From contig JANYLQ010000004.1 in NCBI GenBank assembly GCA_025363755.1, positions 62,001 to 126,000 of the forward strand: a stretch of DNA of 64,000 bases, read 5' to 3'. Shown here in pieces: positions 1-64,000 of this stretch. Position 1 is the stretch's first letter, and the number at the start of each line of letters is the position of its first letter. The translations under genes were made by a program, and so were the position numbers. Origin of the DNA: Hyphomicrobiales bacterium. GTDB lineage: Bacteria > Pseudomonadota > Alphaproteobacteria > Rhizobiales > Aestuariivirgaceae. Below the pieces are notes generated by a model. That model saw nothing but the letters and a program-made list of their open reading frames with translations, searched no databases and was not told the DNA's origin.

Positions 1-526
1 AACGCTGGAGAGCGCTGCGCAGCAGCCGGCAAGGGCCCATTCGGCGTAGCGCAGCGAAGACGAATGGGAGGGTGAGGGGGCCTTAAGGCAGGTTCTTCGG
101 TTTTTTAATTAAGTGAGGCGTTCGCATAATGCCAACTCTCTCCCCTCGCGGGAGAGAGCAGCTTGTTTTGCGCAGCATAACAAGCAAGAGAGGGCAGTGC
201 TCCCTTTTAAGTTAGATAATTAAGTGGGGTGTCACCGTAATTCCCGTAATTCCGTCTTCACAGACTTGCTTTGACTTCCGCCTCAAAAGCCTCATCCGTA
301 ACTTGGAAGCAACGCGTTATCTCTTTGCAAACTTCACGGAGATGCAGGACAGGGCACGGCATCTGGAGGGTTATGGACTTCCAACCATGTGCGCCCTAAT
401 ATGGAAGTTGGCGAAGATCGGCTCACTCAGAAACTGACACGACAAATGAAAAACAATCACGCCATGTGAACTCTACGCCGAAAACTCTCCAAATTCGTGG
501 GAAATGCTGTATACAAAAAAGAGAAA
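1..526. other. Gene-free stretch with palindromic intergenic repeats
   Basis: No convincing gene was seen here. The first 185 bases hold three inverted repeats: CCCATTCG at 36-43 pairs with CGAATGGG at 61-68; CTCTCTCCC at 136-144 pairs with GGGAGAGAG at 150-158 around a CTCGC loop; GCTTGTT at about 161-167 pairs with AACAAGC at about 179-185. The CTC/GAG-rich palindrome resembles those near 29.5 and 30.2 kb, so it is probably a dispersed intergenic repeat. From 190 to 526 nothing recognisable was found; it may hold the promoter of the following small gene. Confidence 0.5.
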
Positions 527-997
527 ATGATGGTCATCGCAGTTGTAGAATTTCAGGGGACCCTTTTTCGATGGAACCTCAGCTCAAATGTTGGACCGGC
601 TCAGCGAAATGCACTAGATGATGTTGAGCTTGTCCGATTTGGCTACATTTGTCTTAAGCAAAATCTGCGATTCCCGGCGGATCCATCACTTCGACCTTCC
701 CTCAACAAGCTGAGACCTTTTGGACCCTTCGACGAAGACCTCGCAGAAGTCATATCAGCACATCAAAAAGCTCGCGGCGGAACACAGGATGGTATTGTGA
801 GCGTTGCAAGGATTACGGGGGTGGGGGCAAGTAAAAACGAGTTGTATGATCGGCGCAATACTTGGATCATTATTTCATTGAATAACAACATGCTGGACAT
901 CACCGACGATATTTATCCGCGGATTGACAAACACCCTCAATCCGGTCCCACATTGAGCCTGAAGGTAAAGCAGATACTAACTCAGTCGCAACTCTGA
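527..997 (+). CDS. Hypothetical protein (156 aa), unrecognised
   Basis: I do not recognise this protein. It is soluble-looking, without signal peptide or membrane segment, with a mixed composition typical of a real globular protein (for example a beta-type stretch TWIIISL near residue 120). The frame is open from a GTG at 497; the double ATG at 527/530 after AAGAGAAA is preferred, though the ribosome site is weak. Its last 98 bases are antisense to the 3' end of the next gene on the other strand, an unusually long convergent overlap, so one of the two may be annotated too long or be spurious. The DNA is more AT-rich than the cckA-alaS block beside it, which hints at an accessory origin. Confidence 0.45.
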   Translation: MMVIAVVEFQGTLFRWNLSSNVGPAQRNALDDVELVRFGYICLKQNLRFPADPSLRPSLNKLRPFGPFDEDLAEVISAHQKARGGTQDGIVSVARITGVGASKNELYDRRNTWIIISLNNNMLDITDDIYPRIDKHPQSGPTLSLKVKQILTQSQL

Positions 998-1526
998 GAG
1001 TGAAAGTGCTAATGGTGACAGTGCATTTTATTCTATCTCCAAAGTCTGTCATAATGCTTTTCGTGTCTCTGCTGAGTTCTTGATTTTCAAAATACCGATT
1101 TTGTAATGTCTCTCTTACCGTTTTTCCACTGCCCAAATCGCGAAAAATTGGTTTTGCCAAAGCTGCAAGACAACCTGCAGCATTGGCCACAGCTTGGTAT
1201 CCATTGGCCATCACACTTCTCGCCATGGCAAAGCTGATTGATTTTAATGCAATATCACACAGACCCATCTGCAAAATTTCTGCATTCTTGCCGAATGATT
1301 TTATGGGTTGTTTTGCTTCGTCCTTCAGCAAAATGGTGGCGTTCCACAATGGCTGTCTCCAAAGTTCAAAAAATCCAAATAATATCAATAATATAACCAA
1401 AAACACCAAAATTGATCTCCTTTCATATCCTGTATATAGACCTATTAAAGTGGTTTGCCAATCTTTAAATCCTATTTTATTGAAATAAATCATATTGCCT
1501 ATTTCTCGAAGCTGCTTACCCTTCAT
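900..1526 (-). CDS. Hypothetical single-pass membrane protein (208 aa)
   Basis: Unrecognised. The ATG at 1526 follows AAAAGGG at a good distance and is preferred over the TTG that opens the frame at 1592; another ATG lies at 1490. A strongly hydrophobic segment (SILVFLVILLILFGFFELW, about residues 40-58) follows a basic stretch, suggesting a membrane anchor with the rest of the protein outside or a signal-anchor topology. The remainder is mildly amphipathic, with few cysteines and no catalytic motif I can name. Its stop lies inside the gene on the plus strand. The 147 bases before cckA are shared as a divergent promoter region. Function unknown. Confidence 0.5.
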   Translation of the reverse strand: MKGKQLREIGNMIYFNKIGFKDWQTTLIGLYTGYERRSILVFLVILLILFGFFELWRQPLWNATILLKDEAKQPIKSFGKNAEILQMGLCDIALKSISFAMARSVMANGYQAVANAAGCLAALAKPIFRDLGSGKTVRETLQNRYFENQELSRDTKSIMTDFGDRIKCTVTISTFTLRVATELVSALPSGSMWDRIEGVCQSADKYRR

Positions 1527-1673
1527 ATGTTTTGCCCTTTTACAAAATATTTCCGCAAAGTTTTGCTGACTGCAAACCTGACTTGAATTCAAACTAAGTC
1601 ACCACTGATTCCGTCATTTTGGTGAGCGCCAAAGCTGAGTTCGCCTATAATCAGGCTTGATTCGGGGTGGTTT

Positions 1674-4178
1674 ATGGCGGAACAAGAAAAGACAAATCAG
1701 TTGGATATAGCCCAAGAGGCGCGGTCTGGTTCAGGTGTTTTGGCAGTTTTGCTGGCGCTCATTTTGGCGGTTGCTACTGGCTTTTCTGCGATTCGGTTTC
1801 AGAATTTGAATTTGCCGTGGTTGCAACCCGGCATGTTGGGTGCAGGCGCCATTTTCATCTTTGTTGGATTGATGGCGGTTTTCGGTTGGTTGGCGGGGTT
1901 GCTGCGTTTTGCGGGGCGCGACCCTGATCGGTTGTTTTTTGACTCTGTGACCGATGCAATGGTCGACCCTATTGTGGTGACCGACGATAAGGGGCGGGCG
2001 ATTTATGCAAATGCGCCCTATCTCAAGCTGGCATCCCGCGCCGGAGTTTCGCGGCTTGTTGGATATGATGTGCTTTATGCGGGTTACCGGGAGTTTGCAG
2101 AACCGATTTATCAATTGGCGCAATTGTTGAACGACGGCAAATCTGGCGCGCGTGATGTGCGGGTTGCCGCAGGTTCATCGGTGCCTGGTGCAATGGTTGA
2201 TAAGGCGCGTTGGTTGCGCGTTGCCGTTTCACCGCTGTCGGGAAACTTGCGGCGTGCGCGCGGGCTTTGGCGGTTGATTGATATTACCGAAGACCGCGTA
2301 CATCAAGAGCAGGCGTTTTCAAGGTTGCAGTTTATTATCACCTATCTCGATAATGCGCCTGTTGGATTTTTTTCGACACTTCCCAATGGCAATGTTGATT
2401 ATGTGAATGCAACCTTGGCCGAATGGTTAGGTTTGGATTTGGTGCAGACGCAAGGCGGCAAGATTTCTCAGCAAAAACTGATTGGCGAAGACGGCGCTCG
2501 CATTTTAACATCAGTCGAGCCGGTTCAAAGTGGTCACCGGATCGACCGCCTGCAATTTCCGATTAAGGATTCGCACGGCGTCGCTCAAATTTATGATGTG
2601 ATCAATCGTGCGGACTTTGACGCTGACGGCAAGCCCTTACCGGCGCGTGCCATGGTGATGAAGCCATCTGCATCACAGGGTTCAGCGGCTTCGGGTTCAG
2701 TGGATGTGGCGCAGTTTATGTCAGCCGTGCCAATTGGCATCGCGGAGCTTGATTCAAAAGGTGCGTTAGTTGGTGCCAATGCAGAGTTCTTAAGTCTTTC
2801 TCCAAAAATAAAATTGGGCAGCCCACTTCGCGGAGCTTTGCAGGAAGGCGCCGATCTGGTTGCTGCAGCACTGCTCCAAAGTGGGGCAGGTGCTACCCTT
2901 GTGAACTGTATGTTTGTTGGTGATCCAGCGCGAGCAGCTCAACTCACTTTCACCCAACTTGCCGGCATGGAGGGACGCGTTTCGGTTTTTGCGTTGGATA
3001 AAACCGAGAGCAAATCACTTGAAACGCAATTGGCGCAAAGTCAGAAGATGCAGGCCGTTGGCGAGTTGGCTTCGGGGATTGCCCATGATTTTAACAATGT
3101 ACTGACGCCCATTATCGGTTTTGCGGATTTGCTGTTGACCAAGATGCGCCCCACAGATGCAGCTTTTGCCGATGTTATGAACATCAAGCAAAACGCCAAT
3201 CGTGCTGCAAATTTAGTACGGCAGCTTTTGGCATTTTCGCGCAAGCAGACTTTGCAGCCGAAGGTTCATGATCTTTCCGAAGCTATGTCAGATCTTGGCA
3301 ATCTTCTCAGCCGTGTGCTCGGCGAGAAGACAGAGCTCAGCATTACTCATGGCCGCGACCTTGGATTGGTTTTGGTGGATATTCATCAGTTCGAGCAGGT
3401 GATTATCAACTTGGCGGTGAACGCCCGTGATGCCATGCCCAAGGGTGGCAAGCTTTCGGTCCGCACTTACAATTTACCCAAAGAGCAATCGCAAACAACG
3501 GGGCAAGTTTTGCCCAATACTGATCATGTTGTGTGCGAGGTCGAAGACAATGGCACAGGCATTTCCAAAGATATTCTTGATAAGATTTGGGCACCGTTCT
3601 TTACGACGAAAGAAGTTGGCAAGGGTACAGGACTTGGCCTGTCGATGGTTTATGGCATTGTAAAGCAGACTGGCGGCTATATTTATTGCGATAGTGAAGT
3701 GGGCAAGGGCACCACATTCCGGATTTACCTACCACGTTATGTTCCTGATCCTTCAGCGCCGATCATTGCTGTTGAGGCGCAAGTTGTTGAGACCAAACGT
3801 GAGGATTTCTCGGGGCGTGGACGCATCTTGGTTGTTGAAGACGAGGATTCGGTTCGGGCCTTTGCCGTTCGCGCATTGACGTCGCGTGGTTATACTGTTT
3901 TGGAGGCTGACAGCGGCGAAGCTGGACTTGAAGTATTGGAAGATGACAAGGATGGTTTTGAGCTGATCCTCTCAGACGTTGTTATGCCTGAAATGGATGG
4001 GCCAACGATGCTGAAGGAGCTTCGTAAGCGCGGCATAAAAACCAAGATTATCTTTATGTCGGGCTATGCTGAAGATGCATTTGAGAAAAACCTTGAAGGA
4101 GCATCTGACTTTGCCTTTCTACAAAAGCCCTTCTCGCTTAAGCAATTGGTTGAGAAAGTCAAAGACGTCATGGCTTAG
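1674..4178 (+). CDS. cckA: Cell-cycle hybrid histidine kinase CckA
   Basis: CckA phosphorylates, through the phosphotransferase ChpT, the master cell-cycle regulator CtrA of alphaproteobacteria. Visible parts of the 834 aa product: two membrane helices (about 21-40 and 54-77), PAS regions about 90-330, a dimerisation/phosphoacceptor helix with SGIAHDFNN (His about 471), an ATPase domain with [19 protein letters not shown] and [12 protein letters not shown], and a C-terminal receiver whose phospho-acceptor Asp (about 768) sits in [11 protein letters not shown], with a K in LQKPF. This layout and the HDFNN acceptor box are typical of CckA. The ATG follows GGGGTGG. It precedes recA, as in many Rhizobiales. 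A CtrA site occurs elsewhere in the window (33880). Confidence 0.93.
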
Positions 4179-4280
4179 CCAAGCGTTGATTTTGTTGATT
4201 TGTATAAAGATTGCTCCGAAATTTCGTAAGAGATTGAATTGAGTTGTCTTTTGACAATTTAGAAATTCCTCTTGCAATCA

Positions 4281-4317
4281 GAACTAAAATAGAACATACA
4301 AGAAACATGGATGGAAC
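4281..4317 (+). promoter_or_regulatory. LexA/SOS operator array upstream of recA
   Basis: A perfect alphaproteobacterial SOS box GAAC-N7-GAAC lies at 4281-4295. The half-site then recurs at the same 11-base step: GAAC 4281, GAAC 4292, AAAC 4303, GAAC 4314. So three overlapping boxes could be formed, the outer ones imperfect. The distance to the recA ATG (about 56 bases from the last half-site) suits an operator over the promoter or early leader. Confidence 0.85.
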
Positions 4318-4372
4318 ATCCGGTTGATGTTTGCATCTGGGCAAAGCAAATGAGATAGAAGGAGTTACTGCA

Positions 4373-5437
4373 ATGGGGCAAGCCGCACTTAAGGTTGTTG
4401 ATTCTTCGATGGATAAAACTAAAGCACTGGAAGCCGCTTTAAGTCAGATTGAACGGGCTTTTGGCAAAGGCTCGATTATGAAATTGGGTGCCAACCAAGT
4501 GGTTGAAGTTGAATCGATTTCAACGGGCTCTTTGGGTTTGGATATTGCTCTGGGCATTGGTGGTCTTCCAAAAGGCCGCGTGATTGAAATTTATGGCCCT
4601 GAATCATCAGGCAAAACCACGCTTGCTCTGCAAACCATTGCTGAGTGCCAAAAGCTGGGTGGTATTTGTGCCTTTGTTGATGCTGAGCATGCTTTGGATC
4701 CGACTTATGCGCGCAAATTGGGTGTACAGGTGAGCGACCTTCTGATTTCCCAGCCAGATACTGGCGAGCAAGCTTTGGAAATTGCCGATACGCTAGTACG
4801 TTCTGGCGCAGTTGGCATTCTGGTGATTGACTCGGTTGCTGCTTTGACGCCAAAGGCCGAACTTGAAGGTGAAATGGGCGATAGTTTGCCTGGTCTGCAA
4901 GCGCGTTTAATGAGCCAGGCTTTGCGTAAGCTGACCGCTTCGATTTCAAAATCGAACACCATGGTGATTTTCATCAACCAAATCCGCATGAAAATTGGTG
5001 TGATGTTTGGTAGTCCTGAAACAACAACGGGTGGTAATGCTTTGAAGTTCTATGCTTCGGTTCGTCTGGATATCCGCCGCATAGGTGCGATCAAGGACCG
5101 CGAAGAAGTAGTGGGCAATCAAACCCGAGTAAAGGTTGTCAAAAACAAGGTTGCGGCACCCTTCAAGATGGTTGAATTTGATATCATGTATGGCGAGGGC
5201 ATTTCCAAGGTGGGCGAGTTGGTCGATCTGGGTGTGACTGCTGGTGTGGTTGAAAAATCAGGTTCTTGGTATTCTTATAGTGGTGAGCGCATTGGCCAGG
5301 GCCGCGATAATGCCAAAGTTTTCCTCAAGAATAACCCTGAAATGGCCAATAAGATTGAAGCACAGATTAGGGCCAATTCTGGTCTAATTGCCGCGAAGAT
5401 TACCGATGGTTCTGCTAAGGACGATGACGACGAGTGA
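4373..5437 (+). CDS. recA: Recombinase RecA
   Basis: RecA forms ATP-dependent filaments on single-stranded DNA for homologous recombination and triggers LexA self-cleavage. The 354 aa product (normal family length) shows the Walker A loop GPESSGKTT near residues 75-83, the region [20 protein letters not shown], and an acidic C-terminal tail ending DDDDE. The open frame extends to a TTG at 4331, but the ATG at 4373 is preceded by AAGGAG at 8 bases and gives the usual N-terminus. Expression is expected to be SOS-controlled from the GAAC array just upstream. A strong hairpin-U terminator follows at 5552. Confidence 0.97.
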
Positions 5438-5581
5438 TCCTCTTTGGTGCCGCTCTCGTAACTAAGTTAGTAAGTTTGTACCCCAAGTTTCAGCCCCAGT
5501 TGGGTTGAACACTGCGAGGTTTGCCCCACAGCTTAAGGCCTCGCAACGCAGGTCCCCGGTTCGCCCCCGGGGACTTTTTTT
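5438..5581 (+). ncRNA. Possible structured RNA between recA and its terminator
   Basis: The 114 bases between the recA stop and the terminator carry no open frame but can fold: CCCAA 5482-5486 with TTGGG 5500-5504, TGCGAGG 5513-5519 with CCTCGCA 5539-5545, then the terminator stem. Loops contain repeated CCCCA/GCCCC motifs that could base-pair with G-rich sequences. This could be a long 3' UTR, a small RNA processed from recA mRNA, or a separately transcribed RNA. No known family was recognised; it is reported because the folding and C-rich loops are more than expected for a short spacer. Confidence 0.25.
5552..5581 (+). terminator. Rho-independent terminator after recA
   Basis: GTCCCCGG at 5552-5559 pairs perfectly with CCGGGGAC at 5567-5574, followed by a run of seven T. 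Strong intrinsic terminator on the plus strand. Confidence 0.9.
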
Positions 5582-5695
5582 ATTTGGATATGGCTCTTGC
5601 TCTTATATGACAGAAATTGTGGACAGCTGGCGTGCAACACCTTAAACAGCGCCGCAATCATTCACGGGATTTTCCCATATATATTGGATATCGAC

Positions 5696-8353
5696 ATGAC
5701 GGGCCTTGCGCAAATTCGTTCGACATTTTTGGACTACTTCAAAAAGCAGGGACATGAAATCGTCGCCTCATCTTCGCTCGTGCCGCGCAATGATCCGACC
5801 TTGATGTTCGCCAATTCTGGCATGGTGCAATTCAAGAATGTTTTTACGGGAGCAGAGAAACGTCCATACACGCGTGCCACGACCGCCCAGAAATGCGTGC
5901 GTGCAGGCGGCAAGCATAATGACTTGGACAATGTTGGTTATACGGCCCGTCACCACACATTTTTTGAAATGCTCGGTAATTTTTCGTTTGGCGATTATTT
6001 CAAGCCAGATGCGATTGAGTGGGCGTGGAATTTGATCACCAAGGAATATGGACTTCCCAAAGATAAGCTGACGGTTACAGTGTTCCATGAAGACGACGAA
6101 GCGCATGCATTATGGAAAAAAATTGCGGGCTTGCCAGACAGCCGGATCATCCGCATTCCAACTGCTGATAATTTCTGGTCAATGGGCGATACTGGGCCTT
6201 GCGGGCCATGTTCGGAAATTTTCTATGATCATGGCGACAAAATTGAAGGTGGCCCTCCGGGATCGGCCAATCAAGACGGTGATCGTTTTATCGAAATCTG
6301 GAATTTGGTTTTTATGCAATTCGAACAGCAGAGCAAGGACGTGCGCACGAACCTGCCTAAGCCATCAATTGATACCGGGATGGGGCTAGAGCGCATTTCG
6401 GCCGTGCTTCAAGGAACACATGATAATTACGAAACTGATTTGTTTCGGGCGCTGATCAGCAACATTGTTGAAAATACCGGTGTTGCGCCGACCCCAAAAA
6501 ATAAGGCTTCGAACCGCGTGATCGCCGACCATTTGCGCGCTTCCGCCTTCCTCATCGCTGACGGTGTTTTGCCATCAAATGAAGGCCGTGGCTATGTGTT
6601 GCGCCGCATCATGCGCCGAGCCATGCGTCATGCTGAATTGCTGGGGTGTCGTGATCCTTTGATGTTCAAACTGGTGCCTGCACTGGTTCGCGAAATGGGT
6701 GCGGCCTATCCAGAATTGGTGCGTGCGCAGCCAATGATTGAAGAAACTCTGAAACTGGAAGAATCGAGATTTCGTAATACCTTACAGCGGGGCCTTAAAT
6801 TATTGGATGAGGAATCTGCGAGTTTGGGGAGAGGGGCAACATTCTCTGGCGATACCGCTTTCAAACTTTATGACACTTTTGGATTCCCCTTAGATCTGAC
6901 ACAAGACGCCTTACGTTCTCGCGAGATTAGTGTCGATACGGATGCGTTTGGCGTGGCGATGGCTAAACAAAAAGCAGATGCGCGCGCGGCTTGGAAAGGT
7001 TCGGGCGAGGCAAAAACCGAAACCGTATGGTTTGAAATCCGCGAGCGGGTCGGGGCCACAGAGTTTTTAGGCTATGAAACCGAGACTGCCGAAGGCGAAG
7101 TGTTAGCCTTGACCGCCGAAAGCAAGGATATTTCAGAGCTCAAAGCGGGCATGAACGGTACAATCATCGTAAACCAAACTCCATTTTACGCGGAATCGGG
7201 TGGTCAGACGGGCGACCATGGTTTTATCCGCACGGCCCATGGCGACGTTTTCAAAGTAACTGAAACACAAAAACGATTGGGTGACCTGTTTGTTCATGTT
7301 GGCCAGGTCGAGAAGGGCAGCTTTAAAATTGGCGATGCTGTTGAACTTCATGTTGACCATCAACGCCGCAGCGGCAACCGGATGCATCACTCAGCAACGC
7401 ATTTGTTACACGAAGCCTTGCGCCGGGTTTTGGGCTCACATGTTGCGCAAAAAGGCTCACTCGTGGAGCCTGGTCGGCTGCGCTTTGACTTTTCGCACAC
7501 CAAAGGAATGTCGGCGGAAGAGCTCTTGCAAACAGAGACTATTGCCAACGCGATCATCCTTCAAAATGATGCTGTAAGCACCCGTCTTATGTCAGTCGAC
7601 GCTGCGATTGCTGAAGGGGCCATGGCGCTTTTTGGTGAGAAGTATGGTGATGAAGTGCGTGTGGTTTCAATGGGGCGCAACAGTGCTGACCACGAGCGCC
7701 CGATCTATTCGCTTGAGCTTTGTGGCGGCACGCATGTGGCACGCACCGGTGATATTGGGTTGGTGAAAATTGTGGCTGAGAGCGGGTCATCTGCTGGTGT
7801 TCGCCGCATGGAAGCGCTGGCTGGTGATGCCGCACGCAATTATTTGGTGCAACAAGATCAACGCGTTCAAGCCGCTGCAAGTGTGTTGAAGGTGGCACCT
7901 CATGAGTTGGTGGCCCGTGTCGAAGTGCTGGTTGAGGAGCGCCGCAAGATGGAGCGCGAACTCACCGAAGCGCGAAAGGCGTTGGCCATGGGCGGTAGCA
8001 CGGCTTCTGGTGGCGGCGATATTACTGAAGTCAACGGCGTGAAATTCATCGGACGTGTGCTGAAAGGTATTGCCCCTCAAGATTTGAAGGCTCTGGCTGA
8101 CGACGGCAAAAAGACCCTCGGCTCTGGCATTGTTGCACTGGTAGCAGTTTCAGATGACGGCAAAGGCGCTGTTGTCGTGGCCGTCACTGACGATTTGACT
8201 AAGCGCTTTAACGCCGTAGATCTGGTCAAAGTTGGCTCTATCGCCATGGGTGGCAAGGGTGGCGGTGGCAGGGCTGATATGGCACAAGCCGGCGGGCCGG
8301 ATGGCGTCAAAGCTGATGAGGCGATTATTGCAGTGAAAACCGCTATTTCTTAG
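5696..8353 (+). CDS. alaS: Alanyl-tRNA synthetase
   Basis: Charges tRNA(Ala) with alanine and edits mischarged Ser/Gly. The 885 aa product has the class II catalytic core at the N-terminus ([19 protein letters not shown]), the editing domain with the zinc-site histidines [12 protein letters not shown] and CGGTHV, and a glycine-rich C-terminal dimerisation (C-Ala) region with [15 protein letters not shown]. The open frame continues upstream to 5597, but the ATG at 5696 gives the standard [15 protein letters not shown] start and length. Follows recA as its own unit after the terminator; its 3' end overlaps the convergent GFA gene by 11 bases. Confidence 0.96.
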
Positions 8354-8879
8354 TCGGCTTGGGCGGCCAGACCTCTGTGTCGTAATCGGGGTGTTGCCAA
8401 GTTCGGAGCTTGGCAAGTTCATCTGGTTGGCGCGTTTGACCAGTCGTCGCTTCCGGCAGATTATGCAAAGTTGAAAACCAGTGAACGCGACTTTCAATAC
8501 CGATCTGGCTTTGAAGTGTTTGGATTGCGTTTGGATTATCCATTGTTCCGACAGCCAGATCGACAAACGCATCGCCTGCTTCAAACATGAACATTGGAGT
8601 TCCGCAATTTTTGCAGAAGCCGCGCTCCACGATTGGCGAGGATTTAAATGTGCTGGGTTTGCCTCTGGTCCACGAAAAACGTTCCAAACTCACTCTTAAC
8701 AAAACGGCACCAAATGATCCGAAGGCCTTTTGGCACATGCGGCAATGGCAAAGATCGGTTGTACCCAGTGGGCCATTGAAACCATAACGCAGTGCGCCGC
8801 ACTGACAGCCGCCGGAAAACTGGTGATTGTTCAGTTCTTTTGATTTGAAACCCATACTCATTAGCGAGTTGTTTACCAT
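8343..8879 (-). CDS. GFA-family zinc protein (glutathione-dependent formaldehyde-activating fold)
   Basis: The 178 aa product carries the spaced cysteines of the Mss4-like GFA family (PF04828): [16 protein letters not shown] and CKNCGTP, which bind zinc in family members. Most GFA proteins are of unknown substrate despite the name given after Paracoccus Gfa, and no other formaldehyde gene is nearby, so no specific reaction is claimed. The open frame extends to 9020, across the divergent kinase gene, so an internal start is required. ATG 8879 is used; ATGs seven and nine codons later are also possible, and none has a strong ribosome site. Its 3' end overlaps alaS by 11 bases tail to tail. Confidence 0.8.
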
Positions 8880-9012
8880 ATGTTTGCAATAAATGCACAT
8901 TGAGTGCCGATAAATTCTCTGGGGAGAAAGCGGGGGGGACGGAAAGCCCATATGGTTGTCCGGTCGCTCTGAGTATTGGACAGGCGTCTGCGATAATACG
9001 GATTTAGCAAAC

Positions 9013-10824
9013 ATGGTCAAATTTATAAACGCGCGTGCTGCTGGCTATCGACTGGCTTGGATCGTGGCGGTTCTGCTTATCCCAATAGTTTATTTGGGAA
9101 TCGCAGTTGGCATCAATTTAAAGCGTGATCTAAGCGCCATAGTACAAGAAAACATTGGCGCTGAATATTTGAACTTAATTGGCCCTGTTATAGTTGATGC
9201 GGCTGCTCATGACATGACCAATAAACCAAACTCTTCACTTAACAAATTTAGCGCCGCAATCTCCCAAGATATTGGACTTTCAGCACTCAACAACAATCTT
9301 TTGTTGTCGCTTGCTTTTAGAGAGCCAGACCACGATGCGGTGTTATCTCAGGCCGTGGCTTTGGCTCGGGAAACCGGCAAAAGTTCTGGAATTACTTATG
9401 ACGCCGATCCAGAAAGCTATCATGTTGGAATTATAAATACTGAGGATTTGCCGCGCGTTATAGCTGATTTTGATCATCTGAAGGACGTCGTACTCGTCGC
9501 TGTTTCGAATTCTACAGATCAAAACTCAAATCAGATAACGCTTGCGATTGGCAATCTTTCTTCTTCGCTGTGGCGGTTGGAGGCATCTATCGCTTCGGCA
9601 AGACAAAAAAGTTCCAGTCCCGAATTCTATGCCGACATCCTAAATCGCACCGAGTTGATCCAGAAAGACATGAACCACCTGAGCGAGATTGGAATGGGCA
9701 TGAGCATGGCCGGACAGCAGCAAATCAAAACGGAGTTGATCAATAAAATCAATTTGGTAGATTCGCGGTGGATGTCTGATTTTAGATTTGAGTCAGAAAA
9801 ATTCAGACAAAGATTTGGCTACTTGTTGCAAGAACGCAATGCCGAAATTCACAATCGCATTTTGAGGATTCTATTGACGTCGTTTGCGACGGTGTTGTTG
9901 GGACTTGGCTCAGCTTTTGGAATGTATCGGTCAACGTTGAAACAGCTTGACGAAGTTGAATTTGCAAGGTCCACCGCAATACGATCGCAGGCATACGCCG
10001 AAAAAATGTCTACAGAACTTCACAATATAAACGATGACATGGTGAAGGTGAATAAGGAGCTGGCCAGCAATATGGAGATGCTCAAAGATGCGCAAGATGC
10101 TCTGGTGAAAAAAGGGCGCATGGAACAGATGGGGCAATTGACAGCCACAATTGCGCATGAGTTGCGCAACCCACTTGGTGCTGTGCGAACGTCAGCGTTT
10201 TTGATTGAGCGCAAGATTAAAGGCAAGGAACTTGGCATTGAGCCGCAGATTGCCCGCATTAACAACGGCGTCACGCGCTGCGATGATATCATTACTCAAC
10301 TTTTGGATTTTTCACGGTCGAAAAAGATTTCATGTCGCTCGGAGAACTTGGACAAATGGTTGGAAAAAATTGTATCTGAAGAAGCTACTCAACTGCCTTC
10401 AGCTGTGGCCATTGACTGCTTGCTGGGCATGAAAGATGTTGAAGTGCCATTTGATCCGTCAAGGCTGCAGCGCGCGATCATCAATTTGGTTTCAAACGCA
10501 TCTGAAGCTATGGTTGGTAACGGTGAAGACCCCAGTCGATATGCCGTGAATTCTCCTCGCATTACGATAACCACAAAAATTGTAGACGAATTTGCGTTGA
10601 TTTCGGTGAAGGACAATGGGCCAGGTATCACGCCTGAAAATCTCGAAAAAATCAGGGAACCACTCTTTACAACCAAGAGCTTTGGTACGGGTTTGGGCCT
10701 GCCAGCTGTTGATCAAATTGTAATTCAACATGGTGGCGTTTTAGATATCTATTCTGAAGTAGGCCAAGGTGCCATTTTTACAATTAAGCTACCTCTTCAT
10801 AGTGACATAGAGCAAGCCGCCTAA
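9013..10824 (+). CDS. Membrane sensor histidine kinase
   Basis: A 603 aa two-component kinase. A helix near residues 14-34 (IVAVLLIPIVYLGIAVG) and another near 280-305 (ILRILLTSFATVLLGLGSAFG) bracket a periplasmic sensing region of about 245 residues that matches nothing I can name. A coiled coil leads to the phosphoacceptor helix with TIAHELRNPLGAVRTS (His about 382), then an ATPase domain with INLVSNASEAM, DNGPGI and FGTGLGLPAV. There is no receiver domain. ATG 9013 is preferred over the TTG opening the frame at 8956. It lies 34 bases before a soluble kinase whose catalytic half is nearly the same; two receiver proteins follow. Signal sensed is unknown. Confidence 0.88.
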   Translation: MVKFINARAAGYRLAWIVAVLLIPIVYLGIAVGINLKRDLSAIVQENIGAEYLNLIGPVIVDAAAHDMTNKPNSSLNKFSAAISQDIGLSALNNNLLLSLAFREPDHDAVLSQAVALARETGKSSGITYDADPESYHVGIINTEDLPRVIADFDHLKDVVLVAVSNSTDQNSNQITLAIGNLSSSLWRLEASIASARQKSSSPEFYADILNRTELIQKDMNHLSEIGMGMSMAGQQQIKTELINKINLVDSRWMSDFRFESEKFRQRFGYLLQERNAEIHNRILRILLTSFATVLLGLGSAFGMYRSTLKQLDEVEFARSTAIRSQAYAEKMSTELHNINDDMVKVNKELASNMEMLKDAQDALVKKGRMEQMGQLTATIAHELRNPLGAVRTSAFLIERKIKGKELGIEPQIARINNGVTRCDDIITQLLDFSRSKKISCRSENLDKWLEKIVSEEATQLPSAVAIDCLLGMKDVEVPFDPSRLQRAIINLVSNASEAMVGNGEDPSRYAVNSPRITITTKIVDEFALISVKDNGPGITPENLEKIREPLFTTKSFGTGLGLPAVDQIVIQHGGVLDIYSEVGQGAIFTIKLPLHSDIEQAA

Positions 10825-10858
10825 TTTTTTATCCGCAATGCAATTCTAGGAAAATGAA

Positions 10859-12388
10859 ATGCAATCCGAACCCAAACTTAACACTTATCTTTCGGCCGAG
10901 ACGCTTTATCAAATACTTGATCAACTTCCTACGCCCATTTATGTCAAAGATGATCAGTTAAGGTTCATATTTTCGAACAAAAAGCACTGTGAGCTAGCCG
11001 GGCGGAGTTCTGAAGAACTCATTGGTCTTTCAGATCGTGAAATATTTCCACCAGAATTATCGAACGCTTTTGTGCAAGATGATATGGATGTCATGAACGG
11101 CATGGCTGCGTTGGTTAAAGAAGAGCGGGTTCGCCATGCCGACGGAATTGTCCGCCAAGTTCTTTCGCGCAAAGCGAAACTTTTAGCTGATGGCAATAGA
11201 GCGTTGCTCATTGGAACAAACAGCGATTTAACCGCTATCAAAAAACGTGAGGAACAATATTTTGCCTTGGCCCAGACAGTTCCTGTTGGCGTCATGCAGA
11301 TTGAAGAGTCAGGCCAAATTACCTTTTTCAACCCGTTGATGCAGAGCTATCTGAGTGTTGACGTGCATGCCATGAACTCCGATGACATGTGCGCAATGGT
11401 TGGACAGCCAACTACGGACTTCCCCGGTGTCAGCAGTCGTTTTGAGTGTTCGTTTAAATCTTACGATGGAAACATTAGGCGCTTTTTGGTTATCAGTTCA
11501 GGATGGTCGATTGTTGGAACGGGAACAAATCGTGCCGCGATTGTGAGCATGGTAGATGTGTCTGAAAATGTTGAATTGAAGCGGATCAATGAAGAAATTT
11601 TATCTCTGAACATAAAACTCGCTGACAACATGAAATTGCTCAGCGAAGCGCAAGATGCATTGGTCAAAAAGGGCAGGCTTGAGCAAATGGGTCAACTTAC
11701 TGCCACGATTGCTCACGAACTTCGAAACCCATTGGGTGCCGTGCGCACCTCGGCTTTTGTGATGGAAAGGCGGTTGAAAAATTCTGGTGTTGATCTTGAT
11801 GCACAATTCAGCCGTATCAAAAATGGTGTGACCCGTTGTGACAATATCATTGCACAACTGCTTGATTTTTCGCGCGGCAAACAACTCGATTGTAAGATGC
11901 TGAATCTTGATGAATGGCTGACAAAAATTGTTGAAGAAGAAGCGGCCCGTTTACCATCGAACGTCAATATCAAATGTTTGCTCGGACTTGGAGGAACACA
12001 TGTTTCTTTTGACCCAAGTCGCTTGCAGCGTGCTATATTAAATTTGATCTCCAATGCATCGGAAGCAATGGTTGGCATCGATGGCCTAGCTGTAAAACCG
12101 GATGCACCTGATGCATTAATCACTTTGCAAACGGGCGTCGACGGCCCCTTCGTGACCATCAAAGTTACAGACAACGGGCCAGGCATGACACGCGAAATTA
12201 TTGATCGCATACGTGAACCTTTGTTCACAACGAAAAGTTTTGGAACGGGACTTGGTGTCCCCGTTATAGAGCAGGTTATTGCACAGCACGGTGGGTCACT
12301 TTCAATTGAATCAGAGCTTGGCGAAGGCAGCAGTTTTACTTTACGCTTGCCAATTTATGAAGCCGGCTCACTGCAACTATCAGCATAA
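10859..12388 (+). CDS. Cytoplasmic PAS-domain histidine kinase, paralogue of the preceding kinase
   Basis: 509 aa and no membrane segment. The N-terminus reads like PAS domains: about 15-130 (ILDQLPTPIYVKDDQLRFIF, NKKHCELAGRSSEELIG) and about 140-235. A short coiled coil leads to TIAHELRNPLGAVRTSAF (His about 286) and an ATPase domain with LNLISNASEAM, DNGPGM and FGTGLGVPVIEQV. From the coiled coil to the C-terminus it closely tracks the neighbouring membrane kinase, down to KNGVTRCD and FDPSRLQRAI, so the two arose by duplication with exchange of the sensor half. SD AGGAAAAT precedes the ATG. Likely shares the downstream receiver proteins with its neighbour; the two kinases might even form mixed dimers (inference). 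Confidence 0.87.
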   Translation: MQSEPKLNTYLSAETLYQILDQLPTPIYVKDDQLRFIFSNKKHCELAGRSSEELIGLSDREIFPPELSNAFVQDDMDVMNGMAALVKEERVRHADGIVRQVLSRKAKLLADGNRALLIGTNSDLTAIKKREEQYFALAQTVPVGVMQIEESGQITFFNPLMQSYLSVDVHAMNSDDMCAMVGQPTTDFPGVSSRFECSFKSYDGNIRRFLVISSGWSIVGTGTNRAAIVSMVDVSENVELKRINEEILSLNIKLADNMKLLSEAQDALVKKGRLEQMGQLTATIAHELRNPLGAVRTSAFVMERRLKNSGVDLDAQFSRIKNGVTRCDNIIAQLLDFSRGKQLDCKMLNLDEWLTKIVEEEAARLPSNVNIKCLLGLGGTHVSFDPSRLQRAILNLISNASEAMVGIDGLAVKPDAPDALITLQTGVDGPFVTIKVTDNGPGMTREIIDRIREPLFTTKSFGTGLGVPVIEQVIAQHGGSLSIESELGEGSSFTLRLPIYEAGSLQLSA

Positions 12389-12536
12389 AGAAACTTATTG
12401 GTAACTTTAGTCCTTAAGTTCGTATTAGGGATGGCTAACTAAAACCTTAAACGGGAAAAGAGTTGTATCAGGTTTCATTTTGGCTTCGCACTTTGATTTG
12501 CAGGGCAAATTTAAACGTATCGCAGGATGTGAGTTC

Positions 12537-13262
12537 ATGGTTCGTGCTTTGAAGATTCTGATTGCCGACGACGATGTTGATAACGCTGCTTCGCTCGGGG
12601 AACTGTTCGAAATGGAAGGGCATAATACCGTTGTTGTCCACTCTGGGGATGCAGCCGTGGCAGCCTACAAGGTTAATAATTTCGATTTGGCATTTATGGA
12701 CGTTATGATGCCAGGCAAGAACGGAGTCGAAAGTTTTTTGGAAATCAGAAAACTTTGTCCAAATGCCAAGGTCTATATGATGACGGGCTACAGCGTCGAG
12801 CAATTGCTCCGCCAAGCAACCGACAATGGTGCGATGGGGGTTTTGAACAAGCCTATCGATATCGATAAAGTTTCTGCGGCGCTTCGTGATGCAGGTGCAA
12901 ACGGCATCTTGGTTGTGGCGGAAGACGACCCTGACTTTGGCAATCATCTCATGCGCATTGTAAATGAAGGTGGCTATGTTTGCGAACTTGTCAAAACCAG
13001 CAAGTATTTGGCTTCCAACTCCAGTGCGCTCACTCCCAGCATCATGATTTTCGATCTTAAACGACCTTTGATCGATGGCTTTGAAGTGTTAAACGATTTA
13101 AAGCGGGCGGGCCGAAACGTGCCTGCAATTATAATCACCGCAACTGGTTCTCAATATCATGACACGATTGAAGCCATGCAAGATATCCGTGTGACTGGCA
13201 TTTTAAATAAACCGTTCGATCCGATGCTTTTATTGGATCAACTTGAAAACTTAGCAGCATAG
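12537..13262 (+). CDS. Tandem double-receiver response regulator without output domain
   Basis: 241 aa made of two receiver domains in a row. Receiver 1 (about 1-118) has the acidic pair in IADDDVD, acceptor Asp about 55 in MDVMMPGKNG, Thr in MMTGY and Lys in NKPID. Receiver 2 (about 121-241) has VAEDDPD, acceptor Asp about 173 in IFDLKRPLIDG, Thr in ITATG and Lys in NKPFD. Both therefore keep every residue needed for phosphorylation, and there is no DNA-binding or enzymatic output. It is likely a phosphorelay intermediate or a protein-interaction switch. The ATG at 12537 follows GGATGTGAG; the upstream TTG at 12480 is rejected. 148 bases separate it from the kinases, so it may have its own promoter. 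Confidence 0.86.
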   Translation: MVRALKILIADDDVDNAASLGELFEMEGHNTVVVHSGDAAVAAYKVNNFDLAFMDVMMPGKNGVESFLEIRKLCPNAKVYMMTGYSVEQLLRQATDNGAMGVLNKPIDIDKVSAALRDAGANGILVVAEDDPDFGNHLMRIVNEGGYVCELVKTSKYLASNSSALTPSIMIFDLKRPLIDGFEVLNDLKRAGRNVPAIIITATGSQYHDTIEAMQDIRVTGILNKPFDPMLLLDQLENLAA

Positions 13263-13276
13263 TATTGGAGAAAAAA

Positions 13277-13642
13277 ATGGGGCGCGCTCTTAATATATTA
13301 GTTCTTGATGATGATGTAGAAAATGCAGATTCGATTGCAGAGCTGTTTGCAACTGACGATCACAAAGTGATTGTTGCTTATAATGGTCAAGAAGCCATTG
13401 AAGCTTTTTCACTCAACAAAGTTGATGTGGGTTTTTTTGACGTAATGATGCCGGGTAAAAACGGCGTCGAAAGTTTCATGGAGATTAAGGCCTCGCACCC
13501 TGATGCCCGCATCTATTTTATGACAGGTTATGCCGCTAATGATCTTTTAGACAAAGCGCGTGAAAACGGCGCTTTGGGAGTTTTCAGCAAGCCGACTGAT
13601 CCTGCAAACTTACTTGATGTCTTAGACAGTGAAGCCGCTTAG
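13277..13642 (+). CDS. Single-domain response regulator
   Basis: 121 aa consisting of one receiver: acidic pair in LDDDVE, acceptor Asp about 55 in FDVMMPGKNGVESF, Thr in FMTGYA and Lys in SKPTD. It shares the run DVMMPGKNGVESF with receiver 1 of the preceding gene, pointing to recent duplication. GGAG at 13267 places the start at ATG 13277, 14 bases after the previous stop, so the two receiver genes are co-transcribed. With no output domain it should act by phosphotransfer or protein contact, like CheY/Spo0F/DivK-type proteins. The target cannot be told from sequence. Confidence 0.87.
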   Translation: MGRALNILVLDDDVENADSIAELFATDDHKVIVAYNGQEAIEAFSLNKVDVGFFDVMMPGKNGVESFMEIKASHPDARIYFMTGYAANDLLDKARENGALGVFSKPTDPANLLDVLDSEAA

Positions 13643-13678
13643 CGCTCGTTGCCATCAAACGGAATAGTTATCCAAAGT

Positions 13679-13753
13679 CGTCATGCCCGCGAAGGCGGGC
13701 ATCTGTGTTTTGCGGGTAGGAAAACGGAGATTTCCGCCTTCGCGGGAATGACG
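13679..13753. repeat. Paired-hairpin intergenic repeat, copy 1
   Basis: Begins CGTCATGCCCGCGAAGGCGG and ends with the inverse (CGCCTTCGCGGGAATGACGG); each end is itself a hairpin and the ends also pair with each other. Same layout as copies at 25879, 43489 and 52316. It lies between the convergent ends of the receiver gene and icd, where it may also block read-through. Confidence 0.85.
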
Positions 13754-13855
13754 GACTGTTAGTGAATGGGTTCAGTGTAGACCGATGAAGCTGCTTGGTC
13801 TTAGTCGTAACACTTTGTCGGTCATTCCAATCTGAAAATGAACGAGCATTGAATT

Positions 13856-15067
13856 TTACGCCATCGCCTTCTGCAAATTTACATCAACGGCATCGATGAA
13901 ACCTTCAGTGGTCAGCCATTTTTGATCGGGCCCAACGAGTACAGCCAAATCTTTAGTCATCTTGCCTTGCTCAATCGTCTCGACTGTCACTCGTTCCAGC
14001 GTTTCAGCAAACGTCAAGAGCTTTTCGTTGTCGTCTAATTTCGCGCGGTGCTTCAAACCGCCAGTCCAAGCATAGATCGATGCAGTGGAGTTGGTGGATG
14101 TTGCTTTGCCTTGTTGGTGCAATCGGTAATGGCGCGTCACTGTGCCGTGAGCTGCTTCGGCTTCAACGGTTTTACCATCGGGCGTGAGCAACACCGACGT
14201 CATCAAACCAAGTGAGCCGTAGCCTTGTGCGACAAGATCAGACTGTACATCGCCATCGTAATTCTTGCATGCCCAGATATAGCCGCCCGTCCACTTCATT
14301 GCTGATGCCACCATGTCGTCTATCAGACGATGCTCGTAAGTGATGCCCACTTTTTCGAAATCAGCTTTGAACTCAGCGTCGTAAATCTCTTGGAAAATAT
14401 CTTTGAAACGGCCGTCATAAACTTTCAGAATTGTATTCTTTGATGAAAAATAAACAGGCAGTTTGCGTTGTAAGCCATAGGTTAATGAGGCGCGCGCAAA
14501 TTCAATAATTGAGTCTTCAAGGTTATACATAGCCAGTGCAATTCCTGCACTTGGGGCTTTGAACACTTCTTTTTCGATGATTGCGCCATCATCGCCCACA
14601 AATTTCATTGTCAGTGTGCCCTTGCCAGGGAATGTGAAATCGGTTGAGCGATATTGATCACCATATGCATGGCGGCCGATAATGATGGGCTTTGTCCAAC
14701 CCGGCACAAGACGCGGCACGTTTTGACAGATAATGGGTTCGCGGAAAATAACGCCGCCCAAAATATTGCGGATGGTGCCGTTTGGCGACTTCCACATTTG
14801 CTTGAGGTTAAATTCTTTCACACGGGCCGCATCAGGAGTGATAGTTGCGCATTTCACGCCTACACCATACTGCTTGATTGCGTTGGCGGCATCGACTGTT
14901 ACCTTGTCATCGGTGGCATCGCGGTGTTCCATGCCGAGATCATAATATTTCAGATCAATATCGAGATAAGGCAAGATCAGCTTTTTTTTGATCAAATCCC
15001 AGATGATGCGCGTCATCTCATCGCCATCGAGTTCAACAACGGGATTGGCGACTTTTATCTTGGTCAT
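13856..15067 (-). CDS. icd: NADP-dependent isocitrate dehydrogenase
   Basis: TCA-cycle enzyme converting isocitrate to 2-oxoglutarate with NADPH formation. The 403 aa protein is the short homodimeric type shared by alphaproteobacteria and eukaryotes: N-terminal [17 protein letters not shown], substrate loop [32 protein letters not shown], the metal-site aspartates in [10 protein letters not shown] and YDGDVQSD, and the NADP region [11 protein letters not shown]. Length is as expected. It stands alone between convergent and divergent neighbours, with a start 102 bases from the MFS gene on the opposite strand, so the two starts share a divergent promoter region. Confidence 0.96.
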
Positions 15068-15169
15068 GGGTGATGCCTCTGCTTGATTTGTTTTGTGGCG
15101 CTATAGCAGGGGAACTGTGCGTGGGGAAGCAACTTTGACAGGGAGTTTGTGGCATGGCAGGGAAGGGTG

Positions 15170-16399
15170 ATGACGATAGAATCCCCCTCGGCGAATGCCT
15201 TTCATTATCCAGCTTATGTTTATTATTTTATCAGTCGCGTGGGTCACAGTTTTGCTTTGCAAATTGTGTCAACCGCAATTGGTTGGCAGGTATATGCCAT
15301 AACACATCAAGCGATTTATTTGGCCTATGTCGGGCTTGCGGTGTTTCTGCCGGTTTTGCTGTTGGTTTTGCCTTCTGGCTATGTGGCAGATCATTATGAT
15401 CGGCGGATGGTTTCAGCCTGTTGTTTTGTTTTGGAAGCACTTGCAGCCCTAGGGCTGGTCATTTTTTCGATGGGTGCGCAGACGGTGGTTTGGCCAGTCT
15501 TTGTCTATCTCTCGCTACTGGGCGTGGCTTCGGCGTTTGGCCATCCTGCGGCTTCGGCGATTGTTCCTAATCTTTTGTCGAAAGAGGCTTTACCGCACGG
15601 TGTGTCGCTCAATTCCATTACATGGCAGACGTCTTCGATTACGGGGCCAGTCATTGGCGGGCTGCTCTATGGCTTTGGTTCAGTTGTTCCCTATGCGGTT
15701 TCGGTTTTGTTTTTAGGTATTGGCGCAATATCCCTGTTTTTAATGGGGAAAGTTGATCAGCATAAAAATGAACAAAGTGAAGGTGGTCTTGCCACAATGC
15801 TTGCAGGTTTCTCATTTATCTTAAGCGAACCCATTGTGCTGGGTGCCATTTCACTCGATCTTTTTGCGGTTCTGTTGGGCGGCGCTGTGGCCATGATGCC
15901 AATTTATGCTGCTGATATTTTGCATTTAGATCCAACTGGCCTTGGCCTATTGCGCTCGGCACCGGGGATTGGGGCGATTGCGGTGAGCCTTTGGTTGTCC
16001 AAGTTTGGCATCAAGGATCATGCTGGCAAAATCTTGTTCGCGTCGGTTGGGCTTTCAGGTTTGGTGGTCGTAGTGTTTGGCTTTTCAGTGTTGCCTTGGC
16101 TTTCGATCATTGCATTGATGTTGTATGGCGCTTTTGACATGATCAGCGTTTATGTACGCGAAGTATTAATGCAGCTTTGGATACCTGATGCCGTGCGTGG
16201 CCGCGTGAATGCGGTGAACAATGTATTTATTGGTGCTTCAAACCAATTGGGCGAAGCACGCGCCGGATTTGTGGCGGCGTTTCTTGGGGCTGTTCCCGCG
16301 GTGGTGATCGGCGGCTTTGGTACGATGATTGTGGCAGGTGCATGGAGCTATATGTTCCCAAAACTGCGCGATGCGCGAAAACTAGTTGGAAAAGACTAA
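15170..16399 (+). CDS. MFS exporter (EntS-like family)
   Basis: 409 aa with about 12 hydrophobic segments. The N-terminal layout (YYFISRVGHSFALQIVSTAIGWQVYAIT), the DHYDRRMV loop between helices 2 and 3, and the VRGRVNAVNNVFIGASNQLGE segment fit the MFS_3/enterobactin-exporter-like group (PF05977), whose members export siderophores or drugs. The frame opens at a GTG at 15149; ATG 15170 after GGAAGGGTG is preferred. It converges with the FTR1 iron permease one base away, which may be accidental. Substrate not determinable from sequence. Confidence 0.8.
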   Translation: MTIESPSANAFHYPAYVYYFISRVGHSFALQIVSTAIGWQVYAITHQAIYLAYVGLAVFLPVLLLVLPSGYVADHYDRRMVSACCFVLEALAALGLVIFSMGAQTVVWPVFVYLSLLGVASAFGHPAASAIVPNLLSKEALPHGVSLNSITWQTSSITGPVIGGLLYGFGSVVPYAVSVLFLGIGAISLFLMGKVDQHKNEQSEGGLATMLAGFSFILSEPIVLGAISLDLFAVLLGGAVAMMPIYAADILHLDPTGLGLLRSAPGIGAIAVSLWLSKFGIKDHAGKILFASVGLSGLVVVVFGFSVLPWLSIIALMLYGAFDMISVYVREVLMQLWIPDAVRGRVNAVNNVFIGASNQLGEARAGFVAAFLGAVPAVVIGGFGTMIVAGAWSYMFPKLRDARKLVGKD

Positions 16400-16400
16400 T

Positions 16401-17219
16401 CTATACAGTCCTTAAGCGCGGGCGGCTGATCCATTTTGTGAGGCCAAAGCCAATGGATAGTACTGCGAGATAAACGATAAACTGCAAGACTGTGGGCTGA
16501 TCACTATAGCCAATCAGCGTGTGTAAAATACGGCCCGGAATGCCCGATTCCGCTAAGTATTTTGAACTATCCCACACAGTGTTTTGCAAAACTTCCACAA
16601 GCCCTGCCTTTTCAAGGAACGACACAGATTGGGCTGCCATGCCTGCGGCGAGAAAAGTGATAAGCCAACTGGTGACGCTGAAAAAATAACGATTTGGAAT
16701 TTTCAGCAGGCCACGGAAAGTAAGAAATGAAACCGCTCCGCCGATGGCTAGGCCAAGTGCGCCGCCTAGAGCCATACCACTTGCCGTTTCGCGCCCGCCA
16801 ATTGCGACCCCGTATAGAAACAATACAACTTCTGAGCCTTCGCGCAGCACAGCAGTGCCAACAATAATGGCAAGCGCCATCAATGATTTTTGACCTTCAC
16901 GTACGGCGATGCCAGCTTGCTTCAATTCACCTGCCATAGCGCGACCGTTAAGGGCCATCCAGATGTTGTGCCATGTCAGCATGCACACAGCGACGGCTAA
17001 AATGGATGCGTTAAAAATTTCTTGGCCGAAGCCGTCAAAGAGTGACGCTAGGCTGCCAGTAAATGCAGCTAAAATGCAGCTGCCAATTATGCCTGCCAGC
17101 ACGCCGCCCATAATCCACATGCGGCTGCCCATTACCGTCTGCGTCGCCGCCATGACGATACCAATAATGAGGCCAGCCTCAATTACTTCCCGAAAAACGA
17201 TAATCAGTGCGCCAATCAT
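16401..17219 (-). CDS. FTR1-family high-affinity iron permease
   Basis: A 272 aa polytopic inner-membrane protein with about seven helices. Two signature motifs mark it: VFREVIEAGLIIG at the N-terminus (RExxE) and AVLREGSEVVLFLYG about residue 120 (REGxE); the glutamates carry iron in FTR1, EfeU and FtrC. The first motif is RE-V-I-E rather than the common REGLE, a conservative change also found in bacterial members. It lies 9 bases after the cupredoxin gene, so the pair resembles the core of the FtrBC/Efe iron uptake systems but without a P19 or EfeO/EfeB partner here. Expected to import Fe3+ after periplasmic handling. Confidence 0.88.
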   Translation of the reverse strand: MIGALIIVFREVIEAGLIIGIVMAATQTVMGSRMWIMGGVLAGIIGSCILAAFTGSLASLFDGFGQEIFNASILAVAVCMLTWHNIWMALNGRAMAGELKQAGIAVREGQKSLMALAIIVGTAVLREGSEVVLFLYGVAIGGRETASGMALGGALGLAIGGAVSFLTFRGLLKIPNRYFFSVTSWLITFLAAGMAAQSVSFLEKAGLVEVLQNTVWDSSKYLAESGIPGRILHTLIGYSDQPTVLQFIVYLAVLSIGFGLTKWISRPRLRTV

Positions 17220-17228
17220 GGAATGTGC

Positions 17229-17561
17229 TTATTCCACGATTACGTAGCCTTTGGCCACATCTTCTTGATACTCATCAACGAACAAATATTTGCCGGGCTC
17301 CATGGCTTTGACGCGCACAACAATCGATGAATTTCCAGCGACCGCTTTTTCGACTTTCAGTTCTTTTGCTTCAAGTTCGGCTGCGGCAGCGTTGGCATTG
17401 TTCAACTTGATGATGAACGGCTTTCCTGCTGGCACTTTGATTTCGGAAACAGTGAATGCTTTATCTTTCAGAGTTGTTTCATAAGTCACAATATCTTCGG
17501 CACGCAGAGGAGATGATAAAGCGACAAGAGTTAAAGACAATACAAGCGCACGTGTAAGCAT
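17229..17561 (-). CDS. Periplasmic cupredoxin-domain protein, partner of FTR1 permease
   Basis: 110 aa with a signal peptide (LVLSLTLVALSSPLRA, cleavage about residue 21) and a small beta-sandwich of the cupredoxin_1 type: FTVSEIKVPAGKPFIIKL, then a repeated AAAELEAKELKVEKAV, and a C-terminal PGKYLFVDEYQED. In FtrB/EfeO-like partners this domain handles iron or copper beside the permease. The classical Cys/Met/His copper ligands are not obvious; Glu and Asp are plentiful, which would suit iron. GGAG lies 8 bases before ATG 17561. First gene of a two-gene unit with the FTR1 permease. Confidence 0.8.
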   Translation of the reverse strand: MLTRALVLSLTLVALSSPLRAEDIVTYETTLKDKAFTVSEIKVPAGKPFIIKLNNANAAAAELEAKELKVEKAVAGNSSIVVRVKAMEPGKYLFVDEYQEDVAKGYVIVE

Positions 17562-17582
17562 CAAGTTTACTCCATAAAATAA

Positions 17583-17605
17583 TATCCGATAGATTTACTC
17601 GGATA
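17583..17605. promoter_or_regulatory. Inverted repeat upstream of the iron-uptake pair
   Basis: TATCCGA at 17583-17589 and TCGGATA at 17599-17605 form a perfect 7-base inverted repeat with a 9-base spacer, just ahead of the ribosome site of the cupredoxin gene. Position and symmetry suit an operator, plausibly iron-responsive, although it does not match the Fur, Irr or RirA consensus that I know. An mRNA hairpin is the alternative. Confidence 0.45.
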
Positions 17606-17726
17606 AAGAAGTGACATCAAAGAGTCAACTTAATTTGTTGAGGTGCGGCTATTTGACGATGTTGGATCTTGACCGTTTTGAGCTTTTCACTACAAGCGAC
17701 TGTGGGGGCGCGATGGAGAATTCTCA

Positions 17727-18797
17727 ATGTTTCGTGCTGTTTTATTTTCGACAATTTTGTGTTTTGGTTTTGCCGCATCCGCAGTTGCAAGTGACCCTGA
17801 GGTGTTGGCTGTCTTGCAGAAAGATGCGCCTGGTGCCGCCGATAGCGTGTTGACTGGTCGTTATGAAGGCTCAAACATTGTAGGGCAGACCAAAAAAGCG
17901 TTTGATGAAATCACTTTGCCAAATGCGCCAGCTGAAGGTGAAGAATTTGATCAAGCGAAGAAATTCAAATCCACTTTAACGCTTCAAGGCCGCATCACAC
18001 GCACACTTTATGGTGCACCCGAAGGACGGTCCTCACTTGAGGTGTTTGGAAATTATGTTGATGCGCTGAAGGCCAAAGGTTTTGTAACTGTGTTTGAGTG
18101 TGCCAAACAATCTTGCGGCCCCAGTTTTAAAATGCTGAAATACACATGGCAAGACAAAGCGACACAAGTCGTTTCACAAGGTGCCGATCAATACCGCGCC
18201 TCGCTGTCAGAATCGATGTTTGATAGCGTGATTGATCCGCGTTATGCGCTGATGAAACAGGGTGATGCAGGGGCTGAAACATATGTTGCGGTTTTTGCTG
18301 CGCAAAACCAAGGCGGCACATTCGGCAATATATCTGAAACGCTGCTGAACAGGGTTGGCGTATTGGTTGAAGTGGTTGAACCAAAAGCCCGCGAGCAAAA
18401 GATTGTTACTTTATCTGCTGATGACCTGGGGGCCGCTATTAATGATGCGGGCAGGGTGGCGATTTATGGTCTGTATTTCGATTACGATAAGGCAGCCATT
18501 AAGCCTGAATCACAGCCACAGCTTGATCAAATGGTCGCCTACCTTCAAAAAAATCCCGAACTTAAAGTTTATGTGGTTGGCCACACTGATAATAAGGGCG
18601 CGCTCGATTACAATATGAAATTATCGGGTGAAAGGGCAATTGCCGTAGTGAAAGCTTTGGTGGCAGCGGGCATTGATAAATCCCGCATGGTGCCTAAAGC
18701 GGCAGGGCCAATTGCACCCCTGGCCAGCAATCGCACGCCTGAGGGACAGGCAAAGAACAGACGCGTTGAGTTGGTAGAACAATTTAGCGGGCAATAG
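17727..18797 (+). CDS. OmpA-family outer-membrane/periplasmic protein
   Basis: 356 aa with a signal peptide (residues 1-21, ending AASAVA). Residues about 30-230 form an uncharacterised domain recalling DUF4892 (SSLEVFGNYVDALKAKGF, then a FECAKQSCG pair of cysteines that may form a disulphide). Residues about 245-350 are a typical OmpA C-terminal domain: LYFDYDKAAIKPESQPQL, VVGHTDNKG, NRTPEGQAKNRRVEL, which binds peptidoglycan. Such proteins tether the envelope. GGAG precedes the ATG by about 8 bases. Divergent from the iron-uptake pair; the 165-base gap holds both promoters. Confidence 0.85.
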   Translation: MFRAVLFSTILCFGFAASAVASDPEVLAVLQKDAPGAADSVLTGRYEGSNIVGQTKKAFDEITLPNAPAEGEEFDQAKKFKSTLTLQGRITRTLYGAPEGRSSLEVFGNYVDALKAKGFVTVFECAKQSCGPSFKMLKYTWQDKATQVVSQGADQYRASLSESMFDSVIDPRYALMKQGDAGAETYVAVFAAQNQGGTFGNISETLLNRVGVLVEVVEPKAREQKIVTLSADDLGAAINDAGRVAIYGLYFDYDKAAIKPESQPQLDQMVAYLQKNPELKVYVVGHTDNKGALDYNMKLSGERAIAVVKALVAAGIDKSRMVPKAAGPIAPLASNRTPEGQAKNRRVELVEQFSGQ

Positions 18798-18836
18798 AGG
18801 CTTTGCAGTTTGGTCATGCTCCCGCTAATTGGGGGC

Positions 18837-19652
18837 ATGACGACTTCTCCTAAAGTAAGAAATATGAAATTTGGCCCAGCTCCTTCGGTAGTGCTGGTGA
18901 ATCCGCAGCTTGGTGAAAACATTGGCATGGCGGCGCGGGCGATGGCTAATTTTTCGCTCTCGGATTTGCGGCTGGTTTCGCCGCGCGAAGGTATTGATAT
19001 GGAGCGGGCGGTGACGGCTTCTGCTGGAGCGGTTGAAACTGTCGAGACAGCAACGGTTTATGATACGTTGGAGAATGCGCTCGCTGAATTCAATTATGTC
19101 TATGCCACCACGGCCAGACCTCGGGACATGACCAAAGAAGTGATGACGCCGCAACAGGCATCAGCCGATATGCACGCGCGTATTGGCCGGGGCGAGAAGG
19201 TGGCCATTCTGTTTGGGCGTGAGCGTTGGGGGCTATCGAATGATGAAGTCTCCAAAGCTGATATGATTATTTCTGCACCTGTCAATCCGGACTATGCATC
19301 GCTCAACATTGCGCAGGCGGTTTTGCTGGTGGGCTATGAGTGGTATAAATCAACGGCCACTTCGCTCGGCATGGCCACGCAGGAACTGGAAGCCCATTCT
19401 GGCCCGGGCCTTAAAATGACCGGAACGCAGCCTGCCACTAAAGATCAGCTCTACGGATTTTATGATCATATCGAAACCGAACTCGTCGATGCTGGATTTT
19501 TTAAAACCGAGGAAAAACGCCCGTTGGTGATGCGCAGTTTTCGCAATATGTTTGCGCGTGCGCTGCTTACTGAACAGGAAGTTAAGACTTTACGCGGCAT
19601 GATCTCATCTCTCACGCGCAAGCATTTAAGGGGCCGCAAGACTGATGAGTGA
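18837..19652 (+). CDS. trmJ: tRNA (Cm32/Um32) methyltransferase TrmJ-like
   Basis: SPOUT-type RNA 2'-O-methyltransferase. The 271 aa product shows motif 1 VLVNPQLGENIGMAARAM, motif 2 ILFGRERWGLSNDEV and motif 3 NPDYASLNIAQAVLLVGYEW, the order found in TrmJ/LasT-type enzymes that methylate ribose 32 in tRNA anticodon loops; a C-terminal helical extension follows. The ATG at 18837 after GGGGG is chosen; in-frame TTG and ATG lie at 18810 and 18816. The last 8 bases overlap murI, implying translational coupling. The exact target nucleotide cannot be fixed from sequence. Confidence 0.87.
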   Translation: MTTSPKVRNMKFGPAPSVVLVNPQLGENIGMAARAMANFSLSDLRLVSPREGIDMERAVTASAGAVETVETATVYDTLENALAEFNYVYATTARPRDMTKEVMTPQQASADMHARIGRGEKVAILFGRERWGLSNDEVSKADMIISAPVNPDYASLNIAQAVLLVGYEWYKSTATSLGMATQELEAHSGPGLKMTGTQPATKDQLYGFYDHIETELVDAGFFKTEEKRPLVMRSFRNMFARALLTEQEVKTLRGMISSLTRKHLRGRKTDE

Positions 19653-20463
19653 ACCACGCATTCTGTTGTTTGATTCTGGCATGGGCGGGCTGACGGTGGC
19701 CAGTGCTGTAGCCAAACAATTGCCGGATGCGCATTTGGTTTATTCCGCCGATAATGCGGGCTTTCCCTATGGCGCGTGGAAAGAGCAGGATTTATCCAAG
19801 CGCATTGTGAAAGTGCTGGGCGCTTTGATTGCGCGGGTGAAGCCCGATGTGGTGGTGATCGCCTGCAACACGGCATCGACCGTTGCCATGAAGGAACTGC
19901 GCGAAACTTATCCGGTGCCATTTGTTGGCACGGTGCCCGCTATTAAGCCAGCAGCGGCGATGACGAAATCAGGCATCATTGGCGTGCTTGCAACGCCGGG
20001 CACCGTGAACCGCGAATATACACACTCGCTGATCCATACTTACGCATTTCACTGCAAAGTTTTCCTGCACGGCGCGCCGCGTCTGGCTGAAATCGCTGAA
20101 CAGAAGCTGCGTGGCCATAAGGTTGATATGGACGAGCTGCGCAACGAGATTATGCCCGTTTACCGCAAACGCGATGGCGGGCGAACCGATGTAGTGGTGC
20201 TAGGCTGCACGCATTATCCGCTTCTGGTTGATGAGATCAACGAGGTGGCACCATGGGCCGTTACATTCATCGACCCCGCCCCCGCGATAGCACGGCGTGT
20301 GGCAGATGTGGCGGAGGAGACTAAGTTGCAGCCGCCCATAAACGATGTGCCAGCCCATGGCACAGTGATTTTAACATCAGCCAGAGGCGAGGCTTCGGAA
20401 ACACTGACGGCTTATGGCGCGATGGGGTTTCCGAAGCATGAAGTTTTGGACTTGCCAGTCTAA
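19645..20463 (+). CDS. murI: Glutamate racemase
   Basis: Makes D-glutamate for peptidoglycan. The 272 aa product has both catalytic cysteines in their motifs, ACNTAS (about residue 73) and GCTHYP (about residue 190), plus the N-terminal FDSGMGGLTV. The start codon lies inside the 3' end of trmJ in another frame. Length and motifs are normal for the family. A 65-base gap separates it from the HisA-like gene. Confidence 0.94.
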   Translation: MSEPRILLFDSGMGGLTVASAVAKQLPDAHLVYSADNAGFPYGAWKEQDLSKRIVKVLGALIARVKPDVVVIACNTASTVAMKELRETYPVPFVGTVPAIKPAAAMTKSGIIGVLATPGTVNREYTHSLIHTYAFHCKVFLHGAPRLAEIAEQKLRGHKVDMDELRNEIMPVYRKRDGGRTDVVVLGCTHYPLLVDEINEVAPWAVTFIDPAPAIARRVADVAEETKLQPPINDVPAHGTVILTSARGEASETLTAYGAMGFPKHEVLDLPV

Positions 20464-20528
20464 CCCCCTTTTCAACCTTAATGTTTGAGAGCAAGCTTCC
20501 CCTATAGCTAAGGGCAGGGAGTTCACTC

Positions 20529-21272
20529 ATGATTATTTATCCTGATCTGGAATTGCGCAAAGGTCGTCTCGTCAATTTGATCCGAAACCGGATTGATAGC
20601 CCGCTGATTTATGATGTTGATCCGGTGGAAGCTGCCCACGATCTTGCTGCCCAAGGGGCTGAATGGCTTCATGTTGTGGATCTTGACGCGGTGTTTAACG
20701 ATGGTGATAACGCTGCGATCATCAAAGAAATTATCCGTACCGTTGGTTGTTCAGTTCAGGTGGGAGGGGCGATCAGGTCCATTGAAAAAGTTCATAGCTG
20801 GATGGATGCAGGCGCAGGCCGCGTGGTGATTGCAACGGCGGCGGTCAAATATCCGCATTTTGTGAAGGTAGCAGCGACGGCTTATCCCGATGCGGTTGTC
20901 GTGAGTATTGATGCCCGTGGTGGTTTTGTGGTGGTGGACGGCTGGACTACTACAACAAAATTTACGCCTATTGAATTTGCGCAACAGTTCAAAGATGTGG
21001 CACTGGCGGCAATCGTGTTTACAGATATTGACCGCGATGAAGACTACCCAGCCAGCACCATGGCCCACGCCGCAAGTCTGGCAGCAAAAGTCAGAACCCC
21101 TGTGATTGTGAGTGGCGTAGTAAAAAGTTTGGATGATATTTCGACGTTATCCTATTTACCAAATATCACCGGTGTCATCACCAGCCGTGCGCTTTTCGGA
21201 GGCGCATTCACCTTCGCCCAAGCTAATGCGATTGCGATGGAACAGCACGCGAAGGCCGCACCGTTTCAGTGA
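20529..21272 (+). CDS. HisA/HisF-type TIM-barrel protein (HisA paralogue)
   Basis: 247 aa (betaalpha)8 barrel related to phosphoribosylformimino-AICAR-P isomerase. Seen: N-terminal YPDLELRKGRLVNLI with an Asp in the place of the first HisA catalytic acid, WLHVVDLDAVF, VQVGGAIRS (phosphate loop), VSIDARGG with the second acid, and VIVSGVVKS near the other phosphate site. No other his genes lie here, and several positions differ from canonical HisA (DLELRKG rather than DLKDGKC). It may be a second HisA or an enzyme for another phosphosugar. AGGGAG precedes the ATG. It follows trmJ-murI on the same strand after 65 bases. Confidence 0.75.
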   Translation: MIIYPDLELRKGRLVNLIRNRIDSPLIYDVDPVEAAHDLAAQGAEWLHVVDLDAVFNDGDNAAIIKEIIRTVGCSVQVGGAIRSIEKVHSWMDAGAGRVVIATAAVKYPHFVKVAATAYPDAVVVSIDARGGFVVVDGWTTTTKFTPIEFAQQFKDVALAAIVFTDIDRDEDYPASTMAHAASLAAKVRTPVIVSGVVKSLDDISTLSYLPNITGVITSRALFGGAFTFAQANAIAMEQHAKAAPFQ

Positions 21273-21290
21273 GTTTGCGTTATTAGTCGT

Positions 21291-21743
21291 TCACAATGAT
21301 TTTCGCATCAAGATGCCACTGCCGAATCGTGTTTGTTCAAATCCAATAGGCTCAAAATCGCAAACGACATAAAAACCCTTTGCATGTGGATTTCCTATAA
21401 CGTGCAGCGCAGTTGCGCCTTTGCTCTGGGCATAATCAGCACATCTTTTTACAAGAGCCCGACCAACCCCACTCTTCCATATGCTTGGCTCGACAAACAA
21501 TCCGTCAAGTTCAAATTGTTCGTCCGCACGCGGAATAGCAACGGCAAACTCAGCAACGGCGCCATTTTGTTCAGCGACAAAGACTTGACCTGTTTCGATT
21601 TGCTCAATGGGAAGAACAATTGCATCTGGATGAGCAAGTAGTGATTCACGATCGCCACCGTTTTCAAGTGAGGCGCGCCACTGAAGAGCTTCGAGAATGG
21701 CGGCTTCATTTACTAAGGCAGGACGAATTTTAAGATTTTTCAT
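21291..21743 (-). CDS. GNAT-family N-acetyltransferase
   Basis: 150 aa with the GNAT fold: IRPA start, acceptor-side helix, FELDGLFVEPSIWKSGVGRAL (motif A, the acetyl-CoA pyrophosphate loop in a slightly divergent W-x-S-G-V-G-R form), then LHVIGNPHAKGFYVVCDFEPIG typical of strand 5-6. Substrate unknown. The frame is open to 21800, where an ATG also follows a good GAAGGAAG, so the protein could be 169 aa; the internal ATG at 21743 gives the usual GNAT N-terminus. Converges with the HisA-like gene. Confidence 0.82.
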   Translation of the reverse strand: MKNLKIRPALVNEAAILEALQWRASLENGGDRESLLAHPDAIVLPIEQIETGQVFVAEQNGAVAEFAVAIPRADEQFELDGLFVEPSIWKSGVGRALVKRCADYAQSKGATALHVIGNPHAKGFYVVCDFEPIGFEQTRFGSGILMRKSL

Positions 21744-21831
21744 AGCTGAACTATCCGTTTGAAGGTAGTCTATTGCAAGGGATGGCAAATTGCTCGCCAT
21801 CTTCCTTCACTTCCCTGCCGCAAGGCCGGCG

Positions 21832-21868
21832 GGTCCCTTCCTCTCCCGTTGAAGAAACGGGCGGGACC
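21832..21868. repeat. Intergenic hairpin before rpsD
   Basis: GGTCCC at 21832-21837 pairs with GGGACC at 21863-21868, and inside it CCCGTT with AACGGG around GAAG. C/T- and G/A-rich sides resemble the palindromes at 136, 29519 and 30187. Probably a dispersed repeat; it may also terminate transcripts. Confidence 0.5.
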
Positions 21869-21912
21869 TAAGATTTGACATCCTCGCCTACTTCCCCTAT
21901 CAGGCACAAATC

Positions 21913-21934
21913 AACAGGGCCATCGCCCTGTTTT
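21913..21934 (+). terminator. Terminator-like hairpin in the rpsD leader region
   Basis: AACAGGGC (21913-21920), loop CATC, GCCCTGTT (21925-21932), running into a T-rich tail. It lies about 90 bases before rpsD with no plus-strand gene immediately upstream, so it either ends read-through from murI/hisA or acts as an attenuator for rpsD. Confidence 0.6.
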
Positions 21935-21971
21935 TGCTTACCTGTGATGCGTTCTGCGTGTCTGTCGGCCG

Positions 21972-21999
21972 GGAAACTGGAAGAGGAGGGTGGGTTTCC
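21972..21999 (+). promoter_or_regulatory. Possible structured leader of rpsD
   Basis: GGAAAC (21972-21977) pairs with GTTTCC (21994-21999) around a purine-rich loop containing AGAGGAGGG, ahead of the true ribosome site GGAG at 22012. S4 represses its own mRNA in several bacteria, so a control structure is plausible, but no known leader family was matched. Confidence 0.3.
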
Positions 22000-22023
22000 A
22001 TTAATCTTATCGGAGAACCGTAA

Positions 22024-22638
22024 ATGACAAAGCGTTTAAGCGCCAAGTATAAAATTGATCGTCGTCTGGGTGAAAATATTTGGGGTCGCCCCAAGAGCCC
22101 GGTTAACAAGCGTGAATATGGCCCCGGCCAACACGGTCAACGCCGCAAGGGCAAAGTTTCAGATTTCGGCACGCAGTTGCGCGCCAAGCAAAAGCTTAAG
22201 GGCTATTACGGCAACATCAGCGAAAAGCAGTTCCGCGCCGGTTATGCCGAAGCGCTGCGCATGAAGGGCGATAGCTCTGAAAACCTCATTGGTTTGCTCG
22301 AACGTCGTGTTGATGCGCTGGTTTATCGCGCAAAGTGGGTTTCCACAGTGTTTGCTGCCCGCCAGCTCGTAAGCCACGGCCACGTGAAGCTGAACGGCAA
22401 ACGTATTACGATCGCTTCCATTCGCTTGAAGGTTGGCGATGTGGTTGAACTCACCGCAAAAGCCAAGGAAATGGCATCGGTTTTGGAAGCGCAAGCTTCT
22501 GGTGAACGCGATGTTCCTGACTACGTTGAGTTGGACGGCAAAGGCACAGCCAAGCTGACCCGCATTCCAACACTGACCGATGTTCCATATCCAGTGCAAA
22601 TGCAGCCAGCCCTCGTGGTGGAATTCTATTCACGTTAA
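22024..22638 (+). CDS. rpsD: 30S ribosomal protein S4
   Basis: Primary 16S rRNA binding protein of the small subunit. 204 aa with the typical N-terminus ([33 protein letters not shown]) and the S4 RNA-binding domain about 95-155 ([35 protein letters not shown]). It ends in the canonical VVEFYSR. No zinc cysteines, as in other Rhizobiales. GGAG lies about 9 bases before the ATG. It is monocistronic, flanked by hairpins on both sides. Confidence 0.97.
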
Positions 22639-22663
22639 TTGACGATTTCATGTATTTTGAAGG

Positions 22664-22689
22664 GGCTCGCAGAAATGCGGGCCTTTTTG
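22664..22689 (+). terminator. Terminator after rpsD
   Basis: GGCTCGCA (22664-22671), loop GAAA, TGCGGGCC (22676-22683; one G-U pair), then TTTTTG. The following slyX start is only 15 bases on, so slyX either is read by leak-through or has a promoter inside rpsD. Confidence 0.88.
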
Positions 22690-22703
22690 TTTAGGAGAAT
22701 CAG

Positions 22704-22904
22704 ATGAGTGATACTTCGCGCTTGGATGCTTTGGAAATCCGCTTTGCTCATCAAGAGCAGACGATCACTGACCTTAATGAAGTGATTACTTCGCAGTGGA
22801 AGCGCATTGAGAATTTAGAGAGTCAAATCAGGCGCTTGCATGAAGAGTTTCAGAATGTAGATCAGGGGCGGAATGCACCCGAACCGCCGCCGCCGCATTA
22901 CTAA
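22704..22904 (+). CDS. slyX: SlyX family protein
   Basis: 66 aa coiled-coil protein: LDALEIRFAHQEQTITDLNE, then heptads to about residue 50 and the family's proline-rich end PEPPPPHY. SlyX proteins are conserved in proteobacteria but of unknown function. AGGAG precedes the ATG. The stop overlaps the convergent DUF1501 gene by 4 bases. Confidence 0.9.
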   Translation: MSDTSRLDALEIRFAHQEQTITDLNEVITSQWKRIENLESQIRRLHEEFQNVDQGRNAPEPPPPHY

Positions 22905-24049
22905 ATTAGCTTGATCCGCGTTCCCACATCAACACCTGGGAAAATCTTTGAACTCAGATCACCCGGCGAAATCCCGTACAAATCGGCGAGCGCCCAACCC
23001 ATATACCGCCGTACATCGTCGGTCGGCATGAGGTCACGCGCTTCAAGCAATTTATCATCGCTGAGGCCGGGCCATTTCTTGTTGATCACTTTGCCGCCTT
23101 GGCCACTCGCTAGCAATCCACCCGCCAGAAATGCAGCGCCAGCCGTGCCGTGATCGGTTCCACCAGTACCGTTAAAACGGGCAGTGCGGCCGAACTCGCT
23201 GGCAGCGATGACCAACGTATTGGCCCAGACTGGCCCCAGTTCCTGTTTCAATTGAGTGATTGCCTCGCTTAAGGCATCCAAGCTTTTGCCTAGTCGGTTT
23301 TGTTGGTTGTCATGAGTGTCCCAGCCATAGATTGAGAATGAAGCGATGCGACATTCTTCTTTTAACATGCGGGCTGTGAGGCTGCATGTGGCATTAATGC
23401 CCTTCCCGGGGTGTTGGTCATCCTCGGCCATCATACTTTGCTGCATATTGGCTTCAACACCTGCCATCACGGGAGCGAAATCTTTTTCGCCTTTGTAAAG
23501 CATCTCCAAAAACTGAGTGGAGTCTGACCAGAATCCCAAATCATTGTTGGTGCTGATGTTGAGGTATGGTGCTGGCCCGCGCATGACCAATTGCGAGCCG
23601 GAGCTAACATCAGCAGCGAAGTTTATTTTCGTACCGCCCATCAAAGTAATCAAGCGGTTTACCCAGCCCGTATCAGTGGTGTCATGGGCGTCGGCCCCGC
23701 GTTCCAAATAATCTTGCGCTTCGAAATGGCTACGGTTGCGGTAAGGCGTGGACACAGAATGGATAACGCTCAGCTCTCTGGCCTCGAACAGCGGCTTCAA
23801 TGGCGTGAGTGCTTCATGGAAGGCGAAATAATTATCGACAGTAAAACTCTTGGCGCTGCCCATCGGCCGTAGCGTTGCAAAATCCGGATCGCCAATCGGT
23901 TGCACGGCATCAAGTGAATCCATGCCACCGCGCTGGATGATCACAATCAACCGCTTGTCGGAATTAGCAGCAGCAAAAGTTATACCGCTCATTGAAGAAT
24001 AAGCGCCCGCAGCGGCGACAGCGTGGAGGAAATTACGGCGATTCATCAT
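22901..24049 (-). CDS. DUF1501 family exported protein
   Basis: 382 aa with an N-terminal NRRNFLHAVAAAG, a twin-arginine-like signal, suggesting export in folded form. Further DUF1501 (PF07394) marks: VIIQRGGMDSLDAVQPIGDP, ASEFGRTARFNGTGGTDHGT near residues 290-310, and AFLAGG. The fold is related to alkaline-phosphatase/sulfatase-like proteins, and family members are nearly always encoded with a DUF1800 protein, as here: the DUF1800 gene ends 5 bases upstream. Biochemical role unknown. Two adjacent ATGs (24049, 24046) follow GGAG. Confidence 0.88.
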   Translation of the reverse strand: MMNRRNFLHAVAAAGAYSSMSGITFAAANSDKRLIVIIQRGGMDSLDAVQPIGDPDFATLRPMGSAKSFTVDNYFAFHEALTPLKPLFEARELSVIHSVSTPYRNRSHFEAQDYLERGADAHDTTDTGWVNRLITLMGGTKINFAADVSSGSQLVMRGPAPYLNISTNNDLGFWSDSTQFLEMLYKGEKDFAPVMAGVEANMQQSMMAEDDQHPGKGINATCSLTARMLKEECRIASFSIYGWDTHDNQQNRLGKSLDALSEAITQLKQELGPVWANTLVIAASEFGRTARFNGTGGTDHGTAGAAFLAGGLLASGQGGKVINKKWPGLSDDKLLEARDLMPTDDVRRYMGWALADLYGISPGDLSSKIFPGVDVGTRIKLI

Positions 24050-24054
24050 GATGA

Positions 24055-25419
24055 TTAGCTCCGGTTAAATTCTGGGCTGGCCAGAACAAGGCCTAGTGCG
24101 AGCTGGCGGCTGCTGGCCAGCTTGATTGTCGATAGTGTTTGTGGGCGGAGGTTTGGGCCTAGAACTCGAGCGGCAAATATCGCTGGCTCTTCATCTTCAA
24201 AATGCGTCACAATTATTGGAATGCGGATCAATCTTGCGCCGATGACTGAAGGTGAAAGCCAGAAGTTTGAATCGTCTGACCAACCTTTAGGGCTTGGCGC
24301 CGCCCAGAGCTTTTGCGTCAGGTTTTCCATGGAGCCAACAGTTAAGGGATTGTTCGGTGGTTTGTCTTCTTCTCTTGATTTGAGTTCAAAGGCTTTTGGA
24401 TCAATTTTGTTAGCGCGAAGTGCGCTGACCAGAAAAACAAAATCATTGCGCATGTTCTTGCCCAAAGGTGCTGCAGAAGCGGGATGGGTGAGGAGAACTT
24501 TATAGACTGCCGTCAGGTTGCCTTTGCTCGACTTGAATTCAGATTCCAAAGCTTTTTCTAATTCAGGATTGTTTGGTCCAACAAAATGTACAGCCAATTT
24601 ATGTGTGATAAAGCGAGCGGTAGATGGGTGATCCGCCAGAAAACGAAATGCGTCTTTAGCCTCTTGCTCCTGAGGTTTTGCGCCTCCGAAAGACTTACCC
24701 ATCATAAATTTCGTGCCGGGTTCGGCGCGGCCCGGAGTGAACACCACTTGGCCCGAATCCTTTTCAACATGCCAACCCGTCAGAATTTTACTGAAAGCGA
24801 CAATATCATCTTGGTTGTATCCGCCATCAACGCCGACAGTGTGCAGCTCTAAAATTTCGCGACCCAAATTTTCATTGAAGCCTTTTTTATTGCGATTGCC
24901 AGACTTGGAATTTGGGCCGATGGAGTTCTGTAGATTTAAATAATATACCATTGCAGTGCTGAGTTCAGCGTTGACCAGTAGATCATAAAACGAACCAAAC
25001 ATGTTCGGGCGGATGGTCGTTGCTTCATAAAGCCCGGCTGTCGCTTTGAGAAAACGATTGGTTGCACCTAACGCGAAATGATTTGCCCAAAAAGCCTGAA
25101 GGCGATTGGTGAACATCTGGTCGGATGTAACAGCCGCCATAACTGCGTTATGTACATCCTGCGCGTGATAGGTTTTAACCTGTTTATTCAGTTCTTTATT
25201 TTTAGTTTTCTTTGCGTCTGGATTATCGGCATTTGCCATCTTGGCTTCTTTGGCCATCGCGTTCTGCTCACCCAGATAAATGATGCGACCGACCAATTCG
25301 CCTTCCGCTTCCGAATTTGCTTTAGGCGAAATTTCTAATTCCACCATTGGATCGAATTTTCCATTCAACGGAATGCCAAAGCCGAAGCGAAAAGCCTTGA
25401 TATAGTCAGCGTCATTCAT
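24055..25419 (-). CDS. DUF1800 family protein
   Basis: 454 aa. DUF1800 (PF08811) features: N-terminal FRFGFG, AFWANHFALGA, NLGREILELHTVGVDGGYNQDDI (split here: ENLGREILELHTVG), LTGWHV, FVGPNNPELEKAL, and a C-terminal LASPEFNR. Unlike many relatives, no clear signal peptide is present at the chosen start. GGAG precedes ATG 25419 by 8 bases. It is the first gene of a pair with the DUF1501 gene; pairs like this are widespread in proteobacteria and planctomycetes, with proposed but unproven roles in export or polymer handling. Confidence 0.88.
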   Translation of the reverse strand: MNDADYIKAFRFGFGIPLNGKFDPMVELEISPKANSEAEGELVGRIIYLGEQNAMAKEAKMANADNPDAKKTKNKELNKQVKTYHAQDVHNAVMAAVTSDQMFTNRLQAFWANHFALGATNRFLKATAGLYEATTIRPNMFGSFYDLLVNAELSTAMVYYLNLQNSIGPNSKSGNRNKKGFNENLGREILELHTVGVDGGYNQDDIVAFSKILTGWHVEKDSGQVVFTPGRAEPGTKFMMGKSFGGAKPQEQEAKDAFRFLADHPSTARFITHKLAVHFVGPNNPELEKALESEFKSSKGNLTAVYKVLLTHPASAAPLGKNMRNDFVFLVSALRANKIDPKAFELKSREEDKPPNNPLTVGSMENLTQKLWAAPSPKGWSDDSNFWLSPSVIGARLIRIPIIVTHFEDEEPAIFAARVLGPNLRPQTLSTIKLASSRQLALGLVLASPEFNRS

Positions 25420-25487
25420 TGAGTGTTCTCCAATATGTTTGAGAATCGGATGTAAATTTCAGACGGCTGGCCCTTGTAAATCCGTCG

Positions 25488-25859
25488 CTAGTTAAGAGCT
25501 TCTGCAATTTTGGCATCGGCCAATGCAAAGCACCCCGCTATTGTAGGGCTGAGTGGTAAGTTGCGATAAGAGCCAATTGCACCGTTTTCTTTCAAACGTC
25601 CGGCAAGGCCTGCCTCATCGGAGGTCACCACCCAGATGAAACCAAAGCTGGTTTGGCGGATCGGTTTGCCGCCGGCATTCACAATGCTTGCGAACACCTT
25701 GTCGGAAGACGTGTTAGGCTCGAAGACAGCAAGCATCGTGCCAGTGGCTTCTGGGTTTAGCGCGCCAGCCCGCATGATGATGGCCATGGCGACGAGCCAG
25801 AGCGTGATGACGGAAGTGAAAAATATTAGCGCGAACTTGTGGGACGGGTAATTTTTCAT
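25488..25859 (-). CDS. Small membrane-anchored hypothetical protein
   Basis: 123 aa, unrecognised. One hydrophobic helix about residues 9-30 (FALIFFTSVITLWLVAMAI) after a lysine-rich start suggests a signal anchor with about 90 residues outside. The exported part contains FGFIWVVTSDEAGLAGRLKENGA, which reads like a small alpha/beta domain. It lies 68 bases upstream of the DUF1800 gene on the same strand and may be co-transcribed with it. A paired-hairpin repeat lies just before it. Confidence 0.6.
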   Translation of the reverse strand: MKNYPSHKFALIFFTSVITLWLVAMAIIMRAGALNPEATGTMLAVFEPNTSSDKVFASIVNAGGKPIRQTSFGFIWVVTSDEAGLAGRLKENGAIGSYRNLPLSPTIAGCFALADAKIAEALN

Positions 25860-25878
25860 GATTCATTTATTCCAGAAC

Positions 25879-25953
25879 CGTCACCCCGGCGAAGGCCGGT
25901 GCCGGGCTTAACCCACGAAAAGAAACTCAATCCCGGCCTACGCCGGGATGACG
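25879..25953. repeat. Paired-hairpin intergenic repeat, copy 2
   Basis: Starts CGTCACCCCGGCGAAGGCCG and ends GGCCTACGCCGGGATGACG; both arms are hairpins and mutually inverted. Between an MFS gene and the small membrane protein gene on the same strand. Confidence 0.85.
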
Positions 25954-25966
25954 ACTATTTTCTTTA

Positions 25967-27193
25967 TTAAGTGGCCGCAATTGCAAAATTGGCGGCCTTC
26001 ACTTCCTTGATCGGCAGATGCACGAGGAAAGCAAACACGCCGAGCCCAACACTCATCCACCAAACCGGATTATATGATCCAAACACATCATAAAGCTTTC
26101 CGCCTAGCCACACGCCGAGGAATGAGCCGATCTGGTGGCTTAAGAACACAAAACCATAAAGTGTTGCCATATATCGCGTGCCAAACATCACGATGACCAG
26201 TTGCATGGTGAAGGGCACAGTGGAAAGCCAGAGGAAGCCTAACACAGCGGTGAACAATAGCGTGCTGACTTGTGTGATTGGAAAGCTGATGAATGCCACT
26301 GTCGCGATAGCGCGCAAAAGATAGATAGCACTTAGTGGCAAACGTTTGTCGCTGCGACCTCCCAAGATACCAGCGGTATAAGAACCCACCACATTGAATA
26401 GGCCGATCAAACCCATGGCCAAGCCAGCGAACTCCTTGCTGATCCCATGTTCAGCCAAGTAAGGTGGCAAATGCACTGTGACGAATGCAAGTTGGAAACC
26501 GCAAACGAAGAACCCCGCCGTCAGCAACAAATAAGAGCGATGCCCAAATGCAAGTTTGATCGCTTGGCTCATCGTCAAATCAGTTTCGCCTGCAATGGCT
26601 TTGCTGCCTGTTGAATTTTGCACCAACAAAGGCATGGCAAAGGGGATGATCAACAGTGATGATGCCGCCAGGATCAGCAATACTGTGTGCCAGCTATAGA
26701 CAGACAACATTGCGCCTGTGAGTGGTGAGAAAATGAATTGGCCGAGCGAACCTGAAGCTGTAGCCAAACCAAAAGCCCATGATCTTTTTTCAGGTGGCAC
26801 GATACGACCCAAAGCGGCCATCACGATGCCGAATGACGACAGCGCAATGCCAACGCCTACAAGTATGCCAGCGGTAAGATTAAACAACATCGGTGTGCCC
26901 GCATAAGCCATGCCCACAACGCCAATGGCGTAAATTACGGCGCCAATCATCAGCACACGCGCCGAACCATAACGATCTGCCATTGCACCCGCAAAAGGTG
27001 TTGCAATGCCCCACATCAGGTTTTGAACGGCCAGAGCAAATGAGAATGTTTCGCGGGGCCAGCTATAAGCTTGCGAAATCGGCAAGGTGAACTGCCCGAA
27101 TGTGGATCGCACGCCAAAATTAACGATGGCCACGCAACAGCCACAGATCAGAACTGTGATTGCGAGAAAGTACCAAGGCGTTGGTTTGGCCAT
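25967..27193 (-). CDS. MFS transporter
   Basis: 408 aa, twelve predicted helices. The start GVRSTFGQFTLPISQAYSW, the loop ADRYGSARVLMIGAVIYAIG after helix 2 (MFS motif A), and the central loop before ILGGRSDKRLP match the OFA/monocarboxylate-type MFS group (YbfB/YhjX-like annotation), which carry small organic acids. Substrate cannot be deduced. It lies 18 bases after an EamA exporter gene, so the two are probably one transcription unit. Confidence 0.85.
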   Translation of the reverse strand: MAKPTPWYFLAITVLICGCCVAIVNFGVRSTFGQFTLPISQAYSWPRETFSFALAVQNLMWGIATPFAGAMADRYGSARVLMIGAVIYAIGVVGMAYAGTPMLFNLTAGILVGVGIALSSFGIVMAALGRIVPPEKRSWAFGLATASGSLGQFIFSPLTGAMLSVYSWHTVLLILAASSLLIIPFAMPLLVQNSTGSKAIAGETDLTMSQAIKLAFGHRSYLLLTAGFFVCGFQLAFVTVHLPPYLAEHGISKEFAGLAMGLIGLFNVVGSYTAGILGGRSDKRLPLSAIYLLRAIATVAFISFPITQVSTLLFTAVLGFLWLSTVPFTMQLVIVMFGTRYMATLYGFVFLSHQIGSFLGVWLGGKLYDVFGSYNPVWWMSVGLGVFAFLVHLPIKEVKAANFAIAAT

Positions 27194-27211
27194 TGTATTA
27201 ATGAAGGAAAC

Positions 27212-28111
27212 CTAGACCTTTTCAACGCGCGTGAGAAATGATTTTCCAAACTCTGCAATGGCCACACCCGCCAATATCAAAAAGCCAGCGATCAATGTGG
27301 TAAACGTAACTTTCTCGCCCAAAACCAGCCAACCCGCCGCTACTGCGAGAACAGGCACAAGATAAAGCGAAGCGCCCATAGTGGTTGAACGTAAATGACC
27401 AGATGCAAAATTCCAAGCGACTAATGCAATAAATGTGGCAATGACCGATAAGAAGAAGAGGGCCTGCCAATCTGCTGGTCGCATATTGACGACAGCGCTC
27501 CATGTTGAAGATGATGCAAATACCAGAGCAGGTGGGGCACACAGGATGAGTGACCAAGCGGTAATTTTAAGCGCGCCGTATTTTTCAACAAGTGGTCTGC
27601 TGAAAATCACATAGATGGCCCAAGCTATGCCACAGGTGAAAATCATCAAGCCGCCGATGATTAAATCTGACGTGCTTTGCGCAGCACCCGTATCGCCGCC
27701 GAACAGGAATAACGACCCCGCAAATGAAACGGCCATGCCTAGCAAAACTGATGCCGAAAGTTTTTCAGTGCCAAGGGCTGCGGCCATCAGTGCGATTACC
27801 ATGGGCTGTGTTGAAATGATGATGCCACCAATGCCGGCGCTCACACGGGCAAAGCCAAAAATGGTTCCCAGAAAGTAACCAAACATGCCCACCGATCCTG
27901 TGAGGATCAGTTTGGGAATATCAGATCGGTCAATGCGCCAACCTGCAAATGCCAATAGCGGCAAGCAGATGATCGCCACACTGCACATGCGGATAACGAT
28001 AGAATCTGAGGGGCCAGAAGCAAGTGCCAATGATCGCACAAACACCGGCGATAATCCCCATGTCAGAATGGCGAATGCGAGGGCAAGGAGGGAGGTGGTT
28101 TTGGAGGTCAT
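27212..28111 (-). CDS. EamA/DMT-superfamily transporter
   Basis: 299 aa with ten hydrophobic helices in two homologous halves: LALAFAILTWGLSPVFVRSL at the start and the second repeat beginning at IGGLMIFTCGIAWAIYVIF near residue 155. These are the EamA domains (PF00892) of drug/metabolite exporters. The C-terminal half has LVPVLAVAAGWLVLGEKVT, a usual signature. The substrate is unknown. ATG 28111 follows GGAG very closely. Confidence 0.88.
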   Translation of the reverse strand: MTSKTTSLLALAFAILTWGLSPVFVRSLALASGPSDSIVIRMCSVAIICLPLLAFAGWRIDRSDIPKLILTGSVGMFGYFLGTIFGFARVSAGIGGIIISTQPMVIALMAAALGTEKLSASVLLGMAVSFAGSLFLFGGDTGAAQSTSDLIIGGLMIFTCGIAWAIYVIFSRPLVEKYGALKITAWSLILCAPPALVFASSSTWSAVVNMRPADWQALFFLSVIATFIALVAWNFASGHLRSTTMGASLYLVPVLAVAAGWLVLGEKVTFTTLIAGFLILAGVAIAEFGKSFLTRVEKV

Positions 28112-28173
28112 TTCTCCAATAAAGGCGATGGCCCTGATTTGGTCAATGGTGCCAGAAGCAGGGGAGATATGAA

Positions 28174-28791
28174 TTATCCCCCGTGCTTCTCCATCGCCGC
28201 TTGTACAGCTGGGCGCTCCAACATCGCGGCACGGTGCGCCAGAATTTTGGGGAACTTTGATGTGTCCACGCCATCGCCTTCAAGCCAGTTGGCAATGGTA
28301 AACAGATAAGCATCAGCCACGGTATATTGCTCGCCCATCACCCAAGGGCCTTTGAGATATTCCCTCTCAATCATGACACAGCAATCCGTCATATTCTGCG
28401 GCACTTTAATTTTCATCGCTTCAACCACAGCCGCATCATCCGACCACCGAGCCCCTCGGCGATTATGCGCGTGGTGCGGATGCACGGTAGATGCAAGATA
28501 GGCATTGAAAGCCTGCATCTGCGCGAACGCAAACGGATCAGAACGCGAGAGACGCATCTTAGGATAAACATCAGCAATGAATGATAGGATCGCCACGTTC
28601 TCGGTGATAACGCCCTTATCTGTGGCCAGTGCAGGCACGCGACCTTTCGGGTTCACATATTTGAAAGGCGCAGTGTTTTGTTCATTCTCAGCAAAATTCA
28701 CTTTGTGAGCAGTGTATTCCGCACCCGCCTCTTCAAGGGCAATCATCGGCGCCAGCGAACAGGTTTTAGGCGCGTAATAAAGCGTGAGCAT
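28174..28791 (-). CDS. Glutathione S-transferase
   Basis: 205 aa with a thioredoxin-like N-terminal domain (LYYAPKTCSLAPMIALEEAG, cis-proline region NPKGRVPALA and the glutathione-contacting ENVAILSFIAD) and an all-helical C-terminal domain with GEQYTVADAYLFTI. The CSLAP motif places it near the bacterial beta-class GSTs. The start codon overlaps the stop of grxD by one base (TAATG), indicating coupled translation with a glutathione-linked iron-sulphur gene. Confidence 0.9.
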   Translation of the reverse strand: MLTLYYAPKTCSLAPMIALEEAGAEYTAHKVNFAENEQNTAPFKYVNPKGRVPALATDKGVITENVAILSFIADVYPKMRLSRSDPFAFAQMQAFNAYLASTVHPHHAHNRRGARWSDDAAVVEAMKIKVPQNMTDCCVMIEREYLKGPWVMGEQYTVADAYLFTIANWLEGDGVDTSKFPKILAHRAAMLERPAVQAAMEKHGG

Positions 28792-29114
28792 TAAACGCCA
28801 ACGCCCTTATCAGCCATCAACTGTTTCAACTCGCCCGACTGATACATTTCCATCATAATATCAGCGCCACCCACAAATTCGCCCTTCACATAGAGCTGCG
28901 GCACAGTTGGCCAATTTGTGTAGTCCTTAATGCCTTGGCGAATTTCATCACTGGCCAGCACGTTCACATCTTTAAACGGCACGCCAAGTTGGGTTAATAT
29001 CTGCACCGAGCGCCCCGAAAAACCACATTGCGGCATATCTGCGTTGCCCTTCATGAAGAGTACAACATCATTGGTTTTTACGGTGGTGTCGATTTGGGTT
29101 TTAATGTCGGTCAT
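28791..29114 (-). CDS. grxD: Monothiol glutaredoxin Grx4 type
   Basis: 107 aa CGFS glutaredoxin: FMKGNADMPQCGFSGRSVQIL (active Cys about residue 32 in CGFS), WPTVPQLYVKGEFVGGADIM with cis-Pro and glutathione-binding residues. CGFS proteins hold a bridging [2Fe-2S] cluster with glutathione and partner with BolA proteins, whose gene lies just upstream in the same operon with one tiny frame in between. Start codon overlaps the stop of that tiny frame (ATGA). Confidence 0.95.
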   Translation of the reverse strand: MTDIKTQIDTTVKTNDVVLFMKGNADMPQCGFSGRSVQILTQLGVPFKDVNVLASDEIRQGIKDYTNWPTVPQLYVKGEFVGGADIMMEMYQSGELKQLMADKGVGV

Positions 29115-29233
29115 TTTTCTTGCCTTTCAGATTCAATTTGTTTCTTCGCTTTTGCCACAATACGCCGAGAAACGATAAATGGCAAAATGATCAGTGCGAG
29201 CGCGCCAATCACGAGGAGGGTTGGGATTATCAC
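29111..29233 (-). CDS. 40-aa membrane peptide between bolA and grxD
   Basis: A frame of 40 codons that fills the gap between bolA and grxD exactly. Its GTG (29233) overlaps the bolA stop as GTGA, and its TGA (29111-29113) overlaps the grxD start as ATGA, so all three would be translationally coupled. The peptide starts VIIPTLLVIGALALIILPFI, a single membrane helix, then continues SRRIVAKAKKQIESERQEK, a basic amphipathic tail, giving a plausible inner-membrane peptide with the tail in the cytoplasm. Unrecognised; too short for most gene callers. The double overlap with no slack on either side is the strongest evidence. Confidence 0.72.
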   Translation of the reverse strand: MIIPTLLVIGALALIILPFIVSRRIVAKAKKQIESERQEK

Positions 29234-29466
29234 TCTTCGGGAACACTCGTCTGCAATGCCAGCGCATGCAGCTCTCCGCCCATGCGGCCTTGGAGGGCGG
29301 CATAGACCATTTGGTGTTGCTGAACGCGGTTTTTGCCTTTGAAGGCGGCGGCCACAACATTGGCCGAATAATGATTGCCATCGCCAGCTAAATCTTGGAT
29401 TTGCACCACCGCACCGGGGATGCCTTCGCGGATGAAACGTTCAATATCTGGGGCAGTCATGGCCAT
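29230..29466 (-). CDS. bolA: BolA family protein
   Basis: 78 aa BolA-like protein: AMTAPDIERFIREGIPGAVV, a helix-strand pair, then AAFKGKNRVQQHQMVYAALQG with the conserved histidine of the FKGK...R..H motif and the C-terminal LHALALQTSVPEE. BolA-CGFS glutaredoxin pairs handle iron-sulphur or iron sensing. The frame is open to 29604, but AGGA before the ATG GCC ATG cluster and the family length point to ATG 29466 (or 29460). First of a coupled set with the 40-aa peptide and grxD. Confidence 0.9.
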   Translation of the reverse strand: MAMTAPDIERFIREGIPGAVVQIQDLAGDGNHYSANVVAAAFKGKNRVQQHQMVYAALQGRMGGELHALALQTSVPEE

Positions 29467-29518
29467 GGCGTTAGGGTTCCTTTGTGAGCAAGATAATGCC
29501 CTGAAGATAAAATTACCA

Positions 29519-29557
29519 GCCTCTTTCCCTCTGCCCACTTGCGGGGCGGGGGAATAG
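29519..29557. repeat. C/T-rich palindromic repeat
   Basis: CCTCTTTCCCTCTGCCC faces GCGGGGCGGGGGA across a short ACTT-type loop; similar to the element at 30187. Lies between bolA and the DUF992 gene. Confidence 0.45.
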
Positions 29558-29570
29558 TAGGAATGGACAT

Positions 29571-29601
29571 GAAAAAACCCACGCAGATTGCTACGTGGGT
29601 T
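29571..29601 (-). terminator. Terminator of the DUF992 gene
   Basis: On the minus strand AACCCACG pairs with CGTGGGTT (29594-29601 with 29576-29583) around a ten-base loop, followed by TTTTTTC. It separates DUF992 from bolA. Confidence 0.85.
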
Positions 29602-29623
29602 CAATTCCGACAGGAAGCGGCAA

Positions 29624-30091
29624 TTAGCCAGCGCGCAAATTCAAGCTTGCTACGCCTACTGCGATGTTAAGCCCTGTCTGGCCTTGAACGCTGATCGGCT
29701 GAAGATTGATGTTGTTCTTAAACCCGCCAACCAAAACATTGGCACCAAGGCCTACGATTACAGATGCTGAAGCCTGTCCGCCCACATATGTACCAGAAAG
29801 CGAGCTTCGACCAACATTGCCTGGTGCAAATACGATCCAAGCCGCGCGGCCGCGGCCCGTTACGCCGAGATCCAAGCCAATTTTGCCAATGCTACCATGA
29901 TAGCGCTCGGTTCGGCCACTTTGATTTATGAATGTGCAGCTCACGTTCTTGGAAGAACCGACAATCAAGCCCACACCCGGTGCAATATTGCAATTCAAAA
30001 CGCCTAATTTAACACCACCGGTTCGGGCATCGGCGCTTCCAGCAGCCAATGACAAACCCAATAAGCCTACGGCAACTAATTTCTTGTTCAT
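29624..30091 (-). CDS. DUF992 family secreted protein
   Basis: 155 aa with a signal peptide (about 1-22, ending AGSADA) and the DUF992 (PF06186) pattern: GVLNCNIAPGVGLIVGSSK, a second cysteine in VSCTFINQ, then GRTERYHGSIGKIGLDLGVT and glycine-rich beta-strands. It probably forms a secreted beta-barrel-like or beta-sandwich protein stabilised by one disulphide. The family is mostly restricted to Rhizobiales and has no known function. Transcribed alone, with its own terminator. Confidence 0.87.
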   Translation of the reverse strand: MNKKLVAVGLLGLSLAAGSADARTGGVKLGVLNCNIAPGVGLIVGSSKNVSCTFINQSGRTERYHGSIGKIGLDLGVTGRGRAAWIVFAPGNVGRSSLSGTYVGGQASASVIVGLGANVLVGGFKNNINLQPISVQGQTGLNIAVGVASLNLRAG

Positions 30092-30186
30092 GTCAATTCC
30101 TTTATGAAAATATCACCACGATCAAATCAATGGCGAAGTTGGGAGATCCAACGTCTCATACCCAGTCAACGCCGCTGGAACGGTTT

Positions 30187-30223
30187 TGTTCCCTCTCTCT
30201 GCCCGATCGCGGGGCGAGGGAGT
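30187..30223. repeat. C/T-rich palindromic repeat
   Basis: TTCCCTCTCTCTGCCCGATC faces GCGGGGCGAGGGAG. Same style as the elements at 136 and 29519; lies between DUF992 and the methyltransferase gene. Confidence 0.45.
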
Positions 30224-30279
30224 AGAAAGTTATCCCGCCTTTAATTTCAGGAGAGATGCTTTATAGGCCTCTCGCGCAG

Positions 30280-31065
30280 TTAAACGTTGCCTTTCACGGC
30301 ATTGGCGAAAGCTTCAAATTCAATTCGCCCATCGGGCGCGATCGGCAGGCTCTTTTGCAACTGTGCCCGTAATTTTTCTTTGGTTTCAGTCGACATATCT
30401 TGGATTATTTTTGCTTGAGGGCCAAGGGGCAGAGTGTTCGTCTGCCAAAAGTCTTCAAAATCCTTGTACGAAACAGTAATGCGAATAACCATGCTTTCAA
30501 CTGATTTCAAACCCGCATCAATCCATAATTGGCGCTTTGGCTCCATGCTTGAGAATGCAGCATTGGGCGGTTGCAAAGTGGGGCAGCCTATCTCTTTCAT
30601 CGCGCGCATCATTTGGCTGAGTGGCACGCCACCGCCGGGCAAATCCCACATATAAGAGGCAACGATACCACCGGGTTTCGTTACACGCGCCATTTCTGCC
30701 ACAGCGAAGGCAGGATCGGGCACAAAGGCAATCACCAGCGCCATATCAGTCACATCGAAACTGGCATCGCCAAAAGGCAAAGGGGTTGCACCACTGAGCT
30801 GATATTTTGCACCGGGCGTTCCGGATCTTGTTCTGGCGAAAGCGAGTTGCCCTTCGGAAGGGTCGATACCAATCACCGCAGATGGTGCTGCGTGGTTATA
30901 TATTTCTTCAGTGAAAGCCCCATTGCCGCAACCCACATCTAGCCAGGATTTGCCTTTTGGAGCATCCACCCAATTTAGAAATTGCTGGCCTGCCAATCTG
31001 CTCCAGCGGCCCATAAACCGTTCATAAGCCGCTCCATCACTAAAGTTGCTTTGAGACTCGGCCAT
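30280..31065 (-). CDS. Class I SAM-dependent methyltransferase
   Basis: 261 aa. SAM-binding motif I LDVGCGNGAFTEEI (about residues 42-55), acidic residue of motif II in VIGIDPSEGQL, and FGDASFDVTDMALVIAFVPD, MARVTKPGGIVASYMW in the usual order of the Methyltransf_11/25 fold. The N-terminus (SDGAAYERFMGRWSRLAGQQ) is typical of a common soil-bacterial subgroup of unknown substrate. The start lies 6 bases after the purL stop, so it is probably co-transcribed with purL. Confidence 0.85.
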   Translation of the reverse strand: MAESQSNFSDGAAYERFMGRWSRLAGQQFLNWVDAPKGKSWLDVGCGNGAFTEEIYNHAAPSAVIGIDPSEGQLAFARTRSGTPGAKYQLSGATPLPFGDASFDVTDMALVIAFVPDPAFAVAEMARVTKPGGIVASYMWDLPGGGVPLSQMMRAMKEIGCPTLQPPNAAFSSMEPKRQLWIDAGLKSVESMVIRITVSYKDFEDFWQTNTLPLGPQAKIIQDMSTETKEKLRAQLQKSLPIAPDGRIEFEAFANAVKGNV

Positions 31066-31071
31066 GGCTTT

Positions 31072-33255
31072 TCAACCTTTCATATAATTGGGGAACCAAC
31101 CTTCATGTGCATCCTTCAACTCTGCCATAGAAATTGAAAATCCGCCATCAATTGATAGTTGCGCGTCTCGTGTGACAAGACCGATCTGAATAGCGTTGCC
31201 ACTCGCAACGATCTTGGCGGCGTTGGCTGGCGAACACGTCACCACATAGCGCGATTGATCTTCGGCGAACATTTGGATGTGGTCGAGATTATCAAGCGTT
31301 GCGCCAAAGCGGGTTGGCAACGCCATTTCGATTACGGCCACAAGCAAACCGCCGTCCGAAATATCATGCACAGCGGTGAGTTGCGACGCATTGATCAGTC
31401 CGCGAACAAAGTCGCCATTTCCTCGTTCCTTTGCCAAATGAACTGGCGGCGGAGCACCTTCTTCGCGGCCTTCAATTTCGCGCAGATAAATCGATTGGCC
31501 CAAGTGATGGCCATGGCCACCGACTAGCAAAATCGCATCGCCTGCGTTTTTGAATTTGATCGTGGTCATCTTCGACAAGTCGCCCAGAAGGCCAACACCG
31601 CCGATTGTTGGGGTTGGCAAAATGCCTGTGCCCATGGTTTCGTTGTAAAGCGACACATTGCCCGAAACGACAGGGAAATCCAGAGCGCGGGCGGCTTCGC
31701 CAACGCCTTTAATGGCAAACACCAACTGGCCCATAATCTCAGGCCGCTCGGGGTTGCCGAAGTTCAAATTATCGGTGAAAGCAATGGGTTCAGCGCCCAC
31801 ACATGTCAGATTGCGCCAACTTTCGGCCACGGCTTGTTTGCCACCTTCAAAAGGATCGGCATAAACATAACGTGGTGTGACGTCTGACGAAACAGCGATG
31901 GCCTTTTGGCCTTGAATGCGCACCACGCCAGCGTCTCCACCGGGCAGTTGCGCAGAGTTTGAACCTATCAGCGTGTCATATTGCTCCCACACCCAACGCC
32001 TTGAACACATATCGGGCGAGCCGATAATTTTGAGGATGGCAGATTTTAAATCCTGCGGGGCAGGGATCGTTGAAGCGTCGATGGTTGGCAGCTTTTTTGG
32101 TTCCACCCACGGACGATCATATTCCGGCGCATTATCGCCCATTTCCTTGATCGGCAGATCAGCTTTCACTTCACCTTGATGTTTAATGATGAAGCGTAAG
32201 GTGTTGGTTGTCTTGCCGATAATGGCAAAATCCAAACCCCATTTAACGAAAATCGCTTCAGCCTGTTTTTCCATTTCAGGGCGCAGCACCATCAGCATGC
32301 GCTCTTGGGATTCGCTCAGCATCATTTCGTAGGCGCTCATGCCTGTTTCGCGGCAGGGCACTTTATCGAGATCAAGTTCAATGCCCAGATTGCCCTTGGC
32401 CCCCATTTCAACAGCAGACGATGTTAGGCCAGCAGCGCCCATATCCTGAATGGCAATCACAGCGCCTGATGCCATGAGTTCCAAACATGCTTCCAACAAG
32501 CATTTTTCAGTAAACGGATCACCCACTTGCACAGTTGGGCGCTTTTCCTCGGCATTAGCCTCGAATGAAGCCGAAGCCATGGTTGCCCCATGAATGCCGT
32601 CGCGGCCCGTCTTTGCCCCCAGATATACCACAGGCAAGCCCACACCTTCGGCTTTGGACAAAAATATCTTATCGGCATCGGCCAAACCAACTGCCATGGC
32701 ATTAACCAGAATATTGCCATTGTAGCTTTTGTGAAAATTCACTTCGCCGCCCAATGTGGGCACACCAAATGAATTGCCATAACCACCCACACCTGCCACA
32801 ACGCCCGAAACCAAATGGCGGGTTTTTGGGTGCGATGGCTCACCAAAACGCAATGCATTCAAAGCCGCAATTGGCCGCGCACCCATGGTAAATACATCAC
32901 GCAAAATGCCGCCCACACCGGTCGCTGAGCCTTGGTAAGGTTCAATGAAAGAGGGGTGGTTATGGCTTTCCATTTTAAAGACGATGGCCTGGCCATCATC
33001 AATATCGATGACACCTGCATTTTCGCCAGGGCCCTGCAACACGCGCGGGCCAGTTGTGGGCAAGGTCTTCAGCCACTTCTTTGATGATTTATAGGAGCAA
33101 TGTTCGTTCCACATGGCCGAACAGATGCCGAGTTCAGTCATCGTTGGCACACGGCCCAGAAGCTTCAAAAACCGTTCATATTCATCGGGTTTTAAGCCAT
33201 GGCTGGCTACGATTTCAGGGGTTATGTCGGGTTCGCTGGCTGCATGTTTCATCAT
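31072..33255 (-). CDS. purL: Phosphoribosylformylglycinamidine synthase subunit PurL
   Basis: ATP-dependent amidation of FGAR to FGAM in purine synthesis, with PurQ supplying ammonia and PurS bridging. 727 aa, the short three-subunit form: [15 protein letters not shown] at the N-terminus, [39 protein letters not shown], and a second AIRS-like half with [12 protein letters not shown] and [18 protein letters not shown]. Two adjacent ATGs (33255/33252) exist, without a strong SD. It is separated from purQ by about 700 bases holding two small genes, a terminator-like hairpin and a CtrA site, so it probably has its own promoter. Confidence 0.96.
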
Positions 33256-33294
33256 GTGTTGCGGTTTAACGAAACCGCAAAAGATTCACAAATC

Positions 33295-33450
33295 CTATTC
33301 TTGGACTGTGGATTTGGGCGCTTCCAACTTTTCAGCGCTAGTAGAATTTTGTACTATTGGTTTAGTCGCCAAGGCAGTGGCCAATCTGCGCAGCAGTTCG
33401 CCTCGCTCATCAACCTTTGTCTCTTGAAGAAATGGTTTTCCTCGCATCAT
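33295..33450 (-). CDS. Small hypothetical protein (51 aa) upstream of purL
   Basis: Short charged peptide starting MMRGKPFLQETKVDERGELL, then RRLATALATKPIVQ and a polar tail. The ATG at 33450 follows AGGA at a normal distance, and it ends 39 bases before purL on the same strand. The open frame extends further to 33528 across the hairpin, but that part is unlikely to be coding. Composition is typical of a real protein (helix with alternating charges), but no family is recognised. It might instead be a leader region of purL. Confidence 0.4.
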   Translation of the reverse strand: MMRGKPFLQETKVDERGELLRRLATALATKPIVQNSTSAEKLEAPKSTVQE

Positions 33451-33500
33451 GTCTATCCTATCGCTACTGCCCCCCGGCATTGAAAGGACTGTAGGCAACA

Positions 33501-33537
33501 CAACTTGCCCAGTTGTTAACACGGGCAAGTTGTTTTT
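33501..33537. terminator. Hairpin between two small genes, terminator-like
   Basis: CAACTTGCCC (33501-33510) pairs perfectly with GGGCAAGTTG (33523-33532). The T-run lies on the plus-strand side (TTTTT at 33533), while on the minus strand the following bases are GTGTTG. It lies about 38 bases after the stop of the 74-aa gene, so it may end that transcript, less efficiently than a standard terminator. Confidence 0.5.
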
Positions 33538-33570
33538 AGATTTGATGCATATAGTTTTTGCTGCTTTAAA

Positions 33571-33795
33571 TTAAGCTGCAAATGCTTTGCGCAGCGAAAA
33601 TGATTTCTTAAGCAAAATTGCATTGGGATTTTTAACCAGCTCAGGACTTCTGACTTCCAATTTTATGATGCGTGCGGATAAGCTCTGAACTCGCATCATA
33701 TGATCCATGCGCTCGGCTAAGGCTTCTTGTGCTTTGTTGATTTCGTGTTGGTCGGTAGGTGTGGCTTTGAATGCGTTGATGATGCTGTTGAACAT
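33571..33795 (-). CDS. Small helical hypothetical protein under probable CtrA control (74 aa)
   Basis: Basic, mainly helical protein: FNSIINAFKATPTDQHEINK, then AQEALAERMDHMMRVQSLSA, ending with KNPNAILLKKSFSLRKAFAA. No family recognised; the layout recalls the small alphaproteobacterial proteins with an N-terminal amphipathic helix. ATG 33795 follows GAGAG and is preferred over in-frame starts upstream at about 33822-33831. A 9-base inverted repeat (33829) and a perfect CtrA site (33880) lie upstream, so it is likely a cell-cycle or motility-phase gene that sits between purQ and purL by insertion. Confidence 0.6.
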   Translation of the reverse strand: MFNSIINAFKATPTDQHEINKAQEALAERMDHMMRVQSLSARIIKLEVRSPELVKNPNAILLKKSFSLRKAFAA

Positions 33796-33828
33796 TTTTA
33801 ACTCTCTCAAGGTTTTTGCCATTGCAGT

Positions 33829-33853
33829 CACTCACACCTGATCCGTGTGAGTG
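33829..33853. promoter_or_regulatory. 9-bp inverted repeat upstream of the 74-aa gene
   Basis: CACTCACAC (33829-33837) and GTGTGAGTG (33845-33853), perfect, with spacer CTGATCC. It is between the CtrA site and the start codon, so it would be in the 5' UTR as a hairpin or act as an operator. Confidence 0.5.
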
Positions 33854-33879
33854 GTTGTATTCAGCCAAAAAAAACGATG

Positions 33880-33895
33880 TTAATCTAGTGTTAAC
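33880..33895. promoter_or_regulatory. CtrA binding site
   Basis: TTAA-TCTAGTG-TTAAC matches the full CtrA consensus TTAA-N7-TTAAC without mismatch. A further TTAAC half-site lies at 33918-33922. The position, about 85-100 bases before the 74-aa gene start, suits promoter control of that gene. cckA, which feeds phosphate to CtrA, is in this window. Confidence 0.72.
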
Positions 33896-33952
33896 ATATG
33901 TGAGAGTGAACCATTTGTTAACGTTGTGACGAAGAGTTTCAGCAAAATTACA

Positions 33953-34615
33953 TCAAGCTGCAATCAAACTTTCGAATAATGGTTTGCAATCCATCTTGCC
34001 ATGCAGCGGCTCAATCATGTTCTCAGGATGCGGCATCATGCCGATGACGTTGCCGGCCTCGTTGATGATTCCGGCGATATCGTTGGTGGCACCGTTGGGG
34101 TTGGAGCCTTCAGCATAGCGGAACACCACACGGCCTTCGCCCTCAAGGCGTTTCAATGTTTCAGCGTCGCAAGCATAGTTGCCCTCGCCATGCGCCACAG
34201 GGCATGAGACGATTTGGCCTTTTGCCATCTTATTGGTGAAGAAAGTTTGATTGTTTTCAATCTTCAATTTTACTTCGCGGCAGACAAAATGCAAATCCGC
34301 ATTGCGCATCAAAACGCCGGGCAGAAGGCCTGCTTCAGTGATGATTTGAAAGCCATTGCAAACCCCAATAACTTTGAGTCCTTTCATAGCCTTGGCTTTG
34401 ATATCTGCCATAATAGGTGAACGCGCCGCAATCGCCCCGCACCGTAGATAATCCCCATATGAAAATCCACCAGGCACCACAACAAGATCAACATCAGGCA
34501 GTGTGGTCTCGGTGTGCCAGACGGAGATGGGCTTAACGCCCGTTGTGGCTTCCAAAGCCAGCAACATATCGCGCTCGCGGTTTATACCGGGGAAGGTGAT
34601 GACGGCGGATTTCAC
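33953..34615 (-). CDS. purQ: Phosphoribosylformylglycinamidine synthase subunit PurQ
   Basis: Glutaminase subunit supplying ammonia to PurL. 220 aa class I amidotransferase: nucleophile Cys in [10 protein letters not shown], the His and Glu of [10 protein letters not shown] near the C-terminus, and [19 protein letters not shown] at the oxyanion side. Start is GTG 34615, overlapping the purS stop as GTGA. The triad is complete. Confidence 0.96.
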
Positions 34616-34851
34616 GCGAGCTCAATCTCGTAATTTTCAATCACTGTATTGGCGATCAGTTTTTCGCACATGGATTTGAGCGCAGCTTCCGCATTTGCCT
34701 TATCTTTCTCAGCCAATTCAATCTCAAAATATTTCCCTTGGCGCACACCATTCACACCGGCGAATCCAAGCGAGCCCAACGCGCCTTCGATGGCTTTGCC
34801 TTGGGGGTCGAGGACTCCGTTTTTGAGGGTGACTTTTATTTTGGCTTTCAT
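34612..34851 (-). CDS. purS: Phosphoribosylformylglycinamidine synthase subunit PurS
   Basis: 79 aa subunit bridging PurL and PurQ. Typical alternating strands and helices: [56 protein letters not shown]. The frame begins at a TTG inside purC; the ATG at 34851 gives the standard start, 5 bases after the purC stop. Ends overlapping purQ. Confidence 0.95.
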
Positions 34852-34856
34852 GTCAT

Positions 34857-35630
34857 TCAATCCGTCTTCACCAGCTTCGGCCTTGACCGTTCTGGCGTTT
34901 CATTCACCTGAATAATCCCCAGTCGCCGTGCTACTTCTTGATACGCATCGACGAGGTTGCCTAAGTCGCGGCGGAACACGTCCTTGTCCAATTTCTGATT
35001 GGTTTTCATATCCCAAAGCCTACACGAGTCGGGGCTGATCTCGTCGGCCAGAACAATGCGCATCATGTCATTTTCAAACAAGCGGCCAAACTCGATTTTG
35101 AAATCGACCAGCTTGATGCCAATGCCTAAAAATAATCCGGTCAAAAAGTCGTTGATGCGGATCGACATATGCATAATGTCGTCGAGTTCCATCGGTGTCG
35201 CCCAGCCGAATGCTGTGATGTGTTCTTCACTTACCATCGGGTCGCCCAGCGCGTCGTTCTTGTAACAAAACTCGATGATCGAGCGCGGCAACACGGTGCC
35301 TTCGTCCAAACCGAGACGCTTGGTCAATGAACCCGCAGCCACATTACGCACAATCACTTCCAACGGAATAATTTCAACTTCGCGCACCAATTGCTCGCGC
35401 ATGTTGAGCGAGCGGATGAAATGGGTGGGTAAGCCCAGTTCGTTCAGCTTGGTGAAAAGATATTCCGAAATGCGTTGATTCAAAACGCCTTTGCCTTCAA
35501 TCACGGCCTTCTTTTCAGCATTAAAGGCTGTGGCATCATCCTTAAAGTGGACAATAACCGTTCCAGGCTCAGGCCCCTCATACAGGGTCTTGGCCTTGCC
35601 TTCATAAATCTTGGTGCGTCTTCCGTTCAT
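34857..35630 (-). CDS. purC: SAICAR synthetase
   Basis: Phosphoribosylaminoimidazole-succinocarboxamide synthase, joins aspartate to CAIR in purine synthesis. 257 aa: [64 protein letters not shown] and [14 protein letters not shown], all family signatures. AGGA precedes ATG 35630; the frame opens further at 35663. First gene of purC-purS-purQ. Confidence 0.96.
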
Positions 35631-35844
35631 GGAGAGAATCCTTGATGACACTTCGCTACTCACTTCTGCTTACACGCCATGACATTGCGAATACAGGGCA
35701 ATCGAAAGGCGGTGGATAATTGGGGTTGGTTCTAGCCGTTTATGCTGCGACGCACAATAAAATATATATGGGAGCTCAACAGTTGATTTGCGAGGTCCGC
35801 ATAGCTAATTGATTTGTCAGAGATTCATGCATTGGAGAACGAGT

Positions 35845-36165
35845 ATGTCGACATTTGATAGCCGCGAAAAAGGTTTTGAGAACAAATTCGCCCATGACGA
35901 GGAATTGCGCTTCAAAGCCACGGCGCGTCGCAACAAACTTTTGGGTGCATGGGCTGCCGAAAAGATGGGTATCACAGGGGCCGCAGCGGACTCGTATGCT
36001 AAGGATGTTGTGGCCGCAGACTTTGAAGAAGCTGGCGATGATGATGTGGTGCGTAAATTAGTTGCCGATTTTAAAGCCAAGAATGTTGAGCAAACCGAAC
36101 AAACCATTCGTCGTTATATGGATGAATTAATGGCAACAGCCATTGCTCAGATAGAGGCACAGTAA
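35845..36165 (+). CDS. DUF1476 protein, ATP synthase zeta (inhibitor) subunit
   Basis: 106 aa four-helix protein: STFDSREKGFENKFAHDEEL, RFKATARRNKLLGAWAAEKMG, DFEEAGDDDVVRKLVADF, RRYMDELMATAIAQIEA. Homologues in Paracoccus and other alphaproteobacteria bind F1-ATPase through the N-terminal region and inhibit ATP hydrolysis. GGAG precedes the ATG at 35845; the frame is open to 35809. It heads a plus-strand row, diverging from purC, with the aldolase gene 2 bases after. Confidence 0.92.
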   Translation: MSTFDSREKGFENKFAHDEELRFKATARRNKLLGAWAAEKMGITGAAADSYAKDVVAADFEEAGDDDVVRKLVADFKAKNVEQTEQTIRRYMDELMATAIAQIEAQ

Positions 36166-36167
36166 AC

Positions 36168-36932
36168 ATGTCATCAAATCTGCGCGAGCGGCTTTCGACA
36201 GGCAAACCATTTTTGTTTTCGTGGATGTCGATGGCTGGCGCGCAGGTGGCGGGGCAGATTGCGCGTTTGCCTTTCGACGGTGTGACGTTGGATATGCAGC
36301 ATGGCATGATGGATTTTGGCGATGCTGCGGCGATGATTGGCGCAATTTCAGCCGCAGGAAAGCCTGCCATAGTGCGCGTGTTGTGGAACGACCCGGGCCT
36401 TGTTGGCCAAGCACTTGATGCAGGTGCAACAGCCGTCATTGCGCCGATGGTCAATTCTCGTGCGCAAGCTGAAGCCTTAGTGAAGTCCGCCAAATATCCA
36501 CCCATGGGCCAGCGCAGCTGGGGTGGCTATACCATGGTTCAAACTGCGAAGATGACGCCCGGAGAATATCTTGCGCAAGCCAACAAAGTCACCTTGGTGT
36601 TTGCCATGATCGAAACCCGTGAAGCACTCGAAGCGGTAGACGAAATTGCATCCGTGCCCGGGCTTGACGGTTTGTTTGTGGGCCCATCAGATTTATCGAT
36701 CGCGCTTTCAAATGGTGCAGGCATTAACAAGACCGCTGATTACACTTTGGCCGCAATGGATAAGGTCGCTGCCGCATGCAAGCGCAACAATCTGTTTGCT
36801 GGCGCATTCGCCGGTGATGCCGCGATAATGAATGAATATATCTCACGTGGTTTCACCTTTTTGGCTGCCGCCGTGGATGTGGATTTAATGCGTATTGGTG
36901 CGGCCGCAATTTTGAAAGATGTTAAGTTATGA
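36168..36932 (+). CDS. HpcH/HpaI-family aldolase
   Basis: 254 aa class II-type pyruvate aldolase fold. Motifs: FDGVTLDMQHGMMDF (active-site His), AIVRVLWNDPG with the arginine-type position, AMIETREALEAVDEIASVPG (metal-binding Glu) and GLFVGPSDLSIALS (metal-binding Asp). Members cleave 4-hydroxy-2-oxo acids to pyruvate and an aldehyde. Ends in an ATGA overlap with the phosphoribosyltransferase-like gene, so the two are translated together, an odd pairing for which no pathway is evident. Confidence 0.88.
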   Translation: MSSNLRERLSTGKPFLFSWMSMAGAQVAGQIARLPFDGVTLDMQHGMMDFGDAAAMIGAISAAGKPAIVRVLWNDPGLVGQALDAGATAVIAPMVNSRAQAEALVKSAKYPPMGQRSWGGYTMVQTAKMTPGEYLAQANKVTLVFAMIETREALEAVDEIASVPGLDGLFVGPSDLSIALSNGAGINKTADYTLAAMDKVAAACKRNNLFAGAFAGDAAIMNEYISRGFTFLAAAVDVDLMRIGAAAILKDVKL

Positions 36933-38170
36933 ATTTAAAGTCGCCGCAGCTTGATCCTTCGCATGCGGCCATCCTCGACCGGCTAATTGATCTTATTCAC
37001 GCGGCGGGGCCGATCTCTGGCCAGACCGATAAATACTTCACCAATACCTCGCGCATTGTTGCTGCGCACGGCGATGAACAAGTGACCTTTGCAGTATTTA
37101 TGCGCCGCCGTGTTGTGGCCGCGCTCGAGCCTGCCATTCGCTTGGTCAATCACTTCGTGCCCGATGCAAAGGTCAAGCGCTTTGTGGCTGAGGGTGAAGT
37201 TGTTCCGTCTGAGCATAAGTTGATGGAAATTACCGGCTCGATGAGAGCGCTTTCAGAAATTGAAACGCTGCTGTTGCAGAAAACGGGGTTCCCTTGTGTT
37301 AGCGCCAACAACGCCTACGAAATGAGCCGGGCCATTCCTTCAGCTGGTTTTATGGATATGCATGCCCGTCACGGCTCGGGTGCTGAGATGAATATTCTGG
37401 CGGCTTATGGCGCAATGGTGGGAACGCATGCAGCACGTAAAGCTGATCCGAAAGTCAAAGGCTTCATCGGTTCGTCGCAAGATTTAACCGCACCATTTTT
37501 TGGAGCAGGGCCTGGCATGGGCACCATGCCTCACGCGCTTGTCGGTTATGCGAAGGGCGATGTTCTGGCTGCCATGAAGCTGTTCCATGAAACGCTGCCT
37601 GAAGCAAAATCTCTGATCGCTTTAGTCGATTATAATGGCGAAGAAGTCACTGATGCGCTGCGCTGTGCAAAATGGTTTTACGACGAATCAAAGCTCGACA
37701 AAGCGGGTAAAACATTCGGCATTCGACTCGATACTCATGGCGGGCGCTTTGCTCAAGGGCTTGATTATGAAAAGTCTGTCGAAATTGTTGGCCAATGGTT
37801 GAATGTCATGGGCGAATACTCCATCGTTGAACAAGTGTTGGGTGGCCGCGCGTTCCAGATGGATCCGAATAACATTTTGGTCGATAAAGTTCGGCGTATT
37901 TTGTTTGGTAAGGGCGTTTCAGTCGCCAACATTATCCATGCCCGACAGTCACTTGATAAGGCAGGTTATGAGGCTGCAACCATCGTCGGTTCATCAGGTT
38001 TCGACCCCCAAAAATGTCAAATCATGGGGGCAGCCAAAGCACCAATTGATATGGTGGGCACGGGCAGCTTCCTGCCCGCCACGTTAACCGAAACTTATGC
38101 TACCGCCGACATCATCGCTTACGGCGATGTGAAGCGCGTTAAGGTTGGCCGTGAATTTCTCTTGGACTAA
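36929..38170 (+). CDS. Nicotinate phosphoribosyltransferase-like protein
   Basis: 413 aa of the type II PRTase fold. Supporting segments: FTNTSRIV, EVVPSEHKLMEITGSMRALSEIET, RHGSGAEMN, GAGPGMGTMPHALVGYAKGD (phosphate-contacting GTMPHAL with its His, as in the shorter archaeal-type NAPRTases), LVDYNGEEV, RLDTHGGR and a C-terminal GTGSFLP. NAPRTase converts nicotinate to nicotinate mononucleotide for NAD salvage; whether this branch uses nicotinate is not certain. Start overlaps the aldolase stop (ATGA). Confidence 0.8.
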   Translation: MNLKSPQLDPSHAAILDRLIDLIHAAGPISGQTDKYFTNTSRIVAAHGDEQVTFAVFMRRRVVAALEPAIRLVNHFVPDAKVKRFVAEGEVVPSEHKLMEITGSMRALSEIETLLLQKTGFPCVSANNAYEMSRAIPSAGFMDMHARHGSGAEMNILAAYGAMVGTHAARKADPKVKGFIGSSQDLTAPFFGAGPGMGTMPHALVGYAKGDVLAAMKLFHETLPEAKSLIALVDYNGEEVTDALRCAKWFYDESKLDKAGKTFGIRLDTHGGRFAQGLDYEKSVEIVGQWLNVMGEYSIVEQVLGGRAFQMDPNNILVDKVRRILFGKGVSVANIIHARQSLDKAGYEAATIVGSSGFDPQKCQIMGAAKAPIDMVGTGSFLPATLTETYATADIIAYGDVKRVKVGREFLLD

Positions 38171-38251
38171 ACTAAAAATTTTGTAATGCTTAAATGGTAT
38201 CGTAATATCTATCGATAGGTCGAGGGGGCAACGCTCGAGCTGGAGGTTAAT

Positions 38252-38719
38252 TTGAAAAAGATCATTATTGCACTTTTTGGTGTTATCGCTGTGTTGGCCA
38301 TGTTGGCTGCACCAGCAGAGGCACGTGGAAAGATTAAGCGTTACCGTGCGCCGCCCTTGCCGCCGATTGTGGTCGTGAATGTCAACATCGCTTCGCAAAC
38401 CATGTCAGTTGCGGTTAATGGTTGGCCCGAAGGCTATTGGCGCATTTCTTCAGCGCGCAATGGCTATCACACGCCGCGCGGATCATACCGGGTCACGCGC
38501 ATGGCCCGCGAATATTATTCAAAGAAATATGATGATGCGCCAATGCCAAACTCGGTGTTCTTCTATGGCGGTTATGCAATCCACGGCACAAACCACATCT
38601 CTCAATTGGGCAGGCCTTCTTCGCATGGCTGCATCAGGCTGCACCCCAGTGACTCGGCCGATCTTTTTGAACTTGTGGAGCAATACGGAATGTCGCGGAC
38701 GCGCATTAATATCATTTAA
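38252..38719 (+). CDS. L,D-transpeptidase (YkuD domain), TTG start
   Basis: 155 aa with a signal peptide (about 1-24, ending APAEA) and a YkuD catalytic core: VNVNIASQTMSVAVNG at the beginning, YAIHGTNHISQ and RPSSHGCIRLHPSD with the catalytic Cys in SHGCIRL. These enzymes make 3-3 peptidoglycan crosslinks or attach proteins to peptidoglycan; it is at the short end of the family, without a binding domain. The start is a TTG with a strong GGAGG 5-9 bases before it, and no nearby ATG fits the signal peptide. Confidence 0.9.
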   Translation: MKKIIIALFGVIAVLAMLAAPAEARGKIKRYRAPPLPPIVVVNVNIASQTMSVAVNGWPEGYWRISSARNGYHTPRGSYRVTRMAREYYSKKYDDAPMPNSVFFYGGYAIHGTNHISQLGRPSSHGCIRLHPSDSADLFELVEQYGMSRTRINII

Positions 38720-38721
38720 AA

Positions 38722-39507
38722 ATGGGGCGCATCGCTCTCATAACGGGGGGCGCCCAAGGTTTGGGTGCCGCGATTGCCGCGCAATTTCTGCGTGACGGAT
38801 TTGCTGGTGTGGTTTTGGTTGACCGCAATGTTAAGAAACTTGCGGTTCAAGCAAAGGCGCTTGCTGAGCTTGGTGCGGTCGAAATATTCGGCGGTGATTT
38901 GGCTGATGACGAAACTGCCGCCAAAGCCGTTGCACTGTGCATCGATAAATTTGGCCGTATTGATGTATTAGTCAACGCCGCAGGAAATACTGAGCGCGGC
39001 GGTATTTCAGATACAACGCCCGATGCTTTTCACCGCCTGTTTAACGTCAACGTAAAAGCGCCATTGCAGATGATGCAGGAGGCAACAAAGCACATGGTCG
39101 CGGCTAAGTCTGGTGTGATCATTAATGTAACGTCGATGCTTGCCCATGGCGGCCCACCCAGCATTGGCACTTACGCCGCGTCCAAAGCCGCATTGGTTGC
39201 ACTTTCTAAAAATGCGGCTAACGCTTTCAAGCGCGAAGGTGTGCGGGTGTTTGCAATCAATCTCGGTTGGGCATTGACTGAAGGTGAACACGCCCTGCAA
39301 ACGGGCTTTCACGGCCTTCCCGAAAACTGGCACGAAGATATCGCCGCCCGCATGCCCTCAGGCCGCTTAATTTCCCCTGAAGATGTGGCGGGTCTATGCG
39401 CGTTTTTAGTTTCACCGCCTGCCCAGATGATGAATGGCGTAGTGATTGATTACGAGCAAATGCCGATTGGCGTCTATGATGTGCATCCGGCTTTGAGGGT
39501 GGATTGA
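38722..39507 (+). CDS. Short-chain dehydrogenase/reductase
   Basis: 261 aa SDR: cofactor loop TGGAQGLGAAIA, DRNVKK after strand 2 (an Asp, favouring NAD), NAAGNTERGGIS in place of NNAG, catalytic Ser in NVTSMLAHGG and the YAASKAALV Tyr/Lys pair. All catalytic residues are present. It starts 2 bases after the L,D-transpeptidase stop without a clear ribosome site, so it is likely co-translated. Substrate unknown. Confidence 0.88.
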   Translation: MGRIALITGGAQGLGAAIAAQFLRDGFAGVVLVDRNVKKLAVQAKALAELGAVEIFGGDLADDETAAKAVALCIDKFGRIDVLVNAAGNTERGGISDTTPDAFHRLFNVNVKAPLQMMQEATKHMVAAKSGVIINVTSMLAHGGPPSIGTYAASKAALVALSKNAANAFKREGVRVFAINLGWALTEGEHALQTGFHGLPENWHEDIAARMPSGRLISPEDVAGLCAFLVSPPAQMMNGVVIDYEQMPIGVYDVHPALRVD

Positions 39508-39586
39508 GAATCCAAGTGCATTGGAATTTTTTTTATGCATACTTGCTGATATTAAGATAGATATTGACTATATCGGGATCTAATGA

Positions 39587-39787
39587 ATGGGGCTATTCAA
39601 GATTGGAACTGCGTGTTTAGCCGCTCTGTTATTTCTATCCGGCTGTGCTGATATTCCCTTGGGCGACTTAGATTCGCTCAAGAATTATCAAACCCCCGAC
39701 GCCCCTCCGCAGCAAAGCACATATGAAGGCGTTAAGCCCACCCGAAATGTCGATAGCAATGGAAACTGCAACACCCAGACTTGCTGA
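39587..39787 (+). CDS. Small lipoprotein
   Basis: 66 aa. Signal peptide with lipobox LFLSGC (Cys about residue 20), so the mature lipoprotein is about 47 residues, polar and proline-rich (PDAPPQQSTYEGVKP) ending NCNTQTC with two further cysteines. Unrecognised family. It lies 79 bases after the SDR and converges with the phosphoesterase gene. Confidence 0.65.
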   Translation: MGLFKIGTACLAALLFLSGCADIPLGDLDSLKNYQTPDAPPQQSTYEGVKPTRNVDSNGNCNTQTC

Positions 39788-39793
39788 GTTACG

Positions 39794-40687
39794 TCACCCC
39801 AACTCCAAAACAACAATCTCTGGCGGCATTCCAAGGCGCACCGGAATGATGCTGCAGCCAAGTCCGCCTGACACAACAAGATGTTTTCCGTCTTCCACCA
39901 CATGGCCATAAGCATAACGGTTGCCATAGCCTGAAGGTGTGACGAAAGATTTTCCGAAGAGGCGAATTTGGCCGCCATGGGTGTGGCCGCTCAGCGTGAG
40001 CGAAACACGGTCTGGAATTTCGGGAAACAGATCGGGCTCGTGTGCCATGTGAATGATGGGCGCATCATCATTGATCATGGCCATGGCAGCTGGAATATCG
40101 GCCATGCTTTCAAAATCCCAGTTACGAGATTTCTTGATTGCCACCATTGATCCCGTGCCGGAAAGCCAAAAGGGCAGTCCGTCTTTTTTCAGTTGTACAG
40201 CGCGGTTTTCCATTACTGGAATACCTGCATCTTCAAACGCCTTTTGTGCCACTGTTGGGCCGCGCTTGTTTTTCTGCGCCGTTTTGTCATCCCACCAATC
40301 GTGATTGCCGCAAATTGCAAAAGTGCCAAGAGGTGATTTCAAGGCCTTTGCCGCTTCAGCGGCCAGATGCACGGGGACTGTTCCGGTGCGGAAAAAATGG
40401 CCAGCCACATAATCACCAAGCAACAGATGAATATCCGGCTCCAAGGCATTTGCGGTTTCAATGATGCGCTGCCAGCGCGAGAGCGGCATATGCGGCACAA
40501 CCAAATGCGGATCTGCCAACAACACGGCGCGCAGTTTTAAACCCGGTGTCCAGCGTGGCGGTGTGAACTTGTATCTGGTGGTGTTGAGCCGAAAACCCGG
40601 TTCAATCACAGCTGCATAGGTGGCAGAGGCCAACCCCGTCAGGGCGCTGTAACCAATCAAACTCAAAAATGTACGGCGGGTGATCAT
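39794..40687 (-). CDS. Exported metallophosphoesterase (YkuE-like)
   Basis: 297 aa with an N-terminal TRRTFLSLIGYSALTG that looks like a twin-arginine signal. Calcineurin-type metal motifs in order: LLADPHL (D-x-H), LLGDYVAG, CGNHDWW (GNHD), and SGHTHGGQIRL. YkuE-like members are cell-surface or cytoplasmic phosphoesterases, some acting on UDP-sugars or lipids; the substrate is not fixed. ATG 40687 overlaps the LysR stop (ATGA), and the frame is open to 40726. Confidence 0.88.
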   Translation of the reverse strand: MITRRTFLSLIGYSALTGLASATYAAVIEPGFRLNTTRYKFTPPRWTPGLKLRAVLLADPHLVVPHMPLSRWQRIIETANALEPDIHLLLGDYVAGHFFRTGTVPVHLAAEAAKALKSPLGTFAICGNHDWWDDKTAQKNKRGPTVAQKAFEDAGIPVMENRAVQLKKDGLPFWLSGTGSMVAIKKSRNWDFESMADIPAAMAMINDDAPIIHMAHEPDLFPEIPDRVSLTLSGHTHGGQIRLFGKSFVTPSGYGNRYAYGHVVEDGKHLVVSGGLGCSIIPVRLGMPPEIVVLELG

Positions 40688-41607
40688 GATTTGCTTGTCG
40701 TTTCCTTTGCCTCGCTCAACGCCCATTGACGGAAAGCTTCCACCAGCGGGTTTTGCGATGTGTCCAAAGGTGAAACAATATGATAGGCAAATTGTGACGG
40801 CGCCCGCAGCGAAAGCTCAAATGGTTTAACAAGCCGTCCCGATGCCAAATCGTCCGCCACCAGATTTGAATCGCCAAGCGCCACGCCGTGCCCGTCAATT
40901 GCCGCCTGCACGGTGAGCGCGGTTTGGCCGAAATGCAGCCCGCGCTTGTCATCAAAATCATTGATACCTGCCGCCAGCATCCACATTTTCCAATTCGGCC
41001 AAACAATGCCTTGCGCCTCGTAGTCAAGATGGATGAGCGTGTGGCGCAACAAATCTTTAGGGTGGGCGAGGGGCTTTTCCTTGGTAATAATGCGGGGGCT
41101 GCACACGGGAAAAATTTTATCCATGAACAGTAGATCCGATTTCAATCCCGGATAGCGCCCTTGGCCAAAGCGAATGGCAATATCCACATCGTCACGCTCA
41201 AAATCCAGCGCGGTGGTTGAAACATCCACCCGCACCTCAGCCCCCGGAGCTTGATCCAAAAAGCGATCAAGTCGCGGCACCAACCATTTGGCAGCAATAG
41301 AAGGTGAAGCAGACACTTTAAGTACCTTACGGTTTTCAAGACGCTTAATGCGCTTGACGGCGCGGGCCAGCGTTTCCAAACTTTCGGCTGCCGCCGTTGA
41401 AAGGATATCGCCTTCACGCGTTAGCACCATTGAACGGCTGGTGCGGGTGAACAGCGCCACTCCAATTTGATCTTCTAACTCTTTGATTTGGTGGCTGATT
41501 GCAGCAGGTGTCACACCCATCTCGTCAGCCGCCCTGGTAAAGCTTAAATGCCGCGCTGCAGCATTAAAGGCACGGAGAGAGCGAAGGCCGGGGAATTGTT
41601 CAAGCAT
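40684..41607 (-). CDS. LysR-type transcriptional regulator (GcvA-like)
   Basis: 307 aa. N-terminal winged helix: LRSLRAFNAAARHLSFTRAA, then DEMGVTPAAISHQIKELED and LFTRTSRSMVLT, characteristic of the GcvA/AmpR subgroup. The effector domain follows from about residue 90. ATG 41607 is preferred over the TTG at 41616. It overlaps the phosphoesterase gene and is the upstream gene of the pair, and is divergent from the 45-aa peptide gene. Its target is not evident; the intervening 107 bases are the likely operator region. Confidence 0.9.
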   Translation of the reverse strand: MLEQFPGLRSLRAFNAAARHLSFTRAADEMGVTPAAISHQIKELEDQIGVALFTRTSRSMVLTREGDILSTAAAESLETLARAVKRIKRLENRKVLKVSASPSIAAKWLVPRLDRFLDQAPGAEVRVDVSTTALDFERDDVDIAIRFGQGRYPGLKSDLLFMDKIFPVCSPRIITKEKPLAHPKDLLRHTLIHLDYEAQGIVWPNWKMWMLAAGINDFDDKRGLHFGQTALTVQAAIDGHGVALGDSNLVADDLASGRLVKPFELSLRAPSQFAYHIVSPLDTSQNPLVEAFRQWALSEAKETTSKS

Positions 41608-41714
41608 GATCTTCAAACATTATTTGATGATGAAAATAGAATTAGTCGTTTGTAATAGGGAATACAAGCATCTATATAAGGATCATCAACAAAGTTTAAT
41701 GAAAGATTAATAAA

Positions 41715-41852
41715 ATGACCAAGTTCCTCAGCCAAATTCGCGCCGCTTATGTGAGTGCTACAACAATGAACCCACTCGCCGCCACCATGATTGAAGACAA
41801 CAAAGCCTTTATGGCATCTTCACGTGGCTGGAAAAAGGCCAACGTTCTCTAA
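41715..41852 (+). CDS. 45-aa peptide with its own terminator
   Basis: Begins MTKFLSQIRAAYVSATTMNP, continues LAATMIEDNKAFMASSRGW and ends KKANVL. It is preceded by GAAAG and followed after 25 bases by a strong terminator at 41878, so it forms a minimal transcription unit divergent from the LysR gene. The peptide is an amphipathic, mildly basic helix. No family is recognised. A non-coding RNA of about 200 bases is the alternative, but the well-formed frame favours a peptide. Confidence 0.6.
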   Translation: MTKFLSQIRAAYVSATTMNPLAATMIEDNKAFMASSRGWKKANVL

Positions 41853-41877
41853 CTCCTCGACACGTTAAACCAAACTG

Positions 41878-41902
41878 GCCGCCTGAATAGGGCGGCTTTT
41901 TT
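41878..41902 (+). terminator. Terminator after the 45-aa peptide gene
   Basis: GCCGCC (41878-41883) pairs with GGCGGC (41891-41896) and is followed by TTTTTT. The remaining 170 bases to the next gene on the other strand hold no feature I can support. Confidence 0.88.
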
Positions 41903-42072
41903 GGCTTGTCTGCTCCGCCAACGTCGTTTTCCTGATGGGCTCAAAACTATTGTTGGGGAGGATGCCGCACAAGTGGTGACCCAGTTGTGGAGTATGCCGA
42001 GATATAGCAGGGTTACCGTACGCCGTCAAGAAATATTTCTATGTTAGGAATTATTTTTTCAAACGTCTGATT

Positions 42073-42855
42073 TTATTTGCCTTTCCAAACTGGTTTCCGC
42101 TTCTCGGCAAAAGCCTTGGCCCCCTCCAACTGATCCTCACTCGCATAAAGCACATCCACAGTTTTCAATTTCCGCTTCGTCACCATCTCAAAAGCCTCGG
42201 CCACAGTCAGATGCGCTGTTTCGCGGTCGATTTCTTTGATCGCAGCAAAAACCAGTGGCGGGCCGTCTGCCAGTTGCTGAGCCAGAGCGCGGGCCCGTGG
42301 CATCAGTTGATCGGCTGCGACCACTTCATTGATCAGTCCCCAATGCTTGGCCTCTGTCGTGTCAATCACCCGGCCCGTAAACAACATCTCCATTGCCACA
42401 TGATATGGAATGCGGCGCGGCAGTTTAATGGTTGCAGCATCGGCCACTGTGCCAGAGCGAATTTCAGGCAGCGAAAACGTGGCGTGTTCAGCAGCGACGA
42501 TCACATCGCACGAAATCATAATCTCAAATCCACCCCCAAAAGCCAAGCCGTTGACCGCGCAGATCACCGGCTTGTTCAATCCCTTCAACTGCTGAAGCCC
42601 ACCAAAGCCGCCCACCCCATAATCAGAATCTGGTGCTTCCCCCGCTGCCGCCGCTTTCAAATCCCAGCCGGGGCAAAAGAATTTCTCGCCTGTTGACGTG
42701 AGGATTGCGACGCGTAATTCCGGATCATCGCGGAAGCCTGAGAATATGTCTCCCATGATCCGCGATGTCGCCGCATCAATGGCATTGGCCTTTGGGCGAT
42801 CAATGGTGACTTCGAGGACGGCACCGTTGCGGGTAGTGTGGATGGGGGTGGTCAT
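42073..42855 (-). CDS. Enoyl-CoA hydratase/isomerase, carnitinyl-CoA dehydratase-like
   Basis: 260 aa crotonase: RPKANAIDAATSRIM, the oxyanion-hole segment NGLAFGGGFEI, and SCDVIVAAEHATFSLPEIRSG with the catalytic Glu (PEI-type). The KWK C-terminus KRKPVWKGK resembles crotonobetainyl-CoA hydratase (CaiD). Context, with a CoA ligase overlapping its start (ATGA), an acyl-CoA dehydrogenase and carnitine dehydrogenase in the same operon, supports a role on crotonobetainyl-CoA. That specificity is an inference. Last gene of the eight-gene minus-strand operon. Confidence 0.85.
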   Translation of the reverse strand: MTTPIHTTRNGAVLEVTIDRPKANAIDAATSRIMGDIFSGFRDDPELRVAILTSTGEKFFCPGWDLKAAAAGEAPDSDYGVGGFGGLQQLKGLNKPVICAVNGLAFGGGFEIMISCDVIVAAEHATFSLPEIRSGTVADAATIKLPRRIPYHVAMEMLFTGRVIDTTEAKHWGLINEVVAADQLMPRARALAQQLADGPPLVFAAIKEIDRETAHLTVAEAFEMVTKRKLKTVDVLYASEDQLEGAKAFAEKRKPVWKGK

Positions 42856-44963
42856 TCTTGTTTCCTCATTTGAATAAGTGCATCCGCTGCAACCGCACCC
42901 TTCGGCAATACGAAAAGTGGATTCACATCCAGTTCTTCAATCAAACCTTCATATGCATCCGCAAAAGCGGCTATTGACTTGATGGCGGCGATGGTTGCCA
43001 CTTGATCTCCCGATTTTCCGCGAAAGCCTTCGACCAGCTTCCATATGCGGAGTTTCTTCAGTCCACGGAATATTTCTTCGTCAGTGCAAGGGAGCAGGAG
43101 CGTGATTGAGTCTTTCAGCAGTTCGGTGAAAACACCACCTGCGCCGATGACCAGGGCGAGACCGAATTGTGGGTCGCGGGTTAATCCGATGATGAGTTCG
43201 GCCACTGCACCTTGCACCATTTTTTCAATTAGCAGTTCAGGCGCAAGTTTGGCCATCCGGCTGGCGGCGGCTTCAACTTCGGCTGCGGTTTTGAGATTGA
43301 GGGCTACACCGCCCACTTCAGTTTTGTGAAGGATCGTGGTGGAGGAGATTTTTACGGCGACAGGATAGCCGAGAGAGTTTGCTGTGGAAACGGCTTCCGA
43401 AGGAGTGCAGACGCGACCTTCTGGGATACTGAGGCCAAAGGCCTTCAGAAGCTGTTTGCCCTCATGCTCTGTCATCACCCCCGATTCCTTCACCCCAGCG
43501 AAGGCTGGGGTCCCGCTTACTTTCGAAATTGGTACTTGCAATATAGCTGGATCCCAGCCTTCGCTGGGATGGCGGTCTAGGAAGTGATGATTGTCTAAAT
43601 TGGAATTGCGTTCCCAATTCTCACCAATAAAAGCGGCAGCTTCAAATGCAGTCAAACAATCATCTAACCCCATCATCGGGGCCATGTTGCTGTTGGCCAA
43701 GTCACTTGCCAAATCAAGTGGCATCGATTCATGAAGAGATGAAACGATCACTGCGCGGGCTGATTGAAGTTCGCTGGCGCGGCGGAAAGCGCGCGCCGTC
43801 TTCCACCATGCGGCGGGATTCATATGGGGGTGGGTGGGCAGATCAAGGATCAACATGCCTACATCAAAACCGCCGCCGAGAACGGCCATAAACATGTTTT
43901 GCAACTTGTCTTCGTCACCCCAAATGAAGGTGTGATAATCCAGCGGGTTATCGATAGAAACGAATTCGTTCAGCGTAGCAGTCACCAGCGGTTTGGTAAT
44001 TTCATCGAATGGTGGGAATGAGACATTTTTGCTCAGCGCCATATCGGCAACCAAAGCTGCTTCGCCGCCAGAACAGCTCAGCGAAACAAGCCGCGCCGAT
44101 TTCAGCGGGCCGCCGTGATGGAGAAATTTCAATGTTTCGGCGAAAGCCGTAACCGATGTCATGCGTGCAATGCCATAACGTTCGAACAGCGCTTCATAAA
44201 GTGTGTCAGCACCCGCAAGAGACGATGTATGGCTCATCGTGACTTTAGCCCCTTGTTCGGAGCGACCGGTTTTGAGTGCGATAATGGGCTTCTTATGTTT
44301 GCGTGCCAGAGCAGCAGCACTTGCGAAGGCTTCAATATTTTTGAGACCTTCGATGTGCAGACCGATGGCCGTGATACGATCATCCTTACACAGAGCTTCC
44401 AACATGCGGGCAATATCAACATCGGCTTGATTGCCGATGGCGAACACACAAGCCAGAGGAAGTGCGCGGTTGCTCATGGCGAAGTTGCAGGCGATATTTC
44501 CAGATTGAGTAATGATGGCAACGCCAGATTCGCGTATTTGAATCCCGTGCTCATCGGGCCAAAGTGCTGCGCGTGAGAGTCCATTTACAAAGCCATAACA
44601 ATTTGGGCCGAGCAGGGGCATGCCGTTTGCGGCTTTCAACAGCTCGTCCTGCAATTCAGTAGCACCAGCTTCTGCAAAACCCGCCGCGTAGATCACCGCA
44701 CCGCCGCAATTTTTTTTGCTCAGCGCACGGACGATATCGACAGTCGGTTCACGCTTAACCGCGATGAAGGCCGCGTCAATCTCGGTATCAATATCTTCAA
44801 CCGATTTCACGGTCGCAATGCCACCCAATTCTTCGCGCTTGGGATGCACCGCCCAGATTTTTCCGGTGAAGCCCAATTCGCGCGTTCTGGTAATCGCGAT
44901 GGCGCATTCATTGCCACCAATGAAGGCGATGGATTTTGGATTGAGTAATCGAGTGAGGGTCAT
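42852..44963 (-). CDS. Acyl-CoA synthetase (NDP-forming type) with repeat-encoded linker
   Basis: 703 aa fusion of the two halves of NDP-forming CoA ligases. N-terminal half: CoA-binding Rossmann domain (LLNPKSIAFIGGNE), then GPNCYGFVNG and LVSLSCSGGEAALVADMA near residues 290-310. C-terminal half (about 490-703): ATP-grasp with VAVKISSTTILHKTEVGGVA and AELIIGLTRDPQFG. Between them, residues about 463-491 are encoded by an inserted paired-hairpin repeat (see 43489), so the linker reads RHPSEGWDPAIL...GTPAFAGVKE. Function: ATP-dependent activation of a carboxylate, in context likely a betaine such as gamma-butyrobetaine or crotonobetaine. Confidence 0.88.
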   Translation of the reverse strand: MTLTRLLNPKSIAFIGGNECAIAITRTRELGFTGKIWAVHPKREELGGIATVKSVEDIDTEIDAAFIAVKREPTVDIVRALSKKNCGGAVIYAAGFAEAGATELQDELLKAANGMPLLGPNCYGFVNGLSRAALWPDEHGIQIRESGVAIITQSGNIACNFAMSNRALPLACVFAIGNQADVDIARMLEALCKDDRITAIGLHIEGLKNIEAFASAAALARKHKKPIIALKTGRSEQGAKVTMSHTSSLAGADTLYEALFERYGIARMTSVTAFAETLKFLHHGGPLKSARLVSLSCSGGEAALVADMALSKNVSFPPFDEITKPLVTATLNEFVSIDNPLDYHTFIWGDEDKLQNMFMAVLGGGFDVGMLILDLPTHPHMNPAAWWKTARAFRRASELQSARAVIVSSLHESMPLDLASDLANSNMAPMMGLDDCLTAFEAAAFIGENWERNSNLDNHHFLDRHPSEGWDPAILQVPISKVSGTPAFAGVKESGVMTEHEGKQLLKAFGLSIPEGRVCTPSEAVSTANSLGYPVAVKISSTTILHKTEVGGVALNLKTAAEVEAAASRMAKLAPELLIEKMVQGAVAELIIGLTRDPQFGLALVIGAGGVFTELLKDSITLLLPCTDEEIFRGLKKLRIWKLVEGFRGKSGDQVATIAAIKSIAAFADAYEGLIEELDVNPLFVLPKGAVAADALIQMRKQE
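43489..43574. repeat. Paired-hairpin repeat, copy 3, inside a coding sequence
   Basis: Hairpin CCCCAGC-GAAG-GCTGGGG (43493-43510), a 40-base centre, then ATCCCAGC-CTTC-GCTGGGAT (43551-43570). It is the same build as the intergenic copies but lies in the linker of the CoA ligase gene without a stop in the reading frame. Confidence 0.85.
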
Positions 44964-44972
44964 GTATTCAGC

Positions 44973-46838
44973 TTAACAACAATGTTTGGGTGTTGGAGAC
45001 GGAACATCCATGGCCGGGTTCTCATCAAAGAATCCCGACGGCATCCAATGAAAGCCAGCATAGACACAAGGCTGAACAGGCCAATCTTCAGGCCTCGACA
45101 TGTGATGATAATTGAGTGTGTACCATACCACCACATCTTTCTGCTCCAACGAACGATCAGCCTTCGTCCAACGCGGAAGCCCATCACCGCCTGCATGTTG
45201 GTTGGGGTATTGGCCTGCTGGGTAGAGTTCATCAGCGGCAAAAGCAGTTGCCCAAAAATGTTTGAACATGAAGCCTGCACGTTTAGCCACAGGAGCATCG
45301 GGGTGGAGCAGCGGCACGGCGTTTATGCCTGGCACAAGTTTGTAGGACACGGGCTCGCCGTAAGCATTGAGGCTTTCGGTATTTTTCACTTTCCAATAAC
45401 GCGCTGCATTCAAATCCATATTGCGTTGCGCTTCAAGTTCGCTGCGCAAAGGTGTTTCGGAAATTGCTATCGCGTTGCCATGCGGGTTTGTCTCACTCAT
45501 TGGCTCGGCAGCAAAATTCATTTCAGAGACAGAATTGCGCGGGCCGTCAACGGCCATATCAAAACGGTAACTGAACACATGTTGATGCACAGACGCTTCA
45601 ACACCGTGGGCTATTGCGCCACCATATTGCGATGGCTTGCCCAATGGGTGGGCGGTTCCAAAAGGAATGCCTGTGGCTTTTACTTCGGTGCCAATGGTTC
45701 CGTCCTGATAGAAATACCAGAAGAAGCCATAAACATAATTGCCGATGGTAGCGACGGAAGATACAACCAAGCGGCGGGAGCGTTTGACGGTTACATCATA
45801 ATCGTAGGTATTGGTGAATTTCCATAGTGTGCCGAAATCTTCTTCATGCATACAAATGGCATTTTTAATATGTTGTGGTTTGCCGTGCCAATCATGCCGC
45901 CACGCATCGAAATAGAAAATATCACCCACACAATCACACCCAAGGGCGAGTGAATCGAGCAATTGTCCAATGCCATATTCGCCCGTGTCGAAAGCATTGC
46001 GCCGGTAATTGCCACCGCGCGGGTCGCCATAAGGCACGACCATTTCCGCCATCGAAGCGCGGTACATGATGGGGCGCAGCTTGCCTTTGTCGCGGTAACC
46101 GATCTCATGCAAAATCAAACCATCGCGCACATGAAACCCAACGCGAAATTCCCAATTCTGCCATTTCACCAACTTGCCTTCGACAGTAAAGCTGGCCCCT
46201 TCAGGCTGGGTGATCTCGAGCGGCTTTAAATCTTTGCGGGTGTTTTTGCCTTTAATCGGGGTTCCTTCAGGGGGCAGAGGCACCACGCCAAAATCATCAA
46301 CGCGGATCACTTTCATCCGGCGCAGATCAACAACCGGGTGGAGATTTGCTAAATTGCGCTCGTAAGGATTATCGCCGGATTCATTTTGTACCCAGCAATG
46401 ACAATAAGCGATACGTTCGCCTTCTTCTTGTTTGTATCCGAAATTTCCAGCAGCCCAACTTTCAACCAACACTTTACTCATATCGGTCACGCCTCGTAGC
46501 GCGCAGGCTGCAATGAATCTTGGATCGGCCTTGGCCACATCGCCACCCATAATAAATTCATCAATGCCGATGCGCGCTTGCATGCCGACGGCGTGTCGCC
46601 AGTTTTTGAGTTTGTTGGTAGCAAGCTCAACCACACCGTCCCAAGTCTGGCCAGATGCGGGGTCGTAGCAGCAGACAAAAGCTTCGCGGCGCGAGGTGTT
46701 GGTTTTGAGTTCTTCTTTTAAAGGTTCTTGCAATGCGATGGTTTCAAACCAGGCCGTGTTGGAAAGCCCGCCTTGTTCGTGCAGGCAGTTTGCGGCTTGC
46801 GCGATTTCGATGTCGTTCAGGGGATCGAGAGCGTGCAC
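44973..46838 (-). CDS. Copper-containing primary amine oxidase
   Basis: 621 aa (GTG start). Copper amine oxidases turn primary amines into aldehydes with H2O2 and NH3, using copper and a topaquinone made from a tyrosine. Seen: catalytic Asp in AFDTGEYGIGQ, the TPQ site TIGNYVYGFFW (Tyr about 368), copper ligands in VHQHVFSYRFDMAVDG, and the downstream GFHWMPSGFFDENPAMDVP. The family pattern at the TPQ is usually NY[DE][YN]; here Val replaces the acid. The frame opens at 46913 inside the acyl-CoA dehydrogenase gene, but GGGAGG before GTG 46838 sets the start. No signal peptide, so cytoplasmic. Confidence 0.9.
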   Translation of the reverse strand: MHALDPLNDIEIAQAANCLHEQGGLSNTAWFETIALQEPLKEELKTNTSRREAFVCCYDPASGQTWDGVVELATNKLKNWRHAVGMQARIGIDEFIMGGDVAKADPRFIAACALRGVTDMSKVLVESWAAGNFGYKQEEGERIAYCHCWVQNESGDNPYERNLANLHPVVDLRRMKVIRVDDFGVVPLPPEGTPIKGKNTRKDLKPLEITQPEGASFTVEGKLVKWQNWEFRVGFHVRDGLILHEIGYRDKGKLRPIMYRASMAEMVVPYGDPRGGNYRRNAFDTGEYGIGQLLDSLALGCDCVGDIFYFDAWRHDWHGKPQHIKNAICMHEEDFGTLWKFTNTYDYDVTVKRSRRLVVSSVATIGNYVYGFFWYFYQDGTIGTEVKATGIPFGTAHPLGKPSQYGGAIAHGVEASVHQHVFSYRFDMAVDGPRNSVSEMNFAAEPMSETNPHGNAIAISETPLRSELEAQRNMDLNAARYWKVKNTESLNAYGEPVSYKLVPGINAVPLLHPDAPVAKRAGFMFKHFWATAFAADELYPAGQYPNQHAGGDGLPRWTKADRSLEQKDVVVWYTLNYHHMSRPEDWPVQPCVYAGFHWMPSGFFDENPAMDVPSPTPKHCC

Positions 46839-46843
46839 GAGGG

Positions 46844-48007
46844 TTATCCTCCCAACGGGCGTAAAAGCGCGCGGCTGATAATGTGTCGCTGAATTTCTGA
46901 TGTGCCTTCCCAAATGCGCTCAACTCTTGCATCACGCCAAATACGTTCCAGCGGCAGGTCACTCATCAACCCCATACCGCCGTGAATCTGAATGGCTTCA
47001 TCGGCGATCATGGCGAGGACTTCGGTTGATTTAAGTTTGGCCATGGACATATCCATTTCGGTGACTGTGCCTTGGTCAAATTTCCAAGCTGCTTCACGCG
47101 TTAGCAGTTCTGCGGCCTTCAACTCCATCGCCATATCGGCCAGTTTGAAACTCACGCCTTGGAACTTACCAATTTGTTGGCCAAATTGTTCGCGGTCTAC
47201 GGCGTATTGAAGGGCCAGTTCGAGCGCGCGTTCTGAACGGCCCAAACATGTTGAGGCCACTTGCAAGCGAGTGGCACCAAGCCATGTGTTGGCCACTTCA
47301 AAGCCCTTGTGCAGTTCGCCAAGAATTTGTGATTTGTGAATGCGGCACTCATTGAATTCGAGAATTGAATTGGGATAGCCGCGATGCGAAACGTTTTTAT
47401 AACCATCACGTACAGTAAAGCCTTTGCCGCCTTTGTCGACCAAGAATGCCGTTATTAATTTCTTTTTACCTCTCGGTGTTTCCTCTTCGCCGGTTGATGC
47501 AAAGAGCACCGTGAAATGTGCTTCTTCGCCGTGGCTGATGAAATGTTTTACGCCATTGATGACGAAATCATCGCCATCGGCCCGCGCAAACGTTTTCATG
47601 CCGCGCAAGTCTGAGCCAACGCCGGGTTCGGTCATGGCCAGGCAATCGACTTTTTCGCCACGCACAGCGGGCAGGGTGTAACGCTCGCGTTGCTCGGTGT
47701 TGCACGCCATTAAAATGTTTGAGGGGCGGCCCACACATGTCCAATGCAGAGCATAATTGGCGCGGCCCAATTCTTTTTCATAAAGACACCACGTTAAAGT
47801 ATCGAGGCCAGCACCACCCACTTCTTCGGGCATGTTGGCAGCAAATAATCCGGCAGCGATTGCTTTGCCTTTCAATTCATCGCGCAGTTCTGGGCGCAGT
47901 ATGCCAGTTTCCTCAACTTCCTTCTCATGTGGATAAAGTTCATTCGCAACGAAATCCTTCGTCGTCTTGATGATCATTTGTTGTTCTTCGGAGAGGGAAA
48001 AATCCAT
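46844..48007 (-). CDS. Acyl-CoA dehydrogenase
   Basis: 387 aa flavoenzyme. FAD/substrate motifs CLAMTEPGVGSDLRGMKT and ISHGEEAHFTV, QYAVDREQFGQQIGKFQGVSF, and the C-terminal IWEGTSEIQRHIISRALL. A catalytic Glu is expected in WEGTSEIQ's neighbourhood or, as in most short-chain enzymes, near residue 368. The closest kind by length and layout is the short-chain/CaiA-like class, which would oxidise a betainyl-CoA to crotonobetainyl-CoA in this operon (inference). Stop lies 5 bases before the amine oxidase start and 7 bases after the SDR stop region. Confidence 0.9.
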   Translation of the reverse strand: MDFSLSEEQQMIIKTTKDFVANELYPHEKEVEETGILRPELRDELKGKAIAAGLFAANMPEEVGGAGLDTLTWCLYEKELGRANYALHWTCVGRPSNILMACNTEQRERYTLPAVRGEKVDCLAMTEPGVGSDLRGMKTFARADGDDFVINGVKHFISHGEEAHFTVLFASTGEEETPRGKKKLITAFLVDKGGKGFTVRDGYKNVSHRGYPNSILEFNECRIHKSQILGELHKGFEVANTWLGATRLQVASTCLGRSERALELALQYAVDREQFGQQIGKFQGVSFKLADMAMELKAAELLTREAAWKFDQGTVTEMDMSMAKLKSTEVLAMIADEAIQIHGGMGLMSDLPLERIWRDARVERIWEGTSEIQRHIISRALLRPLGG

Positions 48008-48014
48008 GATTGCT

Positions 48015-48782
48015 TTACTTTATGTGAAATGTTTCAGTGTGACCATCCACGCCGATGGCTTGGCCGGAAATCATGCGGGCGGCGGGGGAGGCGAGGAAGA
48101 CGGCCATTGTGGCAATTTCTTCCGGCTCAACAAAGCGGGCGATGGATGAACCTTCGATGGTTTCCTTCTCGACAACGGCAAATGGCACGCCGCGCAAATC
48201 TGCCTCGCCTTGGATCACGCGGTTGATACGGTCACCGCGCACCGTGCCGGGGCAAATAGCGTTTGCGGTTACGTTGAAGGGACCAAGTTCAATGGCCAAA
48301 GATTTTGTGAGGCCGATCACCGCCCATTTGGATGCAGCATAGGGGGTACGATTGCCGAAACCGAACAAGCCTGCGGTTGATGACAGGTTTATAATGGTGC
48401 CGGATTGTTGCGCTTTGAATATGGGTGCCGTACGCCTTGCACACAGAAAATATGAATCGATGCCAACAGCCAAACATTCGCGCCATTCAGCAAAGTCGAT
48501 ATCGTCGATGGGTGCTGTGGGGCCCTTAATGCCAGCATTATTCACCATTACGTCAAGTCCGCCTAAATCTTCGAGCGCTTCATCGAACCATTCTTCGACT
48601 TGCGCCTCGGAAGTGACATCAACATGGGTTGCGCCGATTTCAGGAAACTCATCGCGAAAGGCTTCAAGAGCTGCTTCATTGACATCGCAGACGTGCACAT
48701 GCGCACCTTCATCATGAAAGGCTTTGGCAATGCAGCGGCCAATGCCAGTGGCGGCGGCGGTGATCATGACGCGTTGTTGCAT
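48015..48782 (-). CDS. Short-chain dehydrogenase/reductase of the carnitine-type operon
   Basis: 255 aa SDR: cofactor loop TAAATGIGRCIA, CDVNEAAL (Asp after strand 2, NAD preference), NNAGIKGPTAPI, catalytic Ser in NLSSTAGLFGF and YAASKWAVIG with Tyr and Lys. Complete catalytic set. It sits between the small membrane gene and the acyl-CoA dehydrogenase gene; a 3-hydroxyacyl or hydroxyl-betaine substrate would suit the operon but is not shown by the sequence. Confidence 0.9.
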   Translation of the reverse strand: MQQRVMITAAATGIGRCIAKAFHDEGAHVHVCDVNEAALEAFRDEFPEIGATHVDVTSEAQVEEWFDEALEDLGGLDVMVNNAGIKGPTAPIDDIDFAEWRECLAVGIDSYFLCARRTAPIFKAQQSGTIINLSSTAGLFGFGNRTPYAASKWAVIGLTKSLAIELGPFNVTANAICPGTVRGDRINRVIQGEADLRGVPFAVVEKETIEGSSIARFVEPEEIATMAVFLASPAARMISGQAIGVDGHTETFHIK

Positions 48783-48788
48783 TTTTGG

Positions 48789-49010
48789 TTATCTTTTCCA
48801 AAGGAGTGATAAGACTAGAGACGTTAGGGCGATGGGCACACCGAAAATAAAAAACAGAAGTTCTGGGTATGCCTCATTTGGTCGGCCCATCAATACCCAA
48901 GCCGTGTTAGTAAAGGAGAAGAACAACACGACGCATAGCAGCGCTAAGCTCAGAATAATCAGAACCGGCCGAGTTCCAATTTTGACGCCCTTGGCCATCG
49001 TGTCGTTCAC
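48789..49010 (-). CDS. Small two-helix membrane protein in the carnitine-type operon
   Basis: 73 aa. Two hydrophobic helices, VLIILSLALLCVVLFFSFTN and ELLFFIFGVPIALTSLVLSL, joined by a polar loop with AWVLMGRPNEAYP. The GTG at 49010 overlaps the stop of the dehydrogenase gene as GTGA; ATG four codons later is the alternative. No family recognised. It could be a scaffold or a small transport accessory for this operon, which has no transporter. Confidence 0.75.
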   Translation of the reverse strand: MNDTMAKGVKIGTRPVLIILSLALLCVVLFFSFTNTAWVLMGRPNEAYPELLFFIFGVPIALTSLVLSLLWKR

Positions 49011-49987
49011 TTTTTCTTTCCGCGCTTCTTCTTCATCTCTTTGTCTAAAACCAAGCCCGACCCAATCTTGTGCTTCTTAAAAAGCTTCATCATATCCACC
49101 AAGATCGCATTACGCTTGGCTTCGATTTGCGCAACCGAGCGTCCGGCGGCTTGGGCGTCGGTGCCTTCGATGAGACGGGTTTCCAAGGCGTCATTCCACT
49201 TCGGGAAACCGAGATCAGTCCAAGGCAGGGCCAATGTTGGATCAAACTGTTTTATAAAATCGCGCATGCCGCCAGGGCCGCCACCAACGTGATAGGTCAG
49301 AAACGAGCCCATAAACGCCCAGCGCATTCCGGCGGAGTAAACAATCGAATCGTCGATGTCGCCCGTTGTGCCAATGTCTTTATCGAGGATGTGCAATGCT
49401 TCGCGCCACAGGGCTTCTTGCAAGCGGTCACAAATATAACCTTCGATTTCTTTTTTCAATCGCAGCACTTGCATGCCGATTGATTCAAAATAAACGCCTG
49501 CGCGATCCATGGTGTCTTTGGAGGTCTGCTTGCCGGGAACAGTTTCGACTAGAGGCAGCAAGTAAACCGGATTGAACGGATGGCCGATGATTACGCGTTC
49601 GGGGTGTTTGCACTCGGATTGCAAATCGGTCGGCAAGAATCCTGAGGACGAAGATGAGATGATCACATCCGGATTTGCGATTGCATCAATATCTTTGAAC
49701 AGTTTGATTTTGAGGTCTTTGCGTTCGGGTGCTGCTTCATGGATGAATTGGGATTTGGACGCCATTACAGCAAGGTCAGTTGTGAAGCTGAGTTTGCCCT
49801 TTTTCTTGGGTTTGCCGAGCAGGCTTTCCATTGAAGGCCAAGCCACTTTAATCGCGGCTTTGAGTTTTGCTTCGGTGGTGGGCGATACGTCATAGGCGAT
49901 AACATCAAAGCCACGGATGAGAAGCCTTGCCGCCCAACCCGCTCCGATGAGGCCTGTGCCAGCGATGCCGACGGTTTTGATTTTCAT
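49007..49987 (-). CDS. L-carnitine 3-dehydrogenase
   Basis: 326 aa of the 3-hydroxyacyl-CoA dehydrogenase superfamily: N-terminal Rossmann [53 protein letters not shown] with the catalytic His-Glu region, and the C-terminal [20 protein letters not shown] typical of carnitine dehydrogenases. The enzyme oxidises L-carnitine to 3-dehydrocarnitine with NAD. It overlaps the BKACE gene as ATGA. A lysine-rich tail ([11 protein letters not shown]) ends the protein. The pairing with BKACE supports the assignment. Confidence 0.88.
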
Positions 49988-50868
49988 TTCTTCAAGCCCA
50001 AAATCACGCGGCCTTCATCAGGTGTCGCAACCTTTGTTCCCAAAATCTCGATGATCTTCACCGCGCGTTCAACCAGCGTGCCGTTTGATGCAAACACGCC
50101 CTTATCGAGATAGAGATTATCTTCTAGCCCCACCCGCACATGGCCGCCCAGCAGCACGGCTTGCGCCACGGCTGGAAATTCATTGCGGCCAATACCAAAG
50201 GCTGCCCAGACAGCACCCTCTGGCATTTGTGATTTTTGATAGGCCATAGTTTCGGTGTTGAAGGGCGCACCCCATGGGATTCCGAGGCAGAGCTGATAAA
50301 GTGGTGGCCCATCGATCAGGCCTTCTTTCACCATCTGATTGGCGAACCACAAGTTTCCAGAGTCAAAGATCTCCATTTCAGGCTTCACGCCGTAAGATTT
50401 GATCAGTTTGGCTTGCTCACGCAATTGCGTTGGGGTTTGGATCATGATGGATTGGCCATCGCCAAAATTCAGTGTGCCGCAATCCAGCGTGCAGATTTCC
50501 GGGCGCAGTTCTTTGATGTGAAGCAACCGTGTGGCTGGGCCAACCAAATCTGTGCCTTCGCCCCATTTCATAGGCTCTTCGCCGTCGCCCACCATAAGAT
50601 CGCCGCCCATGCCAGCGGTGAGGTTAATGATCACATCGGTGTTCTTGGCGCGGATGCGTTCCATCACTTCGGCATAAAGGTTTACATCGCGGGTGCCTTT
50701 GCCGGTTTTTAAATTGCGCACGTGGCAATGGACAATCGTGGCACCAGCGGAAGCTGCTTCGAGTGCTGAATTGGCTATTTGTTCCGGTGAGACGGGAATG
50801 GCTGGGTGTTTGCCCACAGTATCGCCTGATCCGGTGACGGCGCAGGTGATGATGACTTTTGATTGCAT
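49984..50868 (-). CDS. BKACE-family beta-keto acid cleavage enzyme (DUF849)
   Basis: 294 aa zinc enzyme. Motifs: [20 protein letters not shown], zinc histidines in [18 protein letters not shown], and a metal glutamate in EMEIFDSG; the IPWG and [21 protein letters not shown] segments also match. BKACEs condense a beta-keto acid with acetyl-CoA; the type next to carnitine dehydrogenase makes betainyl-CoA and acetoacetate from 3-dehydrocarnitine. AGGAG 7 bases before ATG 50868 fixes the start; the longer frame to 50937 is rejected. First gene of the eight-gene operon. Confidence 0.9.
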
Positions 50869-51027
50869 GGCGTTTCTCCTAGTTGGGAGATTAGTTGAAC
50901 TGAGCCAAAATGGCAGAGGGAAAACGCCTGAGACCACCGAATTTCCGACACTGGTTTGACGTTGGCACTTTTCTTGCGTTTCTGTTAGATATGATTCACT
51001 GGGCGGGGGCCTTTGATGGAGCGTCTC

Positions 51028-51648
51028 ATGAAATTTGGAATTTTAGTCACGGCTGGCCTTTTGGGGCTCACGATGATGTTTGGAGGCGCGCAAGCCGCTG
51101 AACAGACTTTTGCTAAACCTAAAGCTGGCCCTTTTATGATTGATTGGTGCCTGCAATGGGGCGCTTTGTGTGGCAAGCCTGCGGCGGATAAATTTTGCCA
51201 GACCAAGGGCTATGTGCAGTCAAATGATTTTGTTGAGGCGGTTGATATTGGTGCCTCCACCCCAACCATCGTTCAAGGCACGGGGCAAGTTTGCAATGAC
51301 CCGACCTGTGATGGCTTTACTTATCTGACTTGCGTAAAACCCGATGCGCCGCCACCCGTGCCGCCACCAGGTGGTGGAGGTGGTTCCGGCGGAATAGAAA
51401 AGACTTACAATAAGCCAAAGCTCGGTGGTTACCGTGTCAACTATTGTGAAACCAAAGGCATTGGCTGCGGCCAAGATGCGGCTGACGCGTTTTGTGATGC
51501 CAAGGGTTATGATGACGCTTCAGACTTCGAGCAATCATCGCCTGTGCCACCCGGTGTGAAGCCTTCACGTTTCATCGGCAATGGCAAGATTTGCAAAGGA
51601 CCAGGTTGTTATGCGTTTAATTCTATCACCTGCGAAAACCAACCATAG
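51028..51648 (+). CDS. Secreted protein with a duplicated six-cysteine unit
   Basis: 206 aa. Signal peptide about 1-23 ([13 protein letters not shown]). Two homologous units are joined by [15 protein letters not shown]. Unit 1 (about 30-100): [20 protein letters not shown], then CNDPTC and ending FTYLTC. Unit 2 (about 128-203): [28 protein letters not shown], ending FNSITC. Each keeps six cysteines and a CG-x2-AAD-x-FC-x2-KGY signature, so three disulphides per unit are likely. No family name is offered. GGAG precedes ATG 51028. Divergent from the BKACE operon. Confidence 0.82.
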
Positions 51649-51667
51649 CTGAAATCGGGGCGGGTGT

Positions 51668-52225
51668 TTAAGCACCCGCCTGCCAGTTCTTGATGACTTC
51701 AAGCGGATAAAGTAGCATGATGATATTCAGCGTTAGATTGTCTCTGATCACATAGAGCGCCAGTAACTCCATTGCGACAGCGGCTGCAAAGGTGATTTTC
51801 CAAGGCAGTTTGGATGCGATGAAAAAACCTATGATCATAAAGCCTATGTCGCTGGTTGAATTGATGATGCTATCGCCAAAATAATCCAATGAGATTGTGC
51901 CCTCACGGTAGCGATTGATGATGAAAGACGAGTTTTCGAGAAGCTCCCAACCGCCTTCAATCAATGTCGCCAACCCAAGCCGCCACGCCATCGAAGCGCG
52001 CCGCATGACGAGATAAGTCAGCCCATAAAACAGAAAGCCGTGGATAATGTGTGAGAGCGAATACCAATCGGCAATATGTTGAGAATTGTCAGCGCTGTTG
52101 ACTACGCCTTCCCAGAGTTTGACGTAACCGCATTTGCATATGAGCAAACGGCCTTGTGCGTATTCAATTATGCCAACGGCGACAACGACAACGGCGATGG
52201 GAAGATAGGGGATGATTTTTTTCAT
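51668..52225 (-). CDS. DUF2585 family membrane protein
   Basis: 185 aa with about four to five helices: [68 protein letters not shown]. The run [16 protein letters not shown] and the [15 protein letters not shown] loop are conserved in DUF2585 (UPF0314) proteins, a Rhizobiales-centred family of unknown function. Converges with the Cys-rich gene 20 bases away. Confidence 0.88.
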
Positions 52226-52315
52226 GCCCGAGTTTTTAAATGGGGATCGTTAATTTTTAGACTAATTCAACGAGCATTGAACTCTGATTATCTTCGATGT
52301 AACTATCACCTAGAT

Positions 52316-52390
52316 CGTCATGCCCGCGAAAGCGGGCATCTGCGTTTCAACGGCAAAAAAACATAGATTCCCGCTTTCGCGGGAATGATG
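52316..52390. repeat. Paired-hairpin intergenic repeat, copy 4
   Basis: Starts CGTCATGCCCGCGAAAGCGG and ends CCGCTTTCGCGGGAATGATG, nearly the same as the copy at 13679. Lies between the starts and ends of the DUF2585 and DUF4864 genes. Confidence 0.88.
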
Positions 52391-52429
52391 TGGTGTTGGG
52401 TAATAGATTTACTCTAACTTAATCCCATC

Positions 52430-52846
52430 TTACGCATCAACGCTTGGAATCTCGACCATTTGCACGCCCGCGATTTTCCAACTGCCATCGGGTTGTTGTT
52501 GCATCGCATAAACCGCCTCATAGCGTTTGCCGTTGGTGGCGGTAATGATCACGTGTTGGGCTGGCCGTCCCAAGCTATCTGTAGCAAGATCGCCGAATAC
52601 ATATTTGGTGTTTTTGTAAATTGGCTCATAGCCGCGCTTGACCATGCCCATGAAAATTTCGGCGTTGGGAAAGATGCCTTTGACGATGGGCGCGGCAAAG
52701 GAATAAGCTGTTTGGCCATCGTCCTTCTTGAAGGCCTCGAGCTGGCCGGAAATCACCGCTTGAAAGGCTGATTGGTCGGCGGTTTCAGCGTGGGCTGGGG
52801 CGAGCAGAAGAACGAACAACAGGGCAGAGACAAGAAATCTAATCAT
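52430..52846 (-). CDS. DUF4864 family secreted protein
   Basis: 138 aa with signal peptide (about 1-20, FLVSALLFVLLLAPAHA) and one NTF2-like/DUF4864 domain: SAFQAVISGQLEAFKKDDGQ, AYSFAAPIVKGIFPNAEIFM, GLxx strands AQHVIITATNGKRYEAVYAM and QQPDGSWKIAGVQM. Function unknown. The frame runs to 52930 but that would overlap the xdhC start; ATG 52846 gives the signal peptide. Confidence 0.85.
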   Translation of the reverse strand: MIRFLVSALLFVLLLAPAHAETADQSAFQAVISGQLEAFKKDDGQTAYSFAAPIVKGIFPNAEIFMGMVKRGYEPIYKNTKYVFGDLATDSLGRPAQHVIITATNGKRYEAVYAMQQQPDGSWKIAGVQMVEIPSVDA

Positions 52847-52921
52847 GATTGACCTCGCTTTGGAATATGATGTCTTGCATTTGGTACGCTGGCAAATCAC
52901 AATTGGTTTAGGAGCATCATT

Positions 52922-53236
52922 ATGGATCATTCAGTTTTAGAAACGGCAGCGGATTGGTTGGGGGAAAAGCGGCAGGTGGCTTTGGCGACGGTGATAGAAA
53001 CCTGGGGATCAGCCCCGCAGCCCATTGGCAGCCAATTGGTGATTGATGGGGATGGCAATTTCATGGGCTCGGTTTCGGGTGGCTGTGTTGAGGGTGCCGT
53101 GATTACCGATGCGCTGGATGTGATGAAAACCGGCGAGCCTCGGATTTTGGATTTTGGTGTGGCAGACGAGACGGCTTGGAAAGTGGGGCTGGCTTGCGGC
53201 GGTAAAATTCGGGTTTATGTGGAGCCACTTTTGTGA
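52922..53236 (+). CDS. XdhC/CoxI-family protein, N-terminal half
   Basis: 104 aa. XdhC N-terminal motif: VALATVIETWGSAPQPIGSQ, SVSGGCVEGAVITDA, GLACGGKIRVYVEPL. XdhC inserts sulphurated molybdenum cofactor into xanthine dehydrogenase-type enzymes. Here the gene is split: this protein carries only the first domain, the next gene the Rossmann domain. AGGAG precedes the ATG, and the stop overlaps the next start as GTGA. No molybdenum hydroxylase is in the window. Confidence 0.9.
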   Translation: MDHSVLETAADWLGEKRQVALATVIETWGSAPQPIGSQLVIDGDGNFMGSVSGGCVEGAVITDALDVMKTGEPRILDFGVADETAWKVGLACGGKIRVYVEPLL

Positions 53237-53898
53237 AGGCTGAAATACTAAATGCGATTTTAAATGCGCGTAAAAATCGCCTTTCAGTTGCGGTATTCAC
53301 TGAGCTGAGTTCGGGGTTGCAGCATATTGTAGCGCGGGCGGACGCTGATGAAGCTTTGGATAAGCGGTTCAGGTTTGATCAATCGGGCATTGAGAAATCC
53401 GAAGCAGGCGAAAGCTTTGTGGCCATCCACAATCCGCCTCTGCGGCTGGTCATCATTGGCGCGGTTCATATTGCACAAAGCATTATCCCTATGGCGCAGG
53501 CCGCCAATTATGATGTGACAGTAATTGACCCGCGTGGGGCTTTTGCCACGGGTGCGCGATTTCCGGGTGTAACGTTGATCGAAGATTGGCCACAAGATGT
53601 TTTGCCGAAGCTTGGGCTTGATGCGCGAACTGGATTTGTGGCGCTGACCCATGATCCGAAGATTGATGACCCCGCGCTTGATTTGGCTTTGCGATCGGAA
53701 GTGTTTTACATCGGCGCTTTGGGGTCAAAGAAAACCCAAGCTTCGCGCATGGAGCGATTGAAGGCTTCGGGATTTGATGAAGCTGCTTTGGCCCGCATTC
53801 ATGGCCCGATTGGGTTGAAGATTGGGGCCGTGGGTGCACCCGAAATTGCAATATCAATCATGGCGGAAATGACCCAATCACTGCGGCTGGGCGGATAA
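53233..53898 (+). CDS. XdhC/CoxI-family protein, C-terminal Rossmann half
   Basis: 221 aa. XdhC C-terminal domain: LVIIGAVHIAQSIIPMAQAA (a GAxHIA NAD-type loop), VIDPRGAFATGARFPGVTLI, VALTHDPKIDDPALDLAL, YIGALGSKKTQASRMERL and GPIGLKIGAVGAPEIAISIM. GTG start 53233 overlaps the previous gene. It ends in a TAATG overlap with the MoeA-MocA-like gene, giving a three-gene coupled operon for molybdoenzyme maturation. Confidence 0.9.
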   Translation: MKAEILNAILNARKNRLSVAVFTELSSGLQHIVARADADEALDKRFRFDQSGIEKSEAGESFVAIHNPPLRLVIIGAVHIAQSIIPMAQAANYDVTVIDPRGAFATGARFPGVTLIEDWPQDVLPKLGLDARTGFVALTHDPKIDDPALDLALRSEVFYIGALGSKKTQASRMERLKASGFDEAALARIHGPIGLKIGAVGAPEIAISIMAEMTQSLRLGG

Positions 53899-55502
53899 TG
53901 AAATTTGGTTCGTTTGCGGTTGAAGACACTTTGGGCTGTGTTCTCGCGCATGCCGTGAAAATTGGCCCTTTCACTTTGAAAAAAGGCAAAATCCTATCGC
54001 AGGCAGATATTGATTCCTTGCATGCCGAAAATGTGAAAACCGTTATTGTTGCGCGGCTTGATGCAGATGATGTGCCTGAAGACGAGGCGGCGCGGCGATT
54101 ATCAATCGCCATGAGTGGTCGGGACACAACAGCTCAAGAAGCATTTACGGGGCGTGCCAATATTTATGCAGAGCGGTCCGGTGTGTTGTGTGTGGACCTC
54201 GAACGTCTGCGCGCAATCAATCATCTGCATGAGAGTTTGACGATTGCGACGTTACCCGCTTTTGCGCGCGTGGGGCGACGGGATATGTTGGCTACTGTTA
54301 AAATTATTCCGTTTGCAACACCGGGTGAAGTTTTAGAAAAAGCATTGGTCATTGTGGGCGAGAAGCCTTTGATTTCGGTTGCCGCGTTTAGATCTCTACG
54401 CGTTGGGTTGATCATCACAAGTCTGCCGCATACAAAAGATTCGATTATAGGCAAATCTGAAACGGCCATTCGTGACCGCGTCACTTCATTGGGTGGCAAC
54501 TTATCTCAAGTGGTCGTTTGCGATCATGGGCAAGATGTTTTGGCGCATGAAATCCGAAAGCTGAATGACGTCGATTTGATTTTGCTGTTTGGTGCATCTG
54601 CGATTGTTGATCGCGCGGATGTAATTCCCGCCGCGCTGGTGGATGCAGGCGGTTTCGTCAAACATGTGGGCATGCCTGTTGATCCGGGTAATCTCCTTAT
54701 GTTGGGCTCGCTTGGCTATACGCCCGTGATTGGCGTTCCATCATGTGCGCGTTCGCCTAAGACGAATGGTTTTGACTGGGTGCTTGAGCGCTTGATGGCG
54801 GGCATTGATGTTGCGTCTTCTGATCTGATGGATATGGGGGCAGGCGGGTTGCTGGCCGAAATTAAGTCGCGACCGCAGCCGCGCGAGGGCCAGACCTCGA
54901 CGATGGTTGCACCTCGTATTGCTGCCGTCGTTTTGGCGGCGGGGCTTTCAAGCCGGATGGGTTCGAACAAGTTGCTCGCTGATCTTGATGGGCAAACATT
55001 GATCCAGCACACGATTGAGCGTTTGAGCAAAGCTACTGTTGATGAGTTGATCGTTGTAACGGGGCACCAGGCAGCGAAGGTGCAAGCCGCATTGATGGGT
55101 CATAAAATTCGCTTTGTTTACAATGCAGATTATGCGGGAGGGCTTTCAACTTCAATCAGGGTGGGAATTGCAGCGGTTCAAGATTTTGATGCCGCGTTTG
55201 TGTGTTTGGGCGATATGCCTTTAATTGAAGCGGCTGATTTGAACCGAATGATTGCTGCTTTCAATATAGTCGAGGGGCGGTCGTTGGTGGCACCCGTGCT
55301 CGGTCGCAAATTAGGAAACCCAGTTTTGTGGGGGCAGGAACACTTTGCTGATTTGATGGCACTAAACGGTGACCGAGGTGCGCGAAGCCTGGTTGAAGCA
55401 CGACGTGATCAGATTGTTGAAATTGCTGTTAGGCATGATGGCATTTTACTGGATGCTGATACGCCGGAAGCTTTGGCGGAAATAAAAGCGAAATTAAAAT
55501 AG
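53898..55502 (+). CDS. MoeA-like/MocA-like fusion protein for molybdenum cofactor
   Basis: 534 aa fusion. Residues about 1-335 form a molybdopterin-binding (MoCF) type domain: LAHAVKIGPFTLKKGKILSQ, LIITSLPHTKDSIIGKSETA, LLFGASAIVDRADV and PVDPGNLLMLGSLGYTPVIG. Residues about 345-534 are a MobA-like nucleotidyltransferase with AAVVLAAGLSSRMGSNKLL and CLGDMPLIEAADLNRMI. In other bacteria MocA attaches CMP to molybdopterin to form MCD, the cofactor of xanthine dehydrogenase/CO dehydrogenase-type enzymes. It matches the XdhC pair upstream. Confidence 0.85.
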   Translation: MKFGSFAVEDTLGCVLAHAVKIGPFTLKKGKILSQADIDSLHAENVKTVIVARLDADDVPEDEAARRLSIAMSGRDTTAQEAFTGRANIYAERSGVLCVDLERLRAINHLHESLTIATLPAFARVGRRDMLATVKIIPFATPGEVLEKALVIVGEKPLISVAAFRSLRVGLIITSLPHTKDSIIGKSETAIRDRVTSLGGNLSQVVVCDHGQDVLAHEIRKLNDVDLILLFGASAIVDRADVIPAALVDAGGFVKHVGMPVDPGNLLMLGSLGYTPVIGVPSCARSPKTNGFDWVLERLMAGIDVASSDLMDMGAGGLLAEIKSRPQPREGQTSTMVAPRIAAVVLAAGLSSRMGSNKLLADLDGQTLIQHTIERLSKATVDELIVVTGHQAAKVQAALMGHKIRFVYNADYAGGLSTSIRVGIAAVQDFDAAFVCLGDMPLIEAADLNRMIAAFNIVEGRSLVAPVLGRKLGNPVLWGQEHFADLMALNGDRGARSLVEARRDQIVEIAVRHDGILLDADTPEALAEIKAKLK

Positions 55503-55507
55503 AAATC

Positions 55508-56209
55508 TCAAATCAATTGCAAATTTCTGAAGCTCACATGGCCTTTGCGGCCTATGATAATATGGTCGTGAATGAGAATGCCAAGCGGATGCCCAGCGGC
55601 TACGACTTTTTTGGTCATTTCAATATCGGGCATGGACGGCGTTGGGTCGCCCGATGGGTGGTTATGCACCATGATGATTGCGGATGCTGAAAGCTCAAGT
55701 GCGCGCTTGATCACTTCGCGGGCGTATACTGGTGTGTGATCGACACTACCGGTTTGTTGCACTTCATCGGCGATCAACTGATTTTTTTTGTCGACGAACA
55801 ACAACCTAAAACTTTCGGTTTCGGCAAACGCCATGGCGGCGTGACAATAGTCGATGATGGCTTTCCAACTGCTGAGCAAAGGGCGATTGATAACTTTGCC
55901 GCGTGACAAGCGCAATGCCGCAGCTTGAATTAATTTGATTTCGGTGGCCACTGCGGGGCCTACACCTTTGACTTCCATTAAGCGCTCAGGCTCGGCACTG
56001 ACCACTTCAGCAAACGAGCCAAACCTGGCGATTAATGCTTTAGCGATAGGTTTGGTATCGCCGCGTCTGATGGCGCGGAACAAAACCATTTCGAGCAATT
56101 CATAATCAGGCAAGGCATCTGTTCCACCAATCTCAAAGCGTTCGCGCAAACGCTCGCGGTGGCCCAAAAAACTTGCCTGATTGGTGGCATCTTCAAGGCC
56201 TTTGGCCAT
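55508..56209 (-). CDS. radC: RadC family (JAB domain) protein
   Basis: 233 aa. Helix-hairpin-helix region [20 protein letters not shown] and a metalloprotease-like JAB domain with [20 protein letters not shown] and the Glu of [14 protein letters not shown]. RadC-type proteins were once linked to DNA repair, which is now doubted; true activity is unknown. The frame goes to 56266, inside map; ATG 56209 directly after the map stop is preferred. Confidence 0.88.
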
Positions 56210-56210
56210 A

Positions 56211-57014
56211 TCAGATTTTTGCCGTTGGGCGATCAAGCCCCTTGGGCGAAAGCGTGAAAATTTCACAGCCTGTTTCAGTCACACCAATGCTGTGTTCGAA
56301 TTGGGCCGAAAGTGAACGATCTCGCGTGACGGCAGTCCACCCATCGCTCAGAATTTTAACGTGTGGCTTGCCCAGATTAATCATTGGCTCAATGGTGAAG
56401 AACATGCCGGGTTTAAGTTCAACGCCTTCGCCGCGCTTGCCATAATGAAGCACATTGGGATGATCATGAAACACTTGGCCCACGCCATGACCACAAAAAT
56501 CGCGCACCACCGAGCACCGCTCTGCTTCGGCATAGGCTTGAATGGCGTGCCCAATGTCGCCCAAATGAGCACCCGGTTTTACTTCTGCAATGCCCAACAT
56601 GAGGCTTTGGTAAGTGACATCAATCAAGCGCTCTGCCGCGCGGCTAATCTCGCCCACTGCATACATGCGGCTGGCATCACCATGCCAACCATCGACGATG
56701 AAGGTCACATCGACATTCACGATATCGCCTTCGCGCAAAGGCTTATCATTGGGGATGCCGTGGCAGACAACATGATTTATTGATGTGCAGCAGGCCTTCC
56801 GATAGCCGCGATAATTCAGCGTGGCTGGCAATATTTTGTGAGTGGCCGCAAAATCCATAAAGAATTCGTCAATCACTTCGGTGGCCACGCCTATTTTAAC
56901 GAGTGGCCCAACCGCGTCCAAAGCGACAGCCGTCAAATGGCCAGCCTTGCGCATAGCTTCGAAATCTTCTGGCTTGTGCAGTTTGATGCGTGGTGAAGTT
57001 TGTGTTTTGGTCAT
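56211..57014 (-). CDS. map: Type I methionine aminopeptidase
   Basis: Removes initiator methionine. 267 aa with the five metal ligands: Asp in [19 protein letters not shown] (two), His in CGHGVGQ, Glu in FFTIEPM and Glu in [10 protein letters not shown]. No N-terminal zinc or SH3 extension. Directly followed by radC. Start is ATG 57014, preceded by an AT-rich spacer of 70 bases from the divergent CinA-like gene. Confidence 0.95.
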
Positions 57015-57084
57015 GGTATCATTTTGTCAGGGGTTTGCGTTTTGGTCAATGTATGGCAGAGCGTGTTGAAAAGCGAGATTTGAA

Positions 57085-57849
57085 ATGACACAAGCCCCAA
57101 CCGCCGCAGTTCTTTTGATTGGTAATGAAGTCTTATCTGGGCGTACCAAAGACAAAAATCTAGGTTTTATTGCGGATTATCTATCAGCGCTGGGCATTGA
57201 TTTGATGGAAGCGCGGGTTATTGCTGACGATGAGAACGATATTGTTGCGGCGGTGAATGCGCTGCGGGCACGCTATACTTATGTTTTCAGCACTGGCGGC
57301 ATTGGGCCGACCCATGATGATATTACGGCTGATTGCATGGCCAAGGCGTTTGGCGTGGGTATTTCACACCATCCAGAGGCTGTAGAGATTTTGACGGCCT
57401 ATTTTAAGGAAATGGGACGCGAGGCTAATGAAGCGCGCATGCGCATGGCGCGGGTGCCTGAAGGGGCGACATTGATCAATAATCCGGTTTCAAAGGCACC
57501 AGGGTTCCGGATTGGCAATGTGTTTGTGATGGCAGGTGTTCCCAAAATTATGCAAGCGATGATGGATGCTTTGGCACCTCAGCTTGTGACAGGTGTTGTG
57601 GCGAAGTCGATAACGATTGAGTTTCAAGGTGGGGAGGGCGATGTGGCCAAGCCGCTTGGCGCTATTCAAGACCTTTTTCCCACCGTCACAATCGGATCAT
57701 ATCCATTTGAGTCACCGCAAGGCTTTGCAACAAATCTGGTGTTGCGCTCGCGGGATGCAGGGGAATTGGAAAACGCAGCTCAAACAGTTGTAACCATGGC
57801 CGAGGGCTTGCGCTTGGACGGCAAAGCACGCGGCTGGAAAAGGCTTTAA
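57085..57849 (+). CDS. CinA-like molybdopterin-binding-domain protein
   Basis: 254 aa. MoCF_biosynth domain: LLIGNEVLSGRTKDKNLGFI, FSTGGIGPTHDDITADCMA, PGFRIGNVFVMAGVPKIMQ and a C-terminal part that differs from full-length CinA, which carries an extra deamidase domain. So it matches the N-terminal half (COG1058) only. Such proteins in other bacteria are ADP-ribose pyrophosphatases, and competence/damage links are by name only. Overlaps the hybrid kinase gene tail-to-tail by 4 bases. Confidence 0.85.
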   Translation: MTQAPTAAVLLIGNEVLSGRTKDKNLGFIADYLSALGIDLMEARVIADDENDIVAAVNALRARYTYVFSTGGIGPTHDDITADCMAKAFGVGISHHPEAVEILTAYFKEMGREANEARMRMARVPEGATLINNPVSKAPGFRIGNVFVMAGVPKIMQAMMDALAPQLVTGVVAKSITIEFQGGEGDVAKPLGAIQDLFPTVTIGSYPFESPQGFATNLVLRSRDAGELENAAQTVVTMAEGLRLDGKARGWKRL

Positions 57850-60158
57850 GCGGCTAAAGCCTTTTTCACTTTTTCGGTTAGGTCATTGCGCGTGAATGGC
57901 TTGTTCACCAGTTCAATTGTGTCTGGCAAATCATTCATTTGACGCACAGAGCCTGGCGCATAGCCCGACATAAATAGAATTTTGAGCTCGGGTCTGATTT
58001 TAATTGCTTTGGCCGCAAGCTCTGGGCCGTTCATACCACCGGCCATAATGACATCTGAGAGCACCAGATCAATATCGCGTTGATCATCGATCATCTGCAA
58101 ACCTTCATGGCCGTTTGTGGCGGTGATCGTTTCAAAACCCATTTCTTCGATCATGGCGGCTGCAACTTCGCGTACTGAGCTGTTATCTTCCACCACAAGG
58201 ATTTTCATTTTACGAGACGGAAGTGTTGGCGGGGCTTCAACCGTCGTGGCACCCAGCTCACGCATCAAGTGTTCCTGAAGCTCTGCGGGGCGCTTTATGA
58301 CATCAATTTTTGTTGAAGCTGTGAGTTTGGGCAAATAGAGCTTTACTGACGTGCCGTGGCCGACCTCGGAATAGATTTTAACATGGCCGCCTGATTGTTT
58401 GACGAAACCGTAAATCATTGAAAGGCCCAATCCTGAGCCAGCTTCAGGGCCTTTTGTTGTGAAGAACGGTTGGAAGACTTTCTCAATATTTTCGGGCGCA
58501 ATTCCCGACCCCGTGTCAGTGACTGAAATTTCTACATAGTCACCGGGTGTTACTTCTTCGTGGGATTGCGCATATGTGCTGTCTAAACTGCGGTTTGCGC
58601 TTTCAATGATGAGGCTGCCACCTTTTGGTGCCATGGCATCGCGTGCATTGATCGTGAGATTGAGGATGGCGGTTTCCAGCATTGTCTGGTCAACTTTAAC
58701 TGGCCACAAATCTTCGGTTGGAATGAACTTAATCTCGACCGTTGCGCTTACTGCCTGTTTCAACATATCTTGCATATTGAAAAGCAGATCATTGACCGAG
58801 AGTTCTTTGTTTTGCAATGTTTGCTGACGTGAGAAGGCCAACATCCGGCGTGTGAGATCGGAGCCTTTTTCGGACGCATCGATGGCAGCGCGAATACGTT
58901 TGAGTGCGCGCTCGTCACCTTTTACCAACTGTTCAACCAATTGCAGATTGCCCATAACGACCATCAGCAGATTGTTAAAATCATGCGCAATGCCGCCTGT
59001 GAGTTGGCCCACAGCTTCCATCTTTTGAGCCTGTTGGAATTTGTTTTCCAAGGCTTTGCGTTCAGTTACGCATTGACAGGCACCGAAAACGGATTCGATT
59101 TCACCGTTAGTGCCGCGTTCTGGATCCATGGTGACCTGAAAATATTCGAGTTCACCAGACTTCTTTTTAACTGAGATTTCGAGATTTTTAATCTGCTTGC
59201 CGATTTTGGCAAGCTCAATGCCTTCGACGAATTTTTCGCGGTCGCCCGGTTCGATCATTTTGATGAAGGTATCGAGATTGGGATGTACCATCGCATTGGC
59301 GAGGCCGAGAAGTGCTGCCATTTCAGCTGTGAGCCTCGATACACCGCTTTCAACGCGCAGTTTAAAACTGCCAAGATGAGAGACCGCTTGGGTGCGTTTC
59401 AACATCAATTCTGAATTTTTGAGGCGTTCGAGCGTGATCATTTGATCATCAATGTTGCGACAGAGGCCAACAACTTTCGTTGGTTTTCCCGAGGCTGGAT
59501 CACGGATTAAGCCTGCGGCAGTTTCAATCCATGCATAATTTCCAGCGCTGGTGCGTACACGGTAACGCGTCTGAAAAATATCATTTCCAAATTGCGCATT
59601 TTTAATTTTCAGATCGATGGCTTTTTCAACATCTTCGGGGTGAATGCGCGAATTAAATCTCACGAAATTCAAATCGCCGTCCTGTTCGCCGAATATTTCC
59701 AACATTTCAGCCGAGTTATAAGTTTCGCCTGTTTCGTAATTGTGATCCCAGAGTGCATAGCCGCCCGAGCGTAAGGCCAATTGCAAACGGGTTTCGTTGT
59801 TCATTGCGCTCATGGCCTGTTCAAGGCTGGCGTTTTGACCAATTAACAAGATTGAAGTTGTTGACGTATCTTCCCAAGTCTGGCTCCGGAACATGGATTT
59901 CACGTGGTTGCCGAGCGGCGGCGTATAGCTGATTTCAATTTCGGGAGCAGCGTTTGAATCAGCACTTGGTGGCATATGGCGGGCGGAAACTAACCCGGTG
60001 CCAAATTTCATAAGGGATTTACCAACAATGTCTGATTTTTGGCAATTCCAGCGGCGCAAAAGGGCTGTTGAAACATCTTTGATAACGGCTTCTGGCATTG
60101 CGATGTGCAAAATTTCGGTATTTGCTATTTCGAAAGCGTTAATAAGCGCGTCAATCAT
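57846..60158 (-). CDS. Hybrid histidine kinase with PAS sensors
   Basis: 770 aa, no membrane segment, so a soluble kinase. An N-terminal PAS-like region (about 1-110), a PAS/PAC pair about 120-245 (RLQLALRSGGYALWDHNYET, YRVRTSAGNYAWIE), another PAS about 260-370, then the phosphoacceptor [12 protein letters not shown] (His about 392), ATPase domain with INLTINARDAMAPKGG-type N box and GSGLGLSMIYGF, and a receiver with acceptor Asp about 702 in VLSDVIMAGGMNGP. It has the HDFNN-type acceptor as CckA but no membrane anchor. The signal is unknown; no partner regulator is adjacent. Confidence 0.9.
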   Translation of the reverse strand: MIDALINAFEIANTEILHIAMPEAVIKDVSTALLRRWNCQKSDIVGKSLMKFGTGLVSARHMPPSADSNAAPEIEISYTPPLGNHVKSMFRSQTWEDTSTTSILLIGQNASLEQAMSAMNNETRLQLALRSGGYALWDHNYETGETYNSAEMLEIFGEQDGDLNFVRFNSRIHPEDVEKAIDLKIKNAQFGNDIFQTRYRVRTSAGNYAWIETAAGLIRDPASGKPTKVVGLCRNIDDQMITLERLKNSELMLKRTQAVSHLGSFKLRVESGVSRLTAEMAALLGLANAMVHPNLDTFIKMIEPGDREKFVEGIELAKIGKQIKNLEISVKKKSGELEYFQVTMDPERGTNGEIESVFGACQCVTERKALENKFQQAQKMEAVGQLTGGIAHDFNNLLMVVMGNLQLVEQLVKGDERALKRIRAAIDASEKGSDLTRRMLAFSRQQTLQNKELSVNDLLFNMQDMLKQAVSATVEIKFIPTEDLWPVKVDQTMLETAILNLTINARDAMAPKGGSLIIESANRSLDSTYAQSHEEVTPGDYVEISVTDTGSGIAPENIEKVFQPFFTTKGPEAGSGLGLSMIYGFVKQSGGHVKIYSEVGHGTSVKLYLPKLTASTKIDVIKRPAELQEHLMRELGATTVEAPPTLPSRKMKILVVEDNSSVREVAAAMIEEMGFETITATNGHEGLQMIDDQRDIDLVLSDVIMAGGMNGPELAAKAIKIRPELKILFMSGYAPGSVRQMNDLPDTIELVNKPFTRNDLTEKVKKALAA

Positions 60159-60290
60159 ATGGTTCAGCCTGTTTCAGATCGATTATGTCACCATCATCGC
60201 TAGAAAGTATGAAACAAGTGTTGATCAAATGGTTGCCATTGCAATGAATTGTGCAAATTGTCATAGAACGTTAAATGAAGTTGGGGTGTG

Positions 60291-60791
60291 ATGATGGACG
60301 AGAAGTGGCAAAAGAGTTTCCCTGTGTCTTGGGATCAGTTTCACCGTGATGCACGGGCGTTGGCTTGGCGGCTCTCGGCTGCTGGGCCTTTCAGGGCGGT
60401 TGTTGCAATTACCCGTGGTGGATTGGTTCCTGCTGCGATTGTGGCGCGCGAACTTGGCATTCGGGTTATCGAAAGTGTGTGTGTTGCCTCTTATGACTAT
60501 GATAAACAAGGTGAAATTTTAGTTTTGAAACCTGTCTCACTCGATATTGTCGGCTCTGATAAAGGGGCAGGCGTTTTGATTGTTGATGATTTGGTGGACA
60601 CGGGGGCCACAGCCAAGCTTGTGCGCGAGATGATGCCAAAGGCTCATTTTGCGACGGTTTATGCCAAACCTCAGGGTCGGCCTTTGGTTGATACATTCGT
60701 GACTGAGGTTAGCCAAGATACTTGGATTTATTTGCCTTGGGACATGGGGTTGCAGTTCAGCCCGCCGATAGGCGACCGCGCTACGGCCTAG
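60291..60791 (+). CDS. gpt: Xanthine(-guanine) phosphoribosyltransferase
   Basis: 166 aa type I PRTase for purine salvage. PRPP loop [31 protein letters not shown] and the C-terminal [16 protein letters not shown] are like Gpt. ATG 60291 and 60294 are both possible; the GTG at 60288 is not needed. It converges with the cyclase gene one base after its stop. Confidence 0.9.
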
Positions 60792-62963
60792 CTAATCATT
60801 CTGATAATCGGCGATTCGGCCTTCTAGTTTTTCTAAAAACTGAATTTGTACAGGATGAAATAACTTCGCCTGTTTGATGAGGCCTTTTTGAATTCGACCG
60901 CTTTTGGAATTACGCAATGCATCGGCGATGAGTTTGTAGTTTTTTGAAAATGACAGATATTCGGGAGTGGCGGCCAAAAATTCGTCACCAAAGACCACGT
61001 GTATCGGCGTTTTGGTTTTTTTGCCTCTTACGAAAACTGCGCCCGCGCCCAATATTGCGAGTAATTTCGTCTTGGGTTGAATTTGGCCAGCTATAACGAT
61101 GTTATGGCCTATTTGTTTGCACAGGCCTTCAGCGCGCGAAGCGAGGTTTACGGTTTCGCCCAATACGGAATAATCAAAGCGTTCCAACGAACCCATATTT
61201 CCCACAATCGCGCTGCCAGTGGCCAAGCCAACCCTCACCGATACTGGCCAAAGACCGTGGGGCTTGAGCCGTTCTTGGTTGATTTCGTCGGCATTAAACT
61301 CGGAAATTCTATTCTGAATTTCGAGTGCTGAAAGACATGCCAGATATTGGTGATCACTTTGAGCAATTGGCGCGTTCCAAAAGGCCATCACGGCGTCACC
61401 GATAAATTTATCAATCGTGCCTCCCTTGGCTAATATTCCGGCACTGCAAGTGCTCAGCAGAGTGTTGACTGTTGCAACCAACTCTTCAGGCTTCAAGCTC
61501 TCGCCCATCGGCGTGAAGTTCTGAATGTCGACGAACATCACAGTGACTTCGCGCGTTTCACCGCCAAGTTTCAAAGCTTGCGGATTATTTTCAATTTCGA
61601 CCAATATCGATGGCGCCACATAGTGGCTGAAAACATTACGCAGCATTCGGCCATCGCGGTCAGTGATAAGTAGCTTGAATGCAATTGTTGCGAGATAGAT
61701 GGTAGCAACGCTGAGGATCGGGAATGTCAAATCGATCAACAATCCAAAATGTAGAAAGGAATATGCCGCCGTCATAAGCAGGCTCGAAACCATGGCAAAA
61801 AGCCCAACGATCATCGCCATGGGGCGGAGGAGTGCAGTGCCTACAGAAATTAAAAGACCAACCAATCCTACAAACAGCAACTCGAAATAATAATTCAGAT
61901 CTGATCTTTTTAGAAAAGAACCCGACAAGATTTGCTGTATGGCTTGGGCGTGAACTGACACGCCCGGGATGGCTTCGCCCAAGCTTGAAGTTTTGGTGTC
62001 TTGCAGGCTGGTAGCTGATGTACCCACCAACACAATGTTATTGGCAATGAGGGAGCGTAAAGCTTCTCGATCAGTTCCGCTAATAACACGTTCGGCCGAC
62101 ACATAGGTCTCAGCTGCATTGTGGGAATAATAGATTGTGAGTTGACCATCGTCGCCGACCGGAATTTCAAGCTCGCCAACCCGTATCGAGTTTATTACAT
62201 TCTCAGTATTGGGTGCACCGTTTACAACATAAGTGTCTGCACCTTGGGCAACACGCAAAGTTTCAAGGACCAAACTTGGATAGTAAGATTTACCATCCGA
62301 CATAATGAGTGGGATCTGCCTTGCGGTTCCCTGTTCGCGACGAAAATCAATGTTGATGAGCCCAAGCCCATCGGCGGATTTTTCGAGAATATCAATATTG
62401 GGGTGAACCAAAAAAATCGAGGGTACAGCATTCAGCGCCGGTAACCCTGTTTGGGCAAAACCTGCCTTTGTCGCTGCAGGTTTTGCTGTGGCACCCAAAC
62501 CACCAGCGTAAGCCAAAACCACGCGCCGACCGGAAATGGCTTTTGCAAAGATTTGGTCGTTGTTCGGCAAAGGTATTGAAGGATTGATAGCCGTCGGGCC
62601 AAGCAGCTGCTTGATTGCTGGATCACTCAAAATGCGGTCTGGCGATAGTCGGTCTGGTTCGGGGAAAATAATATCAAAGGCAATCGCCGCAGCTCCTAAC
62701 TCATTAAGTTCGTTTACAAGTTTAGCGAGTTCAGTGCGCGGCCAGGGCCATTGTCCGAGCTTTTTAAGTGATGCTTCATCGATATCGACAATGCGCACTG
62801 GAAGGGCAGTTTGACTCTGTCTCGGCCATAAGCGTTGCATCGTGTCAAAACCAGCACCGCGCATTGTGGACAGCGTGATTGGGTCCATGATCCGCAGAAA
62901 GATCAAAAGTGTCGTAACTAAAAACCCAATCAGCAGCGAAGGAAGCAGACGATTTTTTAGCAT
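60792..62963 (-). CDS. CHASE2-domain adenylate/guanylate cyclase
   Basis: 723 aa membrane class III cyclase. N-terminal helix (LLIGFLVTTLLIFLRIM), an extracytoplasmic CHASE2 domain about 40-350 (VRIVDIDEASLKKLGQWPWP, AFDIIFPEPDR, PGVSVHAQAIQQIL), three helices about 355-440, then the cyclase domain with metal Asp residues in MFVDIQNFTPMG and KFIGDAVMAFWNAP and the ATP-specifying region VNLASRAEGL. It is predicted to make cAMP. The secreted FecR protein gene lies upstream on the same strand, a frequent pair in proteobacteria. Confidence 0.92.
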   Translation of the reverse strand: MLKNRLLPSLLIGFLVTTLLIFLRIMDPITLSTMRGAGFDTMQRLWPRQSQTALPVRIVDIDEASLKKLGQWPWPRTELAKLVNELNELGAAAIAFDIIFPEPDRLSPDRILSDPAIKQLLGPTAINPSIPLPNNDQIFAKAISGRRVVLAYAGGLGATAKPAATKAGFAQTGLPALNAVPSIFLVHPNIDILEKSADGLGLINIDFRREQGTARQIPLIMSDGKSYYPSLVLETLRVAQGADTYVVNGAPNTENVINSIRVGELEIPVGDDGQLTIYYSHNAAETYVSAERVISGTDREALRSLIANNIVLVGTSATSLQDTKTSSLGEAIPGVSVHAQAIQQILSGSFLKRSDLNYYFELLFVGLVGLLISVGTALLRPMAMIVGLFAMVSSLLMTAAYSFLHFGLLIDLTFPILSVATIYLATIAFKLLITDRDGRMLRNVFSHYVAPSILVEIENNPQALKLGGETREVTVMFVDIQNFTPMGESLKPEELVATVNTLLSTCSAGILAKGGTIDKFIGDAVMAFWNAPIAQSDHQYLACLSALEIQNRISEFNADEINQERLKPHGLWPVSVRVGLATGSAIVGNMGSLERFDYSVLGETVNLASRAEGLCKQIGHNIVIAGQIQPKTKLLAILGAGAVFVRGKKTKTPIHVVFGDEFLAATPEYLSFSKNYKLIADALRNSKSGRIQKGLIKQAKLFHPVQIQFLEKLEGRIADYQND

Positions 62964-63087
62964 GTGAGAATTACTGACAGCGGCTGCTCGAGAGAGTTAA
63001 CTTTCCTTTGCAGCTTGCTAACAGAGAAAATCAATTTTGCCTGCTGATGGTTATTGGTTGGAATTCCATGGGATGATTGCCAATCAA

Positions 63088-63843
63088 CTAGTTTTTCCCT
63101 CTTTGCCTTGGTGGTGGGGCATCTTGACCGCTTTTGCCATCGCGTTCTGGCGGACGATCTGGCGTCGTTGAATTGGTTTTCACGTTTTTGCAGGCAGTGA
63201 CGTCCAAGCGAAATTGGGCTCCCAGTGACGATTGGTTCAAAATATAAGGCAAGTGACCTTTCAGTCTGCTGGCAAGTGTTCCCTCGGTTAGTTTTTTTGC
63301 ACCGCCATTTTCTGTTGTGCCTATTTCGCATTGCGGATTCAAATCAACGCAAGCTTTTGAACCAAGCTTGTTGCAAAGCCGCACTTTGCCTTTCAGAACG
63401 GCGACACCCGTCGCATTTTGCACCCAAAAATCAAAACCTGTACCGCGGATGCCAATCGTGGCATTGGCGGTTTGAATGTCGTAGGCTTTTTTGGGGCTTT
63501 TGCCAGTAATGAAACGGAACGTGCCACGCAGTGCCTTTATCGAGAAATCTTGCGCTGAGCTGCCATCACCTTGCATTAGGTATTTACTGATCACGAGTGA
63601 TGAACTGGGGCCGACGACGAGCTTGGTGCCGTCGTTAAAAAGTATTTGCGCATTTCCCGATGTAACAGTGATCTTATCTTGTTCGAATATGTCGGCTTCT
63701 GCAACCAGTGTTCTGTCCCCGCCCGGGCCAGACGATGTGGGGCTACCGACGACCGCAACGACCTTTGCAATAGGGTCTGCGAAAACCGATAAAGTCATTC
63801 CGACCAGTGCAACTAAAAATACCAACAAAAAACGACTAGTCAT
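63088..63843 (-). CDS. Secreted FecR-domain protein, partner of the CHASE2 cyclase
   Basis: 251 aa. Signal peptide about 1-22 (LVALVGMTLSVFA) and a FecR domain: VAVVGSPTSSGPGGDRTLVA, TVTSGNAQILFNDGTKLVVG, SIKALRGTFRFITGKSPK, TANATIGIRGTGFDFWVQ. Three cysteines follow in LCNKLGSKACVDLNPQC. The C-terminus is proline-rich and polar. FecR-type domains here are probably extracellular sensors or scaffolds feeding the CHASE2 domain of the downstream cyclase; the 124-base gap contains no terminator. Confidence 0.88.
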   Translation of the reverse strand: MTSRFLLVFLVALVGMTLSVFADPIAKVVAVVGSPTSSGPGGDRTLVAEADIFEQDKITVTSGNAQILFNDGTKLVVGPSSSLVISKYLMQGDGSSAQDFSIKALRGTFRFITGKSPKKAYDIQTANATIGIRGTGFDFWVQNATGVAVLKGKVRLCNKLGSKACVDLNPQCEIGTTENGGAKKLTEGTLASRLKGHLPYILNQSSLGAQFRLDVTACKNVKTNSTTPDRPPERDGKSGQDAPPPRQRGKN

Positions 63844-63935
63844 CGCCGAACTCCAGCTCTTTCGAGCCCCCTGAAGTTATTTCTAATCTTCTCTTTGTTG
63901 CTTGGCAAGCGCCGTTGCTATGGTTAAAAACCCGA

Positions 63936-64000
63936 ATGATGGATAACGCTCAAGTCACTTCGGCACTTCTTGTGGTCGGTTTTTTGCAATTGAAGCATTT
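63936..64000 (+). CDS. Possible start of a gene running off the window
   Basis: A frame opens at ATG 63936 (with a second ATG next) and runs open for 20 codons to the end: MMDNAQVTSALLVVGFLQLK. Upstream, TTGTTG and TATGGT 18 bases apart could be a promoter. No ribosome site is evident; the frame may be accidental. Confidence 0.2.
   Translation, partial: MMDNAQVTSALLVVGFLQLKH

Follow-up and report, generated by a model that had tools for sequence, protein, structure and literature searches.

In Caulobacter crescentus, several kinases converge on the hub protein MrrA, an output-less single-domain receiver of the FATGUY type that passes phosphate to PhyK and LovK (PMC5964349). Several sensor kinases also act together in GacS-type multikinase networks (PMC5992135). 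Two receivers are fused in FrzZ of Myxococcus xanthus, whose kinase FrzE is a CheA-CheY fusion belonging to a chemosensory system (PMC4546325), and Osp and FixT are described in PMC9430884 as receiver-like proteins that have lost their acidic residues, inhibit kinases, and are apparently not fused to an active receiver.

Here, we describe a cassette of two histidine kinases (HK1 and HK2), a double receiver (REC-A and REC-B) and a single-domain receiver (REC3), located within a 64,000-nucleotide stretch of a Hyphomicrobiales genome (the window), in which familiar parts are newly arranged. Its likeness to MrrA lies in the proposed convergence of several kinases on an output-less single-domain receiver; it differs in that its HisKA kinases adjoin the receivers and in lacking the motif of the FATGUY receivers MrrA and SdrG, REC-A reading MMTGY and REC3 FMTGY at that place when compared with what we take to be the motif letters. 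The double receiver recalls FrzZ, although Frz chemosensory outputs go with a CheA-type kinase; the cassette kinases are HisKA, and a Frz-type output was rejected for the cassette itself. Unlike GacS-type networks, there is no output regulator alongside. REC-B of many relatives has lost acidic residues as in Osp and FixT; in the window REC-B is complete, so that loss of the acidic pair does not place it with them. The proteins also fall short of the curated NCBIfam cut-offs for several described families, with 108 and 100 bits for HK1 and 91 and 119 for HK2 against the CckA equivalogs (cut-off 1000), best scores of 164 and 160 against VirA-like and AtoS kinases (cut-offs 647 and 646), and 50 for REC3 and 68 for the double receiver against CpdR of the Brucella type (cut-off 180). 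The open-licence literature, judged by titles and abstract openings, yielded no published description of this locus.

An initial annotation of the window had proposed two kinases followed by a double and a single receiver that lack output domains, and Pfam confirms this arrangement at 9013-13642 (Table 1): HisKA and HATPase_c in the kinases and Response_reg in the receivers all exceed their cut-offs, and no output-domain family does so in the four proteins. The periplasmic sensor of about 245 residues that it had placed between two helices of HK1 is borne out by a hydrophobicity scan in 19-residue windows, which marks two segments (window starts at residues 8-20 and 283-286); this part has no recurring Pfam sensor family among 17 homologues, that of the window included, with stray weak matches only. 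The same scan finds no hydrophobic segment in HK2. The annotation had also given HK2 more than one PAS domain, of which Pfam calls one, at residues 15-126; the second is a PAS-like segment on our own reading of the sequence by eye. The HK1 start was set by alignment with relatives, with a TTG at 8956 possible upstream, and further upstream TTG codons are possible starts for the double receiver (12480, but absent from relatives) and for REC3 (13265). The GFA-family frame beside the cassette is found in many relatives, in some twice.

Table 1. Features of the cassette and its flanks in the window
Feature	Position	Strand	Length	Key residue (codon)	Remarks
alaS	5696..8353	+			Left flank in the genus; preceded by recA and cckA
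GFA-family frame	8343..9020	-			Between alaS and cassette; homology points to a start near 8855
HK1, membrane histidine kinase	9013..10824	+	603 aa	His382, phosphoacceptor (10156-10158)	HisKA 45.5 bits, HATPase_c 83.7 bits (Pfam)
HK2, soluble histidine kinase	10859..12388	+	509 aa	His286, phosphoacceptor (11714-11716)	PAS_4 53.1 bits, HisKA 48.2 bits, HATPase_c 79.6 bits
Double receiver protein	12537..13262	+	241 aa		Two Response_reg stretches
REC-A		+		Asp55 (12699-12701)	Residues 1-122 of double receiver
REC-B		+		Asp173 (13053-13055)	Residues 123-241 of double receiver
REC3, single-domain receiver	13277..13642	+	121 aa	Asp55 (13439-13441)	Response_reg 77.5 bits
icd	13856..15067	-			Right flank, convergent with cassette

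The nearly matching phosphoacceptor halves noted earlier for HK1 and HK2 are apparent in a shared block in which 60 of 82 residues are identical. Codons agree at just 21 of those 60 residues, the two genes differ at 21 of 26 fourfold sites, and no run of identical DNA common to both exceeds 11 bases; a recent copy or recent gene conversion is thereby ruled out, and the similarity reflects constraint on the protein rather than recent duplication. When the catalytic half of HK1 is compared with its own genome (23 matches, itself included), HK2 scores 332 bits, a third kinase (HK3) scores 220, and the next no more than 95. The HK2 catalytic halves group together in 0% of 200 bootstrap trees, but the AU test leaves a single clade unrejected (p 0.136), and we therefore do not claim a swap of catalytic halves. 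At the DHp positions presumed to determine specificity, the cassette kinase family has GATSFL or near variants (GATSFL in HK1 and GATSFV in HK2 of the window), and three other kinases of the same genome have MVGNQL, TVGNQL and TPGFDL. HK1 and HK2 are identical or one residue apart at these positions in most genomes with both. Among cassette kinases, position H-5 is Thr in all 42 examined where the receivers are present (a count from which HK2 of G026 and the G030 and G034 kinases are absent) and Ile in 3/3 from receiver-less genomes; it is Val, not Thr, in 10 of 12 HK3 copies, so that Thr is not required by every presumed partner.

The cassette occupies the alaS-icd site in 27 of 37 genus genomes, with its gene order reshuffled. 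Across all 18 genomes compared, HK1 and HK2 share one cassette with these receivers (in G012 across a contig break), and no instance of the two kinases far apart with other partners, the opposing case named beforehand, was found among them. Reduced loci break any strict one-to-one pairing of kinase and receiver: G013 has HK1-HK2-REC3 with no double receiver, G021 has HK1-double receiver-REC3 with no HK2, and G017 has HK1b-REC3 alone. Three genomes (G014, G015 and G027) retain a cassette kinase and have no receiver of this family; the HK1b DHp in receiver-less genomes is still constrained (95% identity, dN/dS 0.03), so that HK1-type kinases have, or have gained, another target. Gene order is partly inferred where cassettes reach contig ends (G009, G026, G030, G034, G012, G020 and G005). 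The interval is unreadable in G018, G028, G025 and G031, because a contig ends there or icd lies in another place, and in these genomes absence of the cassette is a result of genome-wide searches at their cut-offs, and G006 and G035 are incomplete assemblies in which no icd was found.

All three receivers of the window have complete phosphorylation residues, as proposed. All 21 REC-A homologues are complete, as are all 13 of REC3 (the loci whose REC3 came from the ORF caller, among a larger set with a REC3 match), indicating that phosphorylation has been kept. The proposal does not extend to REC-B, which is complete in only 7/21 homologues and incomplete in 14, being clearly degenerate in 11 and short of one acid only in three. 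The alignment holds 21 of the 23 double receivers found; the two omitted (G005 and G026) look complete by string check, which would give 9/23. Despite the lost acidic residues, the beta5-alpha5 end of REC-B is 62% identical among homologues, and the family displays many stages between switch and pseudo-receiver. REC-A and REC3 have a common alpha1, from which REC-B differs.

HK3 belongs to the same kinase family, has a different sensor, and is unlinked to the cassette. Full-length copies occur in 13 of the 27 genomes with the cassette and in none of the 10 others (E 1e-35; Fisher 0.0067, uncorrected for phylogeny); tested against the receivers alone, the association is not significant (11/13 vs 13/24, p 0.083). 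In G054, of another family, a kinase with HK3 architecture stands directly before a double receiver. DHp is the most conserved part of HK3 in 55/55 pairs from receiver-bearing genomes, at times narrowly. In the lineage of G014 and G015, the single one to retain HK3 in the absence of the receivers, it has fallen to 31% identity, against 60% for the sensor and 64% for CA, and G014 HK3 has no phosphoacceptor His and retains recognizable ATP-binding motifs. Sensor and CA are themselves relaxed in this pair (dN/dS 0.31 vs 0.12 and 0.42 vs 0.10, respectively), so the DHp signal is partly one of general decay. This collapse is seen in one lineage. No receiver-like protein turned up among the ORFs of 12 HK3 stretches scanned by string matching, and Pfam found no signaling domain in eight neighboring proteins, with the remaining neighbors judged by eye. 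HK3 is probably a third, distant sensor kinase that feeds the cassette receivers. The first reading of the window had not included unlinked HK3, the decay of REC-B, or the three genomes with kinases and without these receivers.

With moderate confidence, we favor the interpretation that the cassette, with its receivers, forms the core of a multikinase two-component network in which the receivers are shared and the output is off-locus. HK1 would sense a periplasmic signal, HK2 a cytoplasmic PAS signal, and HK3 another; through their closely similar DHp domains all three would add phosphate to, or remove it from, a common pair of receivers, REC-A and REC3. Since the receivers have no output domain, their phosphorylated forms most likely bind a target encoded elsewhere. 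REC-B appears to be heading toward a pseudo-receiver, as it already is in about half of the relatives, with mainly the beta5-alpha5 end retained. Phosphotransfer and receiver sharing, like the identity of the output, are what we infer from specificity residues, co-occurrence and DHp collapse, which agree on several kinases, while the kinases without receivers in G014, G015 and G027 speak against exclusivity. If correct, this would be a small multikinase network whose wiring is legible from natural losses: where the receivers are lacking, an unlinked kinase shows faster decay in its phosphotransfer domain than in its sensor and ATPase; were such a collapse to recur elsewhere, orphan kinases could be assigned to receivers from sequence.

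The arrangement could instead comprise two insulated pairs side by side, HK1 with the double receiver and HK2 with REC3. The order HK1b-double receiver-HK2-REC3 in G010, G005 and G023, where the specificity residues of the two cassette kinases have diverged (STTSYL and AATSFV), fits such pairs, as does a kinase adjoining the double receiver in distant relatives; yet G013, G021 and G017 each contradict the pairing, HK1 and HK2 of most genomes, the window included, scarcely differ in specificity residues, and the alpha1 common to REC-A and REC3 does not separate them, so that we regard insulation as distinctly unlikely. Rather unlikely, too, is the formation of mixed dimers, in which HK1 would pair with HK2 (or HK3) through matching DHp domains and recruit a soluble sensor to the membrane sensor, with phosphorylation in trans. 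DHp and the adjoining segment do match in HK1 and HK2, and DHp identity is 73.5% within genomes against 70.0% across them (a permutation comparison uncorrected for kinship, used weakly), but shared receivers account equally for this identity. A DHp-less kinase-like protein (a sensor and CA remnant) in the G029 and G034 cassettes and the His-less HK3 of G014 could be trans-acting partners, although the relaxed CA of the G014/G015 HK3 argues otherwise for the latter.

The receivers might also be feedback or sink proteins acting on the kinases, much as the kinase inhibitors Osp and FixT, with REC-B a docking pseudo-receiver, possibly on neighboring CckA. The loss of REC-B acids around a conserved beta5-alpha5 end is consistent with this, and the window has cckA upstream of recA-alaS; we nevertheless consider it rather unlikely, since window REC-B, like REC-A and REC3 throughout, is complete, and cckA-recA-alaS are together also in G001, a genome with no cassette. 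A composite of these ideas is more doubtful still: at least three kinases whose phosphotransfer halves are interchangeable would form mixed dimers (joined in some lineages by a DHp-less or His-less partner that functions in trans alone), and their target would be a double receiver with REC-B turning into a docking pseudo-receiver; signals from membrane and cytoplasm would thereby merge in the kinase complex before any output. That the cassette is a relic being lost is highly improbable. Decay is stepwise in one part of the genus, from L051 (degenerate kinase and receiver) through G014/G015 (kinases only) to seven sister genomes with nothing, on an Icd tree of 28 of the 37 genus genomes in which the joining branches have 85-90% bootstrap; between G000 and G003, however, all parts of HK1 and HK2 have dN/dS values of 0.00-0.08 (0.00-0.02 in the DHp of HK1, HK2 and HK3), which largely refutes a relic for this genome.

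The shared-receiver network would most likely act on a partner outside the locus. The initial interpretation is supported in part. A distant co-occurring Hpt is not borne out, as 35 of 37 genomes encode stand-alone Hpt proteins, whether they have the cassette or lack it (E 1e-6); a shared signaling set is supported by the joint occurrence and broken pairing described above. An output outside the locus remains reasonable: no output-domain gene lies between cassette genes in the loci read, several of which stop at a contig end. A flagellar CheY/FliM output was rejected, with no FliM match in the window's own genome, and matches over the cut-off in 2/37 genus genomes and at E 0.001 in 5/37. No output-type gene is tied to the cassette in that genome, some of whose seven EAL places were read; the one REC-GGDEF-EAL seen, on contig C11, is unlinked. 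Gene counts (7.5 EAL per genome with the cassette vs 4.2 without) offer one or two independent contrasts only and were dropped as evidence for c-di-GMP.

Relatives offer pointers to the output. An order-wide search drew 397 genomes, with seven candidates scored per genome. G073 (L229), of another family in the same order, resembles the window in having two paralogous kinases with matching DHp (71/82) and different sensors and a REC-A/REC3-like single receiver, and differs in having a REC-EAL protein and no double receiver; G147 (L230), likewise of another family, has one kinase in the stretch examined, with REC and REC-EAL and again no double receiver. Among the matches listed, L050 and L053 have the order HK-double receiver-REC-PAS-GGDEF(-EAL). 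By analogy, the candidate output to consider first is a c-di-GMP enzyme, a concrete hypothesis for an output-less receiver pair that points to where the missing output may be sought. Within the genus, an output-type gene adjoins the cassette in one of 27 genomes, G024, in which a CHASE4-GGDEF-EAL gene lies 115 bases behind it on the same strand.

The window encodes a cassette of two histidine kinases (HK1 and HK2), a double receiver composed of REC-A and REC-B, and a single receiver, REC3; the cassette is flanked by alaS, with an opposite-strand GFA-family gene, and by icd. The successive intergenic gaps of 34, 148, and 14 bases are compatible with a single transcription unit. As the initial annotation proposed, a membrane kinase, with ~245 residues separating its two hydrophobic segments (HK1), is paired with a soluble one that has no such segments (HK2), and no output gene is encoded between the cassette genes. 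No recurring sensor family was found in the HK1 periplasmic part (17 homologues including that of the window, with stray weak matches only), and all the NCBIfam equivalog matches listed for the cassette kinases and receivers fall short of their cut-offs. A palindromic intergenic element is present in two copies, at 13680-13752, directly following the REC3 gene, and at 52317-52389 (4 arm matches, versus 0.01 expected).

Cassette genes in the window and the unlinked kinase HK3 of the same genome
Feature	Location	Strand	Length	Description
HK1	9013-10824	+		Histidine kinase, first cassette gene
HK2	10859-12388	+		Histidine kinase, second cassette gene
Double receiver	12537-13262	+		Two receiver domains
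REC3	13277-13642	+		Single receiver
HK3	Contig C47		659 aa	Between presumed methyltransferase-like and fabD-like genes (named from sequence reading)

The nearly matching phosphoacceptor halves noted initially for HK1 and HK2 are borne out, with 60 of 82 residues of the phosphoacceptor block identical; because codons agree at just 21 of these 60, the similarity is old and maintained by protein-level selection. Within its own genome (23 matches including itself), the HK1 catalytic half scores 332 bits against HK2, 220 against the third kinase, and 95 against the next. The positions known from EnvZ studies to govern receiver choice (H+7, +8, +11, +12, +14, and +15 relative to the phosphoacceptor histidine) read GATSFL in 22 family kinases, with near variants in the remainder, and differ strongly in three other kinases of the same genome, CckA among them. 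In a catalytic-half tree HK1 and HK2 are intermingled according to lineage, although a single HK2 clade is not rejected in this comparison (p 0.136). Some kinases, here termed HK1b, have an HK1-like catalytic half and an N-terminal half without a match to HK1. Further kinases with the same family of phosphotransfer domain (DHp) lie beyond the cassette stretch in G026 (L202:4183-5715 and L203:1-1419) and G013 (L200:5435-7192), bearing yet different N-terminal halves; cassette-less genomes contain none at E 1e-35.

Cassette layouts were compared by tblastn and ORF calls on fetched regions, after an initial search of 61 genomes. Among 37 genomes of the genus, 22 have the double receiver, two more (G013 and G017) a single receiver with kinase(s) and no double receiver, and three (G027, G014, and G015) a kinase alone at the cassette place, with no family member detected in ten at the cut-offs used. 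In 27 of 27 genomes the cassette, or the contig fragment that carries part of it, adjoins alaS/GFA or icd. The four-gene order of the window, proposed initially as a search target, occurs in seven genomes of the genus (HK1-HK2-double receiver-REC3); elsewhere the order is reshuffled: HK1-double receiver-REC3-HK2 in four (one across contigs), plus two with an additional kinase; HK1b-double receiver-HK2-REC3 in four (one truncated by a contig end); and HK2-HK1-[DHp-less kinase-like protein]-double receiver-REC3 in G029, with G034 and, less completely, G030 similar over contig breaks. G009 has HK1b-double receiver at a contig end, and the remaining loci are reduced sets. Across the bacterial order, the receiver profile at E 1e-30 finds 11 of 397 genomes, six from this genus, one from another genus of the family, and four from other families. 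The DHp-less protein, a sensor with an ATPase-domain remnant, adjoins HK1 at L032:10372-11553 (-) in G029 and L243:182-1480 (-) in G034; the two share 24.6% identity over 411 aa, and the G029 copy has no Pfam match. Where the cassette is missing in G011, G001, and G019 (L140, L141, and L144), icd lies beside a gene that we take, from sequence reading rather than family search, to encode a Kup-like potassium transporter.

Full-length HK3 is present in 13 of the 27 genomes with cassette kinases versus none of the ten without (E 1e-35). A string scan of 12 HK3 stretches found no receiver-like ORF nearby, and Pfam found no signaling domain in eight neighboring proteins. In G054, from another family, a kinase with the same domain layout as HK3 (E 3e-80; 29% across 666 aligned positions) immediately precedes the double receiver. 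Cassette-less G011 has an HK3-type sensor (~30% over 350 residues) only on another protein (contig C10, L205:5989-8238), joined to a different C-terminal half, an instance of sensor reuse.

Phosphorylation residues are complete in REC-A of 21/21 aligned double receivers, in 13/13 extracted REC3 proteins, and in REC-B of 7/21, a count that leaves out two double receivers that look complete; of the 14 incomplete REC-B domains, three miss one acid and 11 are clearly degenerate. The earlier claim of three complete receivers thus holds in the window genome and not across the family. Mean REC-B identity is 29% over residues 123-214 and 62% over residues 215-241 (beta5-alpha5, containing GILNKPFDP), about that of REC-A (64%). 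REC-A and REC3 have a common alpha1 surface not found in REC-B, which may be changing toward a docking or structural role.

G014 and G015 retain HK1b and HK3, and receivers of the cassette family were not found in them. Their HK3 proteins are 31% identical in the DHp, 60% in the sensor, and 64% in the ATPase part, and that of G014 has no phosphoacceptor histidine; in 55/55 HK3 pairs from receiver-bearing genomes the DHp is better conserved than either other part, at times narrowly. HK3 dN/dS in G014/G015 versus G000/G003 is 0.46 versus 0.02 for the DHp, with the sensor (0.31 versus 0.12) and ATPase part (0.42 versus 0.10) relaxed, though less so. This collapse, in one lineage, is as expected if the cassette receivers maintain the HK3 DHp. 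The HK1b DHp is 95% identical between the two genomes (dN/dS 0.03), and because it stays constrained without receivers, this kinase would have some other target. Position H-5 is Ile in HK1b of G014 and G015 and in the cassette kinase of G027, Thr in 42/42 cassette kinases examined from receiver-bearing genomes, and Val in 10/12 HK3 copies. An Icd tree places G014/G015 as sister to seven genomes lacking the whole system, with L051, a locus of a Hyphomicrobiales MAG, basal (moderate support), a placement that looks like stepwise loss. At L051:5391-7633 a kinase without the phosphoacceptor histidine and a REC-A without its lysine are both open frames, a signaling set without its chemistry, lying between recA-alaS-GFA-GFA and icd.

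Alongside the observed layout, conservation, co-occurrence, and DHp collapse in that lineage, we propose that HK1, HK2, and HK3 would share REC-A and REC3, mixed kinase dimers being a possible arrangement, and that the phosphorylated receivers would act by binding a target encoded elsewhere, perhaps a c-di-GMP enzyme. A special stand-alone Hpt protein, suggested initially as a distant co-occurring partner, is unlikely, and so is a flagellar output; Hpt and Hpt-REC proteins do lie near the L049 and G054 loci. Output-less multikinase hubs (MrrA, PMC5964349), two-receiver fusions (FrzZ, PMC4546325), and receiver-like kinase inhibitors (Osp and FixT, PMC9430884) are already known; the combination described here did not appear in the titles and abstract openings of the open-licence papers searched.

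Related loci include outputs. In G073, REC-EAL accompanies a single receiver and two kinases with matching DHp (71/82), and G147 has a kinase, a receiver, and REC-EAL. Double receivers follow a kinase in L050 (then REC-PAS-GGDEF-EAL), L053 (then REC-PAS-GGDEF and a REC-PAS-kinase), and G352 (then REC-kinase). Within the genus, the sole output-type gene observed beside a cassette is in G024, where a CHASE4-GGDEF-EAL gene (L037:5404-7560, -) lies 115 bases behind a five-gene cassette on the same strand.
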